A DNA stretch of 64,000 nt from Halobacteroides halobius DSM 5150 (GTDB taxonomy: Bacteria; Bacillota; Halanaerobiia; Halobacteroidales; Halobacteroidaceae), in NCBI RefSeq assembly GCF_000328625.1, contig NC_019978.1:2046001-2110000 (forward strand). Reading direction: 5' to 3'. The translations under genes and the position numbers were made by a program. Below, piece by piece: positions 1 through 64,000 of this stretch. The notes beneath the pieces were generated by a model that was not told where the DNA came from, searched no databases, and saw nothing but the letters and a program-made list of their open reading frames with translations. How positions within the stretch are numbered: position 1 is the first letter of the stretch; each line of letters opens with the position of its first letter.

Positions 1-330
1 ATTTTTTAATATGGCTTCTAACTTAGGAATGTCATCTTCATTCTCTGCTACTACTAAAGCTCCTACCCATTCCATTGGCACATCCAATTCATGTTGAATT
101 CTTTCCCGATATAATTCATTACCTCTAACATTTAATCTTCCTTTTAATTTATTACAATCAGCATTAAACCCAGCATGAAGTAAAGCAGTATTAGCTTTAC
201 TCGTACCAGTACAAATATCAGGTTCCTTTTCTACTAAAGTTATATTTAATTTATATTGTGCTAGCTCACGAGCAATAAAACATCCTGTTACTCCCCCACC
301 AATAATTAAAATATCAGTTTTATCTTTCAA
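1..330 (-). CDS. FAD-dependent oxidoreductase, glycerol-3-phosphate dehydrogenase (GlpA)-like, N-terminal part
   Basis: The first 110 codons of a gene whose 3' end lies left of the window. It starts at TTG (328-330) behind a G-rich ribosome binding site at 337-343. The N-terminus reads ILIIGGGVTGCFIARELAQ, a Rossmann dinucleotide-binding loop, followed by the acidic end of the second strand (LVEKEPD) and the segment ANTALLHAGF typical of GlpA/L-2-hydroxyglutarate oxidase-like flavoenzymes. Its place after glpP-glpF-glpK makes oxidation of glycerol 3-phosphate to dihydroxyacetone phosphate the likely role. It has its own leader with a terminator-like hairpin (351-413). Other members of the flavoprotein family cannot be excluded from this fragment. 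Confidence 0.85.
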   Translation of the reverse strand, partial: MKDKTDILIIGGGVTGCFIARELAQYKLNITLVEKEPDICTGTSKANTALLHAGFNADCNKLKGRLNVRGNELYRERIQHELDVPMEWVGALVVAENEDDIPKLEAILKN

Positions 331-343
331 AAAAATCCCCCCT

Positions 344-413
344 ATAATATTAAAAACCACATCTAAGCTCCAAGAAGTAGACATAGTACTTCCCAGATTC
401 TTAAATGTGGTTT
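344..413 (-). terminator. Terminator-like leader hairpin before the GlpA-like gene
   Basis: On the minus strand, AAACCACAT (405-413) pairs with ATGTGGTTT (354-362). The arm continues inward through a wobble-rich stretch to an inner GAAGTA/TACTTC helix closing on CTATGTC, and a T-rich tail follows at 350-356. It lies between a candidate promoter (463-491) and the start codon at 330, the position of an attenuator. The loop shares a motif with the hairpin upstream of glpF (3071-3130), which suggests GlpP-dependent antitermination; that link is inference. Confidence 0.7.
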
Positions 414-462
414 CTTTAATTTCTCCACCAGATTTATTTGTATTTTATTTTATTCTATTATT

Positions 463-491
463 AGAATATCATACTATTATGGACTATTCAA
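463..491 (-). promoter_or_regulatory. Candidate sigma-A promoter for the GlpA-like gene
   Basis: Minus strand: -35 TTGAAT (486-491), 17-bp spacer, -10 TATTCT (463-468). It lies just downstream of glpK and upstream of the leader hairpin, so it could start a transcript of the dehydrogenase gene alone. The -10 is imperfect and the region is AT-rich. Confidence 0.4.
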
Positions 492-537
492 GGATTTTAT
501 CTTTATTTTCATAATTTTTAATCAACTTGTTATTAAC

Positions 538-2870
<2,333 letters not shown>

Positions 2871-2915
2871 TTTTTAATTACCTCCTTTATAATTTTAACC
2901 ACTTTATAATAACAA

Positions 2916-2965
2916 TAAGAGCTTTTTAGTTTAATAACAATAACATTAAACTAGATAAGCTCTTA
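2916..2965 (-). promoter_or_regulatory. Second stem-loop in the glpF leader
   Basis: Minus-strand transcript: TAAGAGCTT and TAGTTTAAT on the 5' arm pair with ATTAAACTA and AGCTCTTA on the 3' arm around a short internal loop. A weak T-rich stretch follows. It sits about 45 bp before the glpF start and 100 bp after the stronger terminator hairpin. It could be part of an anti-terminator/terminator pair or an mRNA stabiliser; the sequence alone does not decide. Confidence 0.5.
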
Positions 2966-3059
2966 TAGTCTTATAACCTCTTTACTTATTTTACATTATA
3001 ATTTATAATTAGTTTTATTAAATTTATAAATTAACCTCTTATTATTTTATAAGCTTGTA

Positions 3060-3130
3060 AAAAAACAAAACCCCTATTCAACTATATTAGGCAAATATAG
3101 ACATACTTCGCCTAATATAATTAAATAGGG
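3060..3130 (-). terminator. Strong intrinsic terminator between glpP and glpF (candidate GlpP-controlled attenuator)
   Basis: On the minus strand a 21-bp stem (arms 3110-3130 and 3072-3092, with only two G-U pairs) closes a 17-nt loop beginning GAAGTATGTCTA and is followed by a T-run (GTTTTGTTTTTTT). It lies about 90 bp after the glpP stop and 200 bp before glpF, so it would end glpP transcripts or attenuate read-through into glpFK. The loop motif recurs with a 3-nt insertion in the hairpin at 351-413. Confidence 0.9.
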
Positions 3131-3220
3131 ATTCTCTATTTTCTTTCCCAAAAAAATTATTTTTTATTTTACTTTATAAACATATAATACCATACATTAT
3201 AATTTTTTTCAACTGATATT

Positions 3221-3790
3221 TCAAAATTCTTGCTTCCATAACTTTTCTTTACTAGTTGAAATACCTAGTACATCATAATTTAATATCTCTTCAACTTGTT
3301 CCTTCTTTTTTACTAATCCACCAGCAATAATTGGGATTTTAGTCTTGGCCCTTAAGTCTTCAATCAACTCTGGAACAACCAATCCTGGTAAAACTTCTAT
3401 TAAATCTGGCTTACTATTTTTAATAATATTAATCCCTGTCTTCAAAGATTCAGAATCAAGCAAGAACAAACGTTGAATAGTAATTAAATCTTCTTTTTTA
3501 GCAGCTTTTATCAAATAACTCTTAGTCGTCATAACTCCATCAACCCCTATTTCTCTAGCTAGATATCTAATTGCTTCTTTATCATTACCAATCCCTTTGA
3601 CCATATCAATATGTAAAAAGATTAGGACGTCTAATTTCTGTGCTTTAGCTACTATTTCAGCCAAATTAGATAATTTACTACGCAAAATAAATAAAACATC
3701 TATTTTATTTTTAGGTAACTTTTTTAAGTCTTTTTTACTCTTAATAGCAGCTATAATTGGTTTCTGCTCTAAAATATATTCTATATACAT
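3221..3790 (-). CDS. glpP: Glycerol uptake operon antiterminator regulatory protein
   Basis: GlpP family, about 189 aa: a TIM-barrel-like RNA-binding regulator that in Bacillus binds glycerol-operon leader mRNA in response to glycerol 3-phosphate and prevents termination. Family segments include FLHIDMVKGIGNDKEAIRYL, GVMTTKSYLIKAAKKE and the C-terminal IIAGGLVKKKEQVEEIL. I place the start at ATG 3788-3790 (MYIEYILEQ) because GGTGGGG sits six bases before it; an in-frame ATG six codons upstream lacks such a site. The neighbouring glpF, glpK and GlpA-like genes are the expected targets. Confidence 0.93.
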   Translation of the reverse strand: MYIEYILEQKPIIAAIKSKKDLKKLPKNKIDVLFILRSKLSNLAEIVAKAQKLDVLIFLHIDMVKGIGNDKEAIRYLAREIGVDGVMTTKSYLIKAAKKEDLITIQRLFLLDSESLKTGINIIKNSKPDLIEVLPGLVVPELIEDLRAKTKIPIIAGGLVKKKEQVEEILNYDVLGISTSKEKLWKQEF

Positions 3791-3944
3791 AATCAACCCC
3801 ACCTTCATTAATTAATTTTAATTAACTAACAAATTACTAATTTTTCATTTATTAACCCCTTCTATCTCTTAATTCATTCTAAGTCTTTAAACTCCTGCTT
3901 TATTATCCTATATCTAATTTTACAATTCATTCTATTAATTATTT

Positions 3945-3990
3945 ATTACTTCAAAAAACAAAGAGATTAGGTCTTAAGACCTAATCTCTT
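3945..3990 (-). terminator. Intrinsic terminator of the Lys-Cys-Leu-Leu tRNA operon
   Basis: A perfect inverted repeat (AGAGATTAGGTC / GACCTAATCTCT, 3961-3990) followed on the minus strand by TTGTTTTTTG. It lies immediately after the last tRNA-Leu. Confidence 0.88.
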
Positions 3991-3994
3991 AAAA

Positions 3995-4082
3995 TGGTGC
4001 CGGAGGTCAGACTCGAACTGACACGGGCACAAGGCCCACCGGATTTTAAGTCCGATGCGTCTGCCAATTCCGCCACTCCGGC
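3995..4082 (-). tRNA. tRNA-Leu (anticodon TAA), copy 1
   Basis: An 88-nt class II tRNA with a long variable arm. The acceptor GCCGGAG pairs with CTCCGGC, the anticodon loop is CTTAAAA with TAA, and CCA is encoded. It is last in a four-tRNA operon. Its T-stem and one D-arm base differ from the second Leu gene; the T-stem changes keep pairing. Confidence 0.96.
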
Positions 4083-4157
4083 GTATTTAATTAACAATTG
4101 ACTTCAAAACCATAAAATAATTATCAATTTTCAATTATACATTGTAAATTGTAAAAA

Positions 4158-4245
4158 TGGTGCCGGAGGTCGGATTCGAACCGACACGGGCACAAGGCCC
4201 ACCGGATTTTAAGTCCGATGCGTCTGCCAGTTCCGCCACTCCGGC
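4158..4245 (-). tRNA. tRNA-Leu (anticodon TAA), copy 2
   Basis: An 88-nt class II tRNA with encoded CCA, nearly identical to the copy at 3995-4082. The 75-bp gap between them is an AT-rich spacer built from short repeats such as TACATTGTAAATT. Confidence 0.96.
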
Positions 4246-4246
4246 A

Positions 4247-4322
4247 TGGAGGTGACACCCGGACTCGAACCGGGGAATGGAGGATTTGCAGTCCTCTGCC
4301 TTACCAACTTGGCTATGTCACC
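4247..4322 (-). tRNA. tRNA-Cys (anticodon GCA)
   Basis: A 76-nt cloverleaf with acceptor GGTGACA/TGTCACC, anticodon GCA between CAGAGGACT and AATCCTC, a GGTTCGAGTC T-arm, and encoded CCA. It is separated from tRNA-Leu copy 2 by a single base. Confidence 0.96.
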
Positions 4323-4323
4323 A

Positions 4324-4399
4324 TGGTGAGCCATGGAGGACTCGAACCTCCGACACCCAGATTAAAAGTCTAGTGCTCTTCCAACTGAGCTAATGGCCC
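4324..4399 (-). tRNA. tRNA-Lys (anticodon TTT)
   Basis: A 76-nt cloverleaf with acceptor GGGCCAT/ATGGCTC (one G-U pair), anticodon loop CTTTTAA, a GGTTCGAGTCC T-arm, and encoded CCA. It is first in the operon, directly after the promoter at 4428-4456. Confidence 0.96.
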
Positions 4400-4427
4400 A
4401 TGTTCTTTTCTCATCTCACGCTTATCT

Positions 4428-4456
4428 ATTGTATGATATATTATCACTAAAGTCAA
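4428..4456 (-). promoter_or_regulatory. Promoter of the tRNA operon Lys-Cys-Leu-Leu
   Basis: Minus strand: -35 TTGACT (4451-4456), 17-bp spacer, -10 TACAAT (4428-4433). Spacing is canonical for sigma-A, about 30 bp before tRNA-Lys. Confidence 0.8.
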
Positions 4457-4469
4457 GAAATAACTCAAA

Positions 4470-4515
4470 AATAATTAATATTTGCAGTAGTATATTGCAA
4501 TATACTACTGCAAAT
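4470..4515 (-). terminator. Perfect 36-nt palindrome after proW, probable terminator
   Basis: Positions 4480-4515 form a perfect inverted repeat centred on TTGCAA. On the minus strand it is followed by ATTAATTATTTTTGAG. It begins seven bases after the proW stop, so it is the likely end of the betaine operon. Confidence 0.75.
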
Positions 4516-4521
4516 TATATA

Positions 4522-5355
4522 TTAATCTCGACCAAATAAACGATCTAATACTATAGCTAAAACAACTACTCCTAAACCAGCTTCAAAACCTAAACCAATA
4601 TCAACCGTTGATAGAGACCTTAATACTGGTTTTCCTAATCCACCGGCACCAATCATAGCTGCAATTACTACCATAGATAAAGAAAGCATAATACATTGGT
4701 TGATTCCCATCATAATTGATGGTAAAGCCGCTGGTAATTCAACTTTATATAACATCTCAAAAGGAGTACATCCAAATGCTCTACCTGCTTCTTTTAGTTC
4801 CTCAGAAACCTGCTTTATCCCCAAATAAGTTAATCTAATTGGTGGTGCAATTGCAAAAACCACTGTAGCTATAACTCCAGAGACATTTCCTAAACCAAAG
4901 AACATCAAAGCTGGTATTAAATACACAAATGGAGGAATCGTCTGCATAAAATCAAGTAGTGGGCGGGTTATAACATCTACTATTTTACTATGAGCTTTTA
5001 AAACACCAATTGGTATCCCTAATATTAAACAAACAAATACTGAAGTAAGAATAGAAGCCATTGTAATTACTAATGGTTCCCACATTCCTAAATTTAAAAT
5101 CAATGATAAACCAAGTACTACAAAAGAAACTAATCCTATATCTCTTTTTACCAACCACGCTATTAATGCTAAAACCCCAATCAATAAAAAAGGATGCCCA
5201 AAAGATAATATAGCTTCAAATCCATTTATTATTGTGCGAATTGTATTTGAAAAATCATTTAAAACTCCACTAAAATTAGTGATAATAAAATTTACTATAG
5301 CTTCTACCCAATTTCCTATTGGTATTTTAGTCGTTAAAAGATCAATTACTGCCAT
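4522..5355 (-). CDS. proW: Glycine betaine/proline ABC transporter permease
   Basis: Integral membrane subunit of a ProU/OpuA-type osmoprotectant importer, 277 aa. It has several hydrophobic helices after an N-terminal extension, and the binding-protein-dependent transport EAA loop is readable as EELKEAGRAFGCTPFEMLYK followed by VELPAALPSIMMG. It is last in proV-proX-proW, 84 bp after proX, with a 12-bp stem-loop in the gap. Uptake of betaine for osmotic balance fits the inferred halophilic lifestyle. The exact substrate within the quaternary-amine family is inferred. Confidence 0.95.
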   Translation of the reverse strand: MAVIDLLTTKIPIGNWVEAIVNFIITNFSGVLNDFSNTIRTIINGFEAILSFGHPFLLIGVLALIAWLVKRDIGLVSFVVLGLSLILNLGMWEPLVITMASILTSVFVCLILGIPIGVLKAHSKIVDVITRPLLDFMQTIPPFVYLIPALMFFGLGNVSGVIATVVFAIAPPIRLTYLGIKQVSEELKEAGRAFGCTPFEMLYKVELPAALPSIMMGINQCIMLSLSMVVIAAMIGAGGLGKPVLRSLSTVDIGLGFEAGLGVVVLAIVLDRLFGRD

Positions 5356-5393
5356 TATTTTTATAATACCTCCTTATCTGATAAAAGAAATCT

Positions 5394-5425
5394 AACGGCA
5401 TCCCAAACTTATGTGGAATGCCGTT
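5394..5425 (-). terminator. Intercistronic stem-loop between proX and proW
   Basis: A 12-bp stem (AACGGCATTCCA with TGGGATGCCGTT, one G-U pair) and 8-nt loop, followed by AGATTTCTTTTATC on the minus strand. It could partially terminate or protect the 3' end of the proVX message so that the binding protein is made in excess over the permease; the function is inference. Confidence 0.6.
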
Positions 5426-5439
5426 TAAAATTAAAACAA

Positions 5440-6387
5440 TTACTTAAATTCTTTTTTAATAGCCTTTAGAGCATCTTTACCGTTTGCTGTCTTTAAACCA
5501 GCTACCCATTCTTTAACTATATCTAAGTTACTTTTAATCCATTCTGTAGCAACCTTTTCTGGGGGACGCCCTTTCTTTTGGTATTCTAAAATCCATTGAC
5601 TTTGCATTTGAGAACTAACCTCAAACTGCTTTAAAAATTTGTAAAAGTTAGGCATCTTTTTCTCCAGTTCTGGTCGAGCAGCAGTATAAACCTTATCAGC
5701 TGCTCCCCAAATACCCTTTGGATCTTTTAAGTATTTAAGATCAAACTTAATATTCATCCAATGAGGTTTCCAGCCATTAAAAGCAATCCACTCTTTAGTT
5801 TTAGTTGCTCTATCTACAGCTGCTAACATAGCTGCTGTACTACCACTTTGTAATTTCCAATTTCCTAGTTTATAAGTGTTATTATCTATAGCTTCTTTAA
5901 TAACTAAATTCCCAGAATTACCTGGCTCCAAACCAACTATTCTACTATCAAATTTTTCAGCATACTTGTGTAAATCAGCCATAGACTTAACTCCTGCTTC
6001 CCAAACATATTTAGGAACTGCAGTCTGATATAGTGCCTCTGCTAAGTTTACCTTTATATTCTTAATTACACCTTTTTTTCTATATGGCTTGAAATTAACC
6101 TTCATAGTTGGCATCCAATTACCTAAAAAAGCATCAATCTCATCATTTTCCATCCCTTTATAAATAACTGTTTCGGGGATACTTTTAATATCTACCTTAT
6201 ACCCTAAAGATTCTAAAACTTCCTTGGCTACATGAGTCTTTACAGTTACTCCGGGCCAACTTACATACCCAAAAGTAACTTTTTTTGTTGTTTTATTCTG
6301 TGCTTCTTTTTGTTGAGCACATCCTACTGATAATGTTAAGATTAAAGCTAAACTAAGTACTAAAATCATACTTTTTTTCTTAAACAT
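5440..6387 (-). CDS. proX: Glycine betaine ABC transporter substrate-binding lipoprotein
   Basis: OpuAC/ProX-type solute receptor, 315 aa. A lipoprotein signal peptide ends in the lipobox LSVGC (Cys23), so the mature protein is membrane-anchored. The segments YVSWPG, GNWMPTM and FNGWKPHWMN supply the aromatic residues that form the cation-binding cage for quaternary amines in this family. The ATG follows GGGGAG at good spacing. It lies between the ATPase and permease genes. Confidence 0.95.
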   Translation of the reverse strand: MFKKKSMILVLSLALILTLSVGCAQQKEAQNKTTKKVTFGYVSWPGVTVKTHVAKEVLESLGYKVDIKSIPETVIYKGMENDEIDAFLGNWMPTMKVNFKPYRKKGVIKNIKVNLAEALYQTAVPKYVWEAGVKSMADLHKYAEKFDSRIVGLEPGNSGNLVIKEAIDNNTYKLGNWKLQSGSTAAMLAAVDRATKTKEWIAFNGWKPHWMNIKFDLKYLKDPKGIWGAADKVYTAARPELEKKMPNFYKFLKQFEVSSQMQSQWILEYQKKGRPPEKVATEWIKSNLDIVKEWVAGLKTANGKDALKAIKKEFK

Positions 6388-6410
6388 AATTTAACTCCCC
6401 CTTATGTATT

Positions 6411-7601
6411 TTAAATTACATCCTCTCCAGCTAAATTAGCTAATACTCTACTTTTAACTATGATCCCCAATAATTTATTATTTTCATTAACTACTGGTAA
6501 AGGACAGTTCAAATCAGCAATTTTAGCAAATAGGTCTTCCATATTTTCATCTGGCCTAGCAGTTACTATTTCATTAACTAGTCCAGATAAATCTTCCTTA
6601 TCATCTTTAACTGCTTCTAGAGCATCCTCCATTGTAACTATTCCTTCCAATTCTTTATTTTCATTGACTGCAAAAATACTAGATATTCCATTATGCTCCA
6701 TCTTATGCATGGCAGCCCGTGGACCATCCTGCCCATAAACATAAACTACTGATAATGGGTCAACCATAACATCTTCTGCAGTCAATAAGCGAGAACGATT
6801 AACATCTTGCACAAAGTCTCTTACATAATCATTCTTAGCATTTGTCAAAATTTCTTCATGATTTCCTATTTGAACTATTTCTCCATCTTTCATGATTGCA
6901 ATTCTATCTCCTAATTTTAAAGCTTCATCTAAATCATGGGTAATGAAGATAATTGTCTTCTTCATTTCATCAAATAAGTCTAATAATTGATTCTGCATCT
7001 CTCGTTTAATTAAAGGATCTAAAGCACTAAATGGTTCATCCATTAATAAAATATCAGGATCAACAGCTAAAGCTCTAGCTAAGCCTACTCGCTGTTGCAT
7101 TCCCCCACTTAATTCATCAGGCTTCTTATCTTCCCAACCATCTAAACCTACTTTAGTCAAGGCTTCTTTAGCTCTAGTCTCTCTTTCTTCTTCAGGTACA
7201 TCTTTTATTTCTAACCCAAATTCAGTATTTTCTAATACAGTTCTATGTGGAAACAAAGCAAAGTTCTGAAATACCATGCCAAATTTATCTCTTCTAATTT
7301 CACGAAGTTCTTGCTTGTTTAAATCCATTAAATTGGTACCATCTATTTTTACTTCCCCTGCTGTAGGTTCAATTAATCTATTTAAACACCTTAATAATGT
7401 TGACTTACCACTCCCAGATAACCCCATAATTACAAAGATTTCTTCGGATTTTATTTCAAAATCAACATTATTAACTCCTACAGTTAATCCTGTTTCTTCC
7501 AAAATTTCATCTTTAGACTTTCCTTTTTTTGTTAAATTAATTCCTTGTTCAGGTTTCTTCCCGAAAATTTTGGAAAGATTATTAATCTCTACACTATCCA
7601 C
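6411..7601 (-). CDS. proV: Glycine betaine ABC transporter ATP-binding protein with CBS domains
   Basis: ATPase of the importer, 396 aa. Walker A GLSGSGKST is at residues 60-68, the signature LSGGMQQR at 164-171 and Walker B LLMDEP at 185-190. The C-terminal ~120 residues form a tandem CBS pair, which in the OpuA family senses ionic strength at the membrane. It starts at GTG (7599-7601) behind GGAGGG. It is the first gene of the operon and has a roughly 190-nt leader containing a terminator hairpin (7705-7748). Confidence 0.96.
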   Translation of the reverse strand: MDSVEINNLSKIFGKKPEQGINLTKKGKSKDEILEETGLTVGVNNVDFEIKSEEIFVIMGLSGSGKSTLLRCLNRLIEPTAGEVKIDGTNLMDLNKQELREIRRDKFGMVFQNFALFPHRTVLENTEFGLEIKDVPEEERETRAKEALTKVGLDGWEDKKPDELSGGMQQRVGLARALAVDPDILLMDEPFSALDPLIKREMQNQLLDLFDEMKKTIIFITHDLDEALKLGDRIAIMKDGEIVQIGNHEEILTNAKNDYVRDFVQDVNRSRLLTAEDVMVDPLSVVYVYGQDGPRAAMHKMEHNGISSIFAVNENKELEGIVTMEDALEAVKDDKEDLSGLVNEIVTARPDENMEDLFAKIADLNCPLPVVNENNKLLGIIVKSRVLANLAGEDVI

Positions 7602-7702
7602 TTATATCCCTCCTGCTTTTATTAATTATTGTATACGATTATATGTATCTTCAATTAACTGCTTTAACACATATTTTACCCTATTACTAAAGATATTATC
7701 AC

Positions 7703-7748
7703 CAAATAAAAAATCTTTGCACTAAACCTAATGATTTATTGCAAAGAT
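7703..7748 (-). terminator. Terminator hairpin inside the proV leader
   Basis: Minus strand: ATCTTTGCA (7740-7748) pairs with TGCAAAGAT (7713-7721), followed by TTTTTATTT. It lies between the strong promoter at 7793-7821 and the proV start at 7601, so transcripts from that promoter must pass it. It could also serve the small gene at 7872-8063, but the promoter between the two makes attenuation the more economical reading. Confidence 0.7.
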
Positions 7749-7792
7749 CAATATCAGTTAACTTTAATTTTTTCTCCCTTATGACCATTATA

Positions 7793-7821
7793 AGTATAGG
7801 AAACTTCTTGGGCCTTGTCAA
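7793..7821 (-). promoter_or_regulatory. Promoter of the proVXW operon
   Basis: Minus strand: -35 TTGACA (7816-7821), 17-bp spacer, -10 TATACT (7793-7798). Near-consensus sigma-A promoter. Confidence 0.82.
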
Positions 7822-7871
7822 ACATTCTTTACCTTTTTTTGATTTTTAATTTTTTAAAAATTTAATTAATT

Positions 7872-8063
7872 CTAATAATAAAAATAAAGTTTTACCAATA
7901 TAAAATTTTGCCTAGGTTTAAATCCTATATCAAAAAGTTGATATTTCTCTAACCTTGGGTTTAATTCTTTAGCCCGTTTTACAAAATAACGTAATTCCTC
8001 TATTAAATGAACTGAATCATCCAACTCTAAATAACGATTTATGGTTAATAATTCTTTAGTCAT
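7872..8063 (-). CDS. Small hypothetical protein (63 aa)
   Basis: An unrecognised 63-aa basic protein rich in leucine and tyrosine, with no membrane helix or clear motif. The start is supported by GGGGAGG seven bases before the ATG, which is the main reason to call it real. It stands alone between sigK and the proV promoter. It may be lineage-specific; I assign no function. Confidence 0.6.
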   Translation of the reverse strand: MTKELLTINRYLELDDSVHLIEELRYFVKRAKELNPRLEKYQLFDIGFKPRQNFILVKLYFYY

Positions 8064-8210
8064 ACATTAACCTCCCCTAATAGACCTAATATTTTTTAAT
8101 TACAACCTCTCTATTATATTATAATATGCATTAAATTTAAAACTTGTGAAAGAAATCCGAATTTAATCTATTAGAGAAGGCATTTTATATCTTATTTCTC
8201 AAAAATAAAA

Positions 8211-8906
8211 TCAAGTAAACATTTTATGCAATTCATTAACCGCTTTTTTTTCAATTCTTGAAACATAAGAACGAGAAATTCCTAATTGTTGAGCAATCTC
8301 TCGTTGGGTTTTTGATTTCCCATCCTTCAATCCATATCTCATTTCTAACACTTTTCGTTCTCTATTACTTAAGTTTTGTAATCTTTTGTATAACTTTTCT
8401 TGTTCTAAAACTAATTCAACTTCTTCACTAACAATATCTACATCTGTTCCTAAAATATCAATTAAACTAATTTCATTTCCTTCTTTATCTGATCCAATAG
8501 GATCATGTAGAAATTTCTCATTTTTTAGTTTTTTAGTTTTCCTTAAATGCATCAAAATCTCATTTTCTATACATCGAGCAGCATAGGTTGCTAATCTAGT
8601 CTTTCTATCTGGATCAAAACTTTCAATTGCTTTAATTAACCCCACTGAACCAATAGAGATTAAATCTTCACTATCAGCTCTAGCTCCATCATACTTTTTT
8701 ACTATATGAGCTACTAATCTCATATTATGTTCAATTAATTTATTTTTTGCTTCCATATCACCTTGCTTTATTCTTTTTAAACATTCCTTCTCTTCTTCAG
8801 CAGTTAATGGTTGAGGAAAAGTAGTCCCATCAGAAATATAGGATATTAAAAGCATTATCCCATCTAATAAACTAACTATTGCTTCAGATAAAAAAATAGG
8901 CACCAT
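8211..8906 (-). CDS. sigK: RNA polymerase sporulation sigma factor SigK (pro-sigma-K)
   Basis: Late mother-cell sporulation sigma factor, 231 aa. The hydrophobic N-terminal pro-sequence (LLDGIMLLISYISD) precedes the FPQPLTAEEE start of the conserved part; in Bacillus this segment is removed by the SpoIVFB protease. Sigma region 2 is seen as MRLVAHIVKKYDG and DLISIGSVGLIKAIESFDP, and region 4 as QREIAQQLGISRSYVSRIEK. The gene is intact, not split by a skin-type element. AGGAGGTGACC precedes the ATG. It indicates an endospore former. Confidence 0.97.
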   Translation of the reverse strand: MVPIFLSEAIVSLLDGIMLLISYISDGTTFPQPLTAEEEKECLKRIKQGDMEAKNKLIEHNMRLVAHIVKKYDGARADSEDLISIGSVGLIKAIESFDPDRKTRLATYAARCIENEILMHLRKTKKLKNEKFLHDPIGSDKEGNEISLIDILGTDVDIVSEEVELVLEQEKLYKRLQNLSNRERKVLEMRYGLKDGKSKTQREIAQQLGISRSYVSRIEKKAVNELHKMFT

Positions 8907-8982
8907 AAACTGGTCACCTCCTAATTCTTACTTATATCTATATGAGATGAGTCAGTTAATTGTGCCTGTCCAAGAATTTTAA

Positions 8983-9210
8983 TTACTTTTTAACTATCTC
9001 CAGATTAACCTTTTTCTGTAAGTCTTTTATTATTTTCAAGATATCTTCTTTTGTTCCAGAAGTTACTTCTAATCTCAATAAACCAATTTCTCCCTCAGTA
9101 CCTATCACTGTTACCATTGCTAACCCTTCGTAAGCCTTAATTATTTTATCTATAAAAGCTAATTCTTGTTTAGGAACTTTTATTTTTATTATAGAAGTGC
9201 TAGTCATCAC
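8983..9210 (-). CDS. DUF4911 family small protein
   Basis: A 75-aa protein with an alternating beta-alpha pattern ([20 protein letters not shown], then [17 protein letters not shown]) resembling DUF4911 proteins, whose function is unknown. It overlaps the end of udk by 11 bp, so translation is probably coupled. ACT-like folds are another possible description, but I do not assign a ligand. Confidence 0.7.
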
Positions 9211-9835
9211 TATTTAACTCCTTAATTAATGTCTTGATTTTAGTAACTAATAAATCAACAGCTACCTTATTATAGCCTCCTTCAGGAATGATTACATCAG
9301 CATACTTTTTAGTTGGTTCAACAAATTGCTGATGCATCGGTCTTACCACATCAAGATACTGATTAACTACAGAATTCATAGTCCGTTCTCTTTCTTCTAT
9401 GTCTCTTAATAATCGTCTAATAAACCTTACATCATTATCTGTATCAACATAAACTTTAATATCTAATAGATCTCTAATAGCTTCATTTTCTAAAATTAAA
9501 ATTCCTTCTAAAATAATTACTTCTTTGGATTTAACTGGTATTATCTTATCGGTTCGAGTATGACGCTTAAAACTATAAACTGGCTTATTAATTGACTCTC
9601 CAGCTAGTAATTGTTTAAGATGCTCTAATAATAAATCAGTATCAAAAGCAAAAGGATGGTCATAATTAGTATTTTTTCTCTCTTCAAAATCTAAATGATC
9701 CTGATTCTTATAATAGGAATCTTGCTGAATCATCGAAATATTATCATCGCCTAACTCTTCTATAATCGTGTTAGCTACAGTGGTTTTACCAGATCCAGTA
9801 CCTCCTGTAATGCCTATTAAAACTGGCTTGCTCAT
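9200..9835 (-). CDS. udk: Uridine kinase
   Basis: Pyrimidine salvage kinase phosphorylating uridine and cytidine to their monophosphates, 211 aa. The P-loop GGTGSGKT is at residues 11-18. [30 protein letters not shown] and [14 protein letters not shown] follow, as expected for the family. Its start overlaps the stop of trhP by four bases (ATGA). The neighbourhood mltG-trmR-trhP-udk matches the Bacillus yrrL-yrrM-yrrN/O-udk order, so this is ordinary conserved synteny. Confidence 0.97.
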
Positions 9836-11061
9836 TGTACATCCCCCTTTTTACGCCTTACTAAATCATATTCTTTAACTGGTTGTTCTACTTTTACTGT
9901 AATTAATTGGTGCGGATGAGGAGCATTGGATATTCTCTCTCCCTCTTCATTTATAATATAATCTATTTTAGTAGAAAAAGTATCTGTCTTAGGGCCAAAA
10001 ATTTCAACTACATCTCCTTGGAAAAACTTAGTTCTAACTTCAATTACTGCTTCTTTACTATCTGGTAAATAGTCTCTAATAATCCCCATAAAATCATAAT
10101 TGCGGGAATATCCTGAACCATCATAGTTTTGTTCACTACCACCAGGCTCTCCAAAATAAAAACCTGTGGTATATAATCTATGACTAACCTTTTTAAGTTC
10201 AGTCCACCACTCTTCTTTAAATTTAAATTGCTTAGGGTCTTTTGCATAAGCATCTAAAGCTCGACGATATACATTGGTTACTGTAGCTACATAATGTAAA
10301 CTTTTCATCCGACCTTCAATCTTAAAACTATTTAGTCCAGATTTAACAAGTTCAGGAATATTTCTTATCATACATAAATCCTTAGAATTAAAAATATAAG
10401 TTCCTTGGTCGTCTTCATAAACCGGATAGTATTCTCCAGGTCGTTTCTCTTCCATTAGAGTATATTTCCAGCGGCATGAATGAGCACATTCTCCCCGGTT
10501 AGCATCACGATTAATCATATAGTTACTAAGTAAACATCGCCCAGAATAAGAAATACACATTGCTCCATGAATAAAAGCTTCTAACGAAATATTGACTTGC
10601 TCTCTAATCTGACTTATTTCTTCTAATGATAACTCTCGGGCCAAGATAACTCTGCTAGCCCCTTGCTTCTTCCAAAATGAAACTGTACTCCAATTGGTAT
10701 TATTTGCTTGGGTACTAATATGTATATCTAATTCAGGTGCTATATCCTGCACAATAGAAAAGACTCCTGGGTCTGCTACAATTACTGCATCAATATCTAA
10801 CTTAGCTAATTCTTTAATATACTCATCCAACCCTACTAAATCTTCATTATGAGGAATTAAATTCACAGTTACATAAACTTTAGCTCCTCGCTGATGAGCA
10901 TATTTTACTCCTTCTTTAATTTGCTCTAAAGAAAAGTTTTTAGCTTTGGCCCGTAAACCATAGTGTTGTCCACCCAAATAAACAGCATCTGCTCCATACT
11001 GAACAGCTACTTTTAATTTCTCTAAACTCCCTGCTGGAGCTAATAATTCAGGCATTTTCAT
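9832..11061 (-). CDS. trhP: Peptidase U32 family protein, tRNA U34 hydroxylation protein TrhP
   Basis: A 409-aa U32 family protein. The U32 signature [19 protein letters not shown] (residues 161-179) and four cysteines (169, 176, 192, 196) that can hold an iron-sulfur cluster are visible. In bacteria TrhP makes 5-hydroxyuridine at tRNA position 34 using prephenate, and the following methyltransferase methylates it. The stop/start junction with trmR upstream (overlap of one base) supports a coupled pathway. Earlier annotation as a collagenase-like peptidase is not supported by this context. Confidence 0.9.
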
Positions 11062-11708
11062 TATTCATTCTCCTCCTTCTTCACACTAATTGCTACACCA
11101 TCTCCTAAAGGAATTATTGTTGAACTAAGTCGTTTATCATCCATTACTGTAGTTACATATTCTCGTAACCTCTTAGTTAAGGTATTATACCGGGGATGGT
11201 AAAATCGATCATCTGCAATCATCCCTTTAAACAAAACATCATCTGCCACAATTAAACCACCATCAGTTAATAACTTCATTCCTTCTTCTAAAAAGTTCAT
11301 ATATTGGCCCTTAGCAGCATCAATAAATATTAAATCAAACTTTCCTTCTAACTTAGGCATAAGCTCTAAAGCATCCCCAACCAATAATTCAATATTATCA
11401 CAATTAAAAGATTGAAAAAATTTACGTGCTATTTTAGCATCACGTTCTTTTAACTCAATAGTTACTATTTCTCCAGAATAATCTTCAGCTAACCAGAGAG
11501 TAGAATATCCAATTGCTGTCCCCAATTCTAAAACTCTTTGTGGTCTATGAATTTTAATTAACAATTGTAATAAATTCCCTACTTCCGGTTCAATAATAGG
11601 GATGTTTTTTTCTACAGCTACTTCTTCTACCTCTTTTATTTCATCAGATACAGAAGATTGTTTTTCTCGTAAATAATCAATAATCCAATCTTGAACTATA
11701 TTACTCAT
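11061..11708 (-). CDS. trmR: O-methyltransferase, tRNA 5-hydroxyuridine methyltransferase TrmR
   Basis: SAM-dependent class I O-methyltransferase, 215 aa. SAM-binding motif I is VLELGTAIGYSTLWLAED (about residues 59-76). The metal-binding segment FDLIFIDAAKGQYMNFLE is typical of the catechol-O-methyltransferase-like group. Position directly before the U32 gene matches the Bacillus trmR-trhP pair that makes 5-methoxyuridine in tRNA. Small-molecule activity is possible in principle, but the context favours tRNA. Confidence 0.9.
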   Translation of the reverse strand: MSNIVQDWIIDYLREKQSSVSDEIKEVEEVAVEKNIPIIEPEVGNLLQLLIKIHRPQRVLELGTAIGYSTLWLAEDYSGEIVTIELKERDAKIARKFFQSFNCDNIELLVGDALELMPKLEGKFDLIFIDAAKGQYMNFLEEGMKLLTDGGLIVADDVLFKGMIADDRFYHPRYNTLTKRLREYVTTVMDDKRLSSTIIPLGDGVAISVKKEENE

Positions 11709-11856
11709 TGAATTCCTCCTTAGTAGTACCTTAATACTTATTTTTAACTATTTAAAAATAAATATTACAACCAAAGCTTAATACATTAGTGCCAGTAATG
11801 AGTTAATAAATATCCCTCACTACTGACACACTTAAGTTATATCTAATATTCCCTTA

Positions 11857-12861
11857 TCACTTATCTTTTAATTCCTTTTGGACTCGAAGATGGGCTTTAT
11901 AAGTCTTAGTAAACTTATGTTTGCCATCTTCAGTGGCTACATAGTACAAATAATCTGTCTTAGCTGGATTTAATGCTGCTTTAATCGCCTTTATTCCGGG
12001 ATTATTAATTGGCCCAGGTGGCAAACCGTAATTTTTATAAGTGTTATAAGGAGAATCAACTTCCAAATCACTGTAAAACAATTTGCTTTTATGCTTGTCT
12101 AATGCATATTGTACAGTAGCATCTAATTGTAATTTCATACCTCTTTTAAGACGATTATAAATTACACTAGAGATTAAATTCATTTCTTCCTCTAATTTAG
12201 CTTCAGCTTGAATTAAAGAAGCAATCGTTATAATCTGATACAGATTATAATCACTCTTTTTAACTTCCATTTGTAAAGGATTTATCCTTTCCTTAAATTC
12301 TTCTAACATCTTTTTCACAACATCTTTTTCAAAACTATCATAAGAAAGATAATAAGTCGCCGGAAATAAAAATCCTTCTAAATTATAATTTACTTTTGAC
12401 CTCTCAGGTAACCACTTTAACTTCTTCTTTTTTACTATTTTTAAAAAATCTTTGGAGTTAAAACCATAATTGCTTAATTTAGTAGCAATCTCCTTTACTG
12501 TCATTCCCTCTGGAACAGTGAATTCATAAAAAGCTGTCTTTCCTTTAATTAACTTATCAATGATATCTAGCATAGACATTTTAGAAGTTAACCTATAGTG
12601 CCCAGCTTTAATTTCTGTTGTTAGCCCTCTAATTCTTAAATACAATTCAAAGAACAAAGGACTTCTAATTATACTTTCCTCGTATAAATCATTTGTTATT
12701 TCATTTAAAGAGGTCCCTGATTTAATAGCTATAACTTGTGCACTCATCTTATTCTCATTTCTTGGTTTAAATAATTGATAGCTAAAATAAAATACTCCAA
12801 TGCCAATTATAATCGTAAGCAGCCAAATGGTAGATTTTTTTAACCATTTATTAATGGCCAT
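11857..12861 (-). CDS. mltG: Endolytic murein transglycosylase MltG
   Basis: Membrane-anchored YceG/MltG protein, 334 aa, that cuts nascent glycan strands and sets peptidoglycan strand length. One N-terminal helix (residues 13-32) is followed by a LysM-like subdomain and the catalytic domain; Glu220 in LIQAEAK corresponds to the catalytic glutamate of the family, and LDATVQYAL and SPYNTYKNYGLPPGPINNPG follow. A promoter lies at 12912-12940. It heads the mltG-trmR-trhP-udk group. Confidence 0.96.
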   Translation of the reverse strand: MAINKWLKKSTIWLLTIIIGIGVFYFSYQLFKPRNENKMSAQVIAIKSGTSLNEITNDLYEESIIRSPLFFELYLRIRGLTTEIKAGHYRLTSKMSMLDIIDKLIKGKTAFYEFTVPEGMTVKEIATKLSNYGFNSKDFLKIVKKKKLKWLPERSKVNYNLEGFLFPATYYLSYDSFEKDVVKKMLEEFKERINPLQMEVKKSDYNLYQIITIASLIQAEAKLEEEMNLISSVIYNRLKRGMKLQLDATVQYALDKHKSKLFYSDLEVDSPYNTYKNYGLPPGPINNPGIKAIKAALNPAKTDYLYYVATEDGKHKFTKTYKAHLRVQKELKDK

Positions 12862-12911
12862 ACTCTTACAACCCCTTTTAAACGTATTATATTTTAAAGA
12901 TTACCTTCTCT

Positions 12912-12940
12912 ATTATAATTGATATTATTATATTTAGCAA
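12912..12940 (-). promoter_or_regulatory. Promoter upstream of mltG
   Basis: Minus strand: -35 TTGCTA (12935-12940), 17-bp spacer, -10 TATAAT (12912-12917). Confidence 0.65.
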
Positions 12941-12944
12941 ATGC

Positions 12945-12992
12945 AAATCAATAAAGAAAGCAGCTTGGAATATATTCCAAGCTGCTTTCTTT
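12945..12992 (-). terminator. Bidirectional-looking terminator, perfect 40-nt palindrome
   Basis: Positions 12953-12992 form a perfect inverted repeat that begins inside the stop codon of the 99-aa gene at 12991 and ends in T-runs on both strands. It separates that gene from mltG. Confidence 0.85.
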
Positions 12993-13290
12993 ATGCTATT
13001 TCTTCTAGTTTTGTGCCATCCTTAATATGTATATTAGCCTTATTAATTACTGTAATCACAACTGCCTTAAACTCCCTCACTTCAATAATTATAGCCAGGT
13101 TATGCTCTTGATCTATAATAGCCACTTCTTCTCCTGTATTATTATACTCTAACAACTTATGGTCTAAGCTTAAAACAATTGCAGCTACTAATTCCTCATC
13201 AACTTCACGTTCTTTCATTCTTTCTAAGGCATGGGTTGTACCTTCAACTCGAAAACACTTCCCATTTAACATAAATTCCGATAATAACAT
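12991..13290 (-). CDS. DUF4258-like hypothetical protein
   Basis: A 99-aa protein containing HALERMKEREVDEELVAAIV followed by beta-strand segments (EEVAIIDQEHNLAIIIEVRE, VVITVINK). This pattern resembles DUF4258, a RelE/BrnT-like small fold found free-standing or as a toxin. No partner antitoxin gene is adjacent, so a toxin role is not supported. GGGGGG precedes the ATG at good spacing. Function unknown. Confidence 0.65.
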   Translation of the reverse strand: MLLSEFMLNGKCFRVEGTTHALERMKEREVDEELVAAIVLSLDHKLLEYNNTGEEVAIIDQEHNLAIIIEVREFKAVVITVINKANIHIKDGTKLEEIA

Positions 13291-13377
13291 ATCAAGCCCC
13301 CCTAAATTCTATGTTCTTATTAAAAGTATTGACTAAATACAGATTTTATATACTAAATAGGGGGTAACATTTAAAGA

Positions 13378-13647
13378 TTACTCTTCCAGTTCTTTCTGTA
13401 GTTTAACTAATTCTTCTTCATCTACAACTGGACGATAAGCTTTATTTCCTTCCTTATCTTTTACTGTCTTTAAGGCATATCCTTCTCCTACTTCTTCATC
13501 TTCATCCATTAAAATCAGATAAGTAGTATTATCTACATCTAAACTAGTTACTACCTCAAATCTTCTTTTTTTACCATTAGCCTCTTCTAAAATAACTATT
13601 CCATCTTCTTCATTAATTAATTTAATTATTCCTTCTTCTTTTGCCAT
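13378..13647 (-). CDS. DUF1292 family protein (YrzB-like)
   Basis: An acidic 89-aa protein of the DUF1292 family (IIKLINEEDGIVILEEANGK, YLILMDEDEEVGEGYALK). I start it at ATG 13645-13647, six bases after AGAGGTG; an upstream GTG would overlap that site. Found next to ruvX as in Bacillus (alaS-yrzL-yrrK-yrzB). The biochemical role is unknown. Confidence 0.88.
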   Translation of the reverse strand: MAKEEGIIKLINEEDGIVILEEANGKKRRFEVVTSLDVDNTTYLILMDEDEEVGEGYALKTVKDKEGNKAYRPVVDEEELVKLQKELEE

Positions 13648-13698
13648 TACTATCACCTCTTACTTATTATTAAAATAATTATAGTTTCTATGCACAAA

Positions 13699-14106
13699 TT
13701 ATAAACTATCTAAATAATTTTGTAAAATTACTACAGCAGCCATTTTGTCAATAACTTTCTTTCTCTTTTTTCGACTTAAATCTGCATCTATTAAAGTCTT
13801 TTCTGCTGCTTTAGTAGATAAGCGTTCATCCCAGGTTATAACAGGGAGATCAATGGTTTCTTTTAGTTTATCTACAAATGATAATACTTTTTGAGCTCTG
13901 GGCCCTATAGTTCCGTTCATATTTTTAGGAAGGCCTACTACTACTTTCTCCACATTATATTTATCTATTAGTGACGCTATATAATCTAACTTTTCTTGGC
14001 TGGATTCTTCTTCAACTATAGTCTTTCCTTGAGCTGTCCATCCTAACGGGTCACTTACTGCAACTCCTGTTCTTTTATCTCCTACATCTAAACCCATAAT
14101 CCTCAT
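13699..14106 (-). CDS. ruvX: Putative Holliday junction resolvase YqgF/RuvX (pre-16S rRNA nuclease)
   Basis: RNase H-fold nuclease of about 135 aa. [19 protein letters not shown] contains the first catalytic aspartate, [17 protein letters not shown] the glutamate-region loop, and [15 protein letters not shown] the later acidic motif. Family members process the 5' end of 16S rRNA (E. coli) and have been proposed to cut Holliday junctions. I chose ATG 14104-14106; a GTG four codons upstream has its Shine-Dalgarno too close. It follows the baseplate J-like gene almost without a gap. Confidence 0.93.
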
Positions 14107-14114
14107 AATCAAAC

Positions 14115-15629
14115 TCACTCCTTAACTGGTTCTTTAATAACCACATTAAATGCAAATCTAAACTGGGGCAGATTAACTTGGTTAGCTGGTTTAATTTGAT
14201 AAGTTGATAATTCTGGCTTATTATTTAAAATTTCTTTAGCAATTTTAACTCTTTTCCCGATAATTCTTTCTATAATCTCTTTCTTATCTATTTTACCAAT
14301 AATTTGTCCTCTAGCTTTAATATTAAGCTTAATTTCTTGGGGGCTTATTTGAGTCAATTCTAATCTTTGAATAGTAATTTCAGGAGACTTTAATTTAAAA
14401 TCATCTCTTAAACTCTCTTTATATGATTTAAAAACTAAAGCAGTTAACCCCTCCTTTTTTACCGCAAAACTTGTAGCTTTAATACTACCTGTGATCGCTA
14501 ATTGCTTAGCTATATCTCCCACTTTTAGTTTGTGATTTAATATCGTTTCACTAAATTGAATATCATCTTTAAAACAAATTACTGTTGCTGGAAACAGATT
14601 ACTTATTCGTTGGCGTGCTTTCTTTAATAACACACTTTTAGCTTTTTTTAATCCGCGCTTAATATCTTGGTGAGTGATAACTTTAACTATACTATTTTCT
14701 CCTCCAGTAGTAGATTCTGGATTAATAATCTTAACTGGGTAGGAATTATTAACAAATTGAACGATTCTAGCTTTACTAACATTCCCTACTTCTCCTTTAT
14801 GTATAGCTTCAATATTAACTTCTGCTCTTCCTGCTTTTACTCCTACTACCATCTCCATAAACTTATTTACCTTAGCACTAGGTACTGTTACTTCTTCTAG
14901 TGTTCTAAATTGAACTCCATTTCTAGTAGCTACTTTTGTTCCTTGAGGAATAGTAATCTTCCGTCGTTGGTCATTAATTAAAGCTAAAAAACCAGTTGCT
15001 TTACTAACTCCTATCTCTTTATGTCCCGTAGCCTTAACTTTTATTTGCTCCTTTAGCTTAACTTGCTTTTTTATTAAAGGAATCATTTTAGATTGATAAT
15101 TAATATTTTCCAATCTTTTTAATCCTTTAACTTGAATAGATATTGGCTTCTTTTCTAAAACAGGAACAAGGTCTATCGTAATTAAAGGAATAGTAAAATA
15201 AAACCAAACTCCAGCTGCTACTATTATTAAGATAAATATAAGAGCAAGTTTACCAAAAACGCTTGATTTTGATCTAGAATTATTTGAAGGTTGGTCCTCT
15301 ACAGCAACTATAGCTGCTTGTTCTTGAGTTGCTGCAACCTCTATCTGACTTCCTGTTTGAACTTCAAATTCTTCCAGAGAGGAATATACTAAAAATCCTA
15401 CTTCAACCAATAAATTCTTAATTTTTTCTATATCAGTTATAAATATTAACTCTTTTTCCTCTTTTTGAGCATGAGATTTAATCAACTCAATATTAATTTG
15501 TCCACTAAAAATAGGTGACTTATGATGAATAATAATCACTATTTTATCTTTAGGATCTGATTTAATCCTTTCTAATAAAGAGCTAAGTGGTTCATCAGGG
15601 TCTATATAGATTTTATTATAGTCTTGCAA
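14115..15629 (-). CDS. Bitopic membrane protein with Rossmann-like N-domain and baseplate J-like outer region
   Basis: A 504-aa protein I cannot name. Residues 1-90 look like a small alpha/beta domain ([35 protein letters not shown]) of a kind I recall from similar one-pass proteins. An acidic/Ser-rich linker leads to one membrane helix at about 126-148, then about 350 residues of mostly beta structure outside; [20 protein letters not shown] and the repeated [20 protein letters not shown] recall the baseplate J/gp47 fold. It starts at TTG 15627-15629 after GGAGGTGATTAATC. It sits 18 bp after the FtsA-like gene, like PilN after PilM. No other phage genes are near. Confidence 0.7.
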
Positions 15630-15647
15630 GATTAATCACCTCCATTC

Positions 15648-16913
15648 TTATCTGCCTATATTAACTGATAACTTATCCCATATATTTCGTTCATATACCT
15701 CTTGGATCATTGTAGCCTGTAAAGCCAAACTTTTAGGGGTTACATTCTCAGCTCCTGTTAGTCTTCCTATCCTATCTTTAACTCCAGTTATATCCTCTGC
15801 AGATAACAATTTAATATCAGGTTTTCTAAAAAACGGAAGATTCTCATACATTCTACGTTTTTGAATCCCATCAAATAAACCATTTAAAGAACTTCCTCCA
15901 CCACATAAATATATTTTTTGGGGTAAAGCCTCTGACTGGGCCAACTTATCTAAGGCTACTTCTATTCCTTCATATAATAAATTAAGGTCACTCTTTAATA
16001 ATTTGTCTATTTCTTCTGTTTCATTTAACTTTCCAGTTGAATAAGCTATCTTTAATTCTTCTGCTTTTTGTAAAGAGAGATTAAACTCCCTAGCTAAAGT
16101 TTTTGTAAAAGCTCGTCCAGCTAAACTAAACATCTTTGTTCCTTCAATACCACCATTTCGAATTAAAGCAATATCAGTTGTCCCTCCACCAATATCAATA
16201 ACTATAGCCCCAAACTCATATGCCTCATTACTCATAATACTTTTAGCAATTGCAAATGGTTCCGCAATTATTCCAACTAATTTATAACCTAATCTATCAG
16301 CTATTGTTTCTAAAGCTCCAATATGAACCAGCGGAGCAAAAGTATTAAATGCTGTTAATTCTAAATTCTTCCCTTGAAATTCTTCCGGATTTGTGATTTT
16401 ATAACCATCAAGCTTGATTTCAACAATCGATGAATTAATCAATTGTACTTTGACATTATCCAACCCTGTATCTGCTAATAACTCTTCTCTAGCTTGATTA
16501 AGAGCCTTTTTTTGGGTTTCTTGGGCCAAATTATCTAATTCTTTTCTTTTAAGCTTTCTTTTAGAAAACAAGCGTTTATGATTTAAAGTAGTTACATCTC
16601 CTTTAACAAATTCACCAGCAATACCAATCACAATTTCTTCTGGCTCTACCTCTGCCATCTCTGTAGCTTCTTCAATTGCTTCATAACTCTTTTTTATTAC
16701 ATCCTCAATATTAGAAACTGCTCCTCCATCCATATTAGAATAAGACTGCTGTACTCGTCCATAACCTATTATCTCACAAATATATTGCTCATCAAACTTA
16801 ACTACTACTGCTTTAACATACTCTGTTCCTATATCCAAGGCAATTCGATATTGATAATCTTCAGAATCTGACTTATTAAAAACATTATTTAATATGGATA
16901 AAATGTTTAACAC
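15648..16913 (-). CDS. FtsA/PilM-like actin-fold ATPase
   Basis: 421 aa with the actin/Hsp70 ATPase signature: phosphate-1 YRIALDIGTEYVKAVVV (about 22-38), phosphate-2 VIDIGGGTTDIALI (238-251) and the adenosine motif IYLCGGGSSLNGLF near the C-terminal third. An inserted subdomain with SHS2-like character (VEPEEIVIGIAGEFVKGD) places it with FtsA/PilM. It is not ordinary ftsA: no ftsZ is adjacent and no clear C-terminal amphipathic membrane helix is seen. The start is ambiguous: GTG 16911-16913 abuts the G-run AGGGGG, whereas ATT three codons in has the usual spacing. Likely partner: the bitopic protein at 14115-15629. Confidence 0.8.
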   Translation of the reverse strand: MLNILSILNNVFNKSDSEDYQYRIALDIGTEYVKAVVVKFDEQYICEIIGYGRVQQSYSNMDGGAVSNIEDVIKKSYEAIEEATEMAEVEPEEIVIGIAGEFVKGDVTTLNHKRLFSKRKLKRKELDNLAQETQKKALNQAREELLADTGLDNVKVQLINSSIVEIKLDGYKITNPEEFQGKNLELTAFNTFAPLVHIGALETIADRLGYKLVGIIAEPFAIAKSIMSNEAYEFGAIVIDIGGGTTDIALIRNGGIEGTKMFSLAGRAFTKTLAREFNLSLQKAEELKIAYSTGKLNETEEIDKLLKSDLNLLYEGIEVALDKLAQSEALPQKIYLCGGGSSLNGLFDGIQKRRMYENLPFFRKPDIKLLSAEDITGVKDRIGRLTGAENVTPKSLALQATMIQEVYERNIWDKLSVNIGR

Positions 16914-16972
16914 CCCCTGCTATTACAAAATTATCCATAAAACAATATTTTCCTTCTTTTCAGCAGGGAAAT

Positions 16973-19117
16973 CTAATTTTTTTTGCTAACTAATACTATA
17001 TATAATAGAGTAAAAATAGGAAATAACAATAAAGTAGCTGCAGCAACTACTCCTGAATCATTAACTAACATGGTCACTGTACTACCAACAATTGAACCTC
17101 TAAATCCAGCTGCTAAGCTTGGATAATTAATAATCAAATCCCGAATCTTTCCTTGCGGCCATTTAAATAAAATTATTAGAATAATCACAAAAGCAAGTAA
17201 TACCCGACTCCAGATTGTCCATCTTAATAATTTTAAGTTCATCTGTAACTTACGAGATATAATTACTAATAATTCACTAATTCCTTCTTCTTTAATCACT
17301 ACTAAAGTATGGGCTAAATGTGTATTGGTCTTTAATCCTCCATAAAAATCTATTAAAATAATTATTAAAACTGTTCCCAACAAAACTAAACTTATTTTCA
17401 ATAATATCTTCCAGTCAAAATTATATCCCTTTAAATTAAAATAAGTAACACTACAGGCAAGAGTAGCAGTAATTACCCCCCCAAAATTGGCCCCTGCTTT
17501 AGGATATCCAACCGTTAATACTAGCAAAATAAATAATATTAGCATGTGCTTATTAACCAGTCTTTCTTTAAGCTCCTGTAGTCCAGTTAATCCAATAATA
17601 CCCGCTCCAATTAAAACCCCCATAAACTCATTTCCTATCCCATAAAATCTAGCTCCTATAACCGGAGAATAACCTAACACAGATAATTTTGTCCAATCAG
17701 CACCACGCCAAAGATCAAAAGTTAATAAAGTAGTAATTACCAAAGTAGGCACTAAAAAAGGTAATAATTTATTCTCTTGCTGAATCGTATAATGGGCCAA
17801 GAATAAACTGATTATTAACCAACTACTGATGGCAAAATAAATATTTTGGTCAAGAAAATAACTTGACAACAAAAAACAAGAAGGGATCCATAATAAACTA
17901 ATCAATAAATAAATACTAATCCGCTCTAATAAATTATTATCTCTATTATAAATAAAGATAAAAGCTACTAAACCTAATGTAATAATCTGTAATAGAATAA
18001 ATCCTTTAACTACTATTGGACGCCACTTAAAAGTTCTCTTTATTTTATTATTTAATTGACTTAAATAATCTAATCCCTTATCGGACTTAACACTAGTCAT
18101 CCCACGCCCAGTAAATTGACCCTTATTAGAATTTATGAGACTATAATAAATAGTTGGTGCTATATCAAGACTTGTAATTAACCCCGTTCTTCTTGTACTA
18201 CCAGAAGTTAATAAACCATCCTTTATTGTAGGCCCAACTAAAGTGGCCAAAGTTAATTTATTACCGCTAGCTGGAGTTGGAATAACAACCAATAGATAAT
18301 CTTTATTAAAATCCAACTCTTTTACTATCAACCCTAATAATCTATCAACTCGTTTAATTGCTTTTTTCTTAGCTTGCTTAAACTTTTTAGTAGTTAATAA
18401 CTGTCTTACTGCTTCAATCCGTGATGTATCACCCGATTCTACAACTAATAGATCACTCGTATCGAAAAATTTATTAAATTGTTTCATTAAATAATCATGG
18501 TCAGTTATATAACCAGAGGGATATTGATCAGTTTGACGATACATTTTCTGACCAACATCCCCCTGCTTAACTATACCATATTTATTGATCCCGATTAAAG
18601 CAACCTGTCTTCTGGCTTGATTCCATATATCTGCGTTACCTAACACTGCAACATCTAAATTAGCTTGATTTAATAAAGTGGTTAAATGACCAATCTCGGC
18701 TTGATAGGAACTGGATTGATTGGCATCTCTTATACTTTTTAACCGCAAATTAACAATATCCGCCTCTGTATTTAAATGACCTACTCGCCTAATATAAATA
18801 TCCCTTACTTTAGTTCCCTGATATTCTTCGGTTAAATTAAAGTTTAAATAACCTCCCTTATCAACTCTAGCTCTAGTACCAGCACCAATAGTTAAATAAC
18901 TATCATCTGGCTCTAACTCTCCAGCAGTTCTCATATTCATTAAGCCCACGGCTCCATTAGTAATTAGTTGCTCTAAATTCGGAGTTTTAATCTCTTCTAT
19001 CTCCGCTAAGCTAACTCCATCCATAATAAAAAGTATAAATCTACTATCTGTAGCTTGAACTAAAGGGGAGGATAAAACTATAAACAAAAGAGTTATAAAA
19101 ATAATATATCTCTTCAT
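16973..19117 (-). CDS. Alkaline-phosphatase-superfamily-like exported domain fused to multi-spanning membrane domain
   Basis: 714 aa, function unknown. A signal peptide (residues 1-22) is followed by a domain resembling the alkaline phosphatase/phosphodiesterase fold: metal-ligand-like FIMDGVS (Asp33), TPNLEQLITNGAVG, then PDDSYLTIGAG where the nucleophile would lie. Later VGPTIKDG, STRRTGLITSLDIAPTI matches a recurring pattern of this group. The C-terminal half has about ten helices and a conserved-looking GARFYGIGNEFMG segment near residue 490. It lies between ireB and the FtsA-like gene. An envelope or lipid-head-group role is plausible but inferred. Confidence 0.75.
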   Translation of the reverse strand: MKRYIIFITLLFIVLSSPLVQATDSRFILFIMDGVSLAEIEEIKTPNLEQLITNGAVGLMNMRTAGELEPDDSYLTIGAGTRARVDKGGYLNFNLTEEYQGTKVRDIYIRRVGHLNTEADIVNLRLKSIRDANQSSSYQAEIGHLTTLLNQANLDVAVLGNADIWNQARRQVALIGINKYGIVKQGDVGQKMYRQTDQYPSGYITDHDYLMKQFNKFFDTSDLLVVESGDTSRIEAVRQLLTTKKFKQAKKKAIKRVDRLLGLIVKELDFNKDYLLVVIPTPASGNKLTLATLVGPTIKDGLLTSGSTRRTGLITSLDIAPTIYYSLINSNKGQFTGRGMTSVKSDKGLDYLSQLNNKIKRTFKWRPIVVKGFILLQIITLGLVAFIFIYNRDNNLLERISIYLLISLLWIPSCFLLSSYFLDQNIYFAISSWLIISLFLAHYTIQQENKLLPFLVPTLVITTLLTFDLWRGADWTKLSVLGYSPVIGARFYGIGNEFMGVLIGAGIIGLTGLQELKERLVNKHMLILFILLVLTVGYPKAGANFGGVITATLACSVTYFNLKGYNFDWKILLKISLVLLGTVLIIILIDFYGGLKTNTHLAHTLVVIKEEGISELLVIISRKLQMNLKLLRWTIWSRVLLAFVIILIILFKWPQGKIRDLIINYPSLAAGFRGSIVGSTVTMLVNDSGVVAAATLLLFPIFTLLYIVLVSKKN

Positions 19118-19132
19118 TTAACCACTCCAAAC

Positions 19133-19384
19133 TTAATCCTTTAAATAGTTTTTTACTAACTCCTCAATAATTTCATCTCTTTCAAACTGCCTAATCTTAC
19201 TTCGAGCATTTTGATGACTAGTAATATATGCCGGATCTCCAGAAAGAATATAACCAACTATTTGATTAATTGGATTATAATCTCTTTCTTCTAAAGCTTG
19301 ATAAACTTCTTTTAAAACCTTAGCTACTTTACTTTCTTCTTCCTTATCAACTTTAAACATCATAGTCTTATCGAAATCATTCAT
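19133..19384 (-). CDS. ireB: IreB family regulatory phosphoprotein
   Basis: An 83-aa IreB (DUF965/YrzL) protein. The N-terminus [11 protein letters not shown] carries the threonine (Thr7) matching the region phosphorylated by the Ser/Thr kinase IreK in Enterococcus, where IreB restrains cephalosporin resistance. [20 protein letters not shown] is the family core. It follows alaS by 46 bp, a pairing conserved across firmicutes. No kinase gene is in the window. Confidence 0.95.
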
Positions 19385-19430
19385 TTATCTCACCCCAAAC
19401 TTAATAATATTATTCCATCTGTGTAACCAT

Positions 19431-22055
19431 TTATACATTGGATCCAATAATTTCTTGGGCTTTTTCTAAGGCAGCCGCTAACTGCTCTGGCTTACTACCA
19501 CCTGCTTGAGCCATATTAGGGCGACCTCCTCCCCCTCCACCAGCAACTTTAGCAACTTCACCAATTATCTCTCCAGCGTGATATCCCTCTTTAACTAAAT
19601 CATCAGTCACTACCGCAACAAATAATACTTTATTCTCTAACTTAGAACCTAAAACAATTATTCCTGAATCTAATTCTGTTTTTAATTCATCTGCCATTTT
19701 TCGCAGTCCAGCTGCATCTAAACTATCTACACTATGCAAAATAGTTGGTACTCCATTTATCTTCTCAACTTGAGCAACTAAATCTTTAGTTTGAGAAGCA
19801 GCTAATTTATCTTTTAAACTTTCAATTTCTCCTTCTAATTTTTTAATTTGATTTTGTAGCAATTCTACTTTAGATACTACTTCAGATGGATTAGCTTTTA
19901 ACTTATTAGCTATTTTTACAATGCTATCCTCTAATTGATTGACATGCTTTAGGGCTTCTTCTCCTGTTACAGCTTCAATTCTTCTTACTCCAGCTGCTAT
20001 ACCAGATTCTCCTACTATTTTAAATTGCCCAATTTCTCCTGTAGTTCTAACATGAGTTCCACCACATAATTCCTTACTATACTCACCTGCTTTTACTAAT
20101 CTTACTTGCTCTCCATATTTATCACCAAATAAAGCAGTTGCTCCTACAGCTTTAGCTTCTTCTAAATCCATTTTCTCAGCTTTAACACTTATATTTTTTA
20201 AAATATAATTATTAACTTGCTTTTCAATAGCAGCCAGCTCTTCTTCTGTTACAGCTTCAAAATGAGAAAAATCAAACCTTAATTTATCAGGAGTAACTAA
20301 TGAACCAGACTGATTAACATGATCACCTAAAATTTCCTTTAGGGCTTTATGTAACAAATGAGTAGCTGTATGATTACGAGCAGTAGCTTTTCTTGATTGT
20401 TGATTAATACTGGCCTTTACTTTAGTACCTACTTTTACTTCTCCCTCTTCTAGTTGAATATGATGCACAATCAACTCAGCAATTTCTTCTGTCTCTAATA
20501 CTTTAGCCTGTCCAGAAGCAAAACTAATCATTCCTTGGTCACCAACTTGGCCCCCACCTTCAGCATAAAAAGGAGTTTTAGCTAGTACCAATTTAGCCTT
20601 TTGACCAGCACCTATTTCCTTAACTTCTTCTTCATCTTGAACTAGACTTAAAACTTTAGAGTCTACTTGATAATTGTCATAACCTACAAATTGTGTATTA
20701 CCTATTTGATCTCTAATTGCTTTAAATAATTCTAATTGGCCATGTCCTTGATCATAGTCTTCTCTGGCCTCTCTAGCTCGCTTACGTTGTTCTTCCATTG
20801 CTTCCTCAAAACCAATTTCATCAATTACAAATCCTTTTTCAGCAGCAATTTCTTTGGTTAGTTCTTTAGGAAATCCATACGTATCATACAAAGTAAAGAC
20901 TTGTTTTCCTGGAATTTTAGATTTGTCCTTTTTTTGCAATTCATCAATTAAATCTTCTAAAATATCCATCCCTTGCTCTAAGGTTTCTTGAAACCTAAGT
21001 TCCTCTTGCTTAATAATCTTCTCAATTTGTTCCTGTTTAGATGCTAAAGCAGTATAGTGATCCCCCATAATTTCTACTACCACCGCAACAATAGTATGTA
21101 AAAAAGGGATCTTTAAATCAAGCATCTTAGCATACCTTACAGCCCTTCTTAATAATCTTCTGACAACATAACCTCTTCCTTCATTAGAAGGTAATACACC
21201 ATCAGTAATTGCAAAACTTACACTCCGAATATGATCAGCTATTACCTTAATTGCTACATCACTTTCCTGGGCTTGACCATACTCAACACCACAATGAGAT
21301 GTAATATATTCAATAATTGGCATAAATAAGTCCGTCTCAAAGTTAGTTGGTTTATCCTGTAATAGTGATGCTAATCGCTCTAATCCAGCTCCTGTATCTA
21401 TATTCTTTTGTGGTAAGTCTAAATATTCGCCAGTTTCAGTTTTATTATACTGTGTAAATACTAAATTCCAAATCTCTAAATAACGATCACAATCACAACC
21501 TAATTCACAACCTTCTTCACAACCATAATCTTTACCTCGATCATAATGAATCTCAGAACATGGTCCACAAGGGCCAGTTCCAATCTCCCAAAAATTCTCA
21601 TCTTTACCCATTCTAATAATTCTATCAGTTGGGATCCCTATTCTCTTGTGCCAAATATTAAAAGCATCATCATCATCTTTATAAATAGATATTAAAAATC
21701 TATCCGAATCTAAATTCAACTTCTCTGTTAAAAATTGATAACTCCATTGAATAGCTTCTTCTTTAAAGTAGTCTCCAAACGAAAAATTACCTAACATTTC
21801 AAAAAAAGTTTGATGTCTAGCCGTCTGACCGACATTTTCAATATCATTAGTTCGAATACACTTTTGAGCAGTTACCACCCTTCTTTTAGGTGGAGTAGCA
21901 CTTCCAGAAAAATAATCCTTAAATGGTGCCATTCCTGCATTAATCCATAATAAAGTAGGATCATTTTGGGGCACTAATGGTGCACTAGGTAATACTTTAT
22001 GGTCTTGTTCTGCAAAAAAATCTAAAAATCTTTGCCGAATTTCACTACTTTTCAT
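19431..22055 (-). CDS. alaS: Alanyl-tRNA synthetase
   Basis: 874 aa, full length. Class II catalytic domain at the N-terminus (INAGMAPFKDYFSG, KCIRTNDIENVG, RHQTFFEMLGNFSFGDYFK), editing domain with HTATHLLHKAL and ELCGGTHV, and a C-terminal DHHA1 domain ending in GGGGGGRPNMAQAGG. It attaches alanine to tRNA-Ala and clears mischarged Ser/Gly. No T-box is seen in the 77 bp upstream. Confidence 0.98.
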   Translation of the reverse strand: MKSSEIRQRFLDFFAEQDHKVLPSAPLVPQNDPTLLWINAGMAPFKDYFSGSATPPKRRVVTAQKCIRTNDIENVGQTARHQTFFEMLGNFSFGDYFKEEAIQWSYQFLTEKLNLDSDRFLISIYKDDDDAFNIWHKRIGIPTDRIIRMGKDENFWEIGTGPCGPCSEIHYDRGKDYGCEEGCELGCDCDRYLEIWNLVFTQYNKTETGEYLDLPQKNIDTGAGLERLASLLQDKPTNFETDLFMPIIEYITSHCGVEYGQAQESDVAIKVIADHIRSVSFAITDGVLPSNEGRGYVVRRLLRRAVRYAKMLDLKIPFLHTIVAVVVEIMGDHYTALASKQEQIEKIIKQEELRFQETLEQGMDILEDLIDELQKKDKSKIPGKQVFTLYDTYGFPKELTKEIAAEKGFVIDEIGFEEAMEEQRKRAREAREDYDQGHGQLELFKAIRDQIGNTQFVGYDNYQVDSKVLSLVQDEEEVKEIGAGQKAKLVLAKTPFYAEGGGQVGDQGMISFASGQAKVLETEEIAELIVHHIQLEEGEVKVGTKVKASINQQSRKATARNHTATHLLHKALKEILGDHVNQSGSLVTPDKLRFDFSHFEAVTEEELAAIEKQVNNYILKNISVKAEKMDLEEAKAVGATALFGDKYGEQVRLVKAGEYSKELCGGTHVRTTGEIGQFKIVGESGIAAGVRRIEAVTGEEALKHVNQLEDSIVKIANKLKANPSEVVSKVELLQNQIKKLEGEIESLKDKLAASQTKDLVAQVEKINGVPTILHSVDSLDAAGLRKMADELKTELDSGIIVLGSKLENKVLFVAVVTDDLVKEGYHAGEIIGEVAKVAGGGGGGRPNMAQAGGSKPEQLAAALEKAQEIIGSNV

Positions 22056-22132
22056 TTAACTAACCTCCCGCCCAATATATCTTCTTAATTAGTATTAGCA
22101 AAATAAACTTAGTTTATATAATACTAGAAATA

Positions 22133-23167
22133 CTAACTGTTGTCAACAGTAGCCAGTACCTCAACAAATAAGTAATTAAGTAACTCTTTAGCAATTATAG
22201 CTACTGGAATAGCTATTAGCATTCCAATAACCCCCAATAATTCTCCTCCCGCTAATAGAGAAAAAATAATAATCACAGGATGTAAACCTACCTCTTCTCC
22301 CATTATCTTAGGAGAAATAATATTCCCTTCTATTTGTTGGATAATAAAAAAAACTAAAATAACCCGTAAACTCAACTTAAGAGAAGTCCCAAACGCAATC
22401 AATCCAGCTACCCCAGCACCAATAAATGGGCCAAAATAAGGAACTACATTAAAAATACTAGCTAAAACTCCAATTATTAATGAAAACTTTACTCCCATCC
22501 AATACAAAGCTAAAGTTGATAACACACCTACTAATATACTAACTATTAATTGTCCTTTAAAAAAGCCTACCAGTCCTTCATCAATCCTAATCAATAACTT
22601 TCGTATTGCAGATTGTTCTTGATCAGGGATTATAGACCAAAAATAATTCTTAATCAACTTGAAATCTTTTAGAATATAAAAAGTCAAAATAGGAGCCATA
22701 ATCAAACTAAACATTCGTGATAATAAATTAATCATTACTTGAGTTGTTCTTTCTATAAACTCTACACTAAGTTCTTTTATTCTTAACATTATCCTTTCTA
22801 AAACCCGGTCTAAAGTAGAAGAAATATTAATCTGCTGGTACTGATTATTCAATTTATTTATTATTCTATCTAGCTTTGCAATATAAAATGGTAACTTATT
22901 GGTTAAAATCTCTAATTCATTAATTATTGCTGGAATAACTGTGATAAAAACAAACATAAACAAAACAAACAACAGACCAAAAACAAAAGTAAGTGCCCCC
23001 ATTCTAGGCATCCCACTCTTTACTAACTTATCAATTAAAGGATTAAGTAGATAAGCTAATATAATTGCTAAACAGAAAGGAAATAAGATAGACTTCACTT
23101 GATAGAAAAAGTAAATACTAATAATTATCAGTAATAGTACTAATCCTTTTTTTTCTTGCTTCAGCAT
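22133..23167 (-). CDS. AI-2E family transporter
   Basis: A 344-aa permease-like membrane protein of the AI-2E (UPF0118/PerM) family: about eight helices, a large soluble loop between the early and late helices, and the conserved GPFIGAGVAGLIAF plus ISPKIMGEEVGLHPVIII segments. Members export AI-2 or act as Na+/H+ antiporters, the latter reported in halophiles, so substrate cannot be assigned. AGGAGG precedes the ATG. Confidence 0.9.
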   Translation of the reverse strand: MLKQEKKGLVLLLIIISIYFFYQVKSILFPFCLAIILAYLLNPLIDKLVKSGMPRMGALTFVFGLLFVLFMFVFITVIPAIINELEILTNKLPFYIAKLDRIINKLNNQYQQINISSTLDRVLERIMLRIKELSVEFIERTTQVMINLLSRMFSLIMAPILTFYILKDFKLIKNYFWSIIPDQEQSAIRKLLIRIDEGLVGFFKGQLIVSILVGVLSTLALYWMGVKFSLIIGVLASIFNVVPYFGPFIGAGVAGLIAFGTSLKLSLRVILVFFIIQQIEGNIISPKIMGEEVGLHPVIIIFSLLAGGELLGVIGMLIAIPVAIIAKELLNYLFVEVLATVDNS

Positions 23168-23229
23168 ATATTCCTCCTAAGGTAGTTATTCATCATTTAG
23201 TATTTACAAGCAGCTTACTTTACATACCA

Positions 23230-23264
23230 TTAAAAATAAAAAGCAAGCTTAAAAAGCTTGCTAA
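23230..23264 (-). terminator. Terminator after yunB
   Basis: Minus strand: AGCAAGCTTTTTAAGCTTGCT followed by TTTTATTTTTA, immediately after the yunB stop. Confidence 0.85.
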
Positions 23265-23266
23265 AA

Positions 23267-23920
23267 TTACTTGGTAGTTAATGTATCCTTTTCTAATAAT
23301 CCGCCTTTAATTCCTACATATGTTCTTGGTACTTCTCCTGAAATAACTGCTTCAGATAGAGGAATATCAGTAGATACTTTAATTTTAGTACTAATTGCAG
23401 GTACAACTACTCTCGCTTGAGTAGTAACATGTAAATAGATTCTATGTTTTGTCTGATTAATACCTACCGCTTCAAACTCATCAATAACATTTGTTTTAAC
23501 AGCCCCATAAGGTATTACATGAACATCAAAAGTAGGACTAAACTTAGATAAAATCTCAATTCCAAATACTTGCGATACTGGAATTTCAATAACTCTCTTT
23601 TTTACTTCCTCTAACCTTTTTTGAATATTTAATGTAATATCTGAAGCAAGATTATTAATCTGCTGTAAATTTGGTTGCATTAAAACTATGTATCCTTCAT
23701 CATTAGTCTTTACATTAACTAGTTGATTATAATTTACATCATACATTACTTGATTAGCACTTTTATTAATAACAGCTGATAACATCCCTGTTACATCAGC
23801 TGTAGTTACTCTATTTAAAATTGGCTGTAAAGTCATCTCAATCATAACTATAGTAGAAATAGCTAAGATTATTACTACAACCAACCCCCATTTAATCACG
23901 CTCATAAATCTCATTTTCAA
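23267..23920 (-). CDS. yunB: Sporulation protein YunB
   Basis: About 217 aa, one N-terminal membrane helix (VVVIILAISTIVMIEM) and an extracytoplasmic domain. It contains the family pattern IPVSQVFGIEILSKFSPTFDVHVIPYG and TTQARVVVPAISTKIKV. In Bacillus yunB is sigma-E dependent and required for efficient spore formation; its molecular role is not known. TTG 23918-23920 is six bases after GGGGTG; GTG at 23929 and ATG at 23914 are alternatives. It follows tyrS by 40-50 bp. Confidence 0.9.
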   Translation of the reverse strand: MKMRFMSVIKWGLVVVIILAISTIVMIEMTLQPILNRVTTADVTGMLSAVINKSANQVMYDVNYNQLVNVKTNDEGYIVLMQPNLQQINNLASDITLNIQKRLEEVKKRVIEIPVSQVFGIEILSKFSPTFDVHVIPYGAVKTNVIDEFEAVGINQTKHRIYLHVTTQARVVVPAISTKIKVSTDIPLSEAVISGEVPRTYVGIKGGLLEKDTLTTK

Positions 23921-23968
23921 GTCAATCACCCCATAATATCTTATTAGTTATAGGGTGCTTTTGTGCAA

Positions 23969-25189
23969 TTATTTTAAAATTATTTTAGCAAAGTTCTTCT
24001 TTCCTACCTTAATAATCATTTCGTTCTCTACTTTAAGATCTATATTAATCTTTTGATACTTTTTATCATTAATTGTAACTGCTCCTTGTTTAATCATTCT
24101 TCGTGCTTGACTATTACTATCTACGAAGCCTGTTGCAGCTACTAATTTAACAATCCACATTTCTCCATCTTCTAATTGATCATCACTAATCTCTATTTCA
24201 GGCATATCATCAGGCGTTCCACCTTTTTTAAATACCTTTTCGAACTCTTGTTGTGCTTTTTTAGCTGTCTCTTGGTCATAATAAGTAGCCACAATTTCTC
24301 TAGCTAGTCTCTTTTTAGCTTTCATAGGATGTAGACTTCCATCTTCTAAACTTGCTTTAATCTCCTGTAATTCATTCAGTGGCACCTCAGTTACTAACTC
24401 AAAATAACGACCAATTAATTCATCTGGTAAAGACATTGTTTTACCATACATATCTTTAGGGGTTTCATCAATACCAATATAATTACCTTTACTTTTACTC
24501 ATTTTATTAACACCATCTAATCCTTCTAGTAAAGGCATCATAATAACAACTTGTGGGTCTTGTCCGTATTCTTTTTGGAGCTTACGCCCAGCTAACAAAT
24601 TAAATCTTTGGTCAGTGCCTCCTAATTCTATATCTGCTTCCATTGCTACAGAATCATACCCTTGTAAAATAGGATAGAAGAATTCATGAATACTAATTGG
24701 TTGATTGTTACCATATCTATTAGCAAAATCCTCTCGTTCTAACATCCTCGCTACAGTATATTGAGAAGATAACTCTATGGCATCAATAAAATCCATCTCT
24801 CCAAACCATTGACTATTAAAAACAACTTCTGTCTTTTGCTGGTCTAATATTTTAAACATCTGTTCTTTGTAGGTCTCAGCATTTTCCTTCACTTCTTCTT
24901 TGGATAATTGTTTTCTCGTTTCAGACTTACCTGTCGGATCACCAATTTGGCCCGTAACATCACCAATTAATAAATAAACTTGATGTCCTAAATCTTGAAA
25001 CTGTCTTAATTTATTTAATACAACAGCATGACCTAAATGAATATCTGGAGCAGTTGGATCCAACCCTAATTTTACCTTAAGCGGTCTACTCTCTTTTTTA
25101 ACTTCTTTTAATTTTTCAACTAGTTCTTCTTCTCCAATTAAATCAGAAACTCCACGTTTAACAATACTTAATTGTTCTTTAATCTCCAT
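23969..25189 (-). CDS. tyrS: Tyrosyl-tRNA synthetase
   Basis: 406 aa. Class I synthetase with HIGH-like [27 protein letters not shown], and a C-terminal S4 RNA-binding domain ([18 protein letters not shown]). Lacks the ~420-aa TyrRS N-terminal pattern and resembles the second bacterial TyrRS subgroup. Divergent from the pbp gene. The 245-bp upstream region contains no recognisable T-box. Confidence 0.98.
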
Positions 25190-25407
25190 TAATTTACCTC
25201 CATTAATTTATTAATGATTAGTTTAAAACACCTTTTACTCCCCGAAATTATAACACATTAAAAATAGAATATCAATTATAGCAATATATATTACATAGGT
25301 ATTAATTACACAAAAATGGGAAAAATATACTTTAGTGCTACCTAAGAATTATGAATCTTTATAAACTGTATGGGTATCTACACTATATATAATTTATTTT
25401 TTATGTT

Positions 25408-25413
25408 ATAATA
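25408..25413 (+). promoter_or_regulatory. Candidate -10 element of the pbp gene
   Basis: TATAAT at 25408-25413, about 20 bp before GGAAGGAGG and the ATG at 25435. No good -35 is visible 16-18 bp upstream, so this is tentative. Confidence 0.4.
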
Positions 25414-25434
25414 ATTTAGGAAGGAGGTTAATTA

Positions 25435-27825
25435 ATGGCTAATAAAAAACAAAAAATAAAGCAATTAACTATTACAGCACTTATTTTATTTATAGCTATA
25501 GGAATGGGAACTACTATTGGAATAATAACTTGGGTAATTCAAACTAGTCCAAATGTAGCAGATTATGGACACTGGCAGACTAGTGAAGCCACAATAGTTT
25601 ATGATTCTAATGGCGATGTTTTAACCAAATTATATCAAGAAAATAGAATTTATGTTCCTATATCAAAAATTCCAAAACATCTACAAAATGCTGTAGTTTC
25701 TATTGAGGATGCTCGCTTTTGGGAACACCATGGTATTGACCCCATAGGAATTATGCGAGCTATCTATGTTGATTTAAAGCATATGGCTAAAGTTCAAGGA
25801 GCTAGTACAATTACCCAACAGTTAGCTAAAAATGCTTTATTAACTCATAAAAAGACCTTTACTCGTAAATTCCAAGAAATGTATATAGCATTACAGTTTG
25901 AAAGAATGTACACTAAAAAAGAAATCTTAGAATTCTATCTTAATGAAATTTTTCTAGGCTACAATGCTTATGGAGTTCAAAGTGCAGCTAATTACTACTT
26001 TAATAAAGATGTTCAAGATTTAACTCTAGCAGAATCAGCTTTGATAGCAGGATTAATTAAAGCACCTAACTATTATTCTCCTTATCAAAATAAGAAAGCT
26101 GCTAGACACAGAAGAAATGTAGTCTTGAATCAAATGTTAGAGTATGGCTATATTACTGCTAAACAGGCTAGAAAAGCTAAAGCTCAACCTATTAATTTAG
26201 AACGTCCTACAGACGATACTGATGAAAATGCTCCTTACTTTGTCCGTTATGTTAGAAATAAATTGATTGATAAGTTTGGGGCCAAGCAAGTCTATAATGG
26301 TGGTCTAAGAGTTTATACTACTCTCGATCCTAGTATGCAAGCTAAGGCTAAAGCCACTGTAGATAAAGCTATTAAAACTGGTTATATTCCAACTGTAAAT
26401 AAAAAAGCTGGCTTAGGAAAAAGACAACCACAATTAGCTTTGGTAACAATTGAACCTAGTTCTGGTCACATCAAAGCTTTGATAGGTGGACGAGGCCATG
26501 ATAAATTTAACCGAGCTATACAAGCTAATAGACAACCTGGTTCTGCATTTAAGCCTTTTGTCTATGCTACTGCTATGAAAGAAGGAATGAGTCCAGGTTC
26601 AGTAATAGATGATACTCTTAAAGAATATAAGACAGGACTTGAAACTGAAAAAACTTGGATTCCTGAAAACTACAATGATAAATATTTAGGGCCAACTACG
26701 TTAAGAATTGGACTAGCTAAATCTATTAATGTTATGGCAGTCAAACTACTAGATAAAGTAGGAGTTAATGATACCATTACAACTGCTAAAGGTTTGGGGA
26801 TTAAAAGCTTAGTTCCTCAAGACCAAAATCTAGCTATAGCTTTAGGAGGATTAACTAAAGGAGTTACACCTTTAGAAATGGCCGAAGCCTATGGTGTTTT
26901 TGCCAATCAGGGAATTAAAGTTAAACCAATTGCTATTACAAAAGTTTACGATAGCTATGGTAATATTATTTGGAATCATGAAGCTCAAAAAGAAGCACAA
27001 AAGAGCTTGGCCCTTGATAAATCAATAGCTTATTTGGTTACAGATATGCTTCAATCAGCTGTTGCTAGAGGTCCCTTAGTGTGGGGAACAGGGTGGAGAG
27101 CTAAATTAAATAGACCAATGGCTGGTAAAACAGGAACTACTTCTAACTACTCTGATGCTTGGTTTGTTGGTTACACCCCTGATCTAGTAACTAGTATTTG
27201 GATTGGAGAAGATGAACCAACTAGAATGGAATATGTTAAGAAAAATAAAGCAGGAAAACCAATTATGAAGAATGGTAAACCTGTCACTGAAATTATATCT
27301 AGTGGAGAAGCTGCTGCTTTATGGGGCAATTATATGGAGAAAGTAGTTAAAAATAAAGCTATTAAAAGCTTTAAACGTCCAGATAATATCATCACTAAAG
27401 AAATTTGTATTGACAGTGGTATGTTACCTAATAAATATTGTAGAAAAAATAATCAGGTTCGAGAAGAATTATTTATTAAAGGTACAGAGCCAACTACAAA
27501 AGGCACTTTGCATAAAAAGACTGCTACAATCAAAATTGATACCTCTACAGGTTTAATTGCCACAGAAAATTGTCCTGATGATAAAATTAAGGAAGTTAAA
27601 TACCAAATTAAAACGAATATTATTGTTGATGAAAATGGAGTACCTATTAAAAAGTATAAACCAGATACTAAACTTCCTTTACCATTAAAAGATAAAGAAG
27701 GTAATTATATTTATAAAAAAATCCCACAAAAGAAATGTACTAAACACAAACCAACCGCAGAAGATAAATCAACTTCCATCAAAGATAAAATATATAATTT
27801 CTTTAACCTTTTAAGAGGTAACTAA
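25435..27825 (+). CDS. Class A penicillin-binding protein (PBP1A family)
   Basis: Bifunctional peptidoglycan synthase of 796 aa and the only clear plus-strand gene. One N-terminal helix is followed by a GT51 glycosyltransferase domain with Glu91 in SIEDARFWEHHG, and QGASTITQQLAKN. The transpeptidase domain has SxxK at Ser370-Lys373 (GSAFK), SxN at 430-432 (SIN) and KTG at 565-567. The C-terminal tail has paired cysteines and Lys-rich sequence. Preceded by GGAAGGAGG. It polymerises glycan strands and cross-links peptides outside the membrane. It ends at a shared bidirectional terminator. Confidence 0.97.
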   Translation: MANKKQKIKQLTITALILFIAIGMGTTIGIITWVIQTSPNVADYGHWQTSEATIVYDSNGDVLTKLYQENRIYVPISKIPKHLQNAVVSIEDARFWEHHGIDPIGIMRAIYVDLKHMAKVQGASTITQQLAKNALLTHKKTFTRKFQEMYIALQFERMYTKKEILEFYLNEIFLGYNAYGVQSAANYYFNKDVQDLTLAESALIAGLIKAPNYYSPYQNKKAARHRRNVVLNQMLEYGYITAKQARKAKAQPINLERPTDDTDENAPYFVRYVRNKLIDKFGAKQVYNGGLRVYTTLDPSMQAKAKATVDKAIKTGYIPTVNKKAGLGKRQPQLALVTIEPSSGHIKALIGGRGHDKFNRAIQANRQPGSAFKPFVYATAMKEGMSPGSVIDDTLKEYKTGLETEKTWIPENYNDKYLGPTTLRIGLAKSINVMAVKLLDKVGVNDTITTAKGLGIKSLVPQDQNLAIALGGLTKGVTPLEMAEAYGVFANQGIKVKPIAITKVYDSYGNIIWNHEAQKEAQKSLALDKSIAYLVTDMLQSAVARGPLVWGTGWRAKLNRPMAGKTGTTSNYSDAWFVGYTPDLVTSIWIGEDEPTRMEYVKKNKAGKPIMKNGKPVTEIISSGEAAALWGNYMEKVVKNKAIKSFKRPDNIITKEICIDSGMLPNKYCRKNNQVREELFIKGTEPTTKGTLHKKTATIKIDTSTGLIATENCPDDKIKEVKYQIKTNIIVDENGVPIKKYKPDTKLPLPLKDKEGNYIYKKIPQKKCTKHKPTAEDKSTSIKDKIYNFFNLLRGN

Positions 27826-27859
27826 AAAAGTCGGGTTCATTAATGAACCCGACTTTTTT
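27824..27859. terminator. Bidirectional terminator between pbp and mutS2
   Basis: A perfect 36-nt inverted repeat (AAAAAAGTCGGGTTCAT and its complement) with A/T runs on both sides. It serves the converging pbp (+) and mutS2 (-) genes and overlaps both ends. Confidence 0.92.
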
Positions 27860-30224
27860 ATCCCAAATTAACTATTGTTACTCCAGTGCCACCTTCCTTA
27901 GGCCTACCTAATCTATAATCTTTTATATTCCGATAATTCTTTAACATCTCATCAACCACTTCTCTAAGAGTTCCAGTACCCTTCCCATGAATGATTTCTA
28001 CTTGATTTAAATTAGCTAATAATGCATCATCTAAATATTTATCTAGCTTGTTTTTAGCTTCTACAACCCTTAGGCCTCTTAAATCTAACTCAGGAGATAT
28101 ATTTTTAGCCTTATTACTTTTAACCTGACTTATATTTACTCTAGTATTATTATTTGTTTTAGACTCTATAGTAGTCTTTTCTAGTTCTCTTAAATCAACT
28201 GTAACCTTCATAATTCCTGCTTGTACTAATGCTTCTTCTTTACCAGAGTGAATTTCTAATACCTTTCCTTTTTGATTCAAATTACTTAGTTTAACTTTAT
28301 CTCCAACTTTTATATCAGGAACCTCCTTTTGTTCTCTCTTAGCTTCTATTAGTTCCTGTCGTTCTTCTTTAAGATCTTTTCTCTCTTCTCGCAATTCACT
28401 TCTAGCACCTTCAATCTTACGGTCATTTAATTGCCTTTGCTCCTTTAATTCATCAATAATTTTATTTGCTTTCTGTTGAGCTCGTTTAATAATTTTATTT
28501 GCTTCTCGATATGCTTCCTTCATTTCCCGCTCTTTTTGTGCCTCTAATTTTTTTAATTTAGCTTCATATTCCTCTCTTAATTCTCTAGCTTGACGTTTAT
28601 TTTCTTGAGCTGATTCTTTTTTTTGCTGATACTCTCGTTTATCTTCCTCTATCTGCTTAATAATATTATCTAATTCTATATCTTCTTGGTCTAAAAATTG
28701 ACTGGCCTTATCTATAATCTCATCACTTAGACCTAATCGACTCGCTATCTGAAAAGCATTACTACGACCTGGTAATCCCATTTGTAAATTATAAGTTGGG
28801 GCCAAAGTCTCTACATCAAATTCAACTGAAGCATTCTCTACTCCATCTTGATTATAAGCATAAGTTTTTAGTTCACTATAATGAGTAGTAGCAACCGTTT
28901 TAGCTCCTTGCTGATGTAAATAGTCTAAAATTCCTCGAGCTAAAGCTGAACCTTCTACTGGGTCTGTTCCAGCTCCTAATTCATCTAATAAAACTAAAGA
29001 GTTAATACTGGCTCGTTCTACTATTTTAATTATTTGTGTCATATGAGAAGAAAAAGTACTTAAATTCTGTTCGATACTTTGTTCATCTCCAATATCAGCA
29101 TAGACTTGATTAAAAATAGCTAATTTGGAACCAGATAAAGCAGGCACATGCAATCCAGCTTGGCCCATAATAGTTAATAAACCAATCGTTTTTAAACTAA
29201 CTGTCTTTCCACCTGTATTAGGTCCTGTAATTACTAAACTGGCAAAATTATCACCTAATTGAACATCAATTGGTACTACATCTTCAGTTAATAAAGGATG
29301 ACGAGCTTTAATTAAATTAATCTGACCTTTAGAGTTTAAAATTGGCTCTGAAGCTTCTAGTTCAATACTATATTTAGCCTTAGCAAAAATAAAATCTAAT
29401 ACTGCTAAAACTTTAATGGTTTCTTTAATTGGTTGTAATCTTTTTTCTACTTCAATAGATAATTCCTGTAAAATACGTTTAATCTCTTCTTCTTCCTCTG
29501 ATCTTAACTGTTGTAATTTATTATTGATCTCTACTACTGGCATAGGTTCTATAAATACAGTTTGGCCACTAGCTGATTTGTCATGAATTATCCCTGGAAA
29601 ATCACTTTGTTTGGCAGCTTTAACTGGAATTACATATCTTTGATCTCTGATAGTAACTACAGACTCTTGAATATATGATTGATAACGATTAGAATTAAGA
29701 ATTGAATTTAATTTATTCTTAATTCGATCACTAGTATTTCTAATCTTTCGTCTTAGATCAGCTAGTTTAGAACTGGCGGAATCTTTTATTTGGCCCTGAT
29801 TATCAACAGCTTTCCTTATTTTCTGTTCCAAATTTGAAAAGGTTTCAATTTGACTACTGATCTTTAGAATTCTTACATATTCATTATCTTCATCTTCTAA
29901 TCCTAAAAAATAACTTCTTAATTTCTTCCCCGAAGTAATAGTAATTAAAATATCTAATAATTCATCTGCACCTAAGATAGCTCCTTTCTCCACCTTCTTT
30001 AGAGCAGAACGAATATCATAAATTCCACCAAATGGAGGTGCACTCTCTCGACTCAAAATTTTAGTAGCTTCAGTAACTTCTTGTTGTCTAGATTCAATAA
30101 ATTCTAAATCTGTACTAGGACTTAATTTTTCAACTAAATGATTTCCTATTTTAGAGGTTGTATGTTCACGCAATTGTTCTTTAATTTTATCAAATTCTAA
30201 TACCTCTAAAGCATGCTTATCCAT
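27858..30224 (-). CDS. mutS2: Endonuclease MutS2
   Basis: 788 aa. MutS-type ATPase core with Walker A GPNTGGKT and DELGAGTDPVEGSALARGIL, a long coiled coil rich in Glu/Lys (about residues 520-640), a KOW-like segment and a C-terminal Smr nuclease domain (LDLRGLRVVEAKNKLDKYLD, HGKGTGTLR). MutS2 suppresses homologous recombination and also resolves collided ribosomes in Bacillus. The mismatch-recognition N-domain of MutS is absent, as expected. Confidence 0.97.
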   Translation of the reverse strand: MDKHALEVLEFDKIKEQLREHTTSKIGNHLVEKLSPSTDLEFIESRQQEVTEATKILSRESAPPFGGIYDIRSALKKVEKGAILGADELLDILITITSGKKLRSYFLGLEDEDNEYVRILKISSQIETFSNLEQKIRKAVDNQGQIKDSASSKLADLRRKIRNTSDRIKNKLNSILNSNRYQSYIQESVVTIRDQRYVIPVKAAKQSDFPGIIHDKSASGQTVFIEPMPVVEINNKLQQLRSEEEEEIKRILQELSIEVEKRLQPIKETIKVLAVLDFIFAKAKYSIELEASEPILNSKGQINLIKARHPLLTEDVVPIDVQLGDNFASLVITGPNTGGKTVSLKTIGLLTIMGQAGLHVPALSGSKLAIFNQVYADIGDEQSIEQNLSTFSSHMTQIIKIVERASINSLVLLDELGAGTDPVEGSALARGILDYLHQQGAKTVATTHYSELKTYAYNQDGVENASVEFDVETLAPTYNLQMGLPGRSNAFQIASRLGLSDEIIDKASQFLDQEDIELDNIIKQIEEDKREYQQKKESAQENKRQARELREEYEAKLKKLEAQKEREMKEAYREANKIIKRAQQKANKIIDELKEQRQLNDRKIEGARSELREERKDLKEERQELIEAKREQKEVPDIKVGDKVKLSNLNQKGKVLEIHSGKEEALVQAGIMKVTVDLRELEKTTIESKTNNNTRVNISQVKSNKAKNISPELDLRGLRVVEAKNKLDKYLDDALLANLNQVEIIHGKGTGTLREVVDEMLKNYRNIKDYRLGRPKEGGTGVTIVNLG

Positions 30225-30249
30225 TAACTACATCATCCTCCTGTTTTAA

Positions 30250-30289
30250 TTATTATAAAAGGCCTTTAATCTATACTAGATTAAAGGCC
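30250..30289 (-). terminator. Terminator after the NIF3 gene
   Basis: The inverted repeat GGCCTTTAATCTA / TAGATTAAAGGCC (30261-30289) is followed on the minus strand by TTTTATAATAA. It lies between the NIF3-like gene and mutS2. Confidence 0.8.
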
Positions 30290-30299
30290 CATTTAAACT

Positions 30300-31250
30300 C
30301 TATCTATTAACTCTAATTAATCCTGAACACGGAATAATTTCAATTCCCTGTTCTACTAATTTATCAGCAAATAAATTCATTCCTATAGAATCACTAGCCA
30401 TATGTCCTGCAATCACTACATTAATATGATGTTCTTTTGCCTTTTTAAGATGTTCCTCGCCAATATGCATACAGACTAGAGTACCTACTCCAGCTTGAGC
30501 TAATTTTTCATATTCATCCTTTGAACCACCAGTTCCTCCAGTCATTTCGACTACTACTTTACCAGCTCTATTATTTTCAGAACCAGCTACTACTTTTGGC
30601 CCAGCTTTTGTCTTAGTAGCTTCTTGATATTCAGGAATCTCCATTAATAATTCAATTACATCCTCTACCTTATTAATATCAGCCTGATCAACCTTCTCCT
30701 GTAGAAAATTAACAACTAAATTATCTGCTGGTGTATGAACAGATAATAAAGGAATATCAAATAACTTAGCTGCATCACGAGCTTTATTATGATTTATAGG
30801 CATAATGCCTCGTTCTACCTTGCTTATTCTCTCAGCTAAGATTCCTTCTGCTACATTAACTGGGATACCTAAATCATGTAAAATATCTTCTTGCATATGC
30901 ATAACTTCATTTAAAGCAGCTAAGGCCTTGCCTTCAGGATGATGAGATACTATTGCATCAATTTCTTGGCCCTTCTCAGTTAATCTATCAGCTATTAAAA
31001 CCTCACTACTATCAATATCTATCCCCATTAATACTCTTGTTATATCCTTATCTTCTGCACCATATAAAATTCTAGTATCAGAATAAGGATTTTCTAAACT
31101 AGCTTTATCAAAATATTCCTCTTTTTCTTCTGTTAAATCCTCAAACTTACTTTTGTTTTCTTCTAGTACTCTTTCAATATCATCTTGACTACGAGGATCA
31201 ACCTCCATTCCTGCTTCTATTGCTAATTGATAAATATCTTTTAATTTCAT
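30300..31250 (-). CDS. NIF3 (NGG1p-interacting factor 3)-like protein
   Basis: About 316 aa. HHPEGKALAALNEVMHMQED, and IAGHMASDSIGMNLFADKL near the C-terminus, give the histidines and acidic residues that bind the di-metal centre in NIF3/YbgI proteins. I start at ATG 31248-31250, behind GGGAGGAATTGG; a longer start would overlap that site. Substrate unknown; annotations as GTP cyclohydrolase type 2 in this family are not proven. It follows the CvfB-like gene by about 30 bp. Confidence 0.85.
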   Translation of the reverse strand: MKLKDIYQLAIEAGMEVDPRSQDDIERVLEENKSKFEDLTEEKEEYFDKASLENPYSDTRILYGAEDKDITRVLMGIDIDSSEVLIADRLTEKGQEIDAIVSHHPEGKALAALNEVMHMQEDILHDLGIPVNVAEGILAERISKVERGIMPINHNKARDAAKLFDIPLLSVHTPADNLVVNFLQEKVDQADINKVEDVIELLMEIPEYQEATKTKAGPKVVAGSENNRAGKVVVEMTGGTGGSKDEYEKLAQAGVGTLVCMHIGEEHLKKAKEHHINVVIAGHMASDSIGMNLFADKLVEQGIEIIPCSGLIRVNR

Positions 31251-31281
31251 TCCAATTCCTCCCAATAACTATTTTTTATAA

Positions 31282-32109
31282 TTAATCTTTTAGCTTTACC
31301 CCTTTATCAGTTATGTTAATAATTCGTTCTTTATATAACCCACCTATAGCTTTTTTAAAAGTACCTTTACTCATCTCTAACTTTTCTCTAATAATCTGTG
31401 GAGAACTATTATCATTTAAAGCTAGAAATCCATCTGTAAGCTTAAGCTTTTTAAGAATTTTACTCTTAGCATCTTCTACTTTGCCATATCCTATCTTTCT
31501 TAAACTGACATCTATCTTTTTATCTTCTCTAACCTTCTTAATATATCCTTTAACCTTATCTCCAATTTTTAATTTTTTATAAATATCATCTTCATAAACC
31601 AAACCATAATTTTTATTATTAATTACCACTTTAGCACCTAAATCAGTAAATCTATATACTAAAATGTCTACCTTATCACCTTCACTAACATCTATCCTAT
31701 CATTTTGGGATGATTTATCAAATTTTTCTGTAGCAACTAGCCGGTTAGATACTTCATCTAATAAAATCTTTACCACATAGCTTTTACCTTCTTTCATTTT
31801 ATTAATCTGTTCACTATGAGGCACTAATAAATCCTTTTCTAATCCCCAATCCAAGAATGCACCTATTTTATTAGCATCTTTTACTTTTAAATAAGCATGA
31901 TCTCCTACTTTAGCTTTTGGAGTTACAGTGGTCGCAATATTTCTATCTTTTGAATCTTTATAAATAAATACTTTTACTTTATCACCTATCTTGGCCCCTT
32001 CTGGGATATACTTATTAGGTAATAATACTTCTTCTCCATCTACATCTAAATAAGCTCCAAATTCTTTTGCTCTAACTATCTCTGCTTCATTAAATTCTCC
32101 TATATCCAT
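31282..32109 (-). CDS. S1 RNA-binding protein, CvfB/YitL-like
   Basis: 275 aa. Three S1-type beta-barrels (GAYLDVDGEEVLLPNKYIPE, GAFLDWGLEKDLLVPHSEQI, LGAKVVINNKNYGLVYEDDI) plus a C-terminal winged helix (IIREKLEMSKGTFKKAIGGL), the exact CvfB layout. CvfB in Staphylococcus affects virulence gene mRNA levels through RNA binding. Regulatory targets here are unknown. Confidence 0.9.
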   Translation of the reverse strand: MDIGEFNEAEIVRAKEFGAYLDVDGEEVLLPNKYIPEGAKIGDKVKVFIYKDSKDRNIATTVTPKAKVGDHAYLKVKDANKIGAFLDWGLEKDLLVPHSEQINKMKEGKSYVVKILLDEVSNRLVATEKFDKSSQNDRIDVSEGDKVDILVYRFTDLGAKVVINNKNYGLVYEDDIYKKLKIGDKVKGYIKKVREDKKIDVSLRKIGYGKVEDAKSKILKKLKLTDGFLALNDNSSPQIIREKLEMSKGTFKKAIGGLYKERIINITDKGVKLKD

Positions 32110-32209
32110 TTTTATTAGCTCCTTTTAAGTATTTTAATGTTAAACTCTTCTTTTAATCTATCATAATCTAATTCTTTTATTAGCTTCTTGATAAGCTTTT
32201 ATTTTATAA

Positions 32210-32704
32210 TTATAAAAATTGATCAATTTTTTTCTTTAATAATGGGTCAAATTTTAGAAATTTAGGGATAAAATAAGATTGATTTATCTGGTTTTGTAGG
32301 TCAGTCCATTCTAAATTACTACCTAGCTTTACAATCATTAATATCAATATATAAGCAATTAGTCCTCCTTTTATTAGACCAAATAAAGCACCACCTAAAT
32401 CATCTATAAAAGATAATAATAAAAGATCAAGCATTTGACTAATAACCCTTCCAATATAATTCACAAAAATTCCTATAAACAAAATAATAACTCCAAAAGA
32501 AATTATATTCGCAACTTTTATACCAAACTCAAATTTACGCTGTAAAAAATCAGCAAAAACATTATATTGTTCCGCAGCAATATATATACCCAAAATTATT
32601 GCTATTATAGTAGTTAATTGATTAATTAAACCCGAACGATAACCTTTTAGAGTAAATATAACTAGTAAAATAAAAACAACTACATCAATCCAATTAAAAT
32701 CCAC
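32210..32704 (-). CDS. CvpA family membrane protein
   Basis: 164 aa with four membrane helices and the CvpA pattern NWIDVVVFILLVIFTLKGYR and DLGGALFGLIKGGLIAYIL. E. coli CvpA is linked to colicin V production and bile resistance; the general role is unclear. It starts at GTG 32702-32704 after AAGGAGG. The gene begins two bases after the zapA stop, so the two are co-translated. Confidence 0.9.
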   Translation of the reverse strand: MDFNWIDVVVFILLVIFTLKGYRSGLINQLTTIIAIILGIYIAAEQYNVFADFLQRKFEFGIKVANIISFGVIILFIGIFVNYIGRVISQMLDLLLLSFIDDLGGALFGLIKGGLIAYILILMIVKLGSNLEWTDLQNQINQSYFIPKFLKFDPLLKKKIDQFL

Positions 32705-32706
32705 TA

Positions 32707-33030
32707 CTAATCCTCCTTTTCAACTATTTCAGAAAGGATATTGTATTCATCCCTTAAATTTTTATATTCTTCTTTAAGCTGATTATAATCTTCTTTTAAC
32801 TCTTCATAATCACTTTGAACACTATGTAATTTATCAGTTAGATTCATTGCCCCTAATATCATAATTCGAAATCTAGAGATTGCAGAATTATACTCTTTAA
32901 CCTTATGTAAATGGTCATCTAAAAAAGAAGCTATATTGTTAATATACTCTGAAGATTTATCTCCTTTTATAATATATTCTTCTCCTAAAATTTGCACTTT
33001 CACTTCAGCTTTATTACCACTATCATTCAC
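32707..33030 (-). CDS. zapA: Cell division protein ZapA
   Basis: 107 aa: an N-terminal beta domain (KVQILGEEYIIKGD, SSEYINNIASFLDDHL) and a C-terminal coiled coil (about 65-107). ZapA tetramers bundle FtsZ filaments at midcell. It starts at GTG 33028-33030 behind GGAGG. The order zapA-cvpA-...-mutS2 is common in firmicutes, which favours ZapA over a generic coiled coil. Confidence 0.92.
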   Translation of the reverse strand: MNDSGNKAEVKVQILGEEYIIKGDKSSEYINNIASFLDDHLHKVKEYNSAISRFRIMILGAMNLTDKLHSVQSDYEELKEDYNQLKEEYKNLRDEYNILSEIVEKED

Positions 33031-33121
33031 TATTATTACCTCCAGCTAACTTAAAATTCTCTTACTTATCTATTAATTCAATAATACAACTCAAAACTCC
33101 TGCTTAATCACAATTACTCTT

Positions 33122-33160
33122 AATATTAAAAAAACCTTGTTATCATGAGATAACAAGGTT
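33122..33160 (-). terminator. Terminator of the rRNA-tRNA operon
   Basis: Minus strand: AACCTTGTTATC, loop TCAT, GATAACAAGGTT, then TTTTTAATATT. It lies 12 bp after tRNA-Gly, the last gene of the operon. Confidence 0.93.
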
Positions 33161-33172
33161 TCGGAAATAAAT

Positions 33173-33248
33173 TGGAGCGAAAGACGAGATTCGAACTCGC
33201 GACCTTCTCGTTGGCAACGAGATGCTCTACCAACTGAGCTACTTTCGC
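33173..33248 (-). tRNA. tRNA-Gly (anticodon GCC)
   Basis: A 76-nt cloverleaf with acceptor GCGAAAG/CTTTCGC, anticodon loop TTGCCAA, a GAGTTCGAATCTC T-arm, and encoded CCA. Confidence 0.97.
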
Positions 33249-33260
33249 ATATAAATATAA

Positions 33261-33347
33261 TGGTGGAGGGGAGAGGATTCGAACCTCTGAAGGCATCGCC
33301 GGCAGATTTACAGTCTGCTCCCTTTGACCAGACTCGGGAACCCCTCC
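33261..33347 (-). tRNA. tRNA-Tyr (anticodon GTA)
   Basis: An 87-nt class II tRNA with a long variable arm, acceptor GGAGGGG/CCCCTCC, anticodon loop CTGTAAA, and encoded CCA. Confidence 0.97.
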
Positions 33348-33389
33348 ATATTTTATTAACTATGATTAATCTAATTTAGATAGTAAATT

Positions 33390-33465
33390 TGGTACCCCCA
33401 AGGGGATTCGAACCCCTGCCGCCAGGATGAAAACCTGGTATCCTAGGCCACTAGACGATGGGGGC
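33390..33465 (-). tRNA. tRNA-Glu (anticodon TTC)
   Basis: A 76-nt cloverleaf. The anticodon stem is CCAGG/CCTGG with loop TTTTCAT, the T-arm is GGGGTTCGAATCCCC, and the 3' ACCA is encoded. The first acceptor pair is G-U. Confidence 0.96.
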
Positions 33466-33487
33466 CTAGTCAAATTGTTAGTTTTAT

Positions 33488-33562
33488 TGGCTGGGGTGGC
33501 TGGATTTGAACCAGCGAGTGCAGGAGTCAAAGTCCTGTGCCTTACCACTTGGCGACACCCCA
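33488..33562 (-). tRNA. tRNA-Gln (anticodon TTG)
   Basis: A 75-nt cloverleaf with a TGGGGTG acceptor, anticodon loop CTTTGAC, a GGTTCAAATCC T-arm, G discriminator and encoded CCA. It is the first tRNA after 5S rRNA. Confidence 0.96.
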
Positions 33563-33638
33563 TTAATAGTCTATCCTTATTAACACAAGGAATATTATAT
33601 ACTATTAATTACTAACTGTCAAGAAATGATTTAATTAA

Positions 33639-33756
33639 TTCTGGCAGCGACCTACTCTCCCATAAGGCTGCCCCTATAGTACCATCGGCGCTGGAGGACT
33701 TAACTGCTGTGTTCGAGATGGGAACAGGTGTTACCCCTCCGCAATCACCACCAGAA
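33639..33756 (-). rRNA. rrf: 5S ribosomal RNA
   Basis: About 118 nt. It contains the conserved GAACACAGCAGTTAAG-type and CCTATAGGGGCAG-type 5S segments read on the minus strand, and its TTCTGG start pairs with its CCAGAA end. Ends are estimated to within a few bases. It follows the 23S gene by about 40 bp. Confidence 0.95.
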
Positions 33757-33796
33757 TATTTTATTACACTTTCAAAACTGCACAATAGTCATTCTA

Positions 33797-36752
<2,956 letters not shown>

Positions 36753-36849
36753 TAGATTAATCGCTATTGTGCAGTTTTCAAGGTGCAATTGAGACTTCTC
36801 AGTCTCTCAAAACTAAACAATGTAGGATTGACTATCTTCGTGTTTAACT

Positions 36850-38393
<1,544 letters not shown>

Positions 38394-38488
38394 GGATAAG
38401 AGTTTGAAACTGACTTAGATAGTCAAAACTCTACATTGTTTAGTTTTCAAAGACCAAATGTCTCTTGTCTTTTTAAGCGACATTTACT

Positions 38489-38517
38489 ATATTAACAAAT
38501 TAGTTTATCACTGTCAA
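38489..38517 (-). promoter_or_regulatory. rRNA operon promoter P1 (proximal)
   Basis: Minus strand: -35 TTGACA (38512-38517), 17-bp spacer, -10 TAATAT (38489-38494), followed by AGTAAATGTCGCTT. First of three near-identical promoter repeats. Confidence 0.88.
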
Positions 38518-38582
38518 GACTTTTTCTGTCTTTTTCTTGCTTGTCCCAAGAAAATGATTTCTCTTTTCAAGCGACATCTACT

Positions 38583-38611
38583 ATATTAACAAATTTAATG
38601 TCTGTTGTCAA
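38583..38611 (-). promoter_or_regulatory. rRNA operon promoter P2
   Basis: Minus strand: -35 TTGACA (38606-38611), 17-bp spacer, -10 TAATAT (38583-38588), followed by AGTAGATGTCGCTTGAAA. It is 94 bp upstream of P1 and repeats its -10 flanks and initial transcribed sequence. Confidence 0.88.
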
Positions 38612-38673
38612 GAGATTTTTATCTATTTTTTATTTATCTAAAAAACTACTCCTTCTTTCAAGCGACATCTACT

Positions 38674-38702
38674 ATATTAACAAATCTTTTCTTTATCGTC
38701 AA
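38674..38702 (-). promoter_or_regulatory. rRNA operon promoter P3
   Basis: Minus strand: -35 TTGACG (38697-38702), 17-bp spacer, -10 TAATAT (38674-38679), with the same AGTAGATGTCGCTTGAAA start region as P2, 91 bp further upstream. Confidence 0.85.
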
Positions 38703-38757
38703 GGATTTTCTACAAAAATTAAGTCTTTGGTTAGTACTCCTTAACAGCACGATTAGT

Positions 38758-38786
38758 ATTCTAACAGATAACTTCAATCTTGTCAA
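38758..38786 (-). promoter_or_regulatory. rRNA operon promoter P4 (distal)
   Basis: Minus strand: -35 TTGACA (38781-38786), 17-bp spacer, -10 TAGAAT (38758-38763). Not part of the repeat family; its downstream sequence differs from that of P1-P3. Confidence 0.75.
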
Positions 38787-38805
38787 TAAAAAATCATAAT
38801 CAATA

Positions 38806-38841
38806 TTAAGTATTAGTGTGAGTTGGTATCACTCACACTAA
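38806..38841 (-). terminator. Probable terminator of pheST
   Basis: The inverted repeat TAGTGTGAGT / ACTCACACTA lies about 40 bp after the pheT stop and is followed by ATACTTAATATT. The T-run is weak. It separates pheST from the rRNA promoters. Confidence 0.6.
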
Positions 38842-38878
38842 TTCCCTACACTATATATCAATATAATTTAAATAAAGA

Positions 38879-41278
38879 TTATTCTCTAATCTTAGCCTCT
38901 AATTTATTATCTAATTCTTCTTCTATTTGTTCTTGTACTTTATTAACTTCTTTATCCGTTAAAGTTCTATCTGTCACTCGATAACTTAATGAATAAGCTA
39001 AACTCTTATATCCATTTGGAATTTGTTCTCCTTGGTATAAATCAAACAACTCAACTGACTCTATTATTGCTCCTCCTACTTGTTCAATAAGATCTTCAAT
39101 CTCTTGATGAGTAATCCCTTCTTTTACAACTAAAGCAATATCACGCTTTAAGGCTGGGTATTTAGGAAGTTGACTATACGCTCGTTGAGAATCAGTTAAC
39201 TTCACAATAGCATTAAAATCAAGTTCGAAGATGGTAACCCTAGTATCCAAATTATAATTTTCTTGAACATCTGGATGTACTTCTCCAATGTATCCTATCC
39301 TCTGATTAGCTACCTTAATCTCAGCCGTTCTACCAGGATGTAAATAAGTAACCTCATCAGCTGATAATTTCAAATTTTCAATCCCTAGATTAATAAAGTA
39401 ATCTTCTAAGACTCCTTTTAAATAAAAGAAACCTGGCGCATTCAGTTCCCACTTTTCTTCTAAACTCTCATCTAATACTGCAGCAGACAATTTAAATTTT
39501 TCATTAGGTAATCTTTTATTATCTTGTGGTAAGAAAACTTTTCCTAATTCAAATATTTTAACTTGATCAACTTTTCGGCTAACATTTAAAGCTACATTAT
39601 TTAATAGTCCTGGGACTAAAGTAGTTCTCATAACAGTGTGTTCTTCACTAACTGGATTATTAAGTTTAACAACATTTCTTAAAACATTATCCTTAGCAAG
39701 ACCAAGTTGGTCAAATGCATCTTGATTAACAAATGAATAATTCTGAACTTCAAATAAACCTAAAGCAGATATAATATTTCGTGTTTTATCTTCTACTTTT
39801 TGAGCCCAAGTTTTCTTACCTTGGCTAACTTTAGCTTTTGGATTAACAGGTTCAATCTTATCATAACCATATAATCTAGCTACCTCTTCTATTAAATCAA
39901 TCTCTTGCTTAATATCAACTCTATAAGTAGGTACCTCTACTAATAAGTTAACTCCTTGGTCTTCAACACTAAAATGTAGCCGTTCTAATAAATCTTTAAT
40001 ATTACTCTTAGCTATTTTTAAGCCTAATACTTTTCTTACTTGTTGCGGATCTAATAACAATTTTTCTTTTTCTACTGTCTTAGGATAAATATCTGTAATT
40101 CCTTTAATTACTTTTCCATTTCCTAATTGAGCAATTAATTCTGCTGCTCTATTTAAAGCTAACTCCACTAAATTAATATCTACTCCACGTTCAAATCTAT
40201 GGGAAGCATCACTATGAATCCCTAATTTACGTGATGTTTTACGAATTGAACTAGGACTGAAGTTAGCTCCTTCTAAAAATATTGTAGTTGTCTTCTCAGT
40301 TACTTCACTATTAGCTCCACCCATTACTCCAGCTATACAAACTGGTTTATTAGCATCAGCAATTACTAACATTTCAGGGTCAAGATCACGCTCTTGATCA
40401 TCTAAAGTAACCAATTTTTCATCTTGCTTAGCCCTTCTTATAACTATCTGTTGTTCAGCTAATTGATTGTAATCAAACGCATGTAAAGGTAATCCTAATT
40501 CCATTAATATAAAATTGGTCACATCAACTACATTATTAGTTGGTCTAATTCCTACTGCTTCTAATTTTCTTTTTAACCAGCGTGGAGATTCTTTTACTTT
40601 AATATCTGTAATTATTCGACCAGCATAACGTGGAGCTAAATCTTCATCTTCAATTCTAATGTTAATCCAATCTTCTATTTTTTCTTCAATTTCTTCTAAT
40701 TTAGGCTTAGGATATTGTAATTTATTTCCTGTGATAGCTGCTATTTCCCTAGCTACTCCAATCATACTTAAACAATGACTATAGTTAGGAGTTAAATCAA
40801 ACTCAATAATAACATCATTTAAATCCAACTCATCAGTTAATTTATTACCTATACTCATATCTTCTTCTAGAATAAATAAACCATCTACTCCGTCATCAGG
40901 AAGATCTAATTCGTTTGTAGAACACATCATCCCTCGAGATTGAACCCCTCTAAGTTTTACTTCTTCTATCTTCATTCCTTCGGGCATTGTAGTACCTACA
41001 GGAGCCACAGGAACCTTGTCTCCTTCTTTCATGTTATTTGCTCCACATACAATTTGTAAATTTTTATCTCCTACATTTACTTTACAAACTGATAATTTAT
41101 CAGCATTTTTATGCTCTTTTATCTCTAAAATTTCTCCAACAATAATATCTTCTATTGCACTCCCTTGATACTTTATTGCTTCTACTTCTAAACCAGCCAT
41201 AGTTAACTTTTTGGCTAACTTTTCTGGACTATAATCAAAATCAATATAATCTTGTAACCAATTATAAGAAACTTTCAT
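38879..41278 (-). CDS. pheT: Phenylalanyl-tRNA synthetase beta subunit
   Basis: 799 aa, full length. N-terminal tRNA-binding (EMAP-like) domain with LSVCKVNVGDKNLQIVCGA, the B3/B4 editing domain (IGVAREIAAITGNKL region), B5 domain, catalytic-like core and a C-terminal FDX-ACB domain (LPKYPALKRDIALVVKEGIT). With PheS it forms the alpha2-beta2 enzyme; PheT recognises tRNA-Phe and hydrolyses Tyr-tRNA-Phe. Starts 15 bp after pheS. Confidence 0.98.
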   Translation of the reverse strand: MKVSYNWLQDYIDFDYSPEKLAKKLTMAGLEVEAIKYQGSAIEDIIVGEILEIKEHKNADKLSVCKVNVGDKNLQIVCGANNMKEGDKVPVAPVGTTMPEGMKIEEVKLRGVQSRGMMCSTNELDLPDDGVDGLFILEEDMSIGNKLTDELDLNDVIIEFDLTPNYSHCLSMIGVAREIAAITGNKLQYPKPKLEEIEEKIEDWINIRIEDEDLAPRYAGRIITDIKVKESPRWLKRKLEAVGIRPTNNVVDVTNFILMELGLPLHAFDYNQLAEQQIVIRRAKQDEKLVTLDDQERDLDPEMLVIADANKPVCIAGVMGGANSEVTEKTTTIFLEGANFSPSSIRKTSRKLGIHSDASHRFERGVDINLVELALNRAAELIAQLGNGKVIKGITDIYPKTVEKEKLLLDPQQVRKVLGLKIAKSNIKDLLERLHFSVEDQGVNLLVEVPTYRVDIKQEIDLIEEVARLYGYDKIEPVNPKAKVSQGKKTWAQKVEDKTRNIISALGLFEVQNYSFVNQDAFDQLGLAKDNVLRNVVKLNNPVSEEHTVMRTTLVPGLLNNVALNVSRKVDQVKIFELGKVFLPQDNKRLPNEKFKLSAAVLDESLEEKWELNAPGFFYLKGVLEDYFINLGIENLKLSADEVTYLHPGRTAEIKVANQRIGYIGEVHPDVQENYNLDTRVTIFELDFNAIVKLTDSQRAYSQLPKYPALKRDIALVVKEGITHQEIEDLIEQVGGAIIESVELFDLYQGEQIPNGYKSLAYSLSYRVTDRTLTDKEVNKVQEQIEEELDNKLEAKIRE

Positions 41279-41293
41279 TCTAAATCCCCCTCT

Positions 41294-42316
41294 TTACTTA
41301 AATTGTTCTAAAAATCTTACATCATTTTCATATAATAATCTAATGTCATCAATATCATACTTTAACATAGCGATTCTTTCTACTCCCATACCAAAAGCAA
41401 AACCAGTAAATTCCTTTGAATCTATACCAGACATTTCAAGTACATTAGGGTGAACCATGCCAGAACCTAAAATTTCTAACCAACCTGTATCAGAGCAAAC
41501 ACTACAACCTTGGCCACCACAATTAGCACATGAGACATCAACTTCAGCACTAGGCTCTGTAAATGGAAAATAACTTGGTCTAAATCTAACTTTTCTGTCT
41601 GTACCAAATAATTCATGTACTGCCTCAATTAAAATCTCTTTTAAATTAGCAAATGAAATATCTTTACCAATCATCAATCCTTCTACCTGATGAAAAACTG
41701 GTGTATGTGTAGCATCAATCTCATCAGAACGATACACTCGACCTGGAGCAATGATTCTAATTGGTGGAGTTGTCTGTTCCATTGTTCTAACTTGGACTGA
41801 GGAAGTATGAGTTCTTAATAATTCATCCTCCCCAACATAAAAAGTATCCTGCATATCTCGAGCTGGATGATTAGCTGGAAAATTTAATGCTTCAAAATTA
41901 TAATAATCTGTCTCTACATCTGGGCCTTCAGCTATTTTAAAGCCTAATCCTAAAAATATTTCTTTAATTTCATTAAATACTAAAGTTAAAGGATGTTTAT
42001 TAGCTGATTTAATTTTTACTCCGGGTAGAGTAACATCTATACTCTCTTCTTTTAGCTGCTCTTCTTTGGCTTGATTTTTCAATTCTTCCTTTCGCTTACT
42101 AATTAATTGTTGTAACTTGCTTTTAACTTGATTGGCTAATTTTCCAATCACAGGTCTTTTTTCAGGAGGCAACTCTCCCATACTACGTAGGATCTGCGTT
42201 ACTTCTCCTTTTTTACCTAAATACTTAACTCTTAAATCATCTAATTCATCCAAATTAGAAGCTTTTTTAATTATATTAGTTGCTTCTTGTTGGATTTTTT
42301 CTAATTTTTCCTCCAT
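41294..42316 (-). CDS. pheS: Phenylalanyl-tRNA synthetase alpha subunit
   Basis: 340 aa. N-terminal coiled-coil tRNA-binding region, then the class II core: [25 protein letters not shown] (motif 2 region), and the motif 3 segment [28 protein letters not shown] provides a cysteine-rich loop common in this subunit. The message carries a T-box leader (42345-42615), so expression should rise when tRNA-Phe is uncharged. Confidence 0.98.
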
Positions 42317-42344
42317 CTTTAATCCTCCTTATTATATAACTTTT

Positions 42345-42615
42345 TATAAACTAAAAAAATCCACTTCTCCCTCCGATTAAGGACGAAAGATAGTGGATTA
42401 CTTCCGCGGTACCACCTTAGTTAGCTAACTAAAGCTCGCTTGATTCTTGATAACGGTAGAAAACCGATTTAACTTACTTAATTCAGTTAAATAGCTCCAG
42501 AATGAATTCGCTTAACATTGTCTTAAAAATACTCTCAGTTAATAGTATTTTCTCCCTTGAAGACAAGAGGTTAAACTACTTAATTCTATCACAACCTTTA
42601 TCTATATTAAACTTA
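42345..42615 (-). promoter_or_regulatory. T-box riboswitch leader of pheST
   Basis: Minus strand: the T-box sequence AAGGTGGTACCGCGGAAG (42401-42418) is followed by a terminator, AATCCACT...AGTGGATT plus TTTTTTT (42353-42399). Upstream Stem I features end near GCGAATTCATTCTGGAGC, in which TTC (42504-42506) is the likely Phe specifier. T-boxes sense uncharged tRNA. The specifier assignment is inferred from position and the downstream gene. Confidence 0.92.
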
Positions 42616-42620
42616 GCACA

Positions 42621-42649
42621 AGTATATCATAGCTTTATAATAATAACAA
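42621..42649 (-). promoter_or_regulatory. Promoter of the pheST T-box operon
   Basis: Minus strand: -35 TTGTTA (42644-42649), 17-bp spacer, -10 TATACT (42621-42626). It slightly overlaps the end region of the upstream methyltransferase gene. Confidence 0.72.
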
Positions 42650-42657
42650 GGCTATCC

Positions 42658-43455
42658 TTAATTGATCCTTTGTCTTACTGCTTCATAAAGAATTACTCCA
42701 GTAGCCATAGCTACATTAAGTGACTCAGCTCCACCAACTAGTGGAATCTTAACTAATTGGTCAGCTGCACTAATAAATTCTTCTCGCGGACCATGTCCTT
42801 CATTGCCAGCTACAATAGCAACTGATTGAGAGTAATCTGCTTCAAAGTGATATGTATTTCCTTTAATATCTCCTACAACTAACTTAATTTTATTTTCTTT
42901 TAAATTGGCCCTTAACTCTTTTAAATTTCCTGCTCGATAAACAGGCAATCTAAATAATGATCCCATAGTAGCTCTAAGTACTTTTTGGTTATATAAACTT
43001 ACTGTACCTTTAGTAGTAATTACACCACTAGCACCAGCAGCATCAGCAGTTCTAATAATAGTACCTAAATTGCCTGGATCTTGAATTCGATCAGCTATTA
43101 TAAACAATTCTTTATTACCAGCTAAAAAATTATTTAAATCATGATTGACTTGCTGTACAATAGCTAGAATTCCCTGTGGAGAGGTTGTATCAGCTACCTT
43201 TTGCAATAAATCATCAGTAATCTTAATCACTTTATTATCTGCTTGCTTTAAACCTTCTAGTAATTCCTGCCCTCGTTGATTACGTAACAAATAATCCGAA
43301 TAAAAAATTTGTCTAATATCTGCTTGCTCATTTAGTGCTTCTTCTATGATTCTAATCCCTTCTAAAACAAATTGCTGATTTTGACGTCGATATTTTTTTT
43401 TGTATAAAGAACGCAAATATTTAATCTTTTCATTCTTAAAACTAGTTATTGTCAC
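42658..43455 (-). CDS. TrmH/SpoU family RNA 2'-O-methyltransferase
   Basis: 265 aa, SPOUT fold. An N-terminal substrate-binding domain is followed by the three SPOUT motifs: DRIQDPGNLGTIIRTADAAG, AIVAGNEGHGPREEF and IPLVGGAESLNVAMATGVIL, the last forming the knot that binds SAM. It resembles Bacillus YsgA, which also sits before pheS. Likely an rRNA or tRNA ribose methyltransferase; the target is unknown. GTG start at 43453-43455. Confidence 0.92.
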   Translation of the reverse strand: MTITSFKNEKIKYLRSLYKKKYRRQNQQFVLEGIRIIEEALNEQADIRQIFYSDYLLRNQRGQELLEGLKQADNKVIKITDDLLQKVADTTSPQGILAIVQQVNHDLNNFLAGNKELFIIADRIQDPGNLGTIIRTADAAGASGVITTKGTVSLYNQKVLRATMGSLFRLPVYRAGNLKELRANLKENKIKLVVGDIKGNTYHFEADYSQSVAIVAGNEGHGPREEFISAADQLVKIPLVGGAESLNVAMATGVILYEAVRQRIN

Positions 43456-43531
43456 TTTAATAACTCCCTTCTATATTATCAAACTAGAAGTTATTATATC
43501 AGCCTATATATAATACCTCAAACTTATTTAC

Positions 43532-44179
43532 TTAAAATTGTCTCAATCGGGCCAAGCTTTCATTATCACCAACAACAATCAATGTATCCTCTGGTTTAAT
43601 CTCTAATTCAGCTCTAGGAGATACTTCAATCTTTTTTCCACGCTTAATCCCCATTACATTTACTCCAAAGCGACTTCTCAGTTGTAACTCTTTAAGACTT
43701 CTATTATGCATTTTAGGACTAGATTTTATTTCAACTACACTATAATTAGGGGCCAACTTAATATACTCTAGTATATTTGAATCAACTAAATTATTAGCTA
43801 TTCTAGTTCCCATATCTCGCTCTGGATGGACAATTCGATCAGCTCCTACCTTTTGTAATACTCTTCCATGTAGTTGATTGCTTGCTTTAACCACCACTTG
43901 ATTAACTCCTAACTCTTTTAACAATAAAGTTGCTAAAATATTAGATTGAATATCCTCTCCAATACTAACGACTGCTACATCAAAATCAGCTACTCCTAGT
44001 TCCTCTAAAGCAGCTTCATTAGTCGCATCTAATTGAGCTGCATGAGTTACTTCATTACTAATCTCTTGAATCCGTTCTTGGCTAATATCTATAGCTAAAA
44101 CGTCACATTCTTTTCCTGCTAAAGTCTTAGCTACGCTAGAGCCAAATCGCCCTAAACCTACTATTATAAATTGTTTCAT
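43532..44179 (-). CDS. K+ uptake regulatory subunit TrkA/KtrA, copy 1
   Basis: 215 aa. RCK N-domain with the nucleotide-binding loop FIIVGLGRFGSSVAKTL, and a C-terminal RCK_C domain (SLKELQLRSRFGVNVMGIKR). These cytoplasmic rings bind ATP/ADP (or NAD) and gate the membrane partner. It lies 22 bp after its channel partner at 44202-45527 and is closely similar along its length to the copy at 45638-46285. Confidence 0.94.
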   Translation of the reverse strand: MKQFIIVGLGRFGSSVAKTLAGKECDVLAIDISQERIQEISNEVTHAAQLDATNEAALEELGVADFDVAVVSIGEDIQSNILATLLLKELGVNQVVVKASNQLHGRVLQKVGADRIVHPERDMGTRIANNLVDSNILEYIKLAPNYSVVEIKSSPKMHNRSLKELQLRSRFGVNVMGIKRGKKIEVSPRAELEIKPEDTLIVVGDNESLARLRQF

Positions 44180-44201
44180 TATACTCCTCCTTTAGACTTA
44201 T

Positions 44202-45527
44202 TTAACCAATCATTATATCTTCTTCAGGATAGCGAATATTTGCTTTATGCCTTTTTTCTGCAATTGCAACTGCTAGAGTTACTGGACCAATCCTTCCTAA
44301 ATACATAGTAATAATAATTAATACCTTCCCGATCTCCGATAAACCAGCAGTTATACCTGTAGATAAACCTACAGTTGCGAAAGCAGATACTGTTTCAAAG
44401 AGAAGATCTAAAAATGGAGCTTCTTCAGTAATAGTTAAAATAATAGTTATTGTTGCTACATGTACTAAACCCAGCGCAACCACTGTTAGAGCATCCAAAA
44501 CTATTTCTCTATTTAACCTTCTCTTATAAATTTCTACATCATCTCTACCAGTTGCTCGAGAATATAGTACTGCTCCTATAGCACCTAAAGTAGTTGTTTT
44601 TACACCCCCTCCAGTAGAACCAGGGGACGCACCAATGAACATTAGTAAAATAACCAAAAAAATGCTTGAATCCCTTAGAACTCCCATTGAAACAGTAGCA
44701 AACCCAGCTGTTCTCGGAGTTACTGCTAAAAAATAAGAAGCCAATAATTTGCCCTTAAGTGATAATTTACCCATTGTCTGAGGATTAGAATACTCTAGTA
44801 TAAAAAAAATAATAAAACTTAACATGATTAAAACTAATGTTATAGATAAGACCATCTTAGTTTGCAATGAAAATCTTTTAAACTTCTTTTTAGAATAAAC
44901 TTCGGCAATTACTGCAAAGCCAATCCCACCTAAAATAATTAAACTAGTTATCGTTAAATTAACTGTTAAATCACTAGTAAAATTTAATAAACTATTTCCA
45001 AATAAGTCAAAACCGGCATTATTAAAGGCTGAAATCGAATGAAAGATCCCATAATAAACTGCTTTTCCTACTGGCATATCCTGAGCAAGTCTAATAGATA
45101 GTATTAAAGCCCCTAATCCTTCAATAGTAAAAGTTACGGCTACAACATACTTTACTAACTGTAAAACTCCTGATAACTGAAATTGATCTAAATCATCTAA
45201 AATCATTAATCTATGTTTTAATGTTACCTTTTTTCCAATTAAAAGAGCAAGTAAAGTAGACATAATCATAAGTCCTAAACCTCCAATTTGAATCAAACAC
45301 ATAATAACAAGTTCCCCAAAAAAACTAAAATAAGCTACAGTATTCTCTACTATTAAACCTGTTACTGCAGCAGCAGAAGTAGCAGTAAATAAAGCATCTA
45401 AAAAATTCATTCCTTGACCATCAGTAGTTGCTATTGGTAAAGTTAATAATAATCCTCCTCCAAACATTATAATAGCGTATCCCATAGATAATATTTGAGC
45501 CGAACTTAACTCATTAATCTTCTTCAT
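44202..45527 (-). CDS. K+ uptake channel subunit TrkH/KtrB, copy 1
   Basis: About 441 aa, eight-helix MPM-type K+ translocating subunit. The four selectivity-filter repeats can be read: AAVTGLIVENT, FNNAGFDLFGNS, TPRTAGFATVSM and FATVGLSTGITA, each with its filter glycine. I place the start at ATG 45525-45527 (MKKINELSS) eight bases after AGAGGTGG, which matches the N-terminus of copy 2; an upstream GTG has no ribosome binding site. Helps keep high cytoplasmic K+. Confidence 0.94.
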   Translation of the reverse strand: MKKINELSSAQILSMGYAIIMFGGGLLLTLPIATTDGQGMNFLDALFTATSAAAVTGLIVENTVAYFSFFGELVIMCLIQIGGLGLMIMSTLLALLIGKKVTLKHRLMILDDLDQFQLSGVLQLVKYVVAVTFTIEGLGALILSIRLAQDMPVGKAVYYGIFHSISAFNNAGFDLFGNSLLNFTSDLTVNLTITSLIILGGIGFAVIAEVYSKKKFKRFSLQTKMVLSITLVLIMLSFIIFFILEYSNPQTMGKLSLKGKLLASYFLAVTPRTAGFATVSMGVLRDSSIFLVILLMFIGASPGSTGGGVKTTTLGAIGAVLYSRATGRDDVEIYKRRLNREIVLDALTVVALGLVHVATITIILTITEEAPFLDLLFETVSAFATVGLSTGITAGLSEIGKVLIIITMYLGRIGPVTLAVAIAEKRHKANIRYPEEDIMIG

Positions 45528-45553
45528 CTCTATATCCACCTCTATTATATCCT

Positions 45554-45590
45554 ATAATAAGAAAAGACTACAGCAGGCTGCTGTAGTCTT
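45554..45590 (-). terminator. Terminator separating the two K+ uptake pairs
   Basis: Minus strand: AAGACTACAGCA and TGCTGTAGTCTT around GCC (45564-45590), followed by TTCTTATTATAGG. It lies between ktrA copy 2 and ktrB copy 1, so each pair may be a separate transcription unit or attenuated read-through. Confidence 0.72.
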
Positions 45591-45637
45591 AGTCTATATT
45601 TAAAATTACCATTTTTTTATTTTTTATGTATATAAAT

Positions 45638-46285
45638 TTAATAGTGTTTTAATTGACTTAAGCCTTTTTCTTGGCCCATAACTACTAATACATCATTAGC
45701 ATTAATTACAGCTTCTGCTTCTGGTGAAACATTAACATCATCATTAGATTTAATAGCTAACACATTTACCCCAAACTTACTTCGCAAATCTAATTCTTTT
45801 AAACTCTTTCCAGTAAGTTTATCTGAAGCAATCAATTCTGCTATACTATAATTAGGTGCTAATTCAATATAATCCAAAACATTAGCAGAGACTAAATTAT
45901 TAGCTACTCTAGCTCCCATATCTCGTTCAGGATAAACTACTTTATCAGCACCAACTTTACTTAATAACTTCCCATGAAGATTATCTTGAGCCTTAACTAC
46001 CACATGAGATACTCCTAATTCTTTTAAAACTAAAGTCGCCAAAATATTACCATGAATATTAGAACCAATAGCTACAATTGCTATATCGAATTCATCAACC
46101 CCTAATTTCTGCAAAGTTTCTTCAGAAGTGGCATCTGCTTGTACCGCATGGGTTACTTGATTACTAATCTCCTGTACTTTCTCTTCATCAATATCGATTG
46201 CTAACACATCATGTTCTTTGTTAGCTAGAGTGGTAGCCACACTCGTACCAAAACGACCTAAACCTACTACTATAAATTGTCTCAT
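45638..46285 (-). CDS. K+ uptake regulatory subunit TrkA/KtrA, copy 2
   Basis: 215 aa, the paralog of 43532-44179. FIVVGLGRFGTSVATTL is the nucleotide loop; SLKELDLRSKFGVNVLAIKS the RCK_C start. AAGGGGGATAATA precedes the ATG. It is adjacent to its channel subunit (12 bp gap). Confidence 0.94.
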   Translation of the reverse strand: MRQFIVVGLGRFGTSVATTLANKEHDVLAIDIDEEKVQEISNQVTHAVQADATSEETLQKLGVDEFDIAIVAIGSNIHGNILATLVLKELGVSHVVVKAQDNLHGKLLSKVGADKVVYPERDMGARVANNLVSANVLDYIELAPNYSIAELIASDKLTGKSLKELDLRSKFGVNVLAIKSNDDVNVSPEAEAVINANDVLVVMGQEKGLSQLKHY

Positions 46286-46297
46286 TATTATCCCCCT

Positions 46298-47632
46298 TTA
46301 ACCAACTAAAATTTTCTCTTCTGGATATCTAATGTTAGCCTTATGTCTTTTTTCCGCCACCGCAACTGCAAGAGTTAATGGGCCAACTCGACCAGCAAAC
46401 ATAGTCAAAATAATCAAAACTCTACCTATTACTGATAAATTACCCGTTACCCCAGTAGATAAACCTACTGTTCCAAATGCAGATACTGTTTCAAACAATA
46501 AATCTAAAAACGGAGCTTTCTCTGTAATCGTCAAAATAGTAGTTACTAAAGCAACTATAGTTAAGGCAATAAGACAGATAGATAAAGCATCAAAGATAAC
46601 TTCTTTATCAAGCCTTCGTTTATAAACTTCAATATCATCCTTCCCAGTTACTCTAGAATATAATACTGCCAATAAAGCCCCAAATGTAGTTGTCTTAATT
46701 CCCCCACCAGTTGAACCAGGTGAAGCACCAATAAACATCAAAATAATTACAAAAAATATAGTAGAGCTTCTTAAAGCACCTGTTGGTACAGTATTAAACC
46801 CTGCCGTTCTAGGAGTTACTGATAGAAAATAAGAAGCTAATAATTTATCCCCTAAAGGTAACTTACCTAATGTAGCCGGGTTAGAATGTTCTAATATAAA
46901 AGCCCCTATCATCCCTACAACAATTAAAATAGCCGTTACACTTAAAACTAACTTAGTCTGTAAAGAAAAATTCTTAAATTTTTTACCATCATAGATTTCA
47001 GCAATTACAGCAAAGCCAATTCCACCTAAAATAATCAAACTAGTTATTGTTAGATTAACTGTTATATCACCAGTGAAGTTTTCTAAACTATTACCAAAAA
47101 TATCAAAACCAGCATTATTAAAAGCTGATACTGAATGAAAAATGGCAAAGTAAATTGCCTTTCCTAAGGGCATATCTTGAATAAATCTAGTAAATAATAA
47201 TAAAGCCCCTGTTCCTTCAATAGTAAAAGTAACAGCTATAACATACTTAACTAATTGTAAAATTCCTGATAATTCAAACTGGTCCAAGTCATCTTGAATC
47301 ATTAATCTATGCTTTAAGGTTACTCTTTTCCCAACTAAAAAAACAAATAAGGTCGACATACTCATAATCCCTAAACCACCAATTTGAATTAAACACATAA
47401 TCACTACTTGACCAAAGGTAGTAAAAAAACTAGCAGTATTTTCTACTATTAAACCTGTTACTGCCGTTGCTGAAGTAGCAGTAAACACAGCATCTAAAAA
47501 ATTCATTCCTTGTCCATTTGTAGTTGCTATTGGTAAAGTTAATAATAGTGCTCCTAGTAAAATAACTGTTGAATAGCCTAAAGATAATATCTGAGCTGAA
47601 CTTAAATTATAAAGGTTAAAAAACTTTTTCAT
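46298..47632 (-). CDS. K+ uptake channel subunit TrkH/KtrB, copy 2
   Basis: 444 aa, the paralog of 44202-45527 with the same filter repeats (TAVTGLIVENT, FNNAGFDIFGNS, TPRTAGFNTVPT, FGTVGLSTGVTG). Substitutions are spread over loops and helices rather than clustered, suggesting an old duplication with continued selection. Starts downstream of the group II intron remnant; its own promoter was not identified. Confidence 0.94.
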   Translation of the reverse strand: MKKFFNLYNLSSAQILSLGYSTVILLGALLLTLPIATTNGQGMNFLDAVFTATSATAVTGLIVENTASFFTTFGQVVIMCLIQIGGLGIMSMSTLFVFLVGKRVTLKHRLMIQDDLDQFELSGILQLVKYVIAVTFTIEGTGALLLFTRFIQDMPLGKAIYFAIFHSVSAFNNAGFDIFGNSLENFTGDITVNLTITSLIILGGIGFAVIAEIYDGKKFKNFSLQTKLVLSVTAILIVVGMIGAFILEHSNPATLGKLPLGDKLLASYFLSVTPRTAGFNTVPTGALRSSTIFFVIILMFIGASPGSTGGGIKTTTFGALLAVLYSRVTGKDDIEVYKRRLDKEVIFDALSICLIALTIVALVTTILTITEKAPFLDLLFETVSAFGTVGLSTGVTGNLSVIGRVLIILTMFAGRVGPLTLAVAVAEKRHKANIRYPEEKILVG

Positions 47633-47684
47633 ATCTACACCTCACTTCCTAATATAGAAACTAATGATGGATGGCTTAAAACAA

Positions 47685-48160
47685 AATAAAGTAGGACCAG
47701 CCTCACGGCTGGGACCTCTTGTCAAACTGCACGTACGGTTCTCCCGTATACAGCTTTCGGTCATTGTTGCTCCTTAACAGAGAGTAAGTTATCGTCTTTG
47801 TGTTGCCACAAATGTATATTTTACTCTTGTCTAAAGCACATCGGTAAGCAGTGATTCTAGTCCTAAATCTCTTAATATTTTATTAGGAAGGCGATAATTC
47901 TGCCCTTTCGCCTTCTTTCCTTCTATAAAACAACGTACTCTCATTCTTATCCAACCATCTAACTTTTTATATAGTCCTTTAATATTTCCTAGTAGAAAAC
48001 TATTACCCCAACCTCTAATAATTAAATTAAGCTCATCAATCATTACAGCTACTCCTATTGACCTATTCCTTTTGGTTTTCTTTCTTACTTTATCCTTACT
48101 AAAACCACTAAGTGATTTTAGATTCGCCCCAAAAAAGTGGGTCCCCCGCTTTCATACTAA
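47685..48160 (-). mobile_element. 5'-truncated group II intron (3' end with maturase fragment)
   Basis: Minus strand. The end of an intron-encoded reverse transcriptase/maturase (see 47831-48156) is followed, after a linker, by a domain V-like 34-mer: AAGCTGTATACGG, loop GAGA, CCGTACGTGCAGTTT (about 47718-47752), keeping the AGC triad region with base-pair-preserving changes. Domain VI-like sequence ends in CCTACTTTAT near 47685. No 5' intron domains or RT core are present, so it cannot splice or move by itself. Confidence 0.8.
47831..48156 (-). pseudogene. Group II intron maturase, C-terminal fragment
   Basis: The intact C-terminus MIDELNLIIRGWGNSFLLGN, then KLDGWIRMRVRCF, LRDLGLESLL matches the X/thumb-GIIM end of LtrA-type proteins. 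The frame stays open without a start from a TGA near 48157 through HFFGANLKSLSGFSKDKVRK, then MIDELN; the core RT domains (YADD motif) are missing. It is a remnant, about 70-108 aa. Nearest ATG is at 48041-48043. Confidence 0.82.
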
Positions 48161-48241
48161 ATATGAAATTCGGCATAGAGTATATATTCTATTTTATTTT
48201 CTACTATTATAACTCTTCTTTTAATTAGTTGTCAACTATAA

Positions 48242-48595
48242 TTATAAATTTTCTTTAGCTAAATTAACTAATTCAGCAAAACCTTCTTCATCATTAACAG
48301 CCATATCAGCTAACATTTTTCTATTAATCTCAACATCAGCTTGCTTTAGACCGTGAATGAATCTACTATAAGATAAATCATTTAATCTAGCTGCTGCATT
48401 AATTCTACTAATCCATAACTTTCTAAAGTTTCTTTTCTTTTGCTTTCTATCTCTATAAGCATAATTTAAGGACTTCATTACCTGTTCTGTAGCTGGTCTA
48501 TATAATTTACTTTTAGTTCCAAAATAACCTTTTGCTAGTCTAAGAATCTTCTTTCTTTTTTTTCTTCTTTTATTACCTCGTTTGGCCCGTGGCAT
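48242..48595 (-). CDS. rplT: 50S ribosomal protein L20
   Basis: 117 aa, normal length. The basic N-terminal tail ([18 protein letters not shown]) and the core [20 protein letters not shown] are characteristic. L20 is needed for early 50S assembly and in firmicutes represses its own operon by binding the infC leader. Last gene of infC-rpmI-rplT; AGGAGG precedes the ATG. Confidence 0.98.
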
Positions 48596-48619
48596 AAATC
48601 ATAACCTCCTATAAAGTTT

Positions 48620-48817
48620 TTATTCATATGGTAAAAGTTTTTCTAAACGTTTCTGATCACACTTTTTGACTGTAGCATCTTTATTTAATTTCCTTTTACG
48701 GTTTGCACTCTTTTTAGTATTCAAATGATTCTTAAAACCTTTTTTTCGCTTAAATTTACCTTTTCCTGTCTTCTTAAATCGTTTCTTAGAACCTTTATGT
48801 GACTTCATCTTACCCAT
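48620..48817 (-). CDS. rpmI: 50S ribosomal protein L35
   Basis: 65 aa, very basic. MGKMKSHKGSKKRFKKTGKG and KSANRKRKLNKDATVKKCD match L35. It lies 21-24 bp from both neighbours in infC-rpmI-rplT. Confidence 0.98.
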   Translation of the reverse strand: MGKMKSHKGSKKRFKKTGKGKFKRKKGFKNHLNTKKSANRKRKLNKDATVKKCDQKRLEKLLPYE

Positions 48818-48838
48818 AGGTTTTCCCTCCTATTCTTA

Positions 48839-49357
48839 TTAGCTTTTATCACTCTTTGGAGTAATAAACATCAACATATTTCTGCCTTCCATTGTAGGCT
48901 TTTTAGAAATCTTACCTATATCAGAAACTTGCTCAGCTAATCTATCCATTAATTCATAACCAAGATCTTTATGAACAATTTCTCTACCTCTAAATCTTAA
49001 ACTAACCTTAACTTTATTTTTATTATTTAAAAACCTTTTGGCCATTTTAACCTTAACATTAAAGTCATGGTCTTCAATATTAGCACTTAATTGAACTTCT
49101 TTAGTCTTCATTACATTTTGATTCTTTTTAGCTTCTTTAGCTTTTTTAGCTTGCTCATACTTATACTTACCATAATCCATAATCTTACATACAGGCGGTT
49201 TTGCCTGAGGAGCAACTTCAGCTAAATCTAAACCTTTCTCTTCAGCTAAACTTAAACCTTTCTTTAAAGACATAATCCCAATTTGTTCTCCATCATTATC
49301 AACGACTCTAACCTCTCGAGCTCTAATTTTCTCATTAACTCGTAAATCCGTACTAAT
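48839..49357 (-). CDS. infC: Translation initiation factor IF-3 (ATT start)
   Basis: 172 aa. The reading frame extends 28 codons upstream of the first ATG (49273), and the added residues STDLRVNEKIRAREVRVVDN are the conserved IF-3 N-domain. The start is ATT at 49355-49357, 9 nt after AGGAGGTG. ATT initiation is the rule for infC and lets IF-3 limit its own synthesis by discriminating against rare start codons. Both domains are complete (PPVCKIMDYGKYKYEQAKK, VKVSLRFRGREIVH). Confidence 0.96.
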   Translation of the reverse strand: MSTDLRVNEKIRAREVRVVDNDGEQIGIMSLKKGLSLAEEKGLDLAEVAPQAKPPVCKIMDYGKYKYEQAKKAKEAKKNQNVMKTKEVQLSANIEDHDFNVKVKMAKRFLNNKNKVKVSLRFRGREIVHKDLGYELMDRLAEQVSDIGKISKKPTMEGRNMLMFITPKSDKS

Positions 49358-49373
49358 TTTACACGCACCTCCT

Positions 49374-49520
49374 AAATAAAAAAAGATGACCTTTTTGATT
49401 AGGTCACCCGCAGTTGCTAAAATTAGACATACATATCCCTAAAATAATAGTTTGCATGCTAACTTTATTGACCCAAAGCTACTATCTTTAGGTGAGAAGC
49501 GGATGACTTCTACTTTATTG
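49374..49520 (-). promoter_or_regulatory. infC leader with terminator (L20-type attenuator)
   Basis: About 150 nt between the promoter and infC. It contains an inner stem-loop region (GAAGTCATCCGCTTCTCACC, 49489-49508) and ends with GGTGACC/GGTCATC (49385-49408) followed by TTTTTTTATTT, an intrinsic terminator directly before the AGGAGGTG of infC. In Bacillus the equivalent leader mimics an rRNA site bound by L20. Structure identity with the L20 leader family is inferred. Confidence 0.75.
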
Positions 49521-49529
49521 TCTTTAATT

Positions 49530-49558
49530 AGTATAACATAGAGGTAAAAATTCGTCAA
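49530..49558 (-). promoter_or_regulatory. Promoter of infC-rpmI-rplT
   Basis: Minus strand: -35 TTGACG (49553-49558), 17-bp spacer, -10 TATACT (49530-49535). Confidence 0.82.
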
Positions 49559-49606
49559 GCAAGTATTTTACTTTATTGATATATAGGTTAACATTTAGAT
49601 TACTGT

Positions 49607-49656
49607 GAGAGGGGTTCTACTAGATAAATTTCTTAAAATTGTTGCGAACCCCTCTC
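49607..49656 (-). repeat. Inverted repeat after thrS
   Basis: The arms GAGAGGGGTTC (49607-49617) and GAACCCCTCTC (49646-49656) are perfect complements around a 28-nt AT-rich loop. No T-run follows on either strand, so this could be a Rho-independent terminator without a tail or another structure. It separates thrS from the infC promoter. Confidence 0.55.
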
Positions 49657-49679
49657 CCAATAATTGTAATCAATTACTC

Positions 49680-51593
49680 TTAATTTTTATCCTCTATTTC
49701 ATCTACAAGTTTTGCTTTAAATTCATCTACTGCAGTTGCTCCTAGATCTCCTTCACGTCTATGACGAACAGACACTGTCTTATCTTCAACTTCATTGTCT
49801 CCTACTATTAACATATAAGGGATTTGTTGCACTTGTGCTTCTCTGATTTTATATCCCATTTTTTCTTGTCTGGCATCTACTTCTACCCTAACCCCAGCAT
49901 CTTCTAACTCTTTTTTAAGATCATAGGCATAATCTAGATGATCATCAGTAATTGGAATTATCTCTGCTTGAACTGGGGCCAACCAGGTTGGGAATGCACC
50001 AGCATAATGTTCAATTAAAATTCCCATAAACCGTTCTAGACTGCCATAAATAGCTCTATGAATCATTACAGGACGATGTTCTTCTCCATCTTCGCCAATA
50101 TAAGTTAAATCAAAACGTTCTGGCATTTGGAAATCAAGTTGAATTGTTCCACACTGCCAAGTACGACCTAAGCAATCTTCAAGTTGAAAGTCAATTTTTG
50201 GCCCATAAAAAGCCCCATCTCCTTCATTAACTACATAATCTAAATCATTATCAACTATAGCTTCTCTTAAAGCAGCAGTAGCTTTGGCCCATAATTGATC
50301 AGATCCCATTGCTTTATCAGGTCTAGTACTTAACTCTACACTATATTTAAATCCAAATGTACTATAAATAGTATCAACTAATTGAATAACCCCACTTAAT
50401 TCATCTTTAATTTGATCTGGAAGGCAGAAAATATGGGCATCATCTTGAGTAAAGTTTCTTACTCGCATTAACCCATGTAAAGTTCCAGATAATTCATGGC
50501 GATGAACTAATCCTAATTCTCCCATCCTAATTGGTAAATCACGATAACTTCTCATCTTATCTTTATAAACTAAAATACCACCTGGACAATTCATTGGTTT
50601 AACAGCATAATTTTCTTCATCAATTTCAGTAAAATACATATCATCACTGTAATGATCCCAATGTCCAGATTGCTCCCATAACTGCTGATTTAAAATAATT
50701 GGGGTCTTAATTTCTTCATATCCTGCTTTACGATGTTCTTCCTTCCAAAAATCTATTAATTGGTTTCTAACTACCATTCCTTTAGGATGGAAGAATGGAA
50801 AACCTGGCCCTTCATCCTGTAAACTAAATAAGTCAAGCTTTTGTCCTATCTTTCTATGATCTCGTTTTTTAGCTTCTTCTAATCTATTTAAATGTTCCTT
50901 TAAACCTTTTTTCTTATAAAAGGCAGTAGCATAAATTCTTTGTAACATATCATTATTTTCATCTCCACGCCAATAAGCACCAGCTACATTCAATAATTTA
51001 AAAGCATTTGTCTTTAGCTTACCTGTTGAGGGTAAATGAGGTCCTCGACATAAATCTATAAAATTACCCTGTTGATAAAAACTTACAGTATCATCATCTA
51101 AATCCTTAATTAATTCTATCTTATACTCTTCATCTAACTCTTTCATCTTAGCAATTGCTTCTTCTTTAGATACTTCTAAACGTTCAATTTTATAATCTTC
51201 TTTAATAATTTCTTTCATTTCAGACTCTATCTTATCAAAATCATGCTCAGATATCTTATCTTCTAGATCAAAATCATAATAAAAACCATCATCAATTGTT
51301 GGCCCAATTGCTAAACTTACATCATTATATAATCTCTTTACTGCCTGTGCCATTACATGAGCAGCAGTATGTCGATAAACTTCTAATCCTTCTTTAGAAT
51401 CAATAGTAATAATTGCTAATTCAACATCTTCTGATATAGCATAATTAATATCAACTGCCTGTCCATCAACCTTTCCTGCTACAGCAGCTTTTCCTAGCCT
51501 TGGCCCGATATCAAACGCTACTTCTTTAATAGTAGTTCCTTGGTCATACTTCCTACTAGAACCATCTGGTAAAGTTACTTTCACTTTCTTCAT
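49680..51593 (-). CDS. thrS: Threonyl-tRNA synthetase
   Basis: 637 aa. TGS domain at 1-63 (VTLPDGSSRKYDQGTTIKEV), editing domain with YRHTAAHVMAQAV and the later CRGPHLP, class II catalytic core (HPKGMVVRNQLIDFW, MNCPGGILVYK, MIHRAIYGSLERFMG) and an anticodon-binding domain. The message has a T-box leader (51640-51900). Upstream neighbour ytxC matches the Bacillus order. Confidence 0.98.
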   Translation of the reverse strand: MKKVKVTLPDGSSRKYDQGTTIKEVAFDIGPRLGKAAVAGKVDGQAVDINYAISEDVELAIITIDSKEGLEVYRHTAAHVMAQAVKRLYNDVSLAIGPTIDDGFYYDFDLEDKISEHDFDKIESEMKEIIKEDYKIERLEVSKEEAIAKMKELDEEYKIELIKDLDDDTVSFYQQGNFIDLCRGPHLPSTGKLKTNAFKLLNVAGAYWRGDENNDMLQRIYATAFYKKKGLKEHLNRLEEAKKRDHRKIGQKLDLFSLQDEGPGFPFFHPKGMVVRNQLIDFWKEEHRKAGYEEIKTPIILNQQLWEQSGHWDHYSDDMYFTEIDEENYAVKPMNCPGGILVYKDKMRSYRDLPIRMGELGLVHRHELSGTLHGLMRVRNFTQDDAHIFCLPDQIKDELSGVIQLVDTIYSTFGFKYSVELSTRPDKAMGSDQLWAKATAALREAIVDNDLDYVVNEGDGAFYGPKIDFQLEDCLGRTWQCGTIQLDFQMPERFDLTYIGEDGEEHRPVMIHRAIYGSLERFMGILIEHYAGAFPTWLAPVQAEIIPITDDHLDYAYDLKKELEDAGVRVEVDARQEKMGYKIREAQVQQIPYMLIVGDNEVEDKTVSVRHRREGDLGATAVDEFKAKLVDEIEDKN

Positions 51594-51639
51594 CCTTTTA
51601 TCCTCCTATATTTTAATTATCATTTTTTATAATAAAACT

Positions 51640-51890
51640 AAAATAACCTCTCCATCTCTAATTTAGAGACGAAGAGGTCGTGGTTCCACTCTAATTAAAT
51701 CTATATTAATAACATAGATTTCGCTTAGTATAGATAACGGTTCTCACCGGGCTCCCTTACTTAATAATTGTTCAAGGGCCAACTCAAAGGTGGTTTTCAG
51801 TTAATTAACCTTAGGAGACTTCCAGTTTATAATCCCCATTCCCTTTAAAGGCTAAAATTAACATACTCGTCCTTATCAGTGTTATTACGA
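51640..51890 (-). promoter_or_regulatory. T-box riboswitch leader of thrS
   Basis: Minus strand: the T-box AGAGTGGAACCACGACC (51677-51693) overlaps a terminator stem ACCTCTTCGTCTCTAA/TTAGAGATGGAGAGGT (51645-51680) with a T-rich tail. The Stem I region contains GAAAACCACC (51789-51798), giving an ACC threonine specifier. Uncharged tRNA-Thr should allow read-through into thrS. Specifier position is inferred. Confidence 0.9.
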
Positions 51891-51905
51891 TATTAACTTA
51901 TCATA

Positions 51906-51934
51906 ATTATACTTCTCCCCAAAACTAATGTCAA
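51906..51934 (-). promoter_or_regulatory. Promoter of the thrS T-box leader
   Basis: Minus strand: -35 TTGACA (51929-51934), 17-bp spacer, -10 TATAAT (51906-51911). Consensus sigma-A hexamers. Confidence 0.9.
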
Positions 51935-51953
51935 GCTTATTTTAGTATTTGAT

Positions 51954-52838
51954 CTACTCAAGTTCATTAAGATCATTCAACTCACAATAATTACATCCCA
52001 AACAAATTGAAATCCGATCAGTAAAAATTTTCTTTAAGGTCTTAATTATAGATATCGGCTTATCAAAATGAATAATAATTTCTTTAGGAGCAATACTAAT
52101 TAAAGCACTAATTAATAAATCTTCATCATGTAATTTATCATCTACCATCTGTAATATATATTCATCTAAAAAAATATTTTCTAGTACAATTCCGTTACTA
52201 TCTAATAACTGAAAGTTACCATTTTTAGTCTTAATTACATTTACTAATTCATTCTTAGTTGTTTGATTATCAATAAATGATTTAAGCAGATAAATAAATT
52301 CTTGATTTTCACGTTCAACCATATAATCCTCTACTGCACCCTCAATAGCCAATTTTAGTTCTGCTAAATAGTCCTTCAGTCTAAATCGAATAAAACCTTC
52401 TAGGATGAATTCATCTTCTGACTTAAGATAATCAATAATCTCTAATAAAACTTTATTTTTTCGTTGAATTTTAGAGATGATTTCCTCATTATCTTGACTA
52501 ACCAAAAAATTAAGTCTATCATATGCCATTTCTAAAATTATTTCTTTTTCTTCAGTAGAAAAATAATTATAATTATTTTTAAGAATTTTATCTAATAAAT
52601 CACTTTCAAAATAATTAATAATTATATCTGATAAAGCATTAGCAATATACTCTCTGAATATATCTATTGAAAATTGCTCTTCCTCTTTATATTTACATTC
52701 GAAAAATACTATATTATTTTCAACAATTCTATTTATTTCAATTTCTATACCATCTTCTCGTAAAAAACCTAATTCAAAATACAATCTCTCTTCTAAATTG
52801 TTAATATAATTATTACTTCCAATCCTGACCAAAGTCAT
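51954..52838 (-). CDS. ytxC: Putative sporulation protein YtxC
   Basis: 294 aa, acidic and largely helical, with no signal peptide. The segment EGFIRFRLKDYLAELKLAIE and the C-terminal SICLGCNYC match the YtxC sporulation family, found in spore formers next to thrS. The molecular role is unknown. GGAGGTGGGAGGG precedes the ATG. A sporulation-type -10-like CATATACTA lies about 50 bp upstream, but I could not confirm a matching -35. Confidence 0.82.
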   Translation of the reverse strand: MTLVRIGSNNYINNLEERLYFELGFLREDGIEIEINRIVENNIVFFECKYKEEEQFSIDIFREYIANALSDIIINYFESDLLDKILKNNYNYFSTEEKEIILEMAYDRLNFLVSQDNEEIISKIQRKNKVLLEIIDYLKSEDEFILEGFIRFRLKDYLAELKLAIEGAVEDYMVERENQEFIYLLKSFIDNQTTKNELVNVIKTKNGNFQLLDSNGIVLENIFLDEYILQMVDDKLHDEDLLISALISIAPKEIIIHFDKPISIIKTLKKIFTDRISICLGCNYCELNDLNELE

Positions 52839-53023
52839 TTATCCCTCCCACCTCCTAAAAAACAATACTATAATAGTATATGTATCCTAAAACTATTATA
52901 TACTCTAAAAGAGAGGGGTAAATGTCAATATTTTTATTTCAAAAACAAAATTCACTTATCCTTTTAGCAAATAATAAAGCTCTCCATTACCTTGGCCCGA
53001 AAAAATAAAAAATGACCTTTAAC

Positions 53024-53434
53024 TTAATGTTTAGCTCTTTCTTTAATCTGTTCTATTTTTTCTTTGGATAGTCCACTAGCTTTAACTACCTTATTCATAT
53101 CTACTCCTGTTTTTAATAGATTTTTGATCATTTCTAACTTACCCTCTTCTATACCTTCTTTCTTACCTTCTTCCTTAGCCGCTTGATAAAGATTAGTCAT
53201 TTCTTTTGTCACTGTATCTTCACCTCCCAATGATTCCTCTACTTCTCTATAAAAATTAAGTTCTAAATCAGTTGGCAAAAACAAAATCCCATCTAAAAAC
53301 TCAAAAACATTATATATTTTCTCCTTAGAAAAACCTTTATCTAATAAAAATTTTAATAATTTCTTCTTAAAATTATACCTTACATCTTCTTTTCCCTTAC
53401 TCTCTAAAGTATATAGACCTGCTAAAATCACCAT
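53024..53434 (-). pseudogene. Rpn/PD-(D/E)XK transposase-like protein, C-terminal remnant
   Basis: 136 aa resembling the C-terminal part of Rpn/YhgA-like nuclease proteins: KKLLKFLLDKGFSKEKIYNV, the Glu/Lys-rich AAKEEGKKEGIEEGKLEMI, and a terminal helix-turn-helix-like TGVDMNKVVKASGLSKEKIE. The catalytic N-terminal domain is missing, no ribosome binding site precedes the ATG, and an in-frame stop lies just upstream. Its C-terminal layout parallels the intact neighbour at 53680-54585. Confidence 0.7.
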
Positions 53435-53546
53435 AGCAATAGGTTACATTTTTTATTACTATTATTATATCAAAATTCATTTGCAATATCTATCCAAATC
53501 TCTTGGGCCAACCGCCCTAGGAGGTCTAAATAATTACTCCTTTATT

Positions 53547-53620
53547 TTACTGGCCAACTACTAAGCTAACAGCATTCTTCATAATCTCTTTCGTCTTCCC
53601 ACTCCCTTTACTACCCAAAA
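53547..53620 (-). pseudogene. P-loop NTPase stub
   Basis: One minus-strand frame reads FLGSKGSGKTKEIMKNAVSL before a stop codon. GSKGSGKT is a perfect Walker A motif, and several clostridial ATP-binding proteins begin this way. Only about 24 codons remain. It may be chance, since the piece has no start or RBS. Confidence 0.35.
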
Positions 53621-53651
53621 ATAAAAAACACCCAGATGAATTCTAGGTGTT
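53616..53651 (-). terminator. Terminator of the Rpn gene
   Basis: Minus strand: AACACCTAGA, loop ATTCA, TCTGGGTGTT (one G-U), then TTTTATTTTT. About 30 bp after the stop of the gene at 53680-54585. It overlaps the P-loop stub. Confidence 0.82.
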
Positions 53652-53679
53652 AAGATAATTAACTATTCTATTATCTATC

Positions 53680-54585
53680 TCATTTTTCTATTAAATTCTT
53701 TATTTCTTCTTTCGTTAAATTAGTAAACTTCTCTATCTTTTCAATACTTAACCCATCTTTCAGCATTTCTTTTGCCACTTCTATTTTCTCTTTTTTTCTG
53801 CCTTTTTTCTCCCCTTCTTCTAATCCTTCTTCTCTAGCTTCTTTAGCAGCTTCCTGTATATTCGTAATTTGATCATGAATTGCTTTCTGCCTACTCTCAT
53901 AAATTTCTCTAGTTTCTTCATCATGACTTAATATTTCTAATCTTTCTGCCGCTTCTTTAAGTTCTTTCATTCCCTCCTCAAGCATTTTCATCACCTCACT
54001 TTGGGGATTTTTCAAAAATAGTGCCCAAGGAACTAATTTATCTTCTTTACTCTTATTCTCAATATCTTCAACACTTTCAAACTCATCTTCGTCTAACTTA
54101 GATAATTCTATAAAGTGGATTTCCTCCAAATCTGTTAATATCTCATTAGTTTCTTTTTCTTTAAGAATATACGCATTATGATATCTATTATTCTTCTTTA
54201 AATAAGTAAAATTTAAAATATTTATTGTCACTGTTCGCTCTAATTTATTATACGGATCACCAGATTTCATCTGTGACTCATACAACTTACTCCAATAGTA
54301 TAAAGTCCTCTTTTTCATATTATATTGATTTTTAAGTTGAATCTCTATATTCACCTTACTATCATTGCTTGTAGTTGCCTTAATATCTAATCGGGAAAAT
54401 TTATCGTCTTTCCAATCTTTATCTATATCCGGATTATCTATGCTTATATCTACTATTTCTTCCTCAGATTGCTTATTTCCAAATACACTGTTTAAAAAAG
54501 CAATTAAAATTTCTTTGTGGTTTTCAGAGCCAAATACCTTTTTAAAAACAAAATCTACTTTAGGATCTAATATATCTTCTGTCAT
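53680..54585 (-). CDS. Rpn family recombination-promoting nuclease / putative transposase
   Basis: 301 aa, apparently complete. The N-terminus (DILDPKVDFVFKKVFGSENH, then ILIAFLNSVF) is the family hallmark, and RLDIKATTSNDSKVNIEIQL supplies the PD-(D/E)XK-type Asp and Glu-x-Gln active site. The C-terminal third is a charged coiled coil (EEGLEEGEKKGRKKEK) ending in IEKFTNLTKEEIKNLIE. Family members are DNA endonucleases that promote RecA-independent recombination, often multi-copy. GTGAGGGATAAG precedes the ATG; a terminator follows. Confidence 0.88.
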   Translation of the reverse strand: MTEDILDPKVDFVFKKVFGSENHKEILIAFLNSVFGNKQSEEEIVDISIDNPDIDKDWKDDKFSRLDIKATTSNDSKVNIEIQLKNQYNMKKRTLYYWSKLYESQMKSGDPYNKLERTVTINILNFTYLKKNNRYHNAYILKEKETNEILTDLEEIHFIELSKLDEDEFESVEDIENKSKEDKLVPWALFLKNPQSEVMKMLEEGMKELKEAAERLEILSHDEETREIYESRQKAIHDQITNIQEAAKEAREEGLEEGEKKGRKKEKIEVAKEMLKDGLSIEKIEKFTNLTKEEIKNLIEK

Positions 54586-54714
54586 ATCTACTTATCCCTC
54601 ACTATTCTTTATTCTATTATTATTATATCGCACTTTAGCTAAAATTAAAACAACCACACTTATTGAGATAGCATCAATTTTTTATAGATTAATACTTAAA
54701 GATTATTTTCCCAA

Positions 54715-55250
54715 TCAAACAATTGCCTTTAAAGCTCTAGTTAAACCTGTTCTTCTTCCTATATTTATGCTAGGTATATTCTTCTTAGGCTGAGCAAACT
54801 TCTTTTTTAACTTACTATTTATCGTTTTAGATTCAATCTCTGTTAAAGTTTCTTCTTTTTTTATTTTTTCTTCCTTTCTCAAAAACAATTCTTTCAGTTT
54901 TTCTTTATTTCCACCATTAAACTTAAATGCTTGTAATCTAGACATTTGATCAACACCAGTCTTTGACCAAGCCATTGGTCTTGAACTTAATCTATCCGCC
55001 AATATATGGCTTATATGTCCCTCAGCACTACAACCAATTGTATCTTTATCTTGGGTATAATTTACTTATCCCATCCCAAAATTATTATGAATATAATAAC
55101 ACGATTTTCTAAGCAAACTCTTTCCCTTCTTACTTTCTTCATTAGATATTAATTCACTAAAAGCTTCTTTAACTAACTTTTTGTCTGATTTCTCTAATCC
55201 ACCTTAGAGTTTTTCTTTAACTTCCTCATTTTTTCACTTTCAATTTTAAT
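54715..55250 (-). pseudogene. ISLre2/UPF0236 family transposase remnant
   Basis: The C-terminal frame contains ADRLSSRPMAWSKTGVDQMS, preceded in the same frame by DTIGCSAEGHISHIL, the conserved UPF0236/ISLre2 end. A second piece in another frame (KKLVKEAFSELISNEESKKG) and a third (ESEKMRKLKKNSK) lie upstream. The gene is broken by stops and frameshifts, and the N-terminal half is missing. Terminal inverted repeats were not found. Confidence 0.8.
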
Positions 55251-55274
55251 TATATATCACAAGATAAGTAGTCA

Positions 55275-55313
55275 AAAAATTAAAAAAAGCACCCTTTTAA
55301 GGGTACAAAAAAT
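55275..55313 (-). terminator. Terminator of tRNA-Trp
   Basis: Minus strand: TACCCT/AGGGTG stem with TAAA loop, followed by CTTTTTTTAATTTTTTG. It lies directly after tRNA-Trp. Confidence 0.75.
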
Positions 55314-55318
55314 ATAAA

Positions 55319-55394
55319 TGGCACGGGAAGCAGGACTTGAACCCGCAACACCTGGATTTGGAGTCCAGTGCTCTGCCAATTGAGCTATTCCCGT
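55319..55394 (-). tRNA. tRNA-Trp (anticodon CCA)
   Basis: A 76-nt cloverleaf with acceptor ACGGGAA/TTCCCGT, anticodon loop CTCCAAA, a GGGTTCAAGTCC T-arm, G discriminator and encoded CCA. It has its own promoter at 55479-55507. Confidence 0.96.
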
Positions 55395-55478
55395 ACAATA
55401 TATTAATTTACAATGTACAATTGATAATTGACAATTAAAATCAAAAACACTTAAAAAATATTAGGTTTAATCTTTTTA

Positions 55479-55507
55479 ATTATAAATTCTACATTGTCAA
55501 CTGTCAA
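55479..55507 (-). promoter_or_regulatory. Promoter of tRNA-Trp
   Basis: Minus strand: -35 TTGACA (55502-55507), 17-bp spacer, -10 TATAAT (55479-55484). It begins 10 bp past the 3' end of tmRNA. A second TTGACA is embedded in the spacer. Confidence 0.75.
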
Positions 55508-55517
55508 TTGATTTTAT

Positions 55518-55878
55518 TGGTGGAGGTGGGGAGATTCGAACTCCCGTCCCCATAGAGTACCCTAGGAGTTTCTACGAGCGTAGCTTATGATTTAGTTTCG
55601 CAACTTTACCCCCCATAAGCAGGGTTTAAAATTGCTAGCTTGATAAGTTCACTATCTTCCTACAAGCTTCAGAAAATAGATAGCCTGCTTAATTATGACA
55701 CTTATAGGCGCCCACAGACAAGACCCCTATAAGCGTAGCGGGTGCGTTACGCAGCCGCTAAAGCGTAATTATTATCGTTTGCAAATAAATTTAAATACTA
55801 TTAATCTTACGAGTTTAATAGTAATCTCGGCTCGCTTGCTCCCTCATACTCTATAGGTCGATTTCCATGTACACCCCC
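55518..55878 (-). ncRNA. ssrA: Transfer-messenger RNA (tmRNA)
   Basis: About 361 nt. The 5' end GGGGGTGTACATGGAAATCG pairs through GGGGGTG with CACCTCC at the 3' end; a T-arm (GGGAGTTCGAATCTCCC) and encoded CCA complete the tRNA-like domain. The tag frame (55747-55782) reads ANDNNYALAAA before TAA, preceded by the non-encoded alanine. It rescues stalled ribosomes with SmpB, encoded just upstream. One-piece form. Confidence 0.97.
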
Positions 55879-55914
55879 ATAGAATATTCAGAAGCTTTAT
55901 TAAGTTGGAAATTA

Positions 55915-55943
55915 ATTATACAATATCAATCACTAATTGTCAA
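55915..55943 (-). promoter_or_regulatory. Promoter of ssrA
   Basis: Minus strand: -35 TTGACA (55938-55943), 17-bp spacer, -10 TATAAT (55915-55920). The -35 lies only three bases after the smpB stop codon. Confidence 0.85.
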
Positions 55944-55946
55944 TTA

Positions 55947-56399
55947 CTAATATCTTTGCCGGTCTTTCAATGCCCGCTGAATCTCACGTTGTGCAGTCTT
56001 ACGTTTAATATCTTCGCGCTTATCATGAAGATTCTTACCCTCAGCTAAAGCTAATTCAACTTTAACTAGATCATGTTTAAAATAAAGCTTTAAAGGAATT
56101 AAAGTATATCCTTGTTGTTTAGTCTTTCCTATCAATGATTTAATTTGGTGTTTATGAAGCAATAGCTTCCTTTTTCTCTCTGGTTCATGATTATAACGAT
56201 TACCTTCTTTGTATGGAGCAATATGCATATTATGCAAGAAGGCTTCTTCATCTCTAACCAAAGCAAAGCTATCTTTAAGGTTTACTTTTCCAGCACGAAT
56301 AGACTTCACTTCTGTCCCCTGGAGTACAATTCCAGCTTCATAAGTCTCTTCAATATGGTACTCATGCCTTGCTTTACGATTCTTTGCAATTGTTTTCAT
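55947..56399 (-). CDS. smpB: SsrA-binding protein SmpB
   Basis: About 150 aa. [40 protein letters not shown] and the C-terminal [19 protein letters not shown] are characteristic; the basic tail occupies the mRNA channel of stalled ribosomes. I start at ATG 56397-56399, six bases after AGAGGTG; a GTG three codons upstream would overlap the site. Coupled with ssrA downstream. Confidence 0.96.
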
Positions 56400-56459
56400 C
56401 TTCTTCACCTCTTAACTCCTAAGAGAAGAGAACTCCTCTTATTACCAAGACCAATTATT

Positions 56460-56487
56460 ATTATAACATAGATTATCCATATGTCAA
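56460..56487 (-). promoter_or_regulatory. Promoter upstream of smpB
   Basis: Minus strand: -35 TTGACA (56482-56487), 16-bp spacer, -10 TATAAT (56460-56465). It follows the rnr terminator. Confidence 0.78.
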
Positions 56488-56489
56488 CA

Positions 56490-56528
56490 AAAATTCAATT
56501 AAAATCTACAGGGGTACCCCTGTAGATT
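56490..56528 (-). terminator. Terminator after rnr
   Basis: Perfect 26-nt palindrome AATCTACAGGGGT/ACCCCTGTAGATT (56503-56528), followed on the minus strand by TTAATTGAATTTTTG. Confidence 0.8.
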
Positions 56529-56538
56529 AAATTAATCT

Positions 56539-58662
56539 TTAATCAGTTACTACTTCTAAATCAATTTGTCTTTCTGCAAGATCTACTTTGCTAATCTCTA
56601 TCTTTATTTCATCTCCTAATTTATAAATATTAGCAGTTCTTTCACCTATAAAGGCATATTTATCTTCATGATAATGGTAGTAATCATCTAGTAATGTGCT
56701 AACATGAACTAAACCTTCTATTCCGTTATCTAACTCTACAAAGAAACCAAAAGGCATCACACTACTAATAACCCCAATATATTCTTGTCCAATCTTATCT
56801 TTCATATACTCTACTTTCTTTAAGTCTTTTGATTCTAGTTCAGCATCCATAGCTTTCCTCTCTTGAATAGAACAATGGTCTGCTATAGAGAATAAATTGC
56901 TTTCTAATTCTTCTCTTCTTTGTTTAGATAAAGATTGTTGGTTAATTACTTCTTTAATAATCCGATGAATCATTAAATCAGGATATCTTCTAATTGGTGA
57001 TGTGAAATGAGAATAACAATCTGAAGCTAACCCAAAATGTCCTATATTTTGTATATGATAATGAGCTTGTTGCATAGTTCTTAATAAAACTGTACTAACT
57101 ACTTTTTCTTCTGGTTCCCCTTCTACCTTATTTAAAACTGTCTGTAAGGCTTTAGGATGTACTTCCTCTTTTAACCCCTTAATATGATAACCTAAATTAT
57201 GCAAGAATTCATTTAAGTCAGTTAATTTTTCCATATTGGGTTGTTCATGAACTCGATAGATAAAAGGTATTTCCCTATCATACATTGCTTCAGCAACTAC
57301 TTCATTAGTTTTAATCATAAAGTCCTCAATTAATTTCTCAGCAACTCCTCTTTCTGCCTTAACTATATCAATAGGCTTACCATCTTCATCTAAAATTACA
57401 TTAATCTCAGAAAAATCAAAATCAACACTGCCTCTTTCTGATCTAATCTCCTTTAACTTAGTTGATAATTGAGTCATTAGCTTTAATTTTTCTACTACAT
57501 CCTGATATTCACTAATTAACTCTTCATCTTCTTTCATTAATATTTTATTAACCTTATTATAAGTCAGACGATGATTAACTTCGATTATACTTTCAGTCAT
57601 CTCATAATCTAATAATTCTCCAGTTTCTAAATCAAAATCCATCAGTACAGACATAGCTAGTCTCTCAACATTAGAGCGTAAACTACATAGATTATTAGAT
57701 AGTTTTTCTGGTAGCATAGGAATAACTCTATCAACTAAATAAATACTTGTACCTCGCTTACGTGCTTCTTCATCTAAAACCGTTCCTGGCCTTACATAAT
57801 GGGTTACATCAGCAATATGAACGCCTAATCGAACCTTATCCCCCTCTAAATTGACGATAGAAACTGCATCATCATAATCTTTAGCATCTTCACCATCAAT
57901 TGTAACCATCTTCACATCACGTAAATCTTTTCTTCTTTTTTTCTCATCCTCAGGTATTTCCTCTGGTATCTCACTAACCATTTCCATAACTTCCGCTGGA
58001 AAATCAGCAGGCAATTCTAGCTTACGAATAATTGCTTCTATATCAACACCAGGGTCATCTTTATGACCTAAAACTTCTATTACTTTACCTTCTGGATTTC
58101 TACTTTTTTCTGGCCAACTAGTAATCTTAACTATAACCTTTTGGCCTTCCTTAGCTCCTTTACTTTCTGATTTTGGAACAAAAACATCATGACTAATTCT
58201 AGAATCATCTGGAACTACAAAACCAAAATTATCACTATCCTCATATGTACCAACAATTTGTTGATTGGCCCTCTCTAGAATTTTAATTACTTCTCCTGAT
58301 AATCGCTTGCCACTCTTCTTACTAGTTAATCTAACTACTACACGATCATCATGCATGGCTCCATTTAAATCTTTGAAATTAATATAAACATCTTCTTGTT
58401 CTGGATTATCAGGAATTAAAAATCCAAATCCCTTAGAGTGACCTTGTAAACGGCCTACTATTAAATTCATTCTCTCTGGGACACCATAACATTCTTTCCG
58501 ATTCTTTATGATAGAACCTTCAGATTCCATCTTAGCCAATACTTCCAAAAACATATTTTTATCTTTTTCAGGAATTTCAAATACTTCTAATAATTCTTCA
58601 GCTGTTATTGGCTTATAAGCTTTTTCTTTCATAAAGTTCAAAATAGTCTTTTTTATTCTCAT
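56539..58662 (-). CDS. rnr: Ribonuclease R
   Basis: 707 aa. Domain order: N-terminal winged helix (ILNFMKEKAYKPITAEELLE), two cold-shock domains, RNB catalytic domain with the active-site segment DGEDAKDYDDAVS (near residues 258-270), and a C-terminal S1 domain (YIGVISSVMPFGFFVELDNG). It is a 3'-5' exoribonuclease that degrades structured RNA and works in tmRNA-linked quality control; smpB and ssrA follow downstream. Confidence 0.97.
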   Translation of the reverse strand: MRIKKTILNFMKEKAYKPITAEELLEVFEIPEKDKNMFLEVLAKMESEGSIIKNRKECYGVPERMNLIVGRLQGHSKGFGFLIPDNPEQEDVYINFKDLNGAMHDDRVVVRLTSKKSGKRLSGEVIKILERANQQIVGTYEDSDNFGFVVPDDSRISHDVFVPKSESKGAKEGQKVIVKITSWPEKSRNPEGKVIEVLGHKDDPGVDIEAIIRKLELPADFPAEVMEMVSEIPEEIPEDEKKRRKDLRDVKMVTIDGEDAKDYDDAVSIVNLEGDKVRLGVHIADVTHYVRPGTVLDEEARKRGTSIYLVDRVIPMLPEKLSNNLCSLRSNVERLAMSVLMDFDLETGELLDYEMTESIIEVNHRLTYNKVNKILMKEDEELISEYQDVVEKLKLMTQLSTKLKEIRSERGSVDFDFSEINVILDEDGKPIDIVKAERGVAEKLIEDFMIKTNEVVAEAMYDREIPFIYRVHEQPNMEKLTDLNEFLHNLGYHIKGLKEEVHPKALQTVLNKVEGEPEEKVVSTVLLRTMQQAHYHIQNIGHFGLASDCYSHFTSPIRRYPDLMIHRIIKEVINQQSLSKQRREELESNLFSIADHCSIQERKAMDAELESKDLKKVEYMKDKIGQEYIGVISSVMPFGFFVELDNGIEGLVHVSTLLDDYYHYHEDKYAFIGERTANIYKLGDEIKIEISKVDLAERQIDLEVVTD

Positions 58663-58726
58663 ATTTGCCCTCCATTATCCTTTATATTCTATTATTTTCA
58701 AATTGAAGTTTTATATACTAACCTAA

Positions 58727-58771
58727 TAAAAAAATAAAACTCCTGATTAAATGAAAATTTAACCAAGAGCC
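58727..58771 (-). terminator. Terminator after secG
   Basis: Minus strand: a 15-bp stem (arms 58757-58771 and 58738-58752, several G-U pairs), loop TTTC, then TTATTTTTTTA. Confidence 0.85.
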
Positions 58772-58790
58772 TTTAAACAATATGGATTGT

Positions 58791-59012
58791 CTATATAACC
58801 GCAACAACCAAAGATAATATCATAAATAAAACAGCCGCTACTGTAGTTACTTTACTTAAAACCTGATCAAGACCTCTTCCTTGGTCGCCAAATAAAGAAG
58901 TAGCTCCACCATCAATACCACCTAATCCTGCACTTTTACCTGATTGTAATAATACTGAAACAATCAATGTAATAGATACAATAATTAATAATACTTTAAG
59001 GAAAAATACCAT
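58791..59012 (-). CDS. secG: Preprotein translocase subunit SecG
   Basis: 73 aa, two membrane helices. VSVLLQSGKSAGLGGIDGGA followed by LFGDQGRGLDQVLSK is the SecG signature. It assists SecYEG during export. Eno-secG-rnr-smpB is a common firmicute order. AAGGAGG precedes the ATG. Confidence 0.95.
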   Translation of the reverse strand: MVFFLKVLLIIVSITLIVSVLLQSGKSAGLGGIDGGATSLFGDQGRGLDQVLSKVTTVAAVLFMILSLVVAVI

Positions 59013-59084
59013 CTATTCTACCTCCTTGTTAAAATACCAATAAATATTTTAACACACTTAAAATAAAAAAGCAATCTATATAAT

Positions 59085-59133
59085 TCCAAAAAAATAGTCA
59101 ATTAATAATATAAGGGCAGGTTACCCTGCCCTT
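59085..59133 (-). terminator. Terminator after eno
   Basis: AAGGGCAGG/CCCTGCCCTT (59112-59133) lies 23 bp after the eno stop and is followed on the minus strand by ATATTATTAATT. The T-run is interrupted. Confidence 0.75.
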
Positions 59134-59155
59134 AATAATTTAACTTAACTTAAAT

Positions 59156-60448
<1,293 letters not shown>

Positions 60449-60470
60449 CTAGTTTTTAATTGATTACTTA

Positions 60471-62006
60471 CTAATTATTTTCTACAATAAGTTGTTGGCC
60501 TGTCATTTCTTCAGGAACCTCAAGTCCTAATAAGTTTAACATGGTAGGAGCAAAATCAGCTAATTTTCCATCTTTAATTAATTTAGCATCCTTATGCTTC
60601 GGATTTACATAGATAAATGGAACTGGGTTAGTTGTATGAGCAGTAAATGGCTCTCCAGTTTCATAATCTACCATCTGCTCACCATTACCATGATCAGCAG
60701 TAATTAAGGCTGATCCTCCTTGCTCTAAAATAGCATCTACAGTCTTACCTAAACATTCATCAACTACTTCTAAAGCTTCAACTTCAGCATCAAAATCTCC
60801 TGTATGACCTACCATATCAGGATTAGCATAATTTAAAACAACTACATCATAATCCTGTTCAGCAATCTTTTCTACTAAATTATCTGTAACCTCATAAGCA
60901 CTCATTTCAGGTTTTTGATCATAAGTAGCAACATCTGGAGAAGAAATAAGTTCTCGGTCCTCTCCCTTGAATGCTTCTTCTTTACCACCATTAAAGAAGA
61001 AAGTTACATGAGCATACTTTTCTGTTTCAGCTGTTCTTAACTGCTTTAAATCATTATCAGCAAGAACTTGGCTGAAGATATTCTCTAATTCAACTGGTGG
61101 AAAAGCAACAGGTGCATCAATAGTTTCGTCATACTCAGTCATACAAACTAAGTGTGCGTTTGAATAACTAGATCTATCAAAACCATTAAAGTCTGTATCA
61201 TTTAAAGCTCGAGTTAATTGTCGAGCTCTATCAGCTCTAAAATTAAAGAAGATAATTGAATCATCCTCTGCAACTTCACTATTATCAGTAATTACTGTAG
61301 GAATTACAAACTCATCTGTTACATCTTCTTGGTAAGAAGCTTCAATAGCTTCTAGAGCAGACTTAGCTCTATTACCTTCAGCAAGACACATAGCATTATA
61401 GGCTTTTTCTGTTCGTTCCCAGTTATTATCACGATCCATATAATAATAACGTCCACCAATAGTTGCTATCTGTCCTACACCTAATTCTTTCATCTTATCT
61501 TCTAGTTGCTCTACATATTTTTTGGCACTTTGAGGAGGAGTATCCCGTCCATCTAAAATAGCATGAACATAAACATCTTCTATACCTACTCTTTCAGCCA
61601 TTTCTAATAAACCAAATAAATGATTAATATGACTATGAACTCCACCATCAGAAAGTAATCCTACTAAATGTAAAGCAGTACCTTGGTTCTTAACTTTTTC
61701 TATCGCTTTAGCTATAGCTTCATTATCAACTAATTCATTATTTCTAACTGCCATATTAATTCTGGTAAAATCTTGATATACAACCCGACCAGCACCTAAA
61801 TTCATGTGACCAACTTCTGAATTACCCATTTGTCCGTCAGGTAATCCTACTGCTTTCCCAGAAGCTTCCACAGTTGTGCTTGGGTATTCATTCGATAATT
61901 TATCAAAATTTGGTGTATTTGCAGCTTTAACACCATTCATTTTTTCATTCGAATTACAACCAAACCCATCTAATATTATTAATGCTAACGGCTTTGGTGC
62001 TGCCAC
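60471..62006 (-). CDS. gpmI: 2,3-bisphosphoglycerate-independent phosphoglycerate mutase
   Basis: About 511 aa. Alkaline-phosphatase superfamily enzyme with [10 protein letters not shown] (metal Asp), the nucleophile Ser in [16 protein letters not shown] (near residue 63), [15 protein letters not shown] and DHGNGEQM. I start at GTG 62004-62006, six bases after GAGAGGTG, rather than the GTG three codons upstream that overlaps this site. It interconverts 3- and 2-phosphoglycerate with Mn2+. It is 18 bp downstream of tpiA. Confidence 0.97.
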
Positions 62007-62024
62007 ATTTATCACCTCTCTATA

Positions 62025-62777
62025 CTATTTAAACTTCACTATCTTAGAGAAAGATTCAGCTTCTAAACTAGCGCTTCCTACTAAGGCACCATCAATATTT
62101 GGCTGAGCCATAATCTCTTCTACATTCCATGGCTTAACGCTGCCACCATATTGAATTCTAATTGCTTCAGCAGTCTCTTCATCATACATTTTAGCAACTG
62201 TTTCTCTAATAAATTTAATGATTTCTTCAGCTTGCTCTGGTGTAGCACTTTCTCCAGTACCAATAGCCCATAATGGCTCATAAGCTAGCACCATATCTTT
62301 TACATCTTCTGCTTCAATACCAGATAAATCAGCTTCTAATTGAAACTTTACTCTAGCAAAATGTTCACCAGCTTCTCTTTCTGCTAATTTTTCTCCAATA
62401 CATAAAATAGGCTTAATATCATTAGCAAAAGCTGTTTTTAGCTTTAAGTTAAGCAATTGATCATCTTCACCAAAAATTTCTCTTCTTTCTGAGTGACCAA
62501 TGATTGCATATTCACAACCAACAGATTTAATCATAGCTGGAGATAGTTCACCAGTATAAGCACCACTTTCCTTGTAGTACATATTCTCAGATCCAAGTTT
62601 AACATTAGTATCAGCTAATACTTCGTTTAGTGGATATAAATCAATTGCTGGAGCACAAATTCCTGCTTCTACATCATCTACATCAGCAACTAACTCTTTA
62701 AATTCTTTTGCCATTTCTACTGCTTCCTCAACAGTTTTATGCATCTTCCAATTAGCACACATAAAAGGTGTACGCAT
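62025..62777 (-). CDS. tpiA: Triosephosphate isomerase
   Basis: About 250 aa TIM barrel. CANWKMHK gives the catalytic lysine, IIGHSERREIFGE the histidine, VLAYEPLWAIGTG the glutamate, and IQYGGSVKPWN the phosphate loop. Start at ATG 62775-62777 after AAGGAGTGA. Interconverts dihydroxyacetone phosphate and glyceraldehyde 3-phosphate, which also links the glycerol genes at the left of the window to glycolysis. Confidence 0.98.
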   Translation of the reverse strand: MRTPFMCANWKMHKTVEEAVEMAKEFKELVADVDDVEAGICAPAIDLYPLNEVLADTNVKLGSENMYYKESGAYTGELSPAMIKSVGCEYAIIGHSERREIFGEDDQLLNLKLKTAFANDIKPILCIGEKLAEREAGEHFARVKFQLEADLSGIEAEDVKDMVLAYEPLWAIGTGESATPEQAEEIIKFIRETVAKMYDEETAEAIRIQYGGSVKPWNVEEIMAQPNIDGALVGSASLEAESFSKIVKFK

Positions 62778-62896
62778 AAAAATCACTCCTTCTGTAGTTT
62801 AAATTATACTTTGAAATTATGTAAATATCCCTTAAAAATAAGGATAAGGTGGAGGCAAAGGAAAAATTTAACCCTAGCCTCAACCCAAAACTATAT

Positions 62897-64000
62897 TTAC
62901 TTATTATCTAGTGCTTCTACCGCTTGTAATGGCTTTCCTTCAAAGAATTGTAGTGAAGCTCCACCACCAGTAGAAATATGTGTCATTTCAGATTCCAAAC
63001 CTGCCTTCTTAACAGCAGCTGCAGAATCTCCACCACCAATAATAGTCATTGCATCAAGATTGGCTAAAGTCTTAGCTACTTGATTAGTTCCTTTAGCAAA
63101 AGCATCCATTTCAAAGACACCCATTGGTCCATTCCAAACTACTGTTTTAGCATCTTTAAGTACTGCACTAAACTTCTCTATAGTTTTAGGGCCAATGTCT
63201 AAAGCTTGCCAACCTTCTTCAATCTCATCAGCTGGTACAGCTTTATTATCAGCATCAGCAGCAAAGTCATCAGCAATTACTACATCTTCAGGTAGTACTA
63301 AATTAACTCCTTTAGCCTTAGCTTTTTCAATTAGTTCACCAGCTAAATCAATTTTATCTTCTTCAACTAAAGAATCACCAGTTTCATAACCTTGAGCAGC
63401 AATAAAGGTATTGGCCATTCCACCACCAATTAATAAAGCATCTACCTTTTCAATTAAAGTTTCAATAACTCCAATCTTATCAGATACTTTAGCACCACCA
63501 ATAATTGCTACATAAGGATGCTCTGGATTATAAACTGCTTGGCCCATTGTTTCTAATTCATTTTGAATTAAGAAACCAGCAACAGCTTCATCTACATAAT
63601 CAGCAACTCCTGCAGTAGAAGCATGAGCTCTGTGAGTAGCACCAAAAGCATCATTAACATAGATATCAGCAAATTGAGCTAATTGCTTAGAGAATTCTGG
63701 ATCATTCTTCTTTTCACCAGGATTAAATCTAGTATTCTCTAATAATACAACATCACCTTTTTCCATATTAGCAACTGCTTTTTGCGCATCTTCTTCAACA
63801 GTATCATCCACTTTAGTAACTTTTTTATTTAATTTATTAGATAAAACTTGAGCTACAGGATCTAAACGTAAGTCCTCTTTAACTTCTCCACCTGGACGAC
63901 CAAAGTGGGCCATTAAAATAACTTTAGCATCATGCTTAAGTAGATACTTGATTGTAGGCAAAGCAGCTTCAACTCTTGTTGCATCAGTTACATTACCTTC
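62897..64000 (-). CDS. pgk: Phosphoglycerate kinase, truncated by the window edge
   Basis: 368 codons are present; the N-terminus lies right of the window, and the frame is open to position 64000 (EGNVTDATRVEAALPTIKYL). VILMAHFGRPGGEV, LLENTRFNPGEKKNDPEF, NDAFGATHRAHAS, IIGGAKVSDKIGVIE and the C-terminal GGGDSAAAVKKAG are the family blocks. It makes ATP from 1,3-bisphosphoglycerate. A gap of about 120 bp separates it from tpiA. Confidence 0.97.
   Translation of the reverse strand, partial: EGNVTDATRVEAALPTIKYLLKHDAKVILMAHFGRPGGEVKEDLRLDPVAQVLSNKLNKKVTKVDDTVEEDAQKAVANMEKGDVVLLENTRFNPGEKKNDPEFSKQLAQFADIYVNDAFGATHRAHASTAGVADYVDEAVAGFLIQNELETMGQAVYNPEHPYVAIIGGAKVSDKIGVIETLIEKVDALLIGGGMANTFIAAQGYETGDSLVEEDKIDLAGELIEKAKAKGVNLVLPEDVVIADDFAADADNKAVPADEIEEGWQALDIGPKTIEKFSAVLKDAKTVVWNGPMGVFEMDAFAKGTNQVAKTLANLDAMTIIGGGDSAAAVKKAGLESEMTHISTGGGASLQFFEGKPLQAVEALDNK

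Follow-up and report, generated by a model that had tools for sequence, protein, structure and literature searches.

The window analysed here is a 64,000-nt stretch of the complete 2.65-Mb genome of the salt-loving bacterium Halobacteroides halobius DSM 5150, and it carries, in minus-strand order, alaS, ireB, three genes that we call A, B and C, ruvX, and the DUF1292, DUF4258 and mltG genes. The conserved run alaS-ireB-A-B-C-ruvX-DUF1292 starts with alaS (19431-22055), followed by ireB (19133-19384; PF06135, 3e-40), A (16973-19117, 714 aa), B (15648-16913, 421 aa), C (14115-15629, 504 aa), ruvX (13699-14118; PF03652, 3e-49) and, 3' of ruvX, the DUF1292 gene (13378-13656), all on the minus strand. 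ireB and ruvX served as the upstream and downstream anchors of a slot that holds A, B and C. A DUF4258-like gene (12991-13290, minus strand), located between DUF1292 and mltG, is kept across much of the class. A sequence-only reading of this DNA had described three co-directional, closely spaced genes between ireB and ruvX, and the open reading frames, strand and order were as it stated; the gaps it gave as 18 bp and about 60 bp measured 18 nt (B-C) and 59 nt (A-B). The remaining gaps were 46 nt (alaS-ireB) and 15 nt (ireB-A). With the GTG start of ruvX (14118), C and ruvX overlap by 4 nt; with an internal ATG start, they lie about 8 nt apart. This tight spacing suggests that alaS-ireB-A-B-C-ruvX is probably a single transcription unit. 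Promoter and terminator scans returned counts indistinguishable from those in shuffled sequence. Gene C starts with TTG, preceded by the ribosome-binding site GGAGGTG, and gene B starts with GTG. Because the ribosome-binding site of B is badly placed, its exact N-terminus is uncertain; the orthologues nonetheless align there.

C was confirmed as a one-pass protein with a large outer domain. Its structure model (pLDDT 85) comprises an alpha/beta domain (residues 1-93), a linker, a single membrane helix (123-146) and the outer domain (205-503). The alpha/beta domain is STAS-like, a weak match (Z about 8) that was tied with other Rossmann-like folds. Over residues 205-503, C has the same fold as the phage baseplate wedge proteins gp6/gp47/J (phrog_6, PF04865), with Z scores up to 13.8; the overall rmsd of these alignments is large because the subdomain arrangement differs, and the barrel alone fits tightly. 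Against GlxA, the barrel gave a Z of 11.6 and 2.6 Å over 101 residues. In profile searches, C passed the Pfam Baseplate_J cut-off (23.3 against 21.1); 19 of 20 aligned C members matched this profile at E<=0.1, and all 20 matched phrog_6, annotated as 'baseplate wedge subunit'.

The wedge fold and the phrog_6 match raised the alternative that C is left over from a prophage or belongs to a contractile injection system, which we rejected as extremely improbable. The phage sheath domain PF04984 was found in none of the 31 relatives searched, while 3 of 14 control genomes were positive, and searches of 50,697 phage records and of viral contigs gave no match. Moreover, unlike the phage wedge proteins, C is encoded by the host at a fixed housekeeping locus across many families, with no tail genes, and is anchored in the membrane by a helix fused to a cytosolic domain. 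Given the missing sheath and the lack of a close phage relative in these searches, C uses the wedge fold in a host-encoded, membrane-anchored setting. Outside the phylum, C had no match in six named genomes, which were searched with no positive control.

B lies near FtsA, PilM and MreB in Pfam and NCBIfam, and its description as an FtsA/PilM-like ATPase was borne out, though it falls into a clade of its own. It passed Pfam PilM_2 (34.3, cut-off 27) and stayed below the curated NCBIfam models for ftsA (119.9 bits, cut-off 175.85) and pilM (37.8, cut-off 133); the strongest sequence matches were of the FtsA type (TIGR01174, E 1e-34; PDB 7q6f, 3e-19). In a maximum-likelihood tree, all B proteins, including the copies from the distant family f65, formed one clade (support 96/94) apart from the FtsA clade (99/99), from the PilM-type rows and from an FtsA-domain protein of about 720 aa, with the reservations that long branches meet, that support for the deeper branching is weak and that one row, pilM_G014, reads like MreB. 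On these sequence comparisons, the B proteins make up an actin-like ATPase clade of their own and are neither FtsA nor PilM. The ~720-aa FtsA-domain protein, itself neither FtsA nor B, occurs in most relatives (G000:C1:1231227-1232348 and counterparts). The nucleotide-site motifs of B (DIGT, DIGGGTTD and CGGGS) are intact and invariant or nearly so. An N-terminal amphipathic segment precedes the phosphate-1 loop in all families, as it does in the PilM-type rows, and a second, C-terminal amphipathic stretch has a high moment in the B proteins of the window's own family (f1) and a low one in other families. No match to B was found on plasmids.

A consists of a signal peptide (about 1-25), an outer domain (about 26-345) and about 11 membrane helices (366-714; model pLDDT 86). 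The outer domain adopts the alkaline phosphatase superfamily fold (Z 22.9, 2.9 Å over 243 residues), with cofactor-independent phosphoglycerate mutase as the nearest fold (Z 22.9) and YejM and LtaS also matched. The sequence-only reading had called A an exported, polytopic, phosphatase-like protein, and export, topology and superfamily fold all held; the metal ligands of active members are nevertheless missing. When the family was aligned to phosphoglycerate mutases from the same genomes, A kept the first aspartate (D33) and a DxxPT motif, had PTP in place of DHG and showed no conserved outer-domain histidine among 23 members, so that, of the metal ligands of active superfamily members (D..H, DH, H), all the histidines are gone. 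The sole conserved histidine is in the membrane part, where the invariant polar residues are R490, N496, E497, H600, R622, K623, N686 and D687. Judging from residue conservation, A is unlikely to be an active phosphatase, and its outer domain looks like a non-catalytic or altered one, perhaps a degenerate form of the phosphatase fold that serves in sensing or binding. YejM, which is a precedent for an envelope-regulating superfamily member, has been reported active with a partly different ligand set (PMC7576196). A shares the superfamily fold with YejM/PbgA, LtaS and other membrane-anchored members but differs from YejM and LtaS in lacking the conserved outer-domain histidines and the DHG motif, and in that its membrane helices, about 11 with invariant polar residues, come after the outer domain. 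Assignment of the membrane domain as an O-antigen ligase or polymerase gained no support from profile comparison (hhalign against Wzy_C proteins, 0.3% probability, E 0.17), and a match to a TAL effector repeat was a low-score repeat artefact. In 34 of 80 loci, most of them from genomes of the Desulfotomaculum type, A is no more than two genes away from a GT4 glycosyltransferase gene (for example, L124:6578-7735); given this frequent neighbour, A is probably a membrane protein of glycan or lipid envelope assembly.

Among 61 relatives, A was found in 29 and C in 21. All eight genomes of the window's family carry ireB-A-B-C-ruvX at this position, and the A-B-C order is kept, with some variants, in the class families f1, f4, f6 and f8; close relatives with named loci are Orenia, Natroniella and Halanaerobacter. 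Because it recurs throughout the family and elsewhere in the class, the arrangement is conserved far beyond chance and is not peculiar to one strain, which the sequence-only reading had named as a possible refutation; its picture of conserved envelope-type genes, three in number and constant in position, was supported. Variants were also observed. All five f2 genomes have A by itself in the slot, G023 has C alone, G053 has A-C with B gone, and G016 has A-C with just a 64-aa, stop-containing fragment of B (C16:6938-7117). In G014, B is split over two frames (C1:2137881-2139058). The fragment and the split gene suggest ongoing decay of B, although the latter may be a sequencing error instead.

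In other families of the phylum, the slot reads alaS-ireB-C-aldo/keto reductase-ruvX, or contains A-C or B-C, and Alkaliphilus-type Clostridia have ireB-A-aldo/keto reductase-ruvX. The aldo/keto reductase, which has Fer4 clusters, is a frequent occupant of the slot in other Firmicutes, where it separates C (or A) from ruvX (L196:4564-5526 and L161:10166-11122, among others). The ireB-ruvX slot is old, and the earlier description of the three genes as inserted misleads, since parts of the module are found at this very place in many other Firmicutes.

Of 299 genomes sampled evenly across the phylum, 185 had A, 51 had C at E<=0.001 (about 40 of these C matches being strong) and 6 had B. A is also encoded in Alkaliphilus, Thermoanaerobacter and Desulfotomaculum types, which ruled out a diderm-specific protein, and only 19 of 80 named A loci adjoin ireB. 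Five genomes (G069, G153, G186, G239 and G255) gave two to three A matches each, apparently distinct copies. B adjoined C in all 22 B-bearing genomes of the pooled class set and phylum sample, and the B-C pair was found within the class and also in f65, a single distant family that lacks A at the locus and encodes it elsewhere in the genome. A occurred without B and C in most genomes, and C mostly without B, so the independent occurrence that the sequence-only reading had named as a refutation was observed for A and C and not for B.

The same survey bears on whether the three proteins form a single envelope machine in which A is an enzyme or transporter positioned by B and C. The retained A-B-C order in f1, f4, f6 and f8 and the distant A gene of f65 fit such a machine, as does the enrichment of A among C-bearing genomes: A was found anywhere in the genome in 38 of 40 C-bearing genomes and 147 of 259 others (p = 8e-7, shared ancestry uncorrected), and by family in 17 of 19 and 57 of 100 (p = 0.009, the family total being approximate and shared ancestry again uncorrected). 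By contrast, f2 keeps A alone in the very same slot, most A genes lie away from the slot, and A occurs mostly without C or B and sometimes in two or three copies. We therefore consider a three-protein machine unlikely. The earlier idea of one system of three held for B and C, which adjoin in every B-bearing genome, but not for A, which is mostly without B and C, and C itself is mostly without B; the three are better viewed as a B-C pair and a semi-independent A.

Signalling through IreB and the PASTA kinase had also been proposed for the module. ireB is the immediate neighbour, mltG is nearby, and two reports describe control of peptidoglycan synthesis by IreB/ReoM in Listeria and Enterococcus (PMC7286690, PMC12077105). 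However, ireB is found in the slot whether or not the module is there, and all 31 relatives encode PASTA proteins, even those that lack the module, so the link comes down to proximity and we regard it as very unlikely.

The domain composition of C varied with the presence of B. C had its cytosolic domain in all 22 B-bearing genomes and in 19 of 25 B-less genomes (Fisher p = 0.023, ancestry uncorrected), and the six C copies without the domain were all in genomes without B. The N-terminal domain is the main cytosolic part of C, and B was found only where it is present. Domain-less copies include those of G157, inside the B-bearing family f65, of G023 in the class and of family f59; these losses look like separate events because the copies lie apart from one another in the C tree, the deep nodes of which are weak. 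C occurs in most lineages without B and therefore has some B-independent activity.

An adjacency such as that of B and C can persist in a conserved housekeeping block by descent alone, with no interaction, and an old neighbourhood without common function would account for the mosaic of A, AC, BC, ABC, C and A plus aldo/keto reductase, and for the metabolic-looking reductase with Fer4 clusters in the same slot. We find this reading doubtful, given that B never occurs without C and that B and the cytosolic domain of C are jointly absent in separate lineages. The best explanation overall, which we favour tentatively and with somewhat less than even confidence, is that B and C form a functional pair in which B positions an assembly of C, and that A is semi-independent.

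For this B-C pair, we infer binding between the two proteins, polymerisation of B, and a periplasmic assembly of C together with its role. The N-terminal amphipathic helix of B would hold the protein against the cytosolic side of the membrane, where B would bind the STAS-like cytosolic domain of C, much as PilM binds the PilN tail or FtsA the FtsN tail. ATP-dependent assembly of B may then set the place or the oligomeric state of the outer-domain assembly of C in the periplasm. A might work in the same compartment and would not be an obligatory part of the pair.

In PilM-PilN and FtsA-FtsN, the actin-like protein receives the cytosolic tail of its bitopic partner in the IA-IC cleft (PMC7613929). 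PilM-PilN resembles B-C in combining a cytosolic actin-like ATPase, an N-terminal amphipathic stretch and a gene beside that of the bitopic partner. Unlike PilM, B lies outside the PilM-type clade and far below the pilM cut-off, its candidate partner combines an outer domain of baseplate-wedge fold with a folded domain in the cytosol, and its neighbours are A and C, then ireB and ruvX, the locus being devoid of pilN, pilO and pilus genes; several of these genomes also encode separate PilM-type proteins. FtsA-FtsN shares the FtsA-type ATPase fold and the principle of a bitopic partner. B nevertheless differs from FtsA in its sub-threshold score and separate clade, and a canonical FtsA is present separately. 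The amphipathic segment of canonical FtsA is at the C-terminus, whereas that of B is N-terminal in all families and C-terminal in some only.

The finding is real and conserved, and a literature search found no paper describing the A-B-C set. A host-encoded, membrane-anchored ring or scaffold of the wedge fold in the periplasm, driven or positioned from the cytosolic side by a dedicated actin-like ATPase, would amount to a new kind of envelope-spanning machine, distinct from the divisome, the elongasome and the type IV pilus, a prospect that we rate as quite unlikely.

Cell division and pilus assembly are organised by actin-like ATPases that work with a bitopic envelope protein, and the B-C pair looks like a candidate new member among the machines that position cell-envelope proteins. 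B represents a further, unstudied clade of actin-like ATPases tied to one partner, C, which brings into a housekeeping operon a domain familiar chiefly from the baseplates of phage tails. The recurrent losses offer clean comparisons for working out which domain binds which. If B does bind C, diderm Firmicutes would have one more positioning system, and the wedge fold would have a use in the cell envelope.
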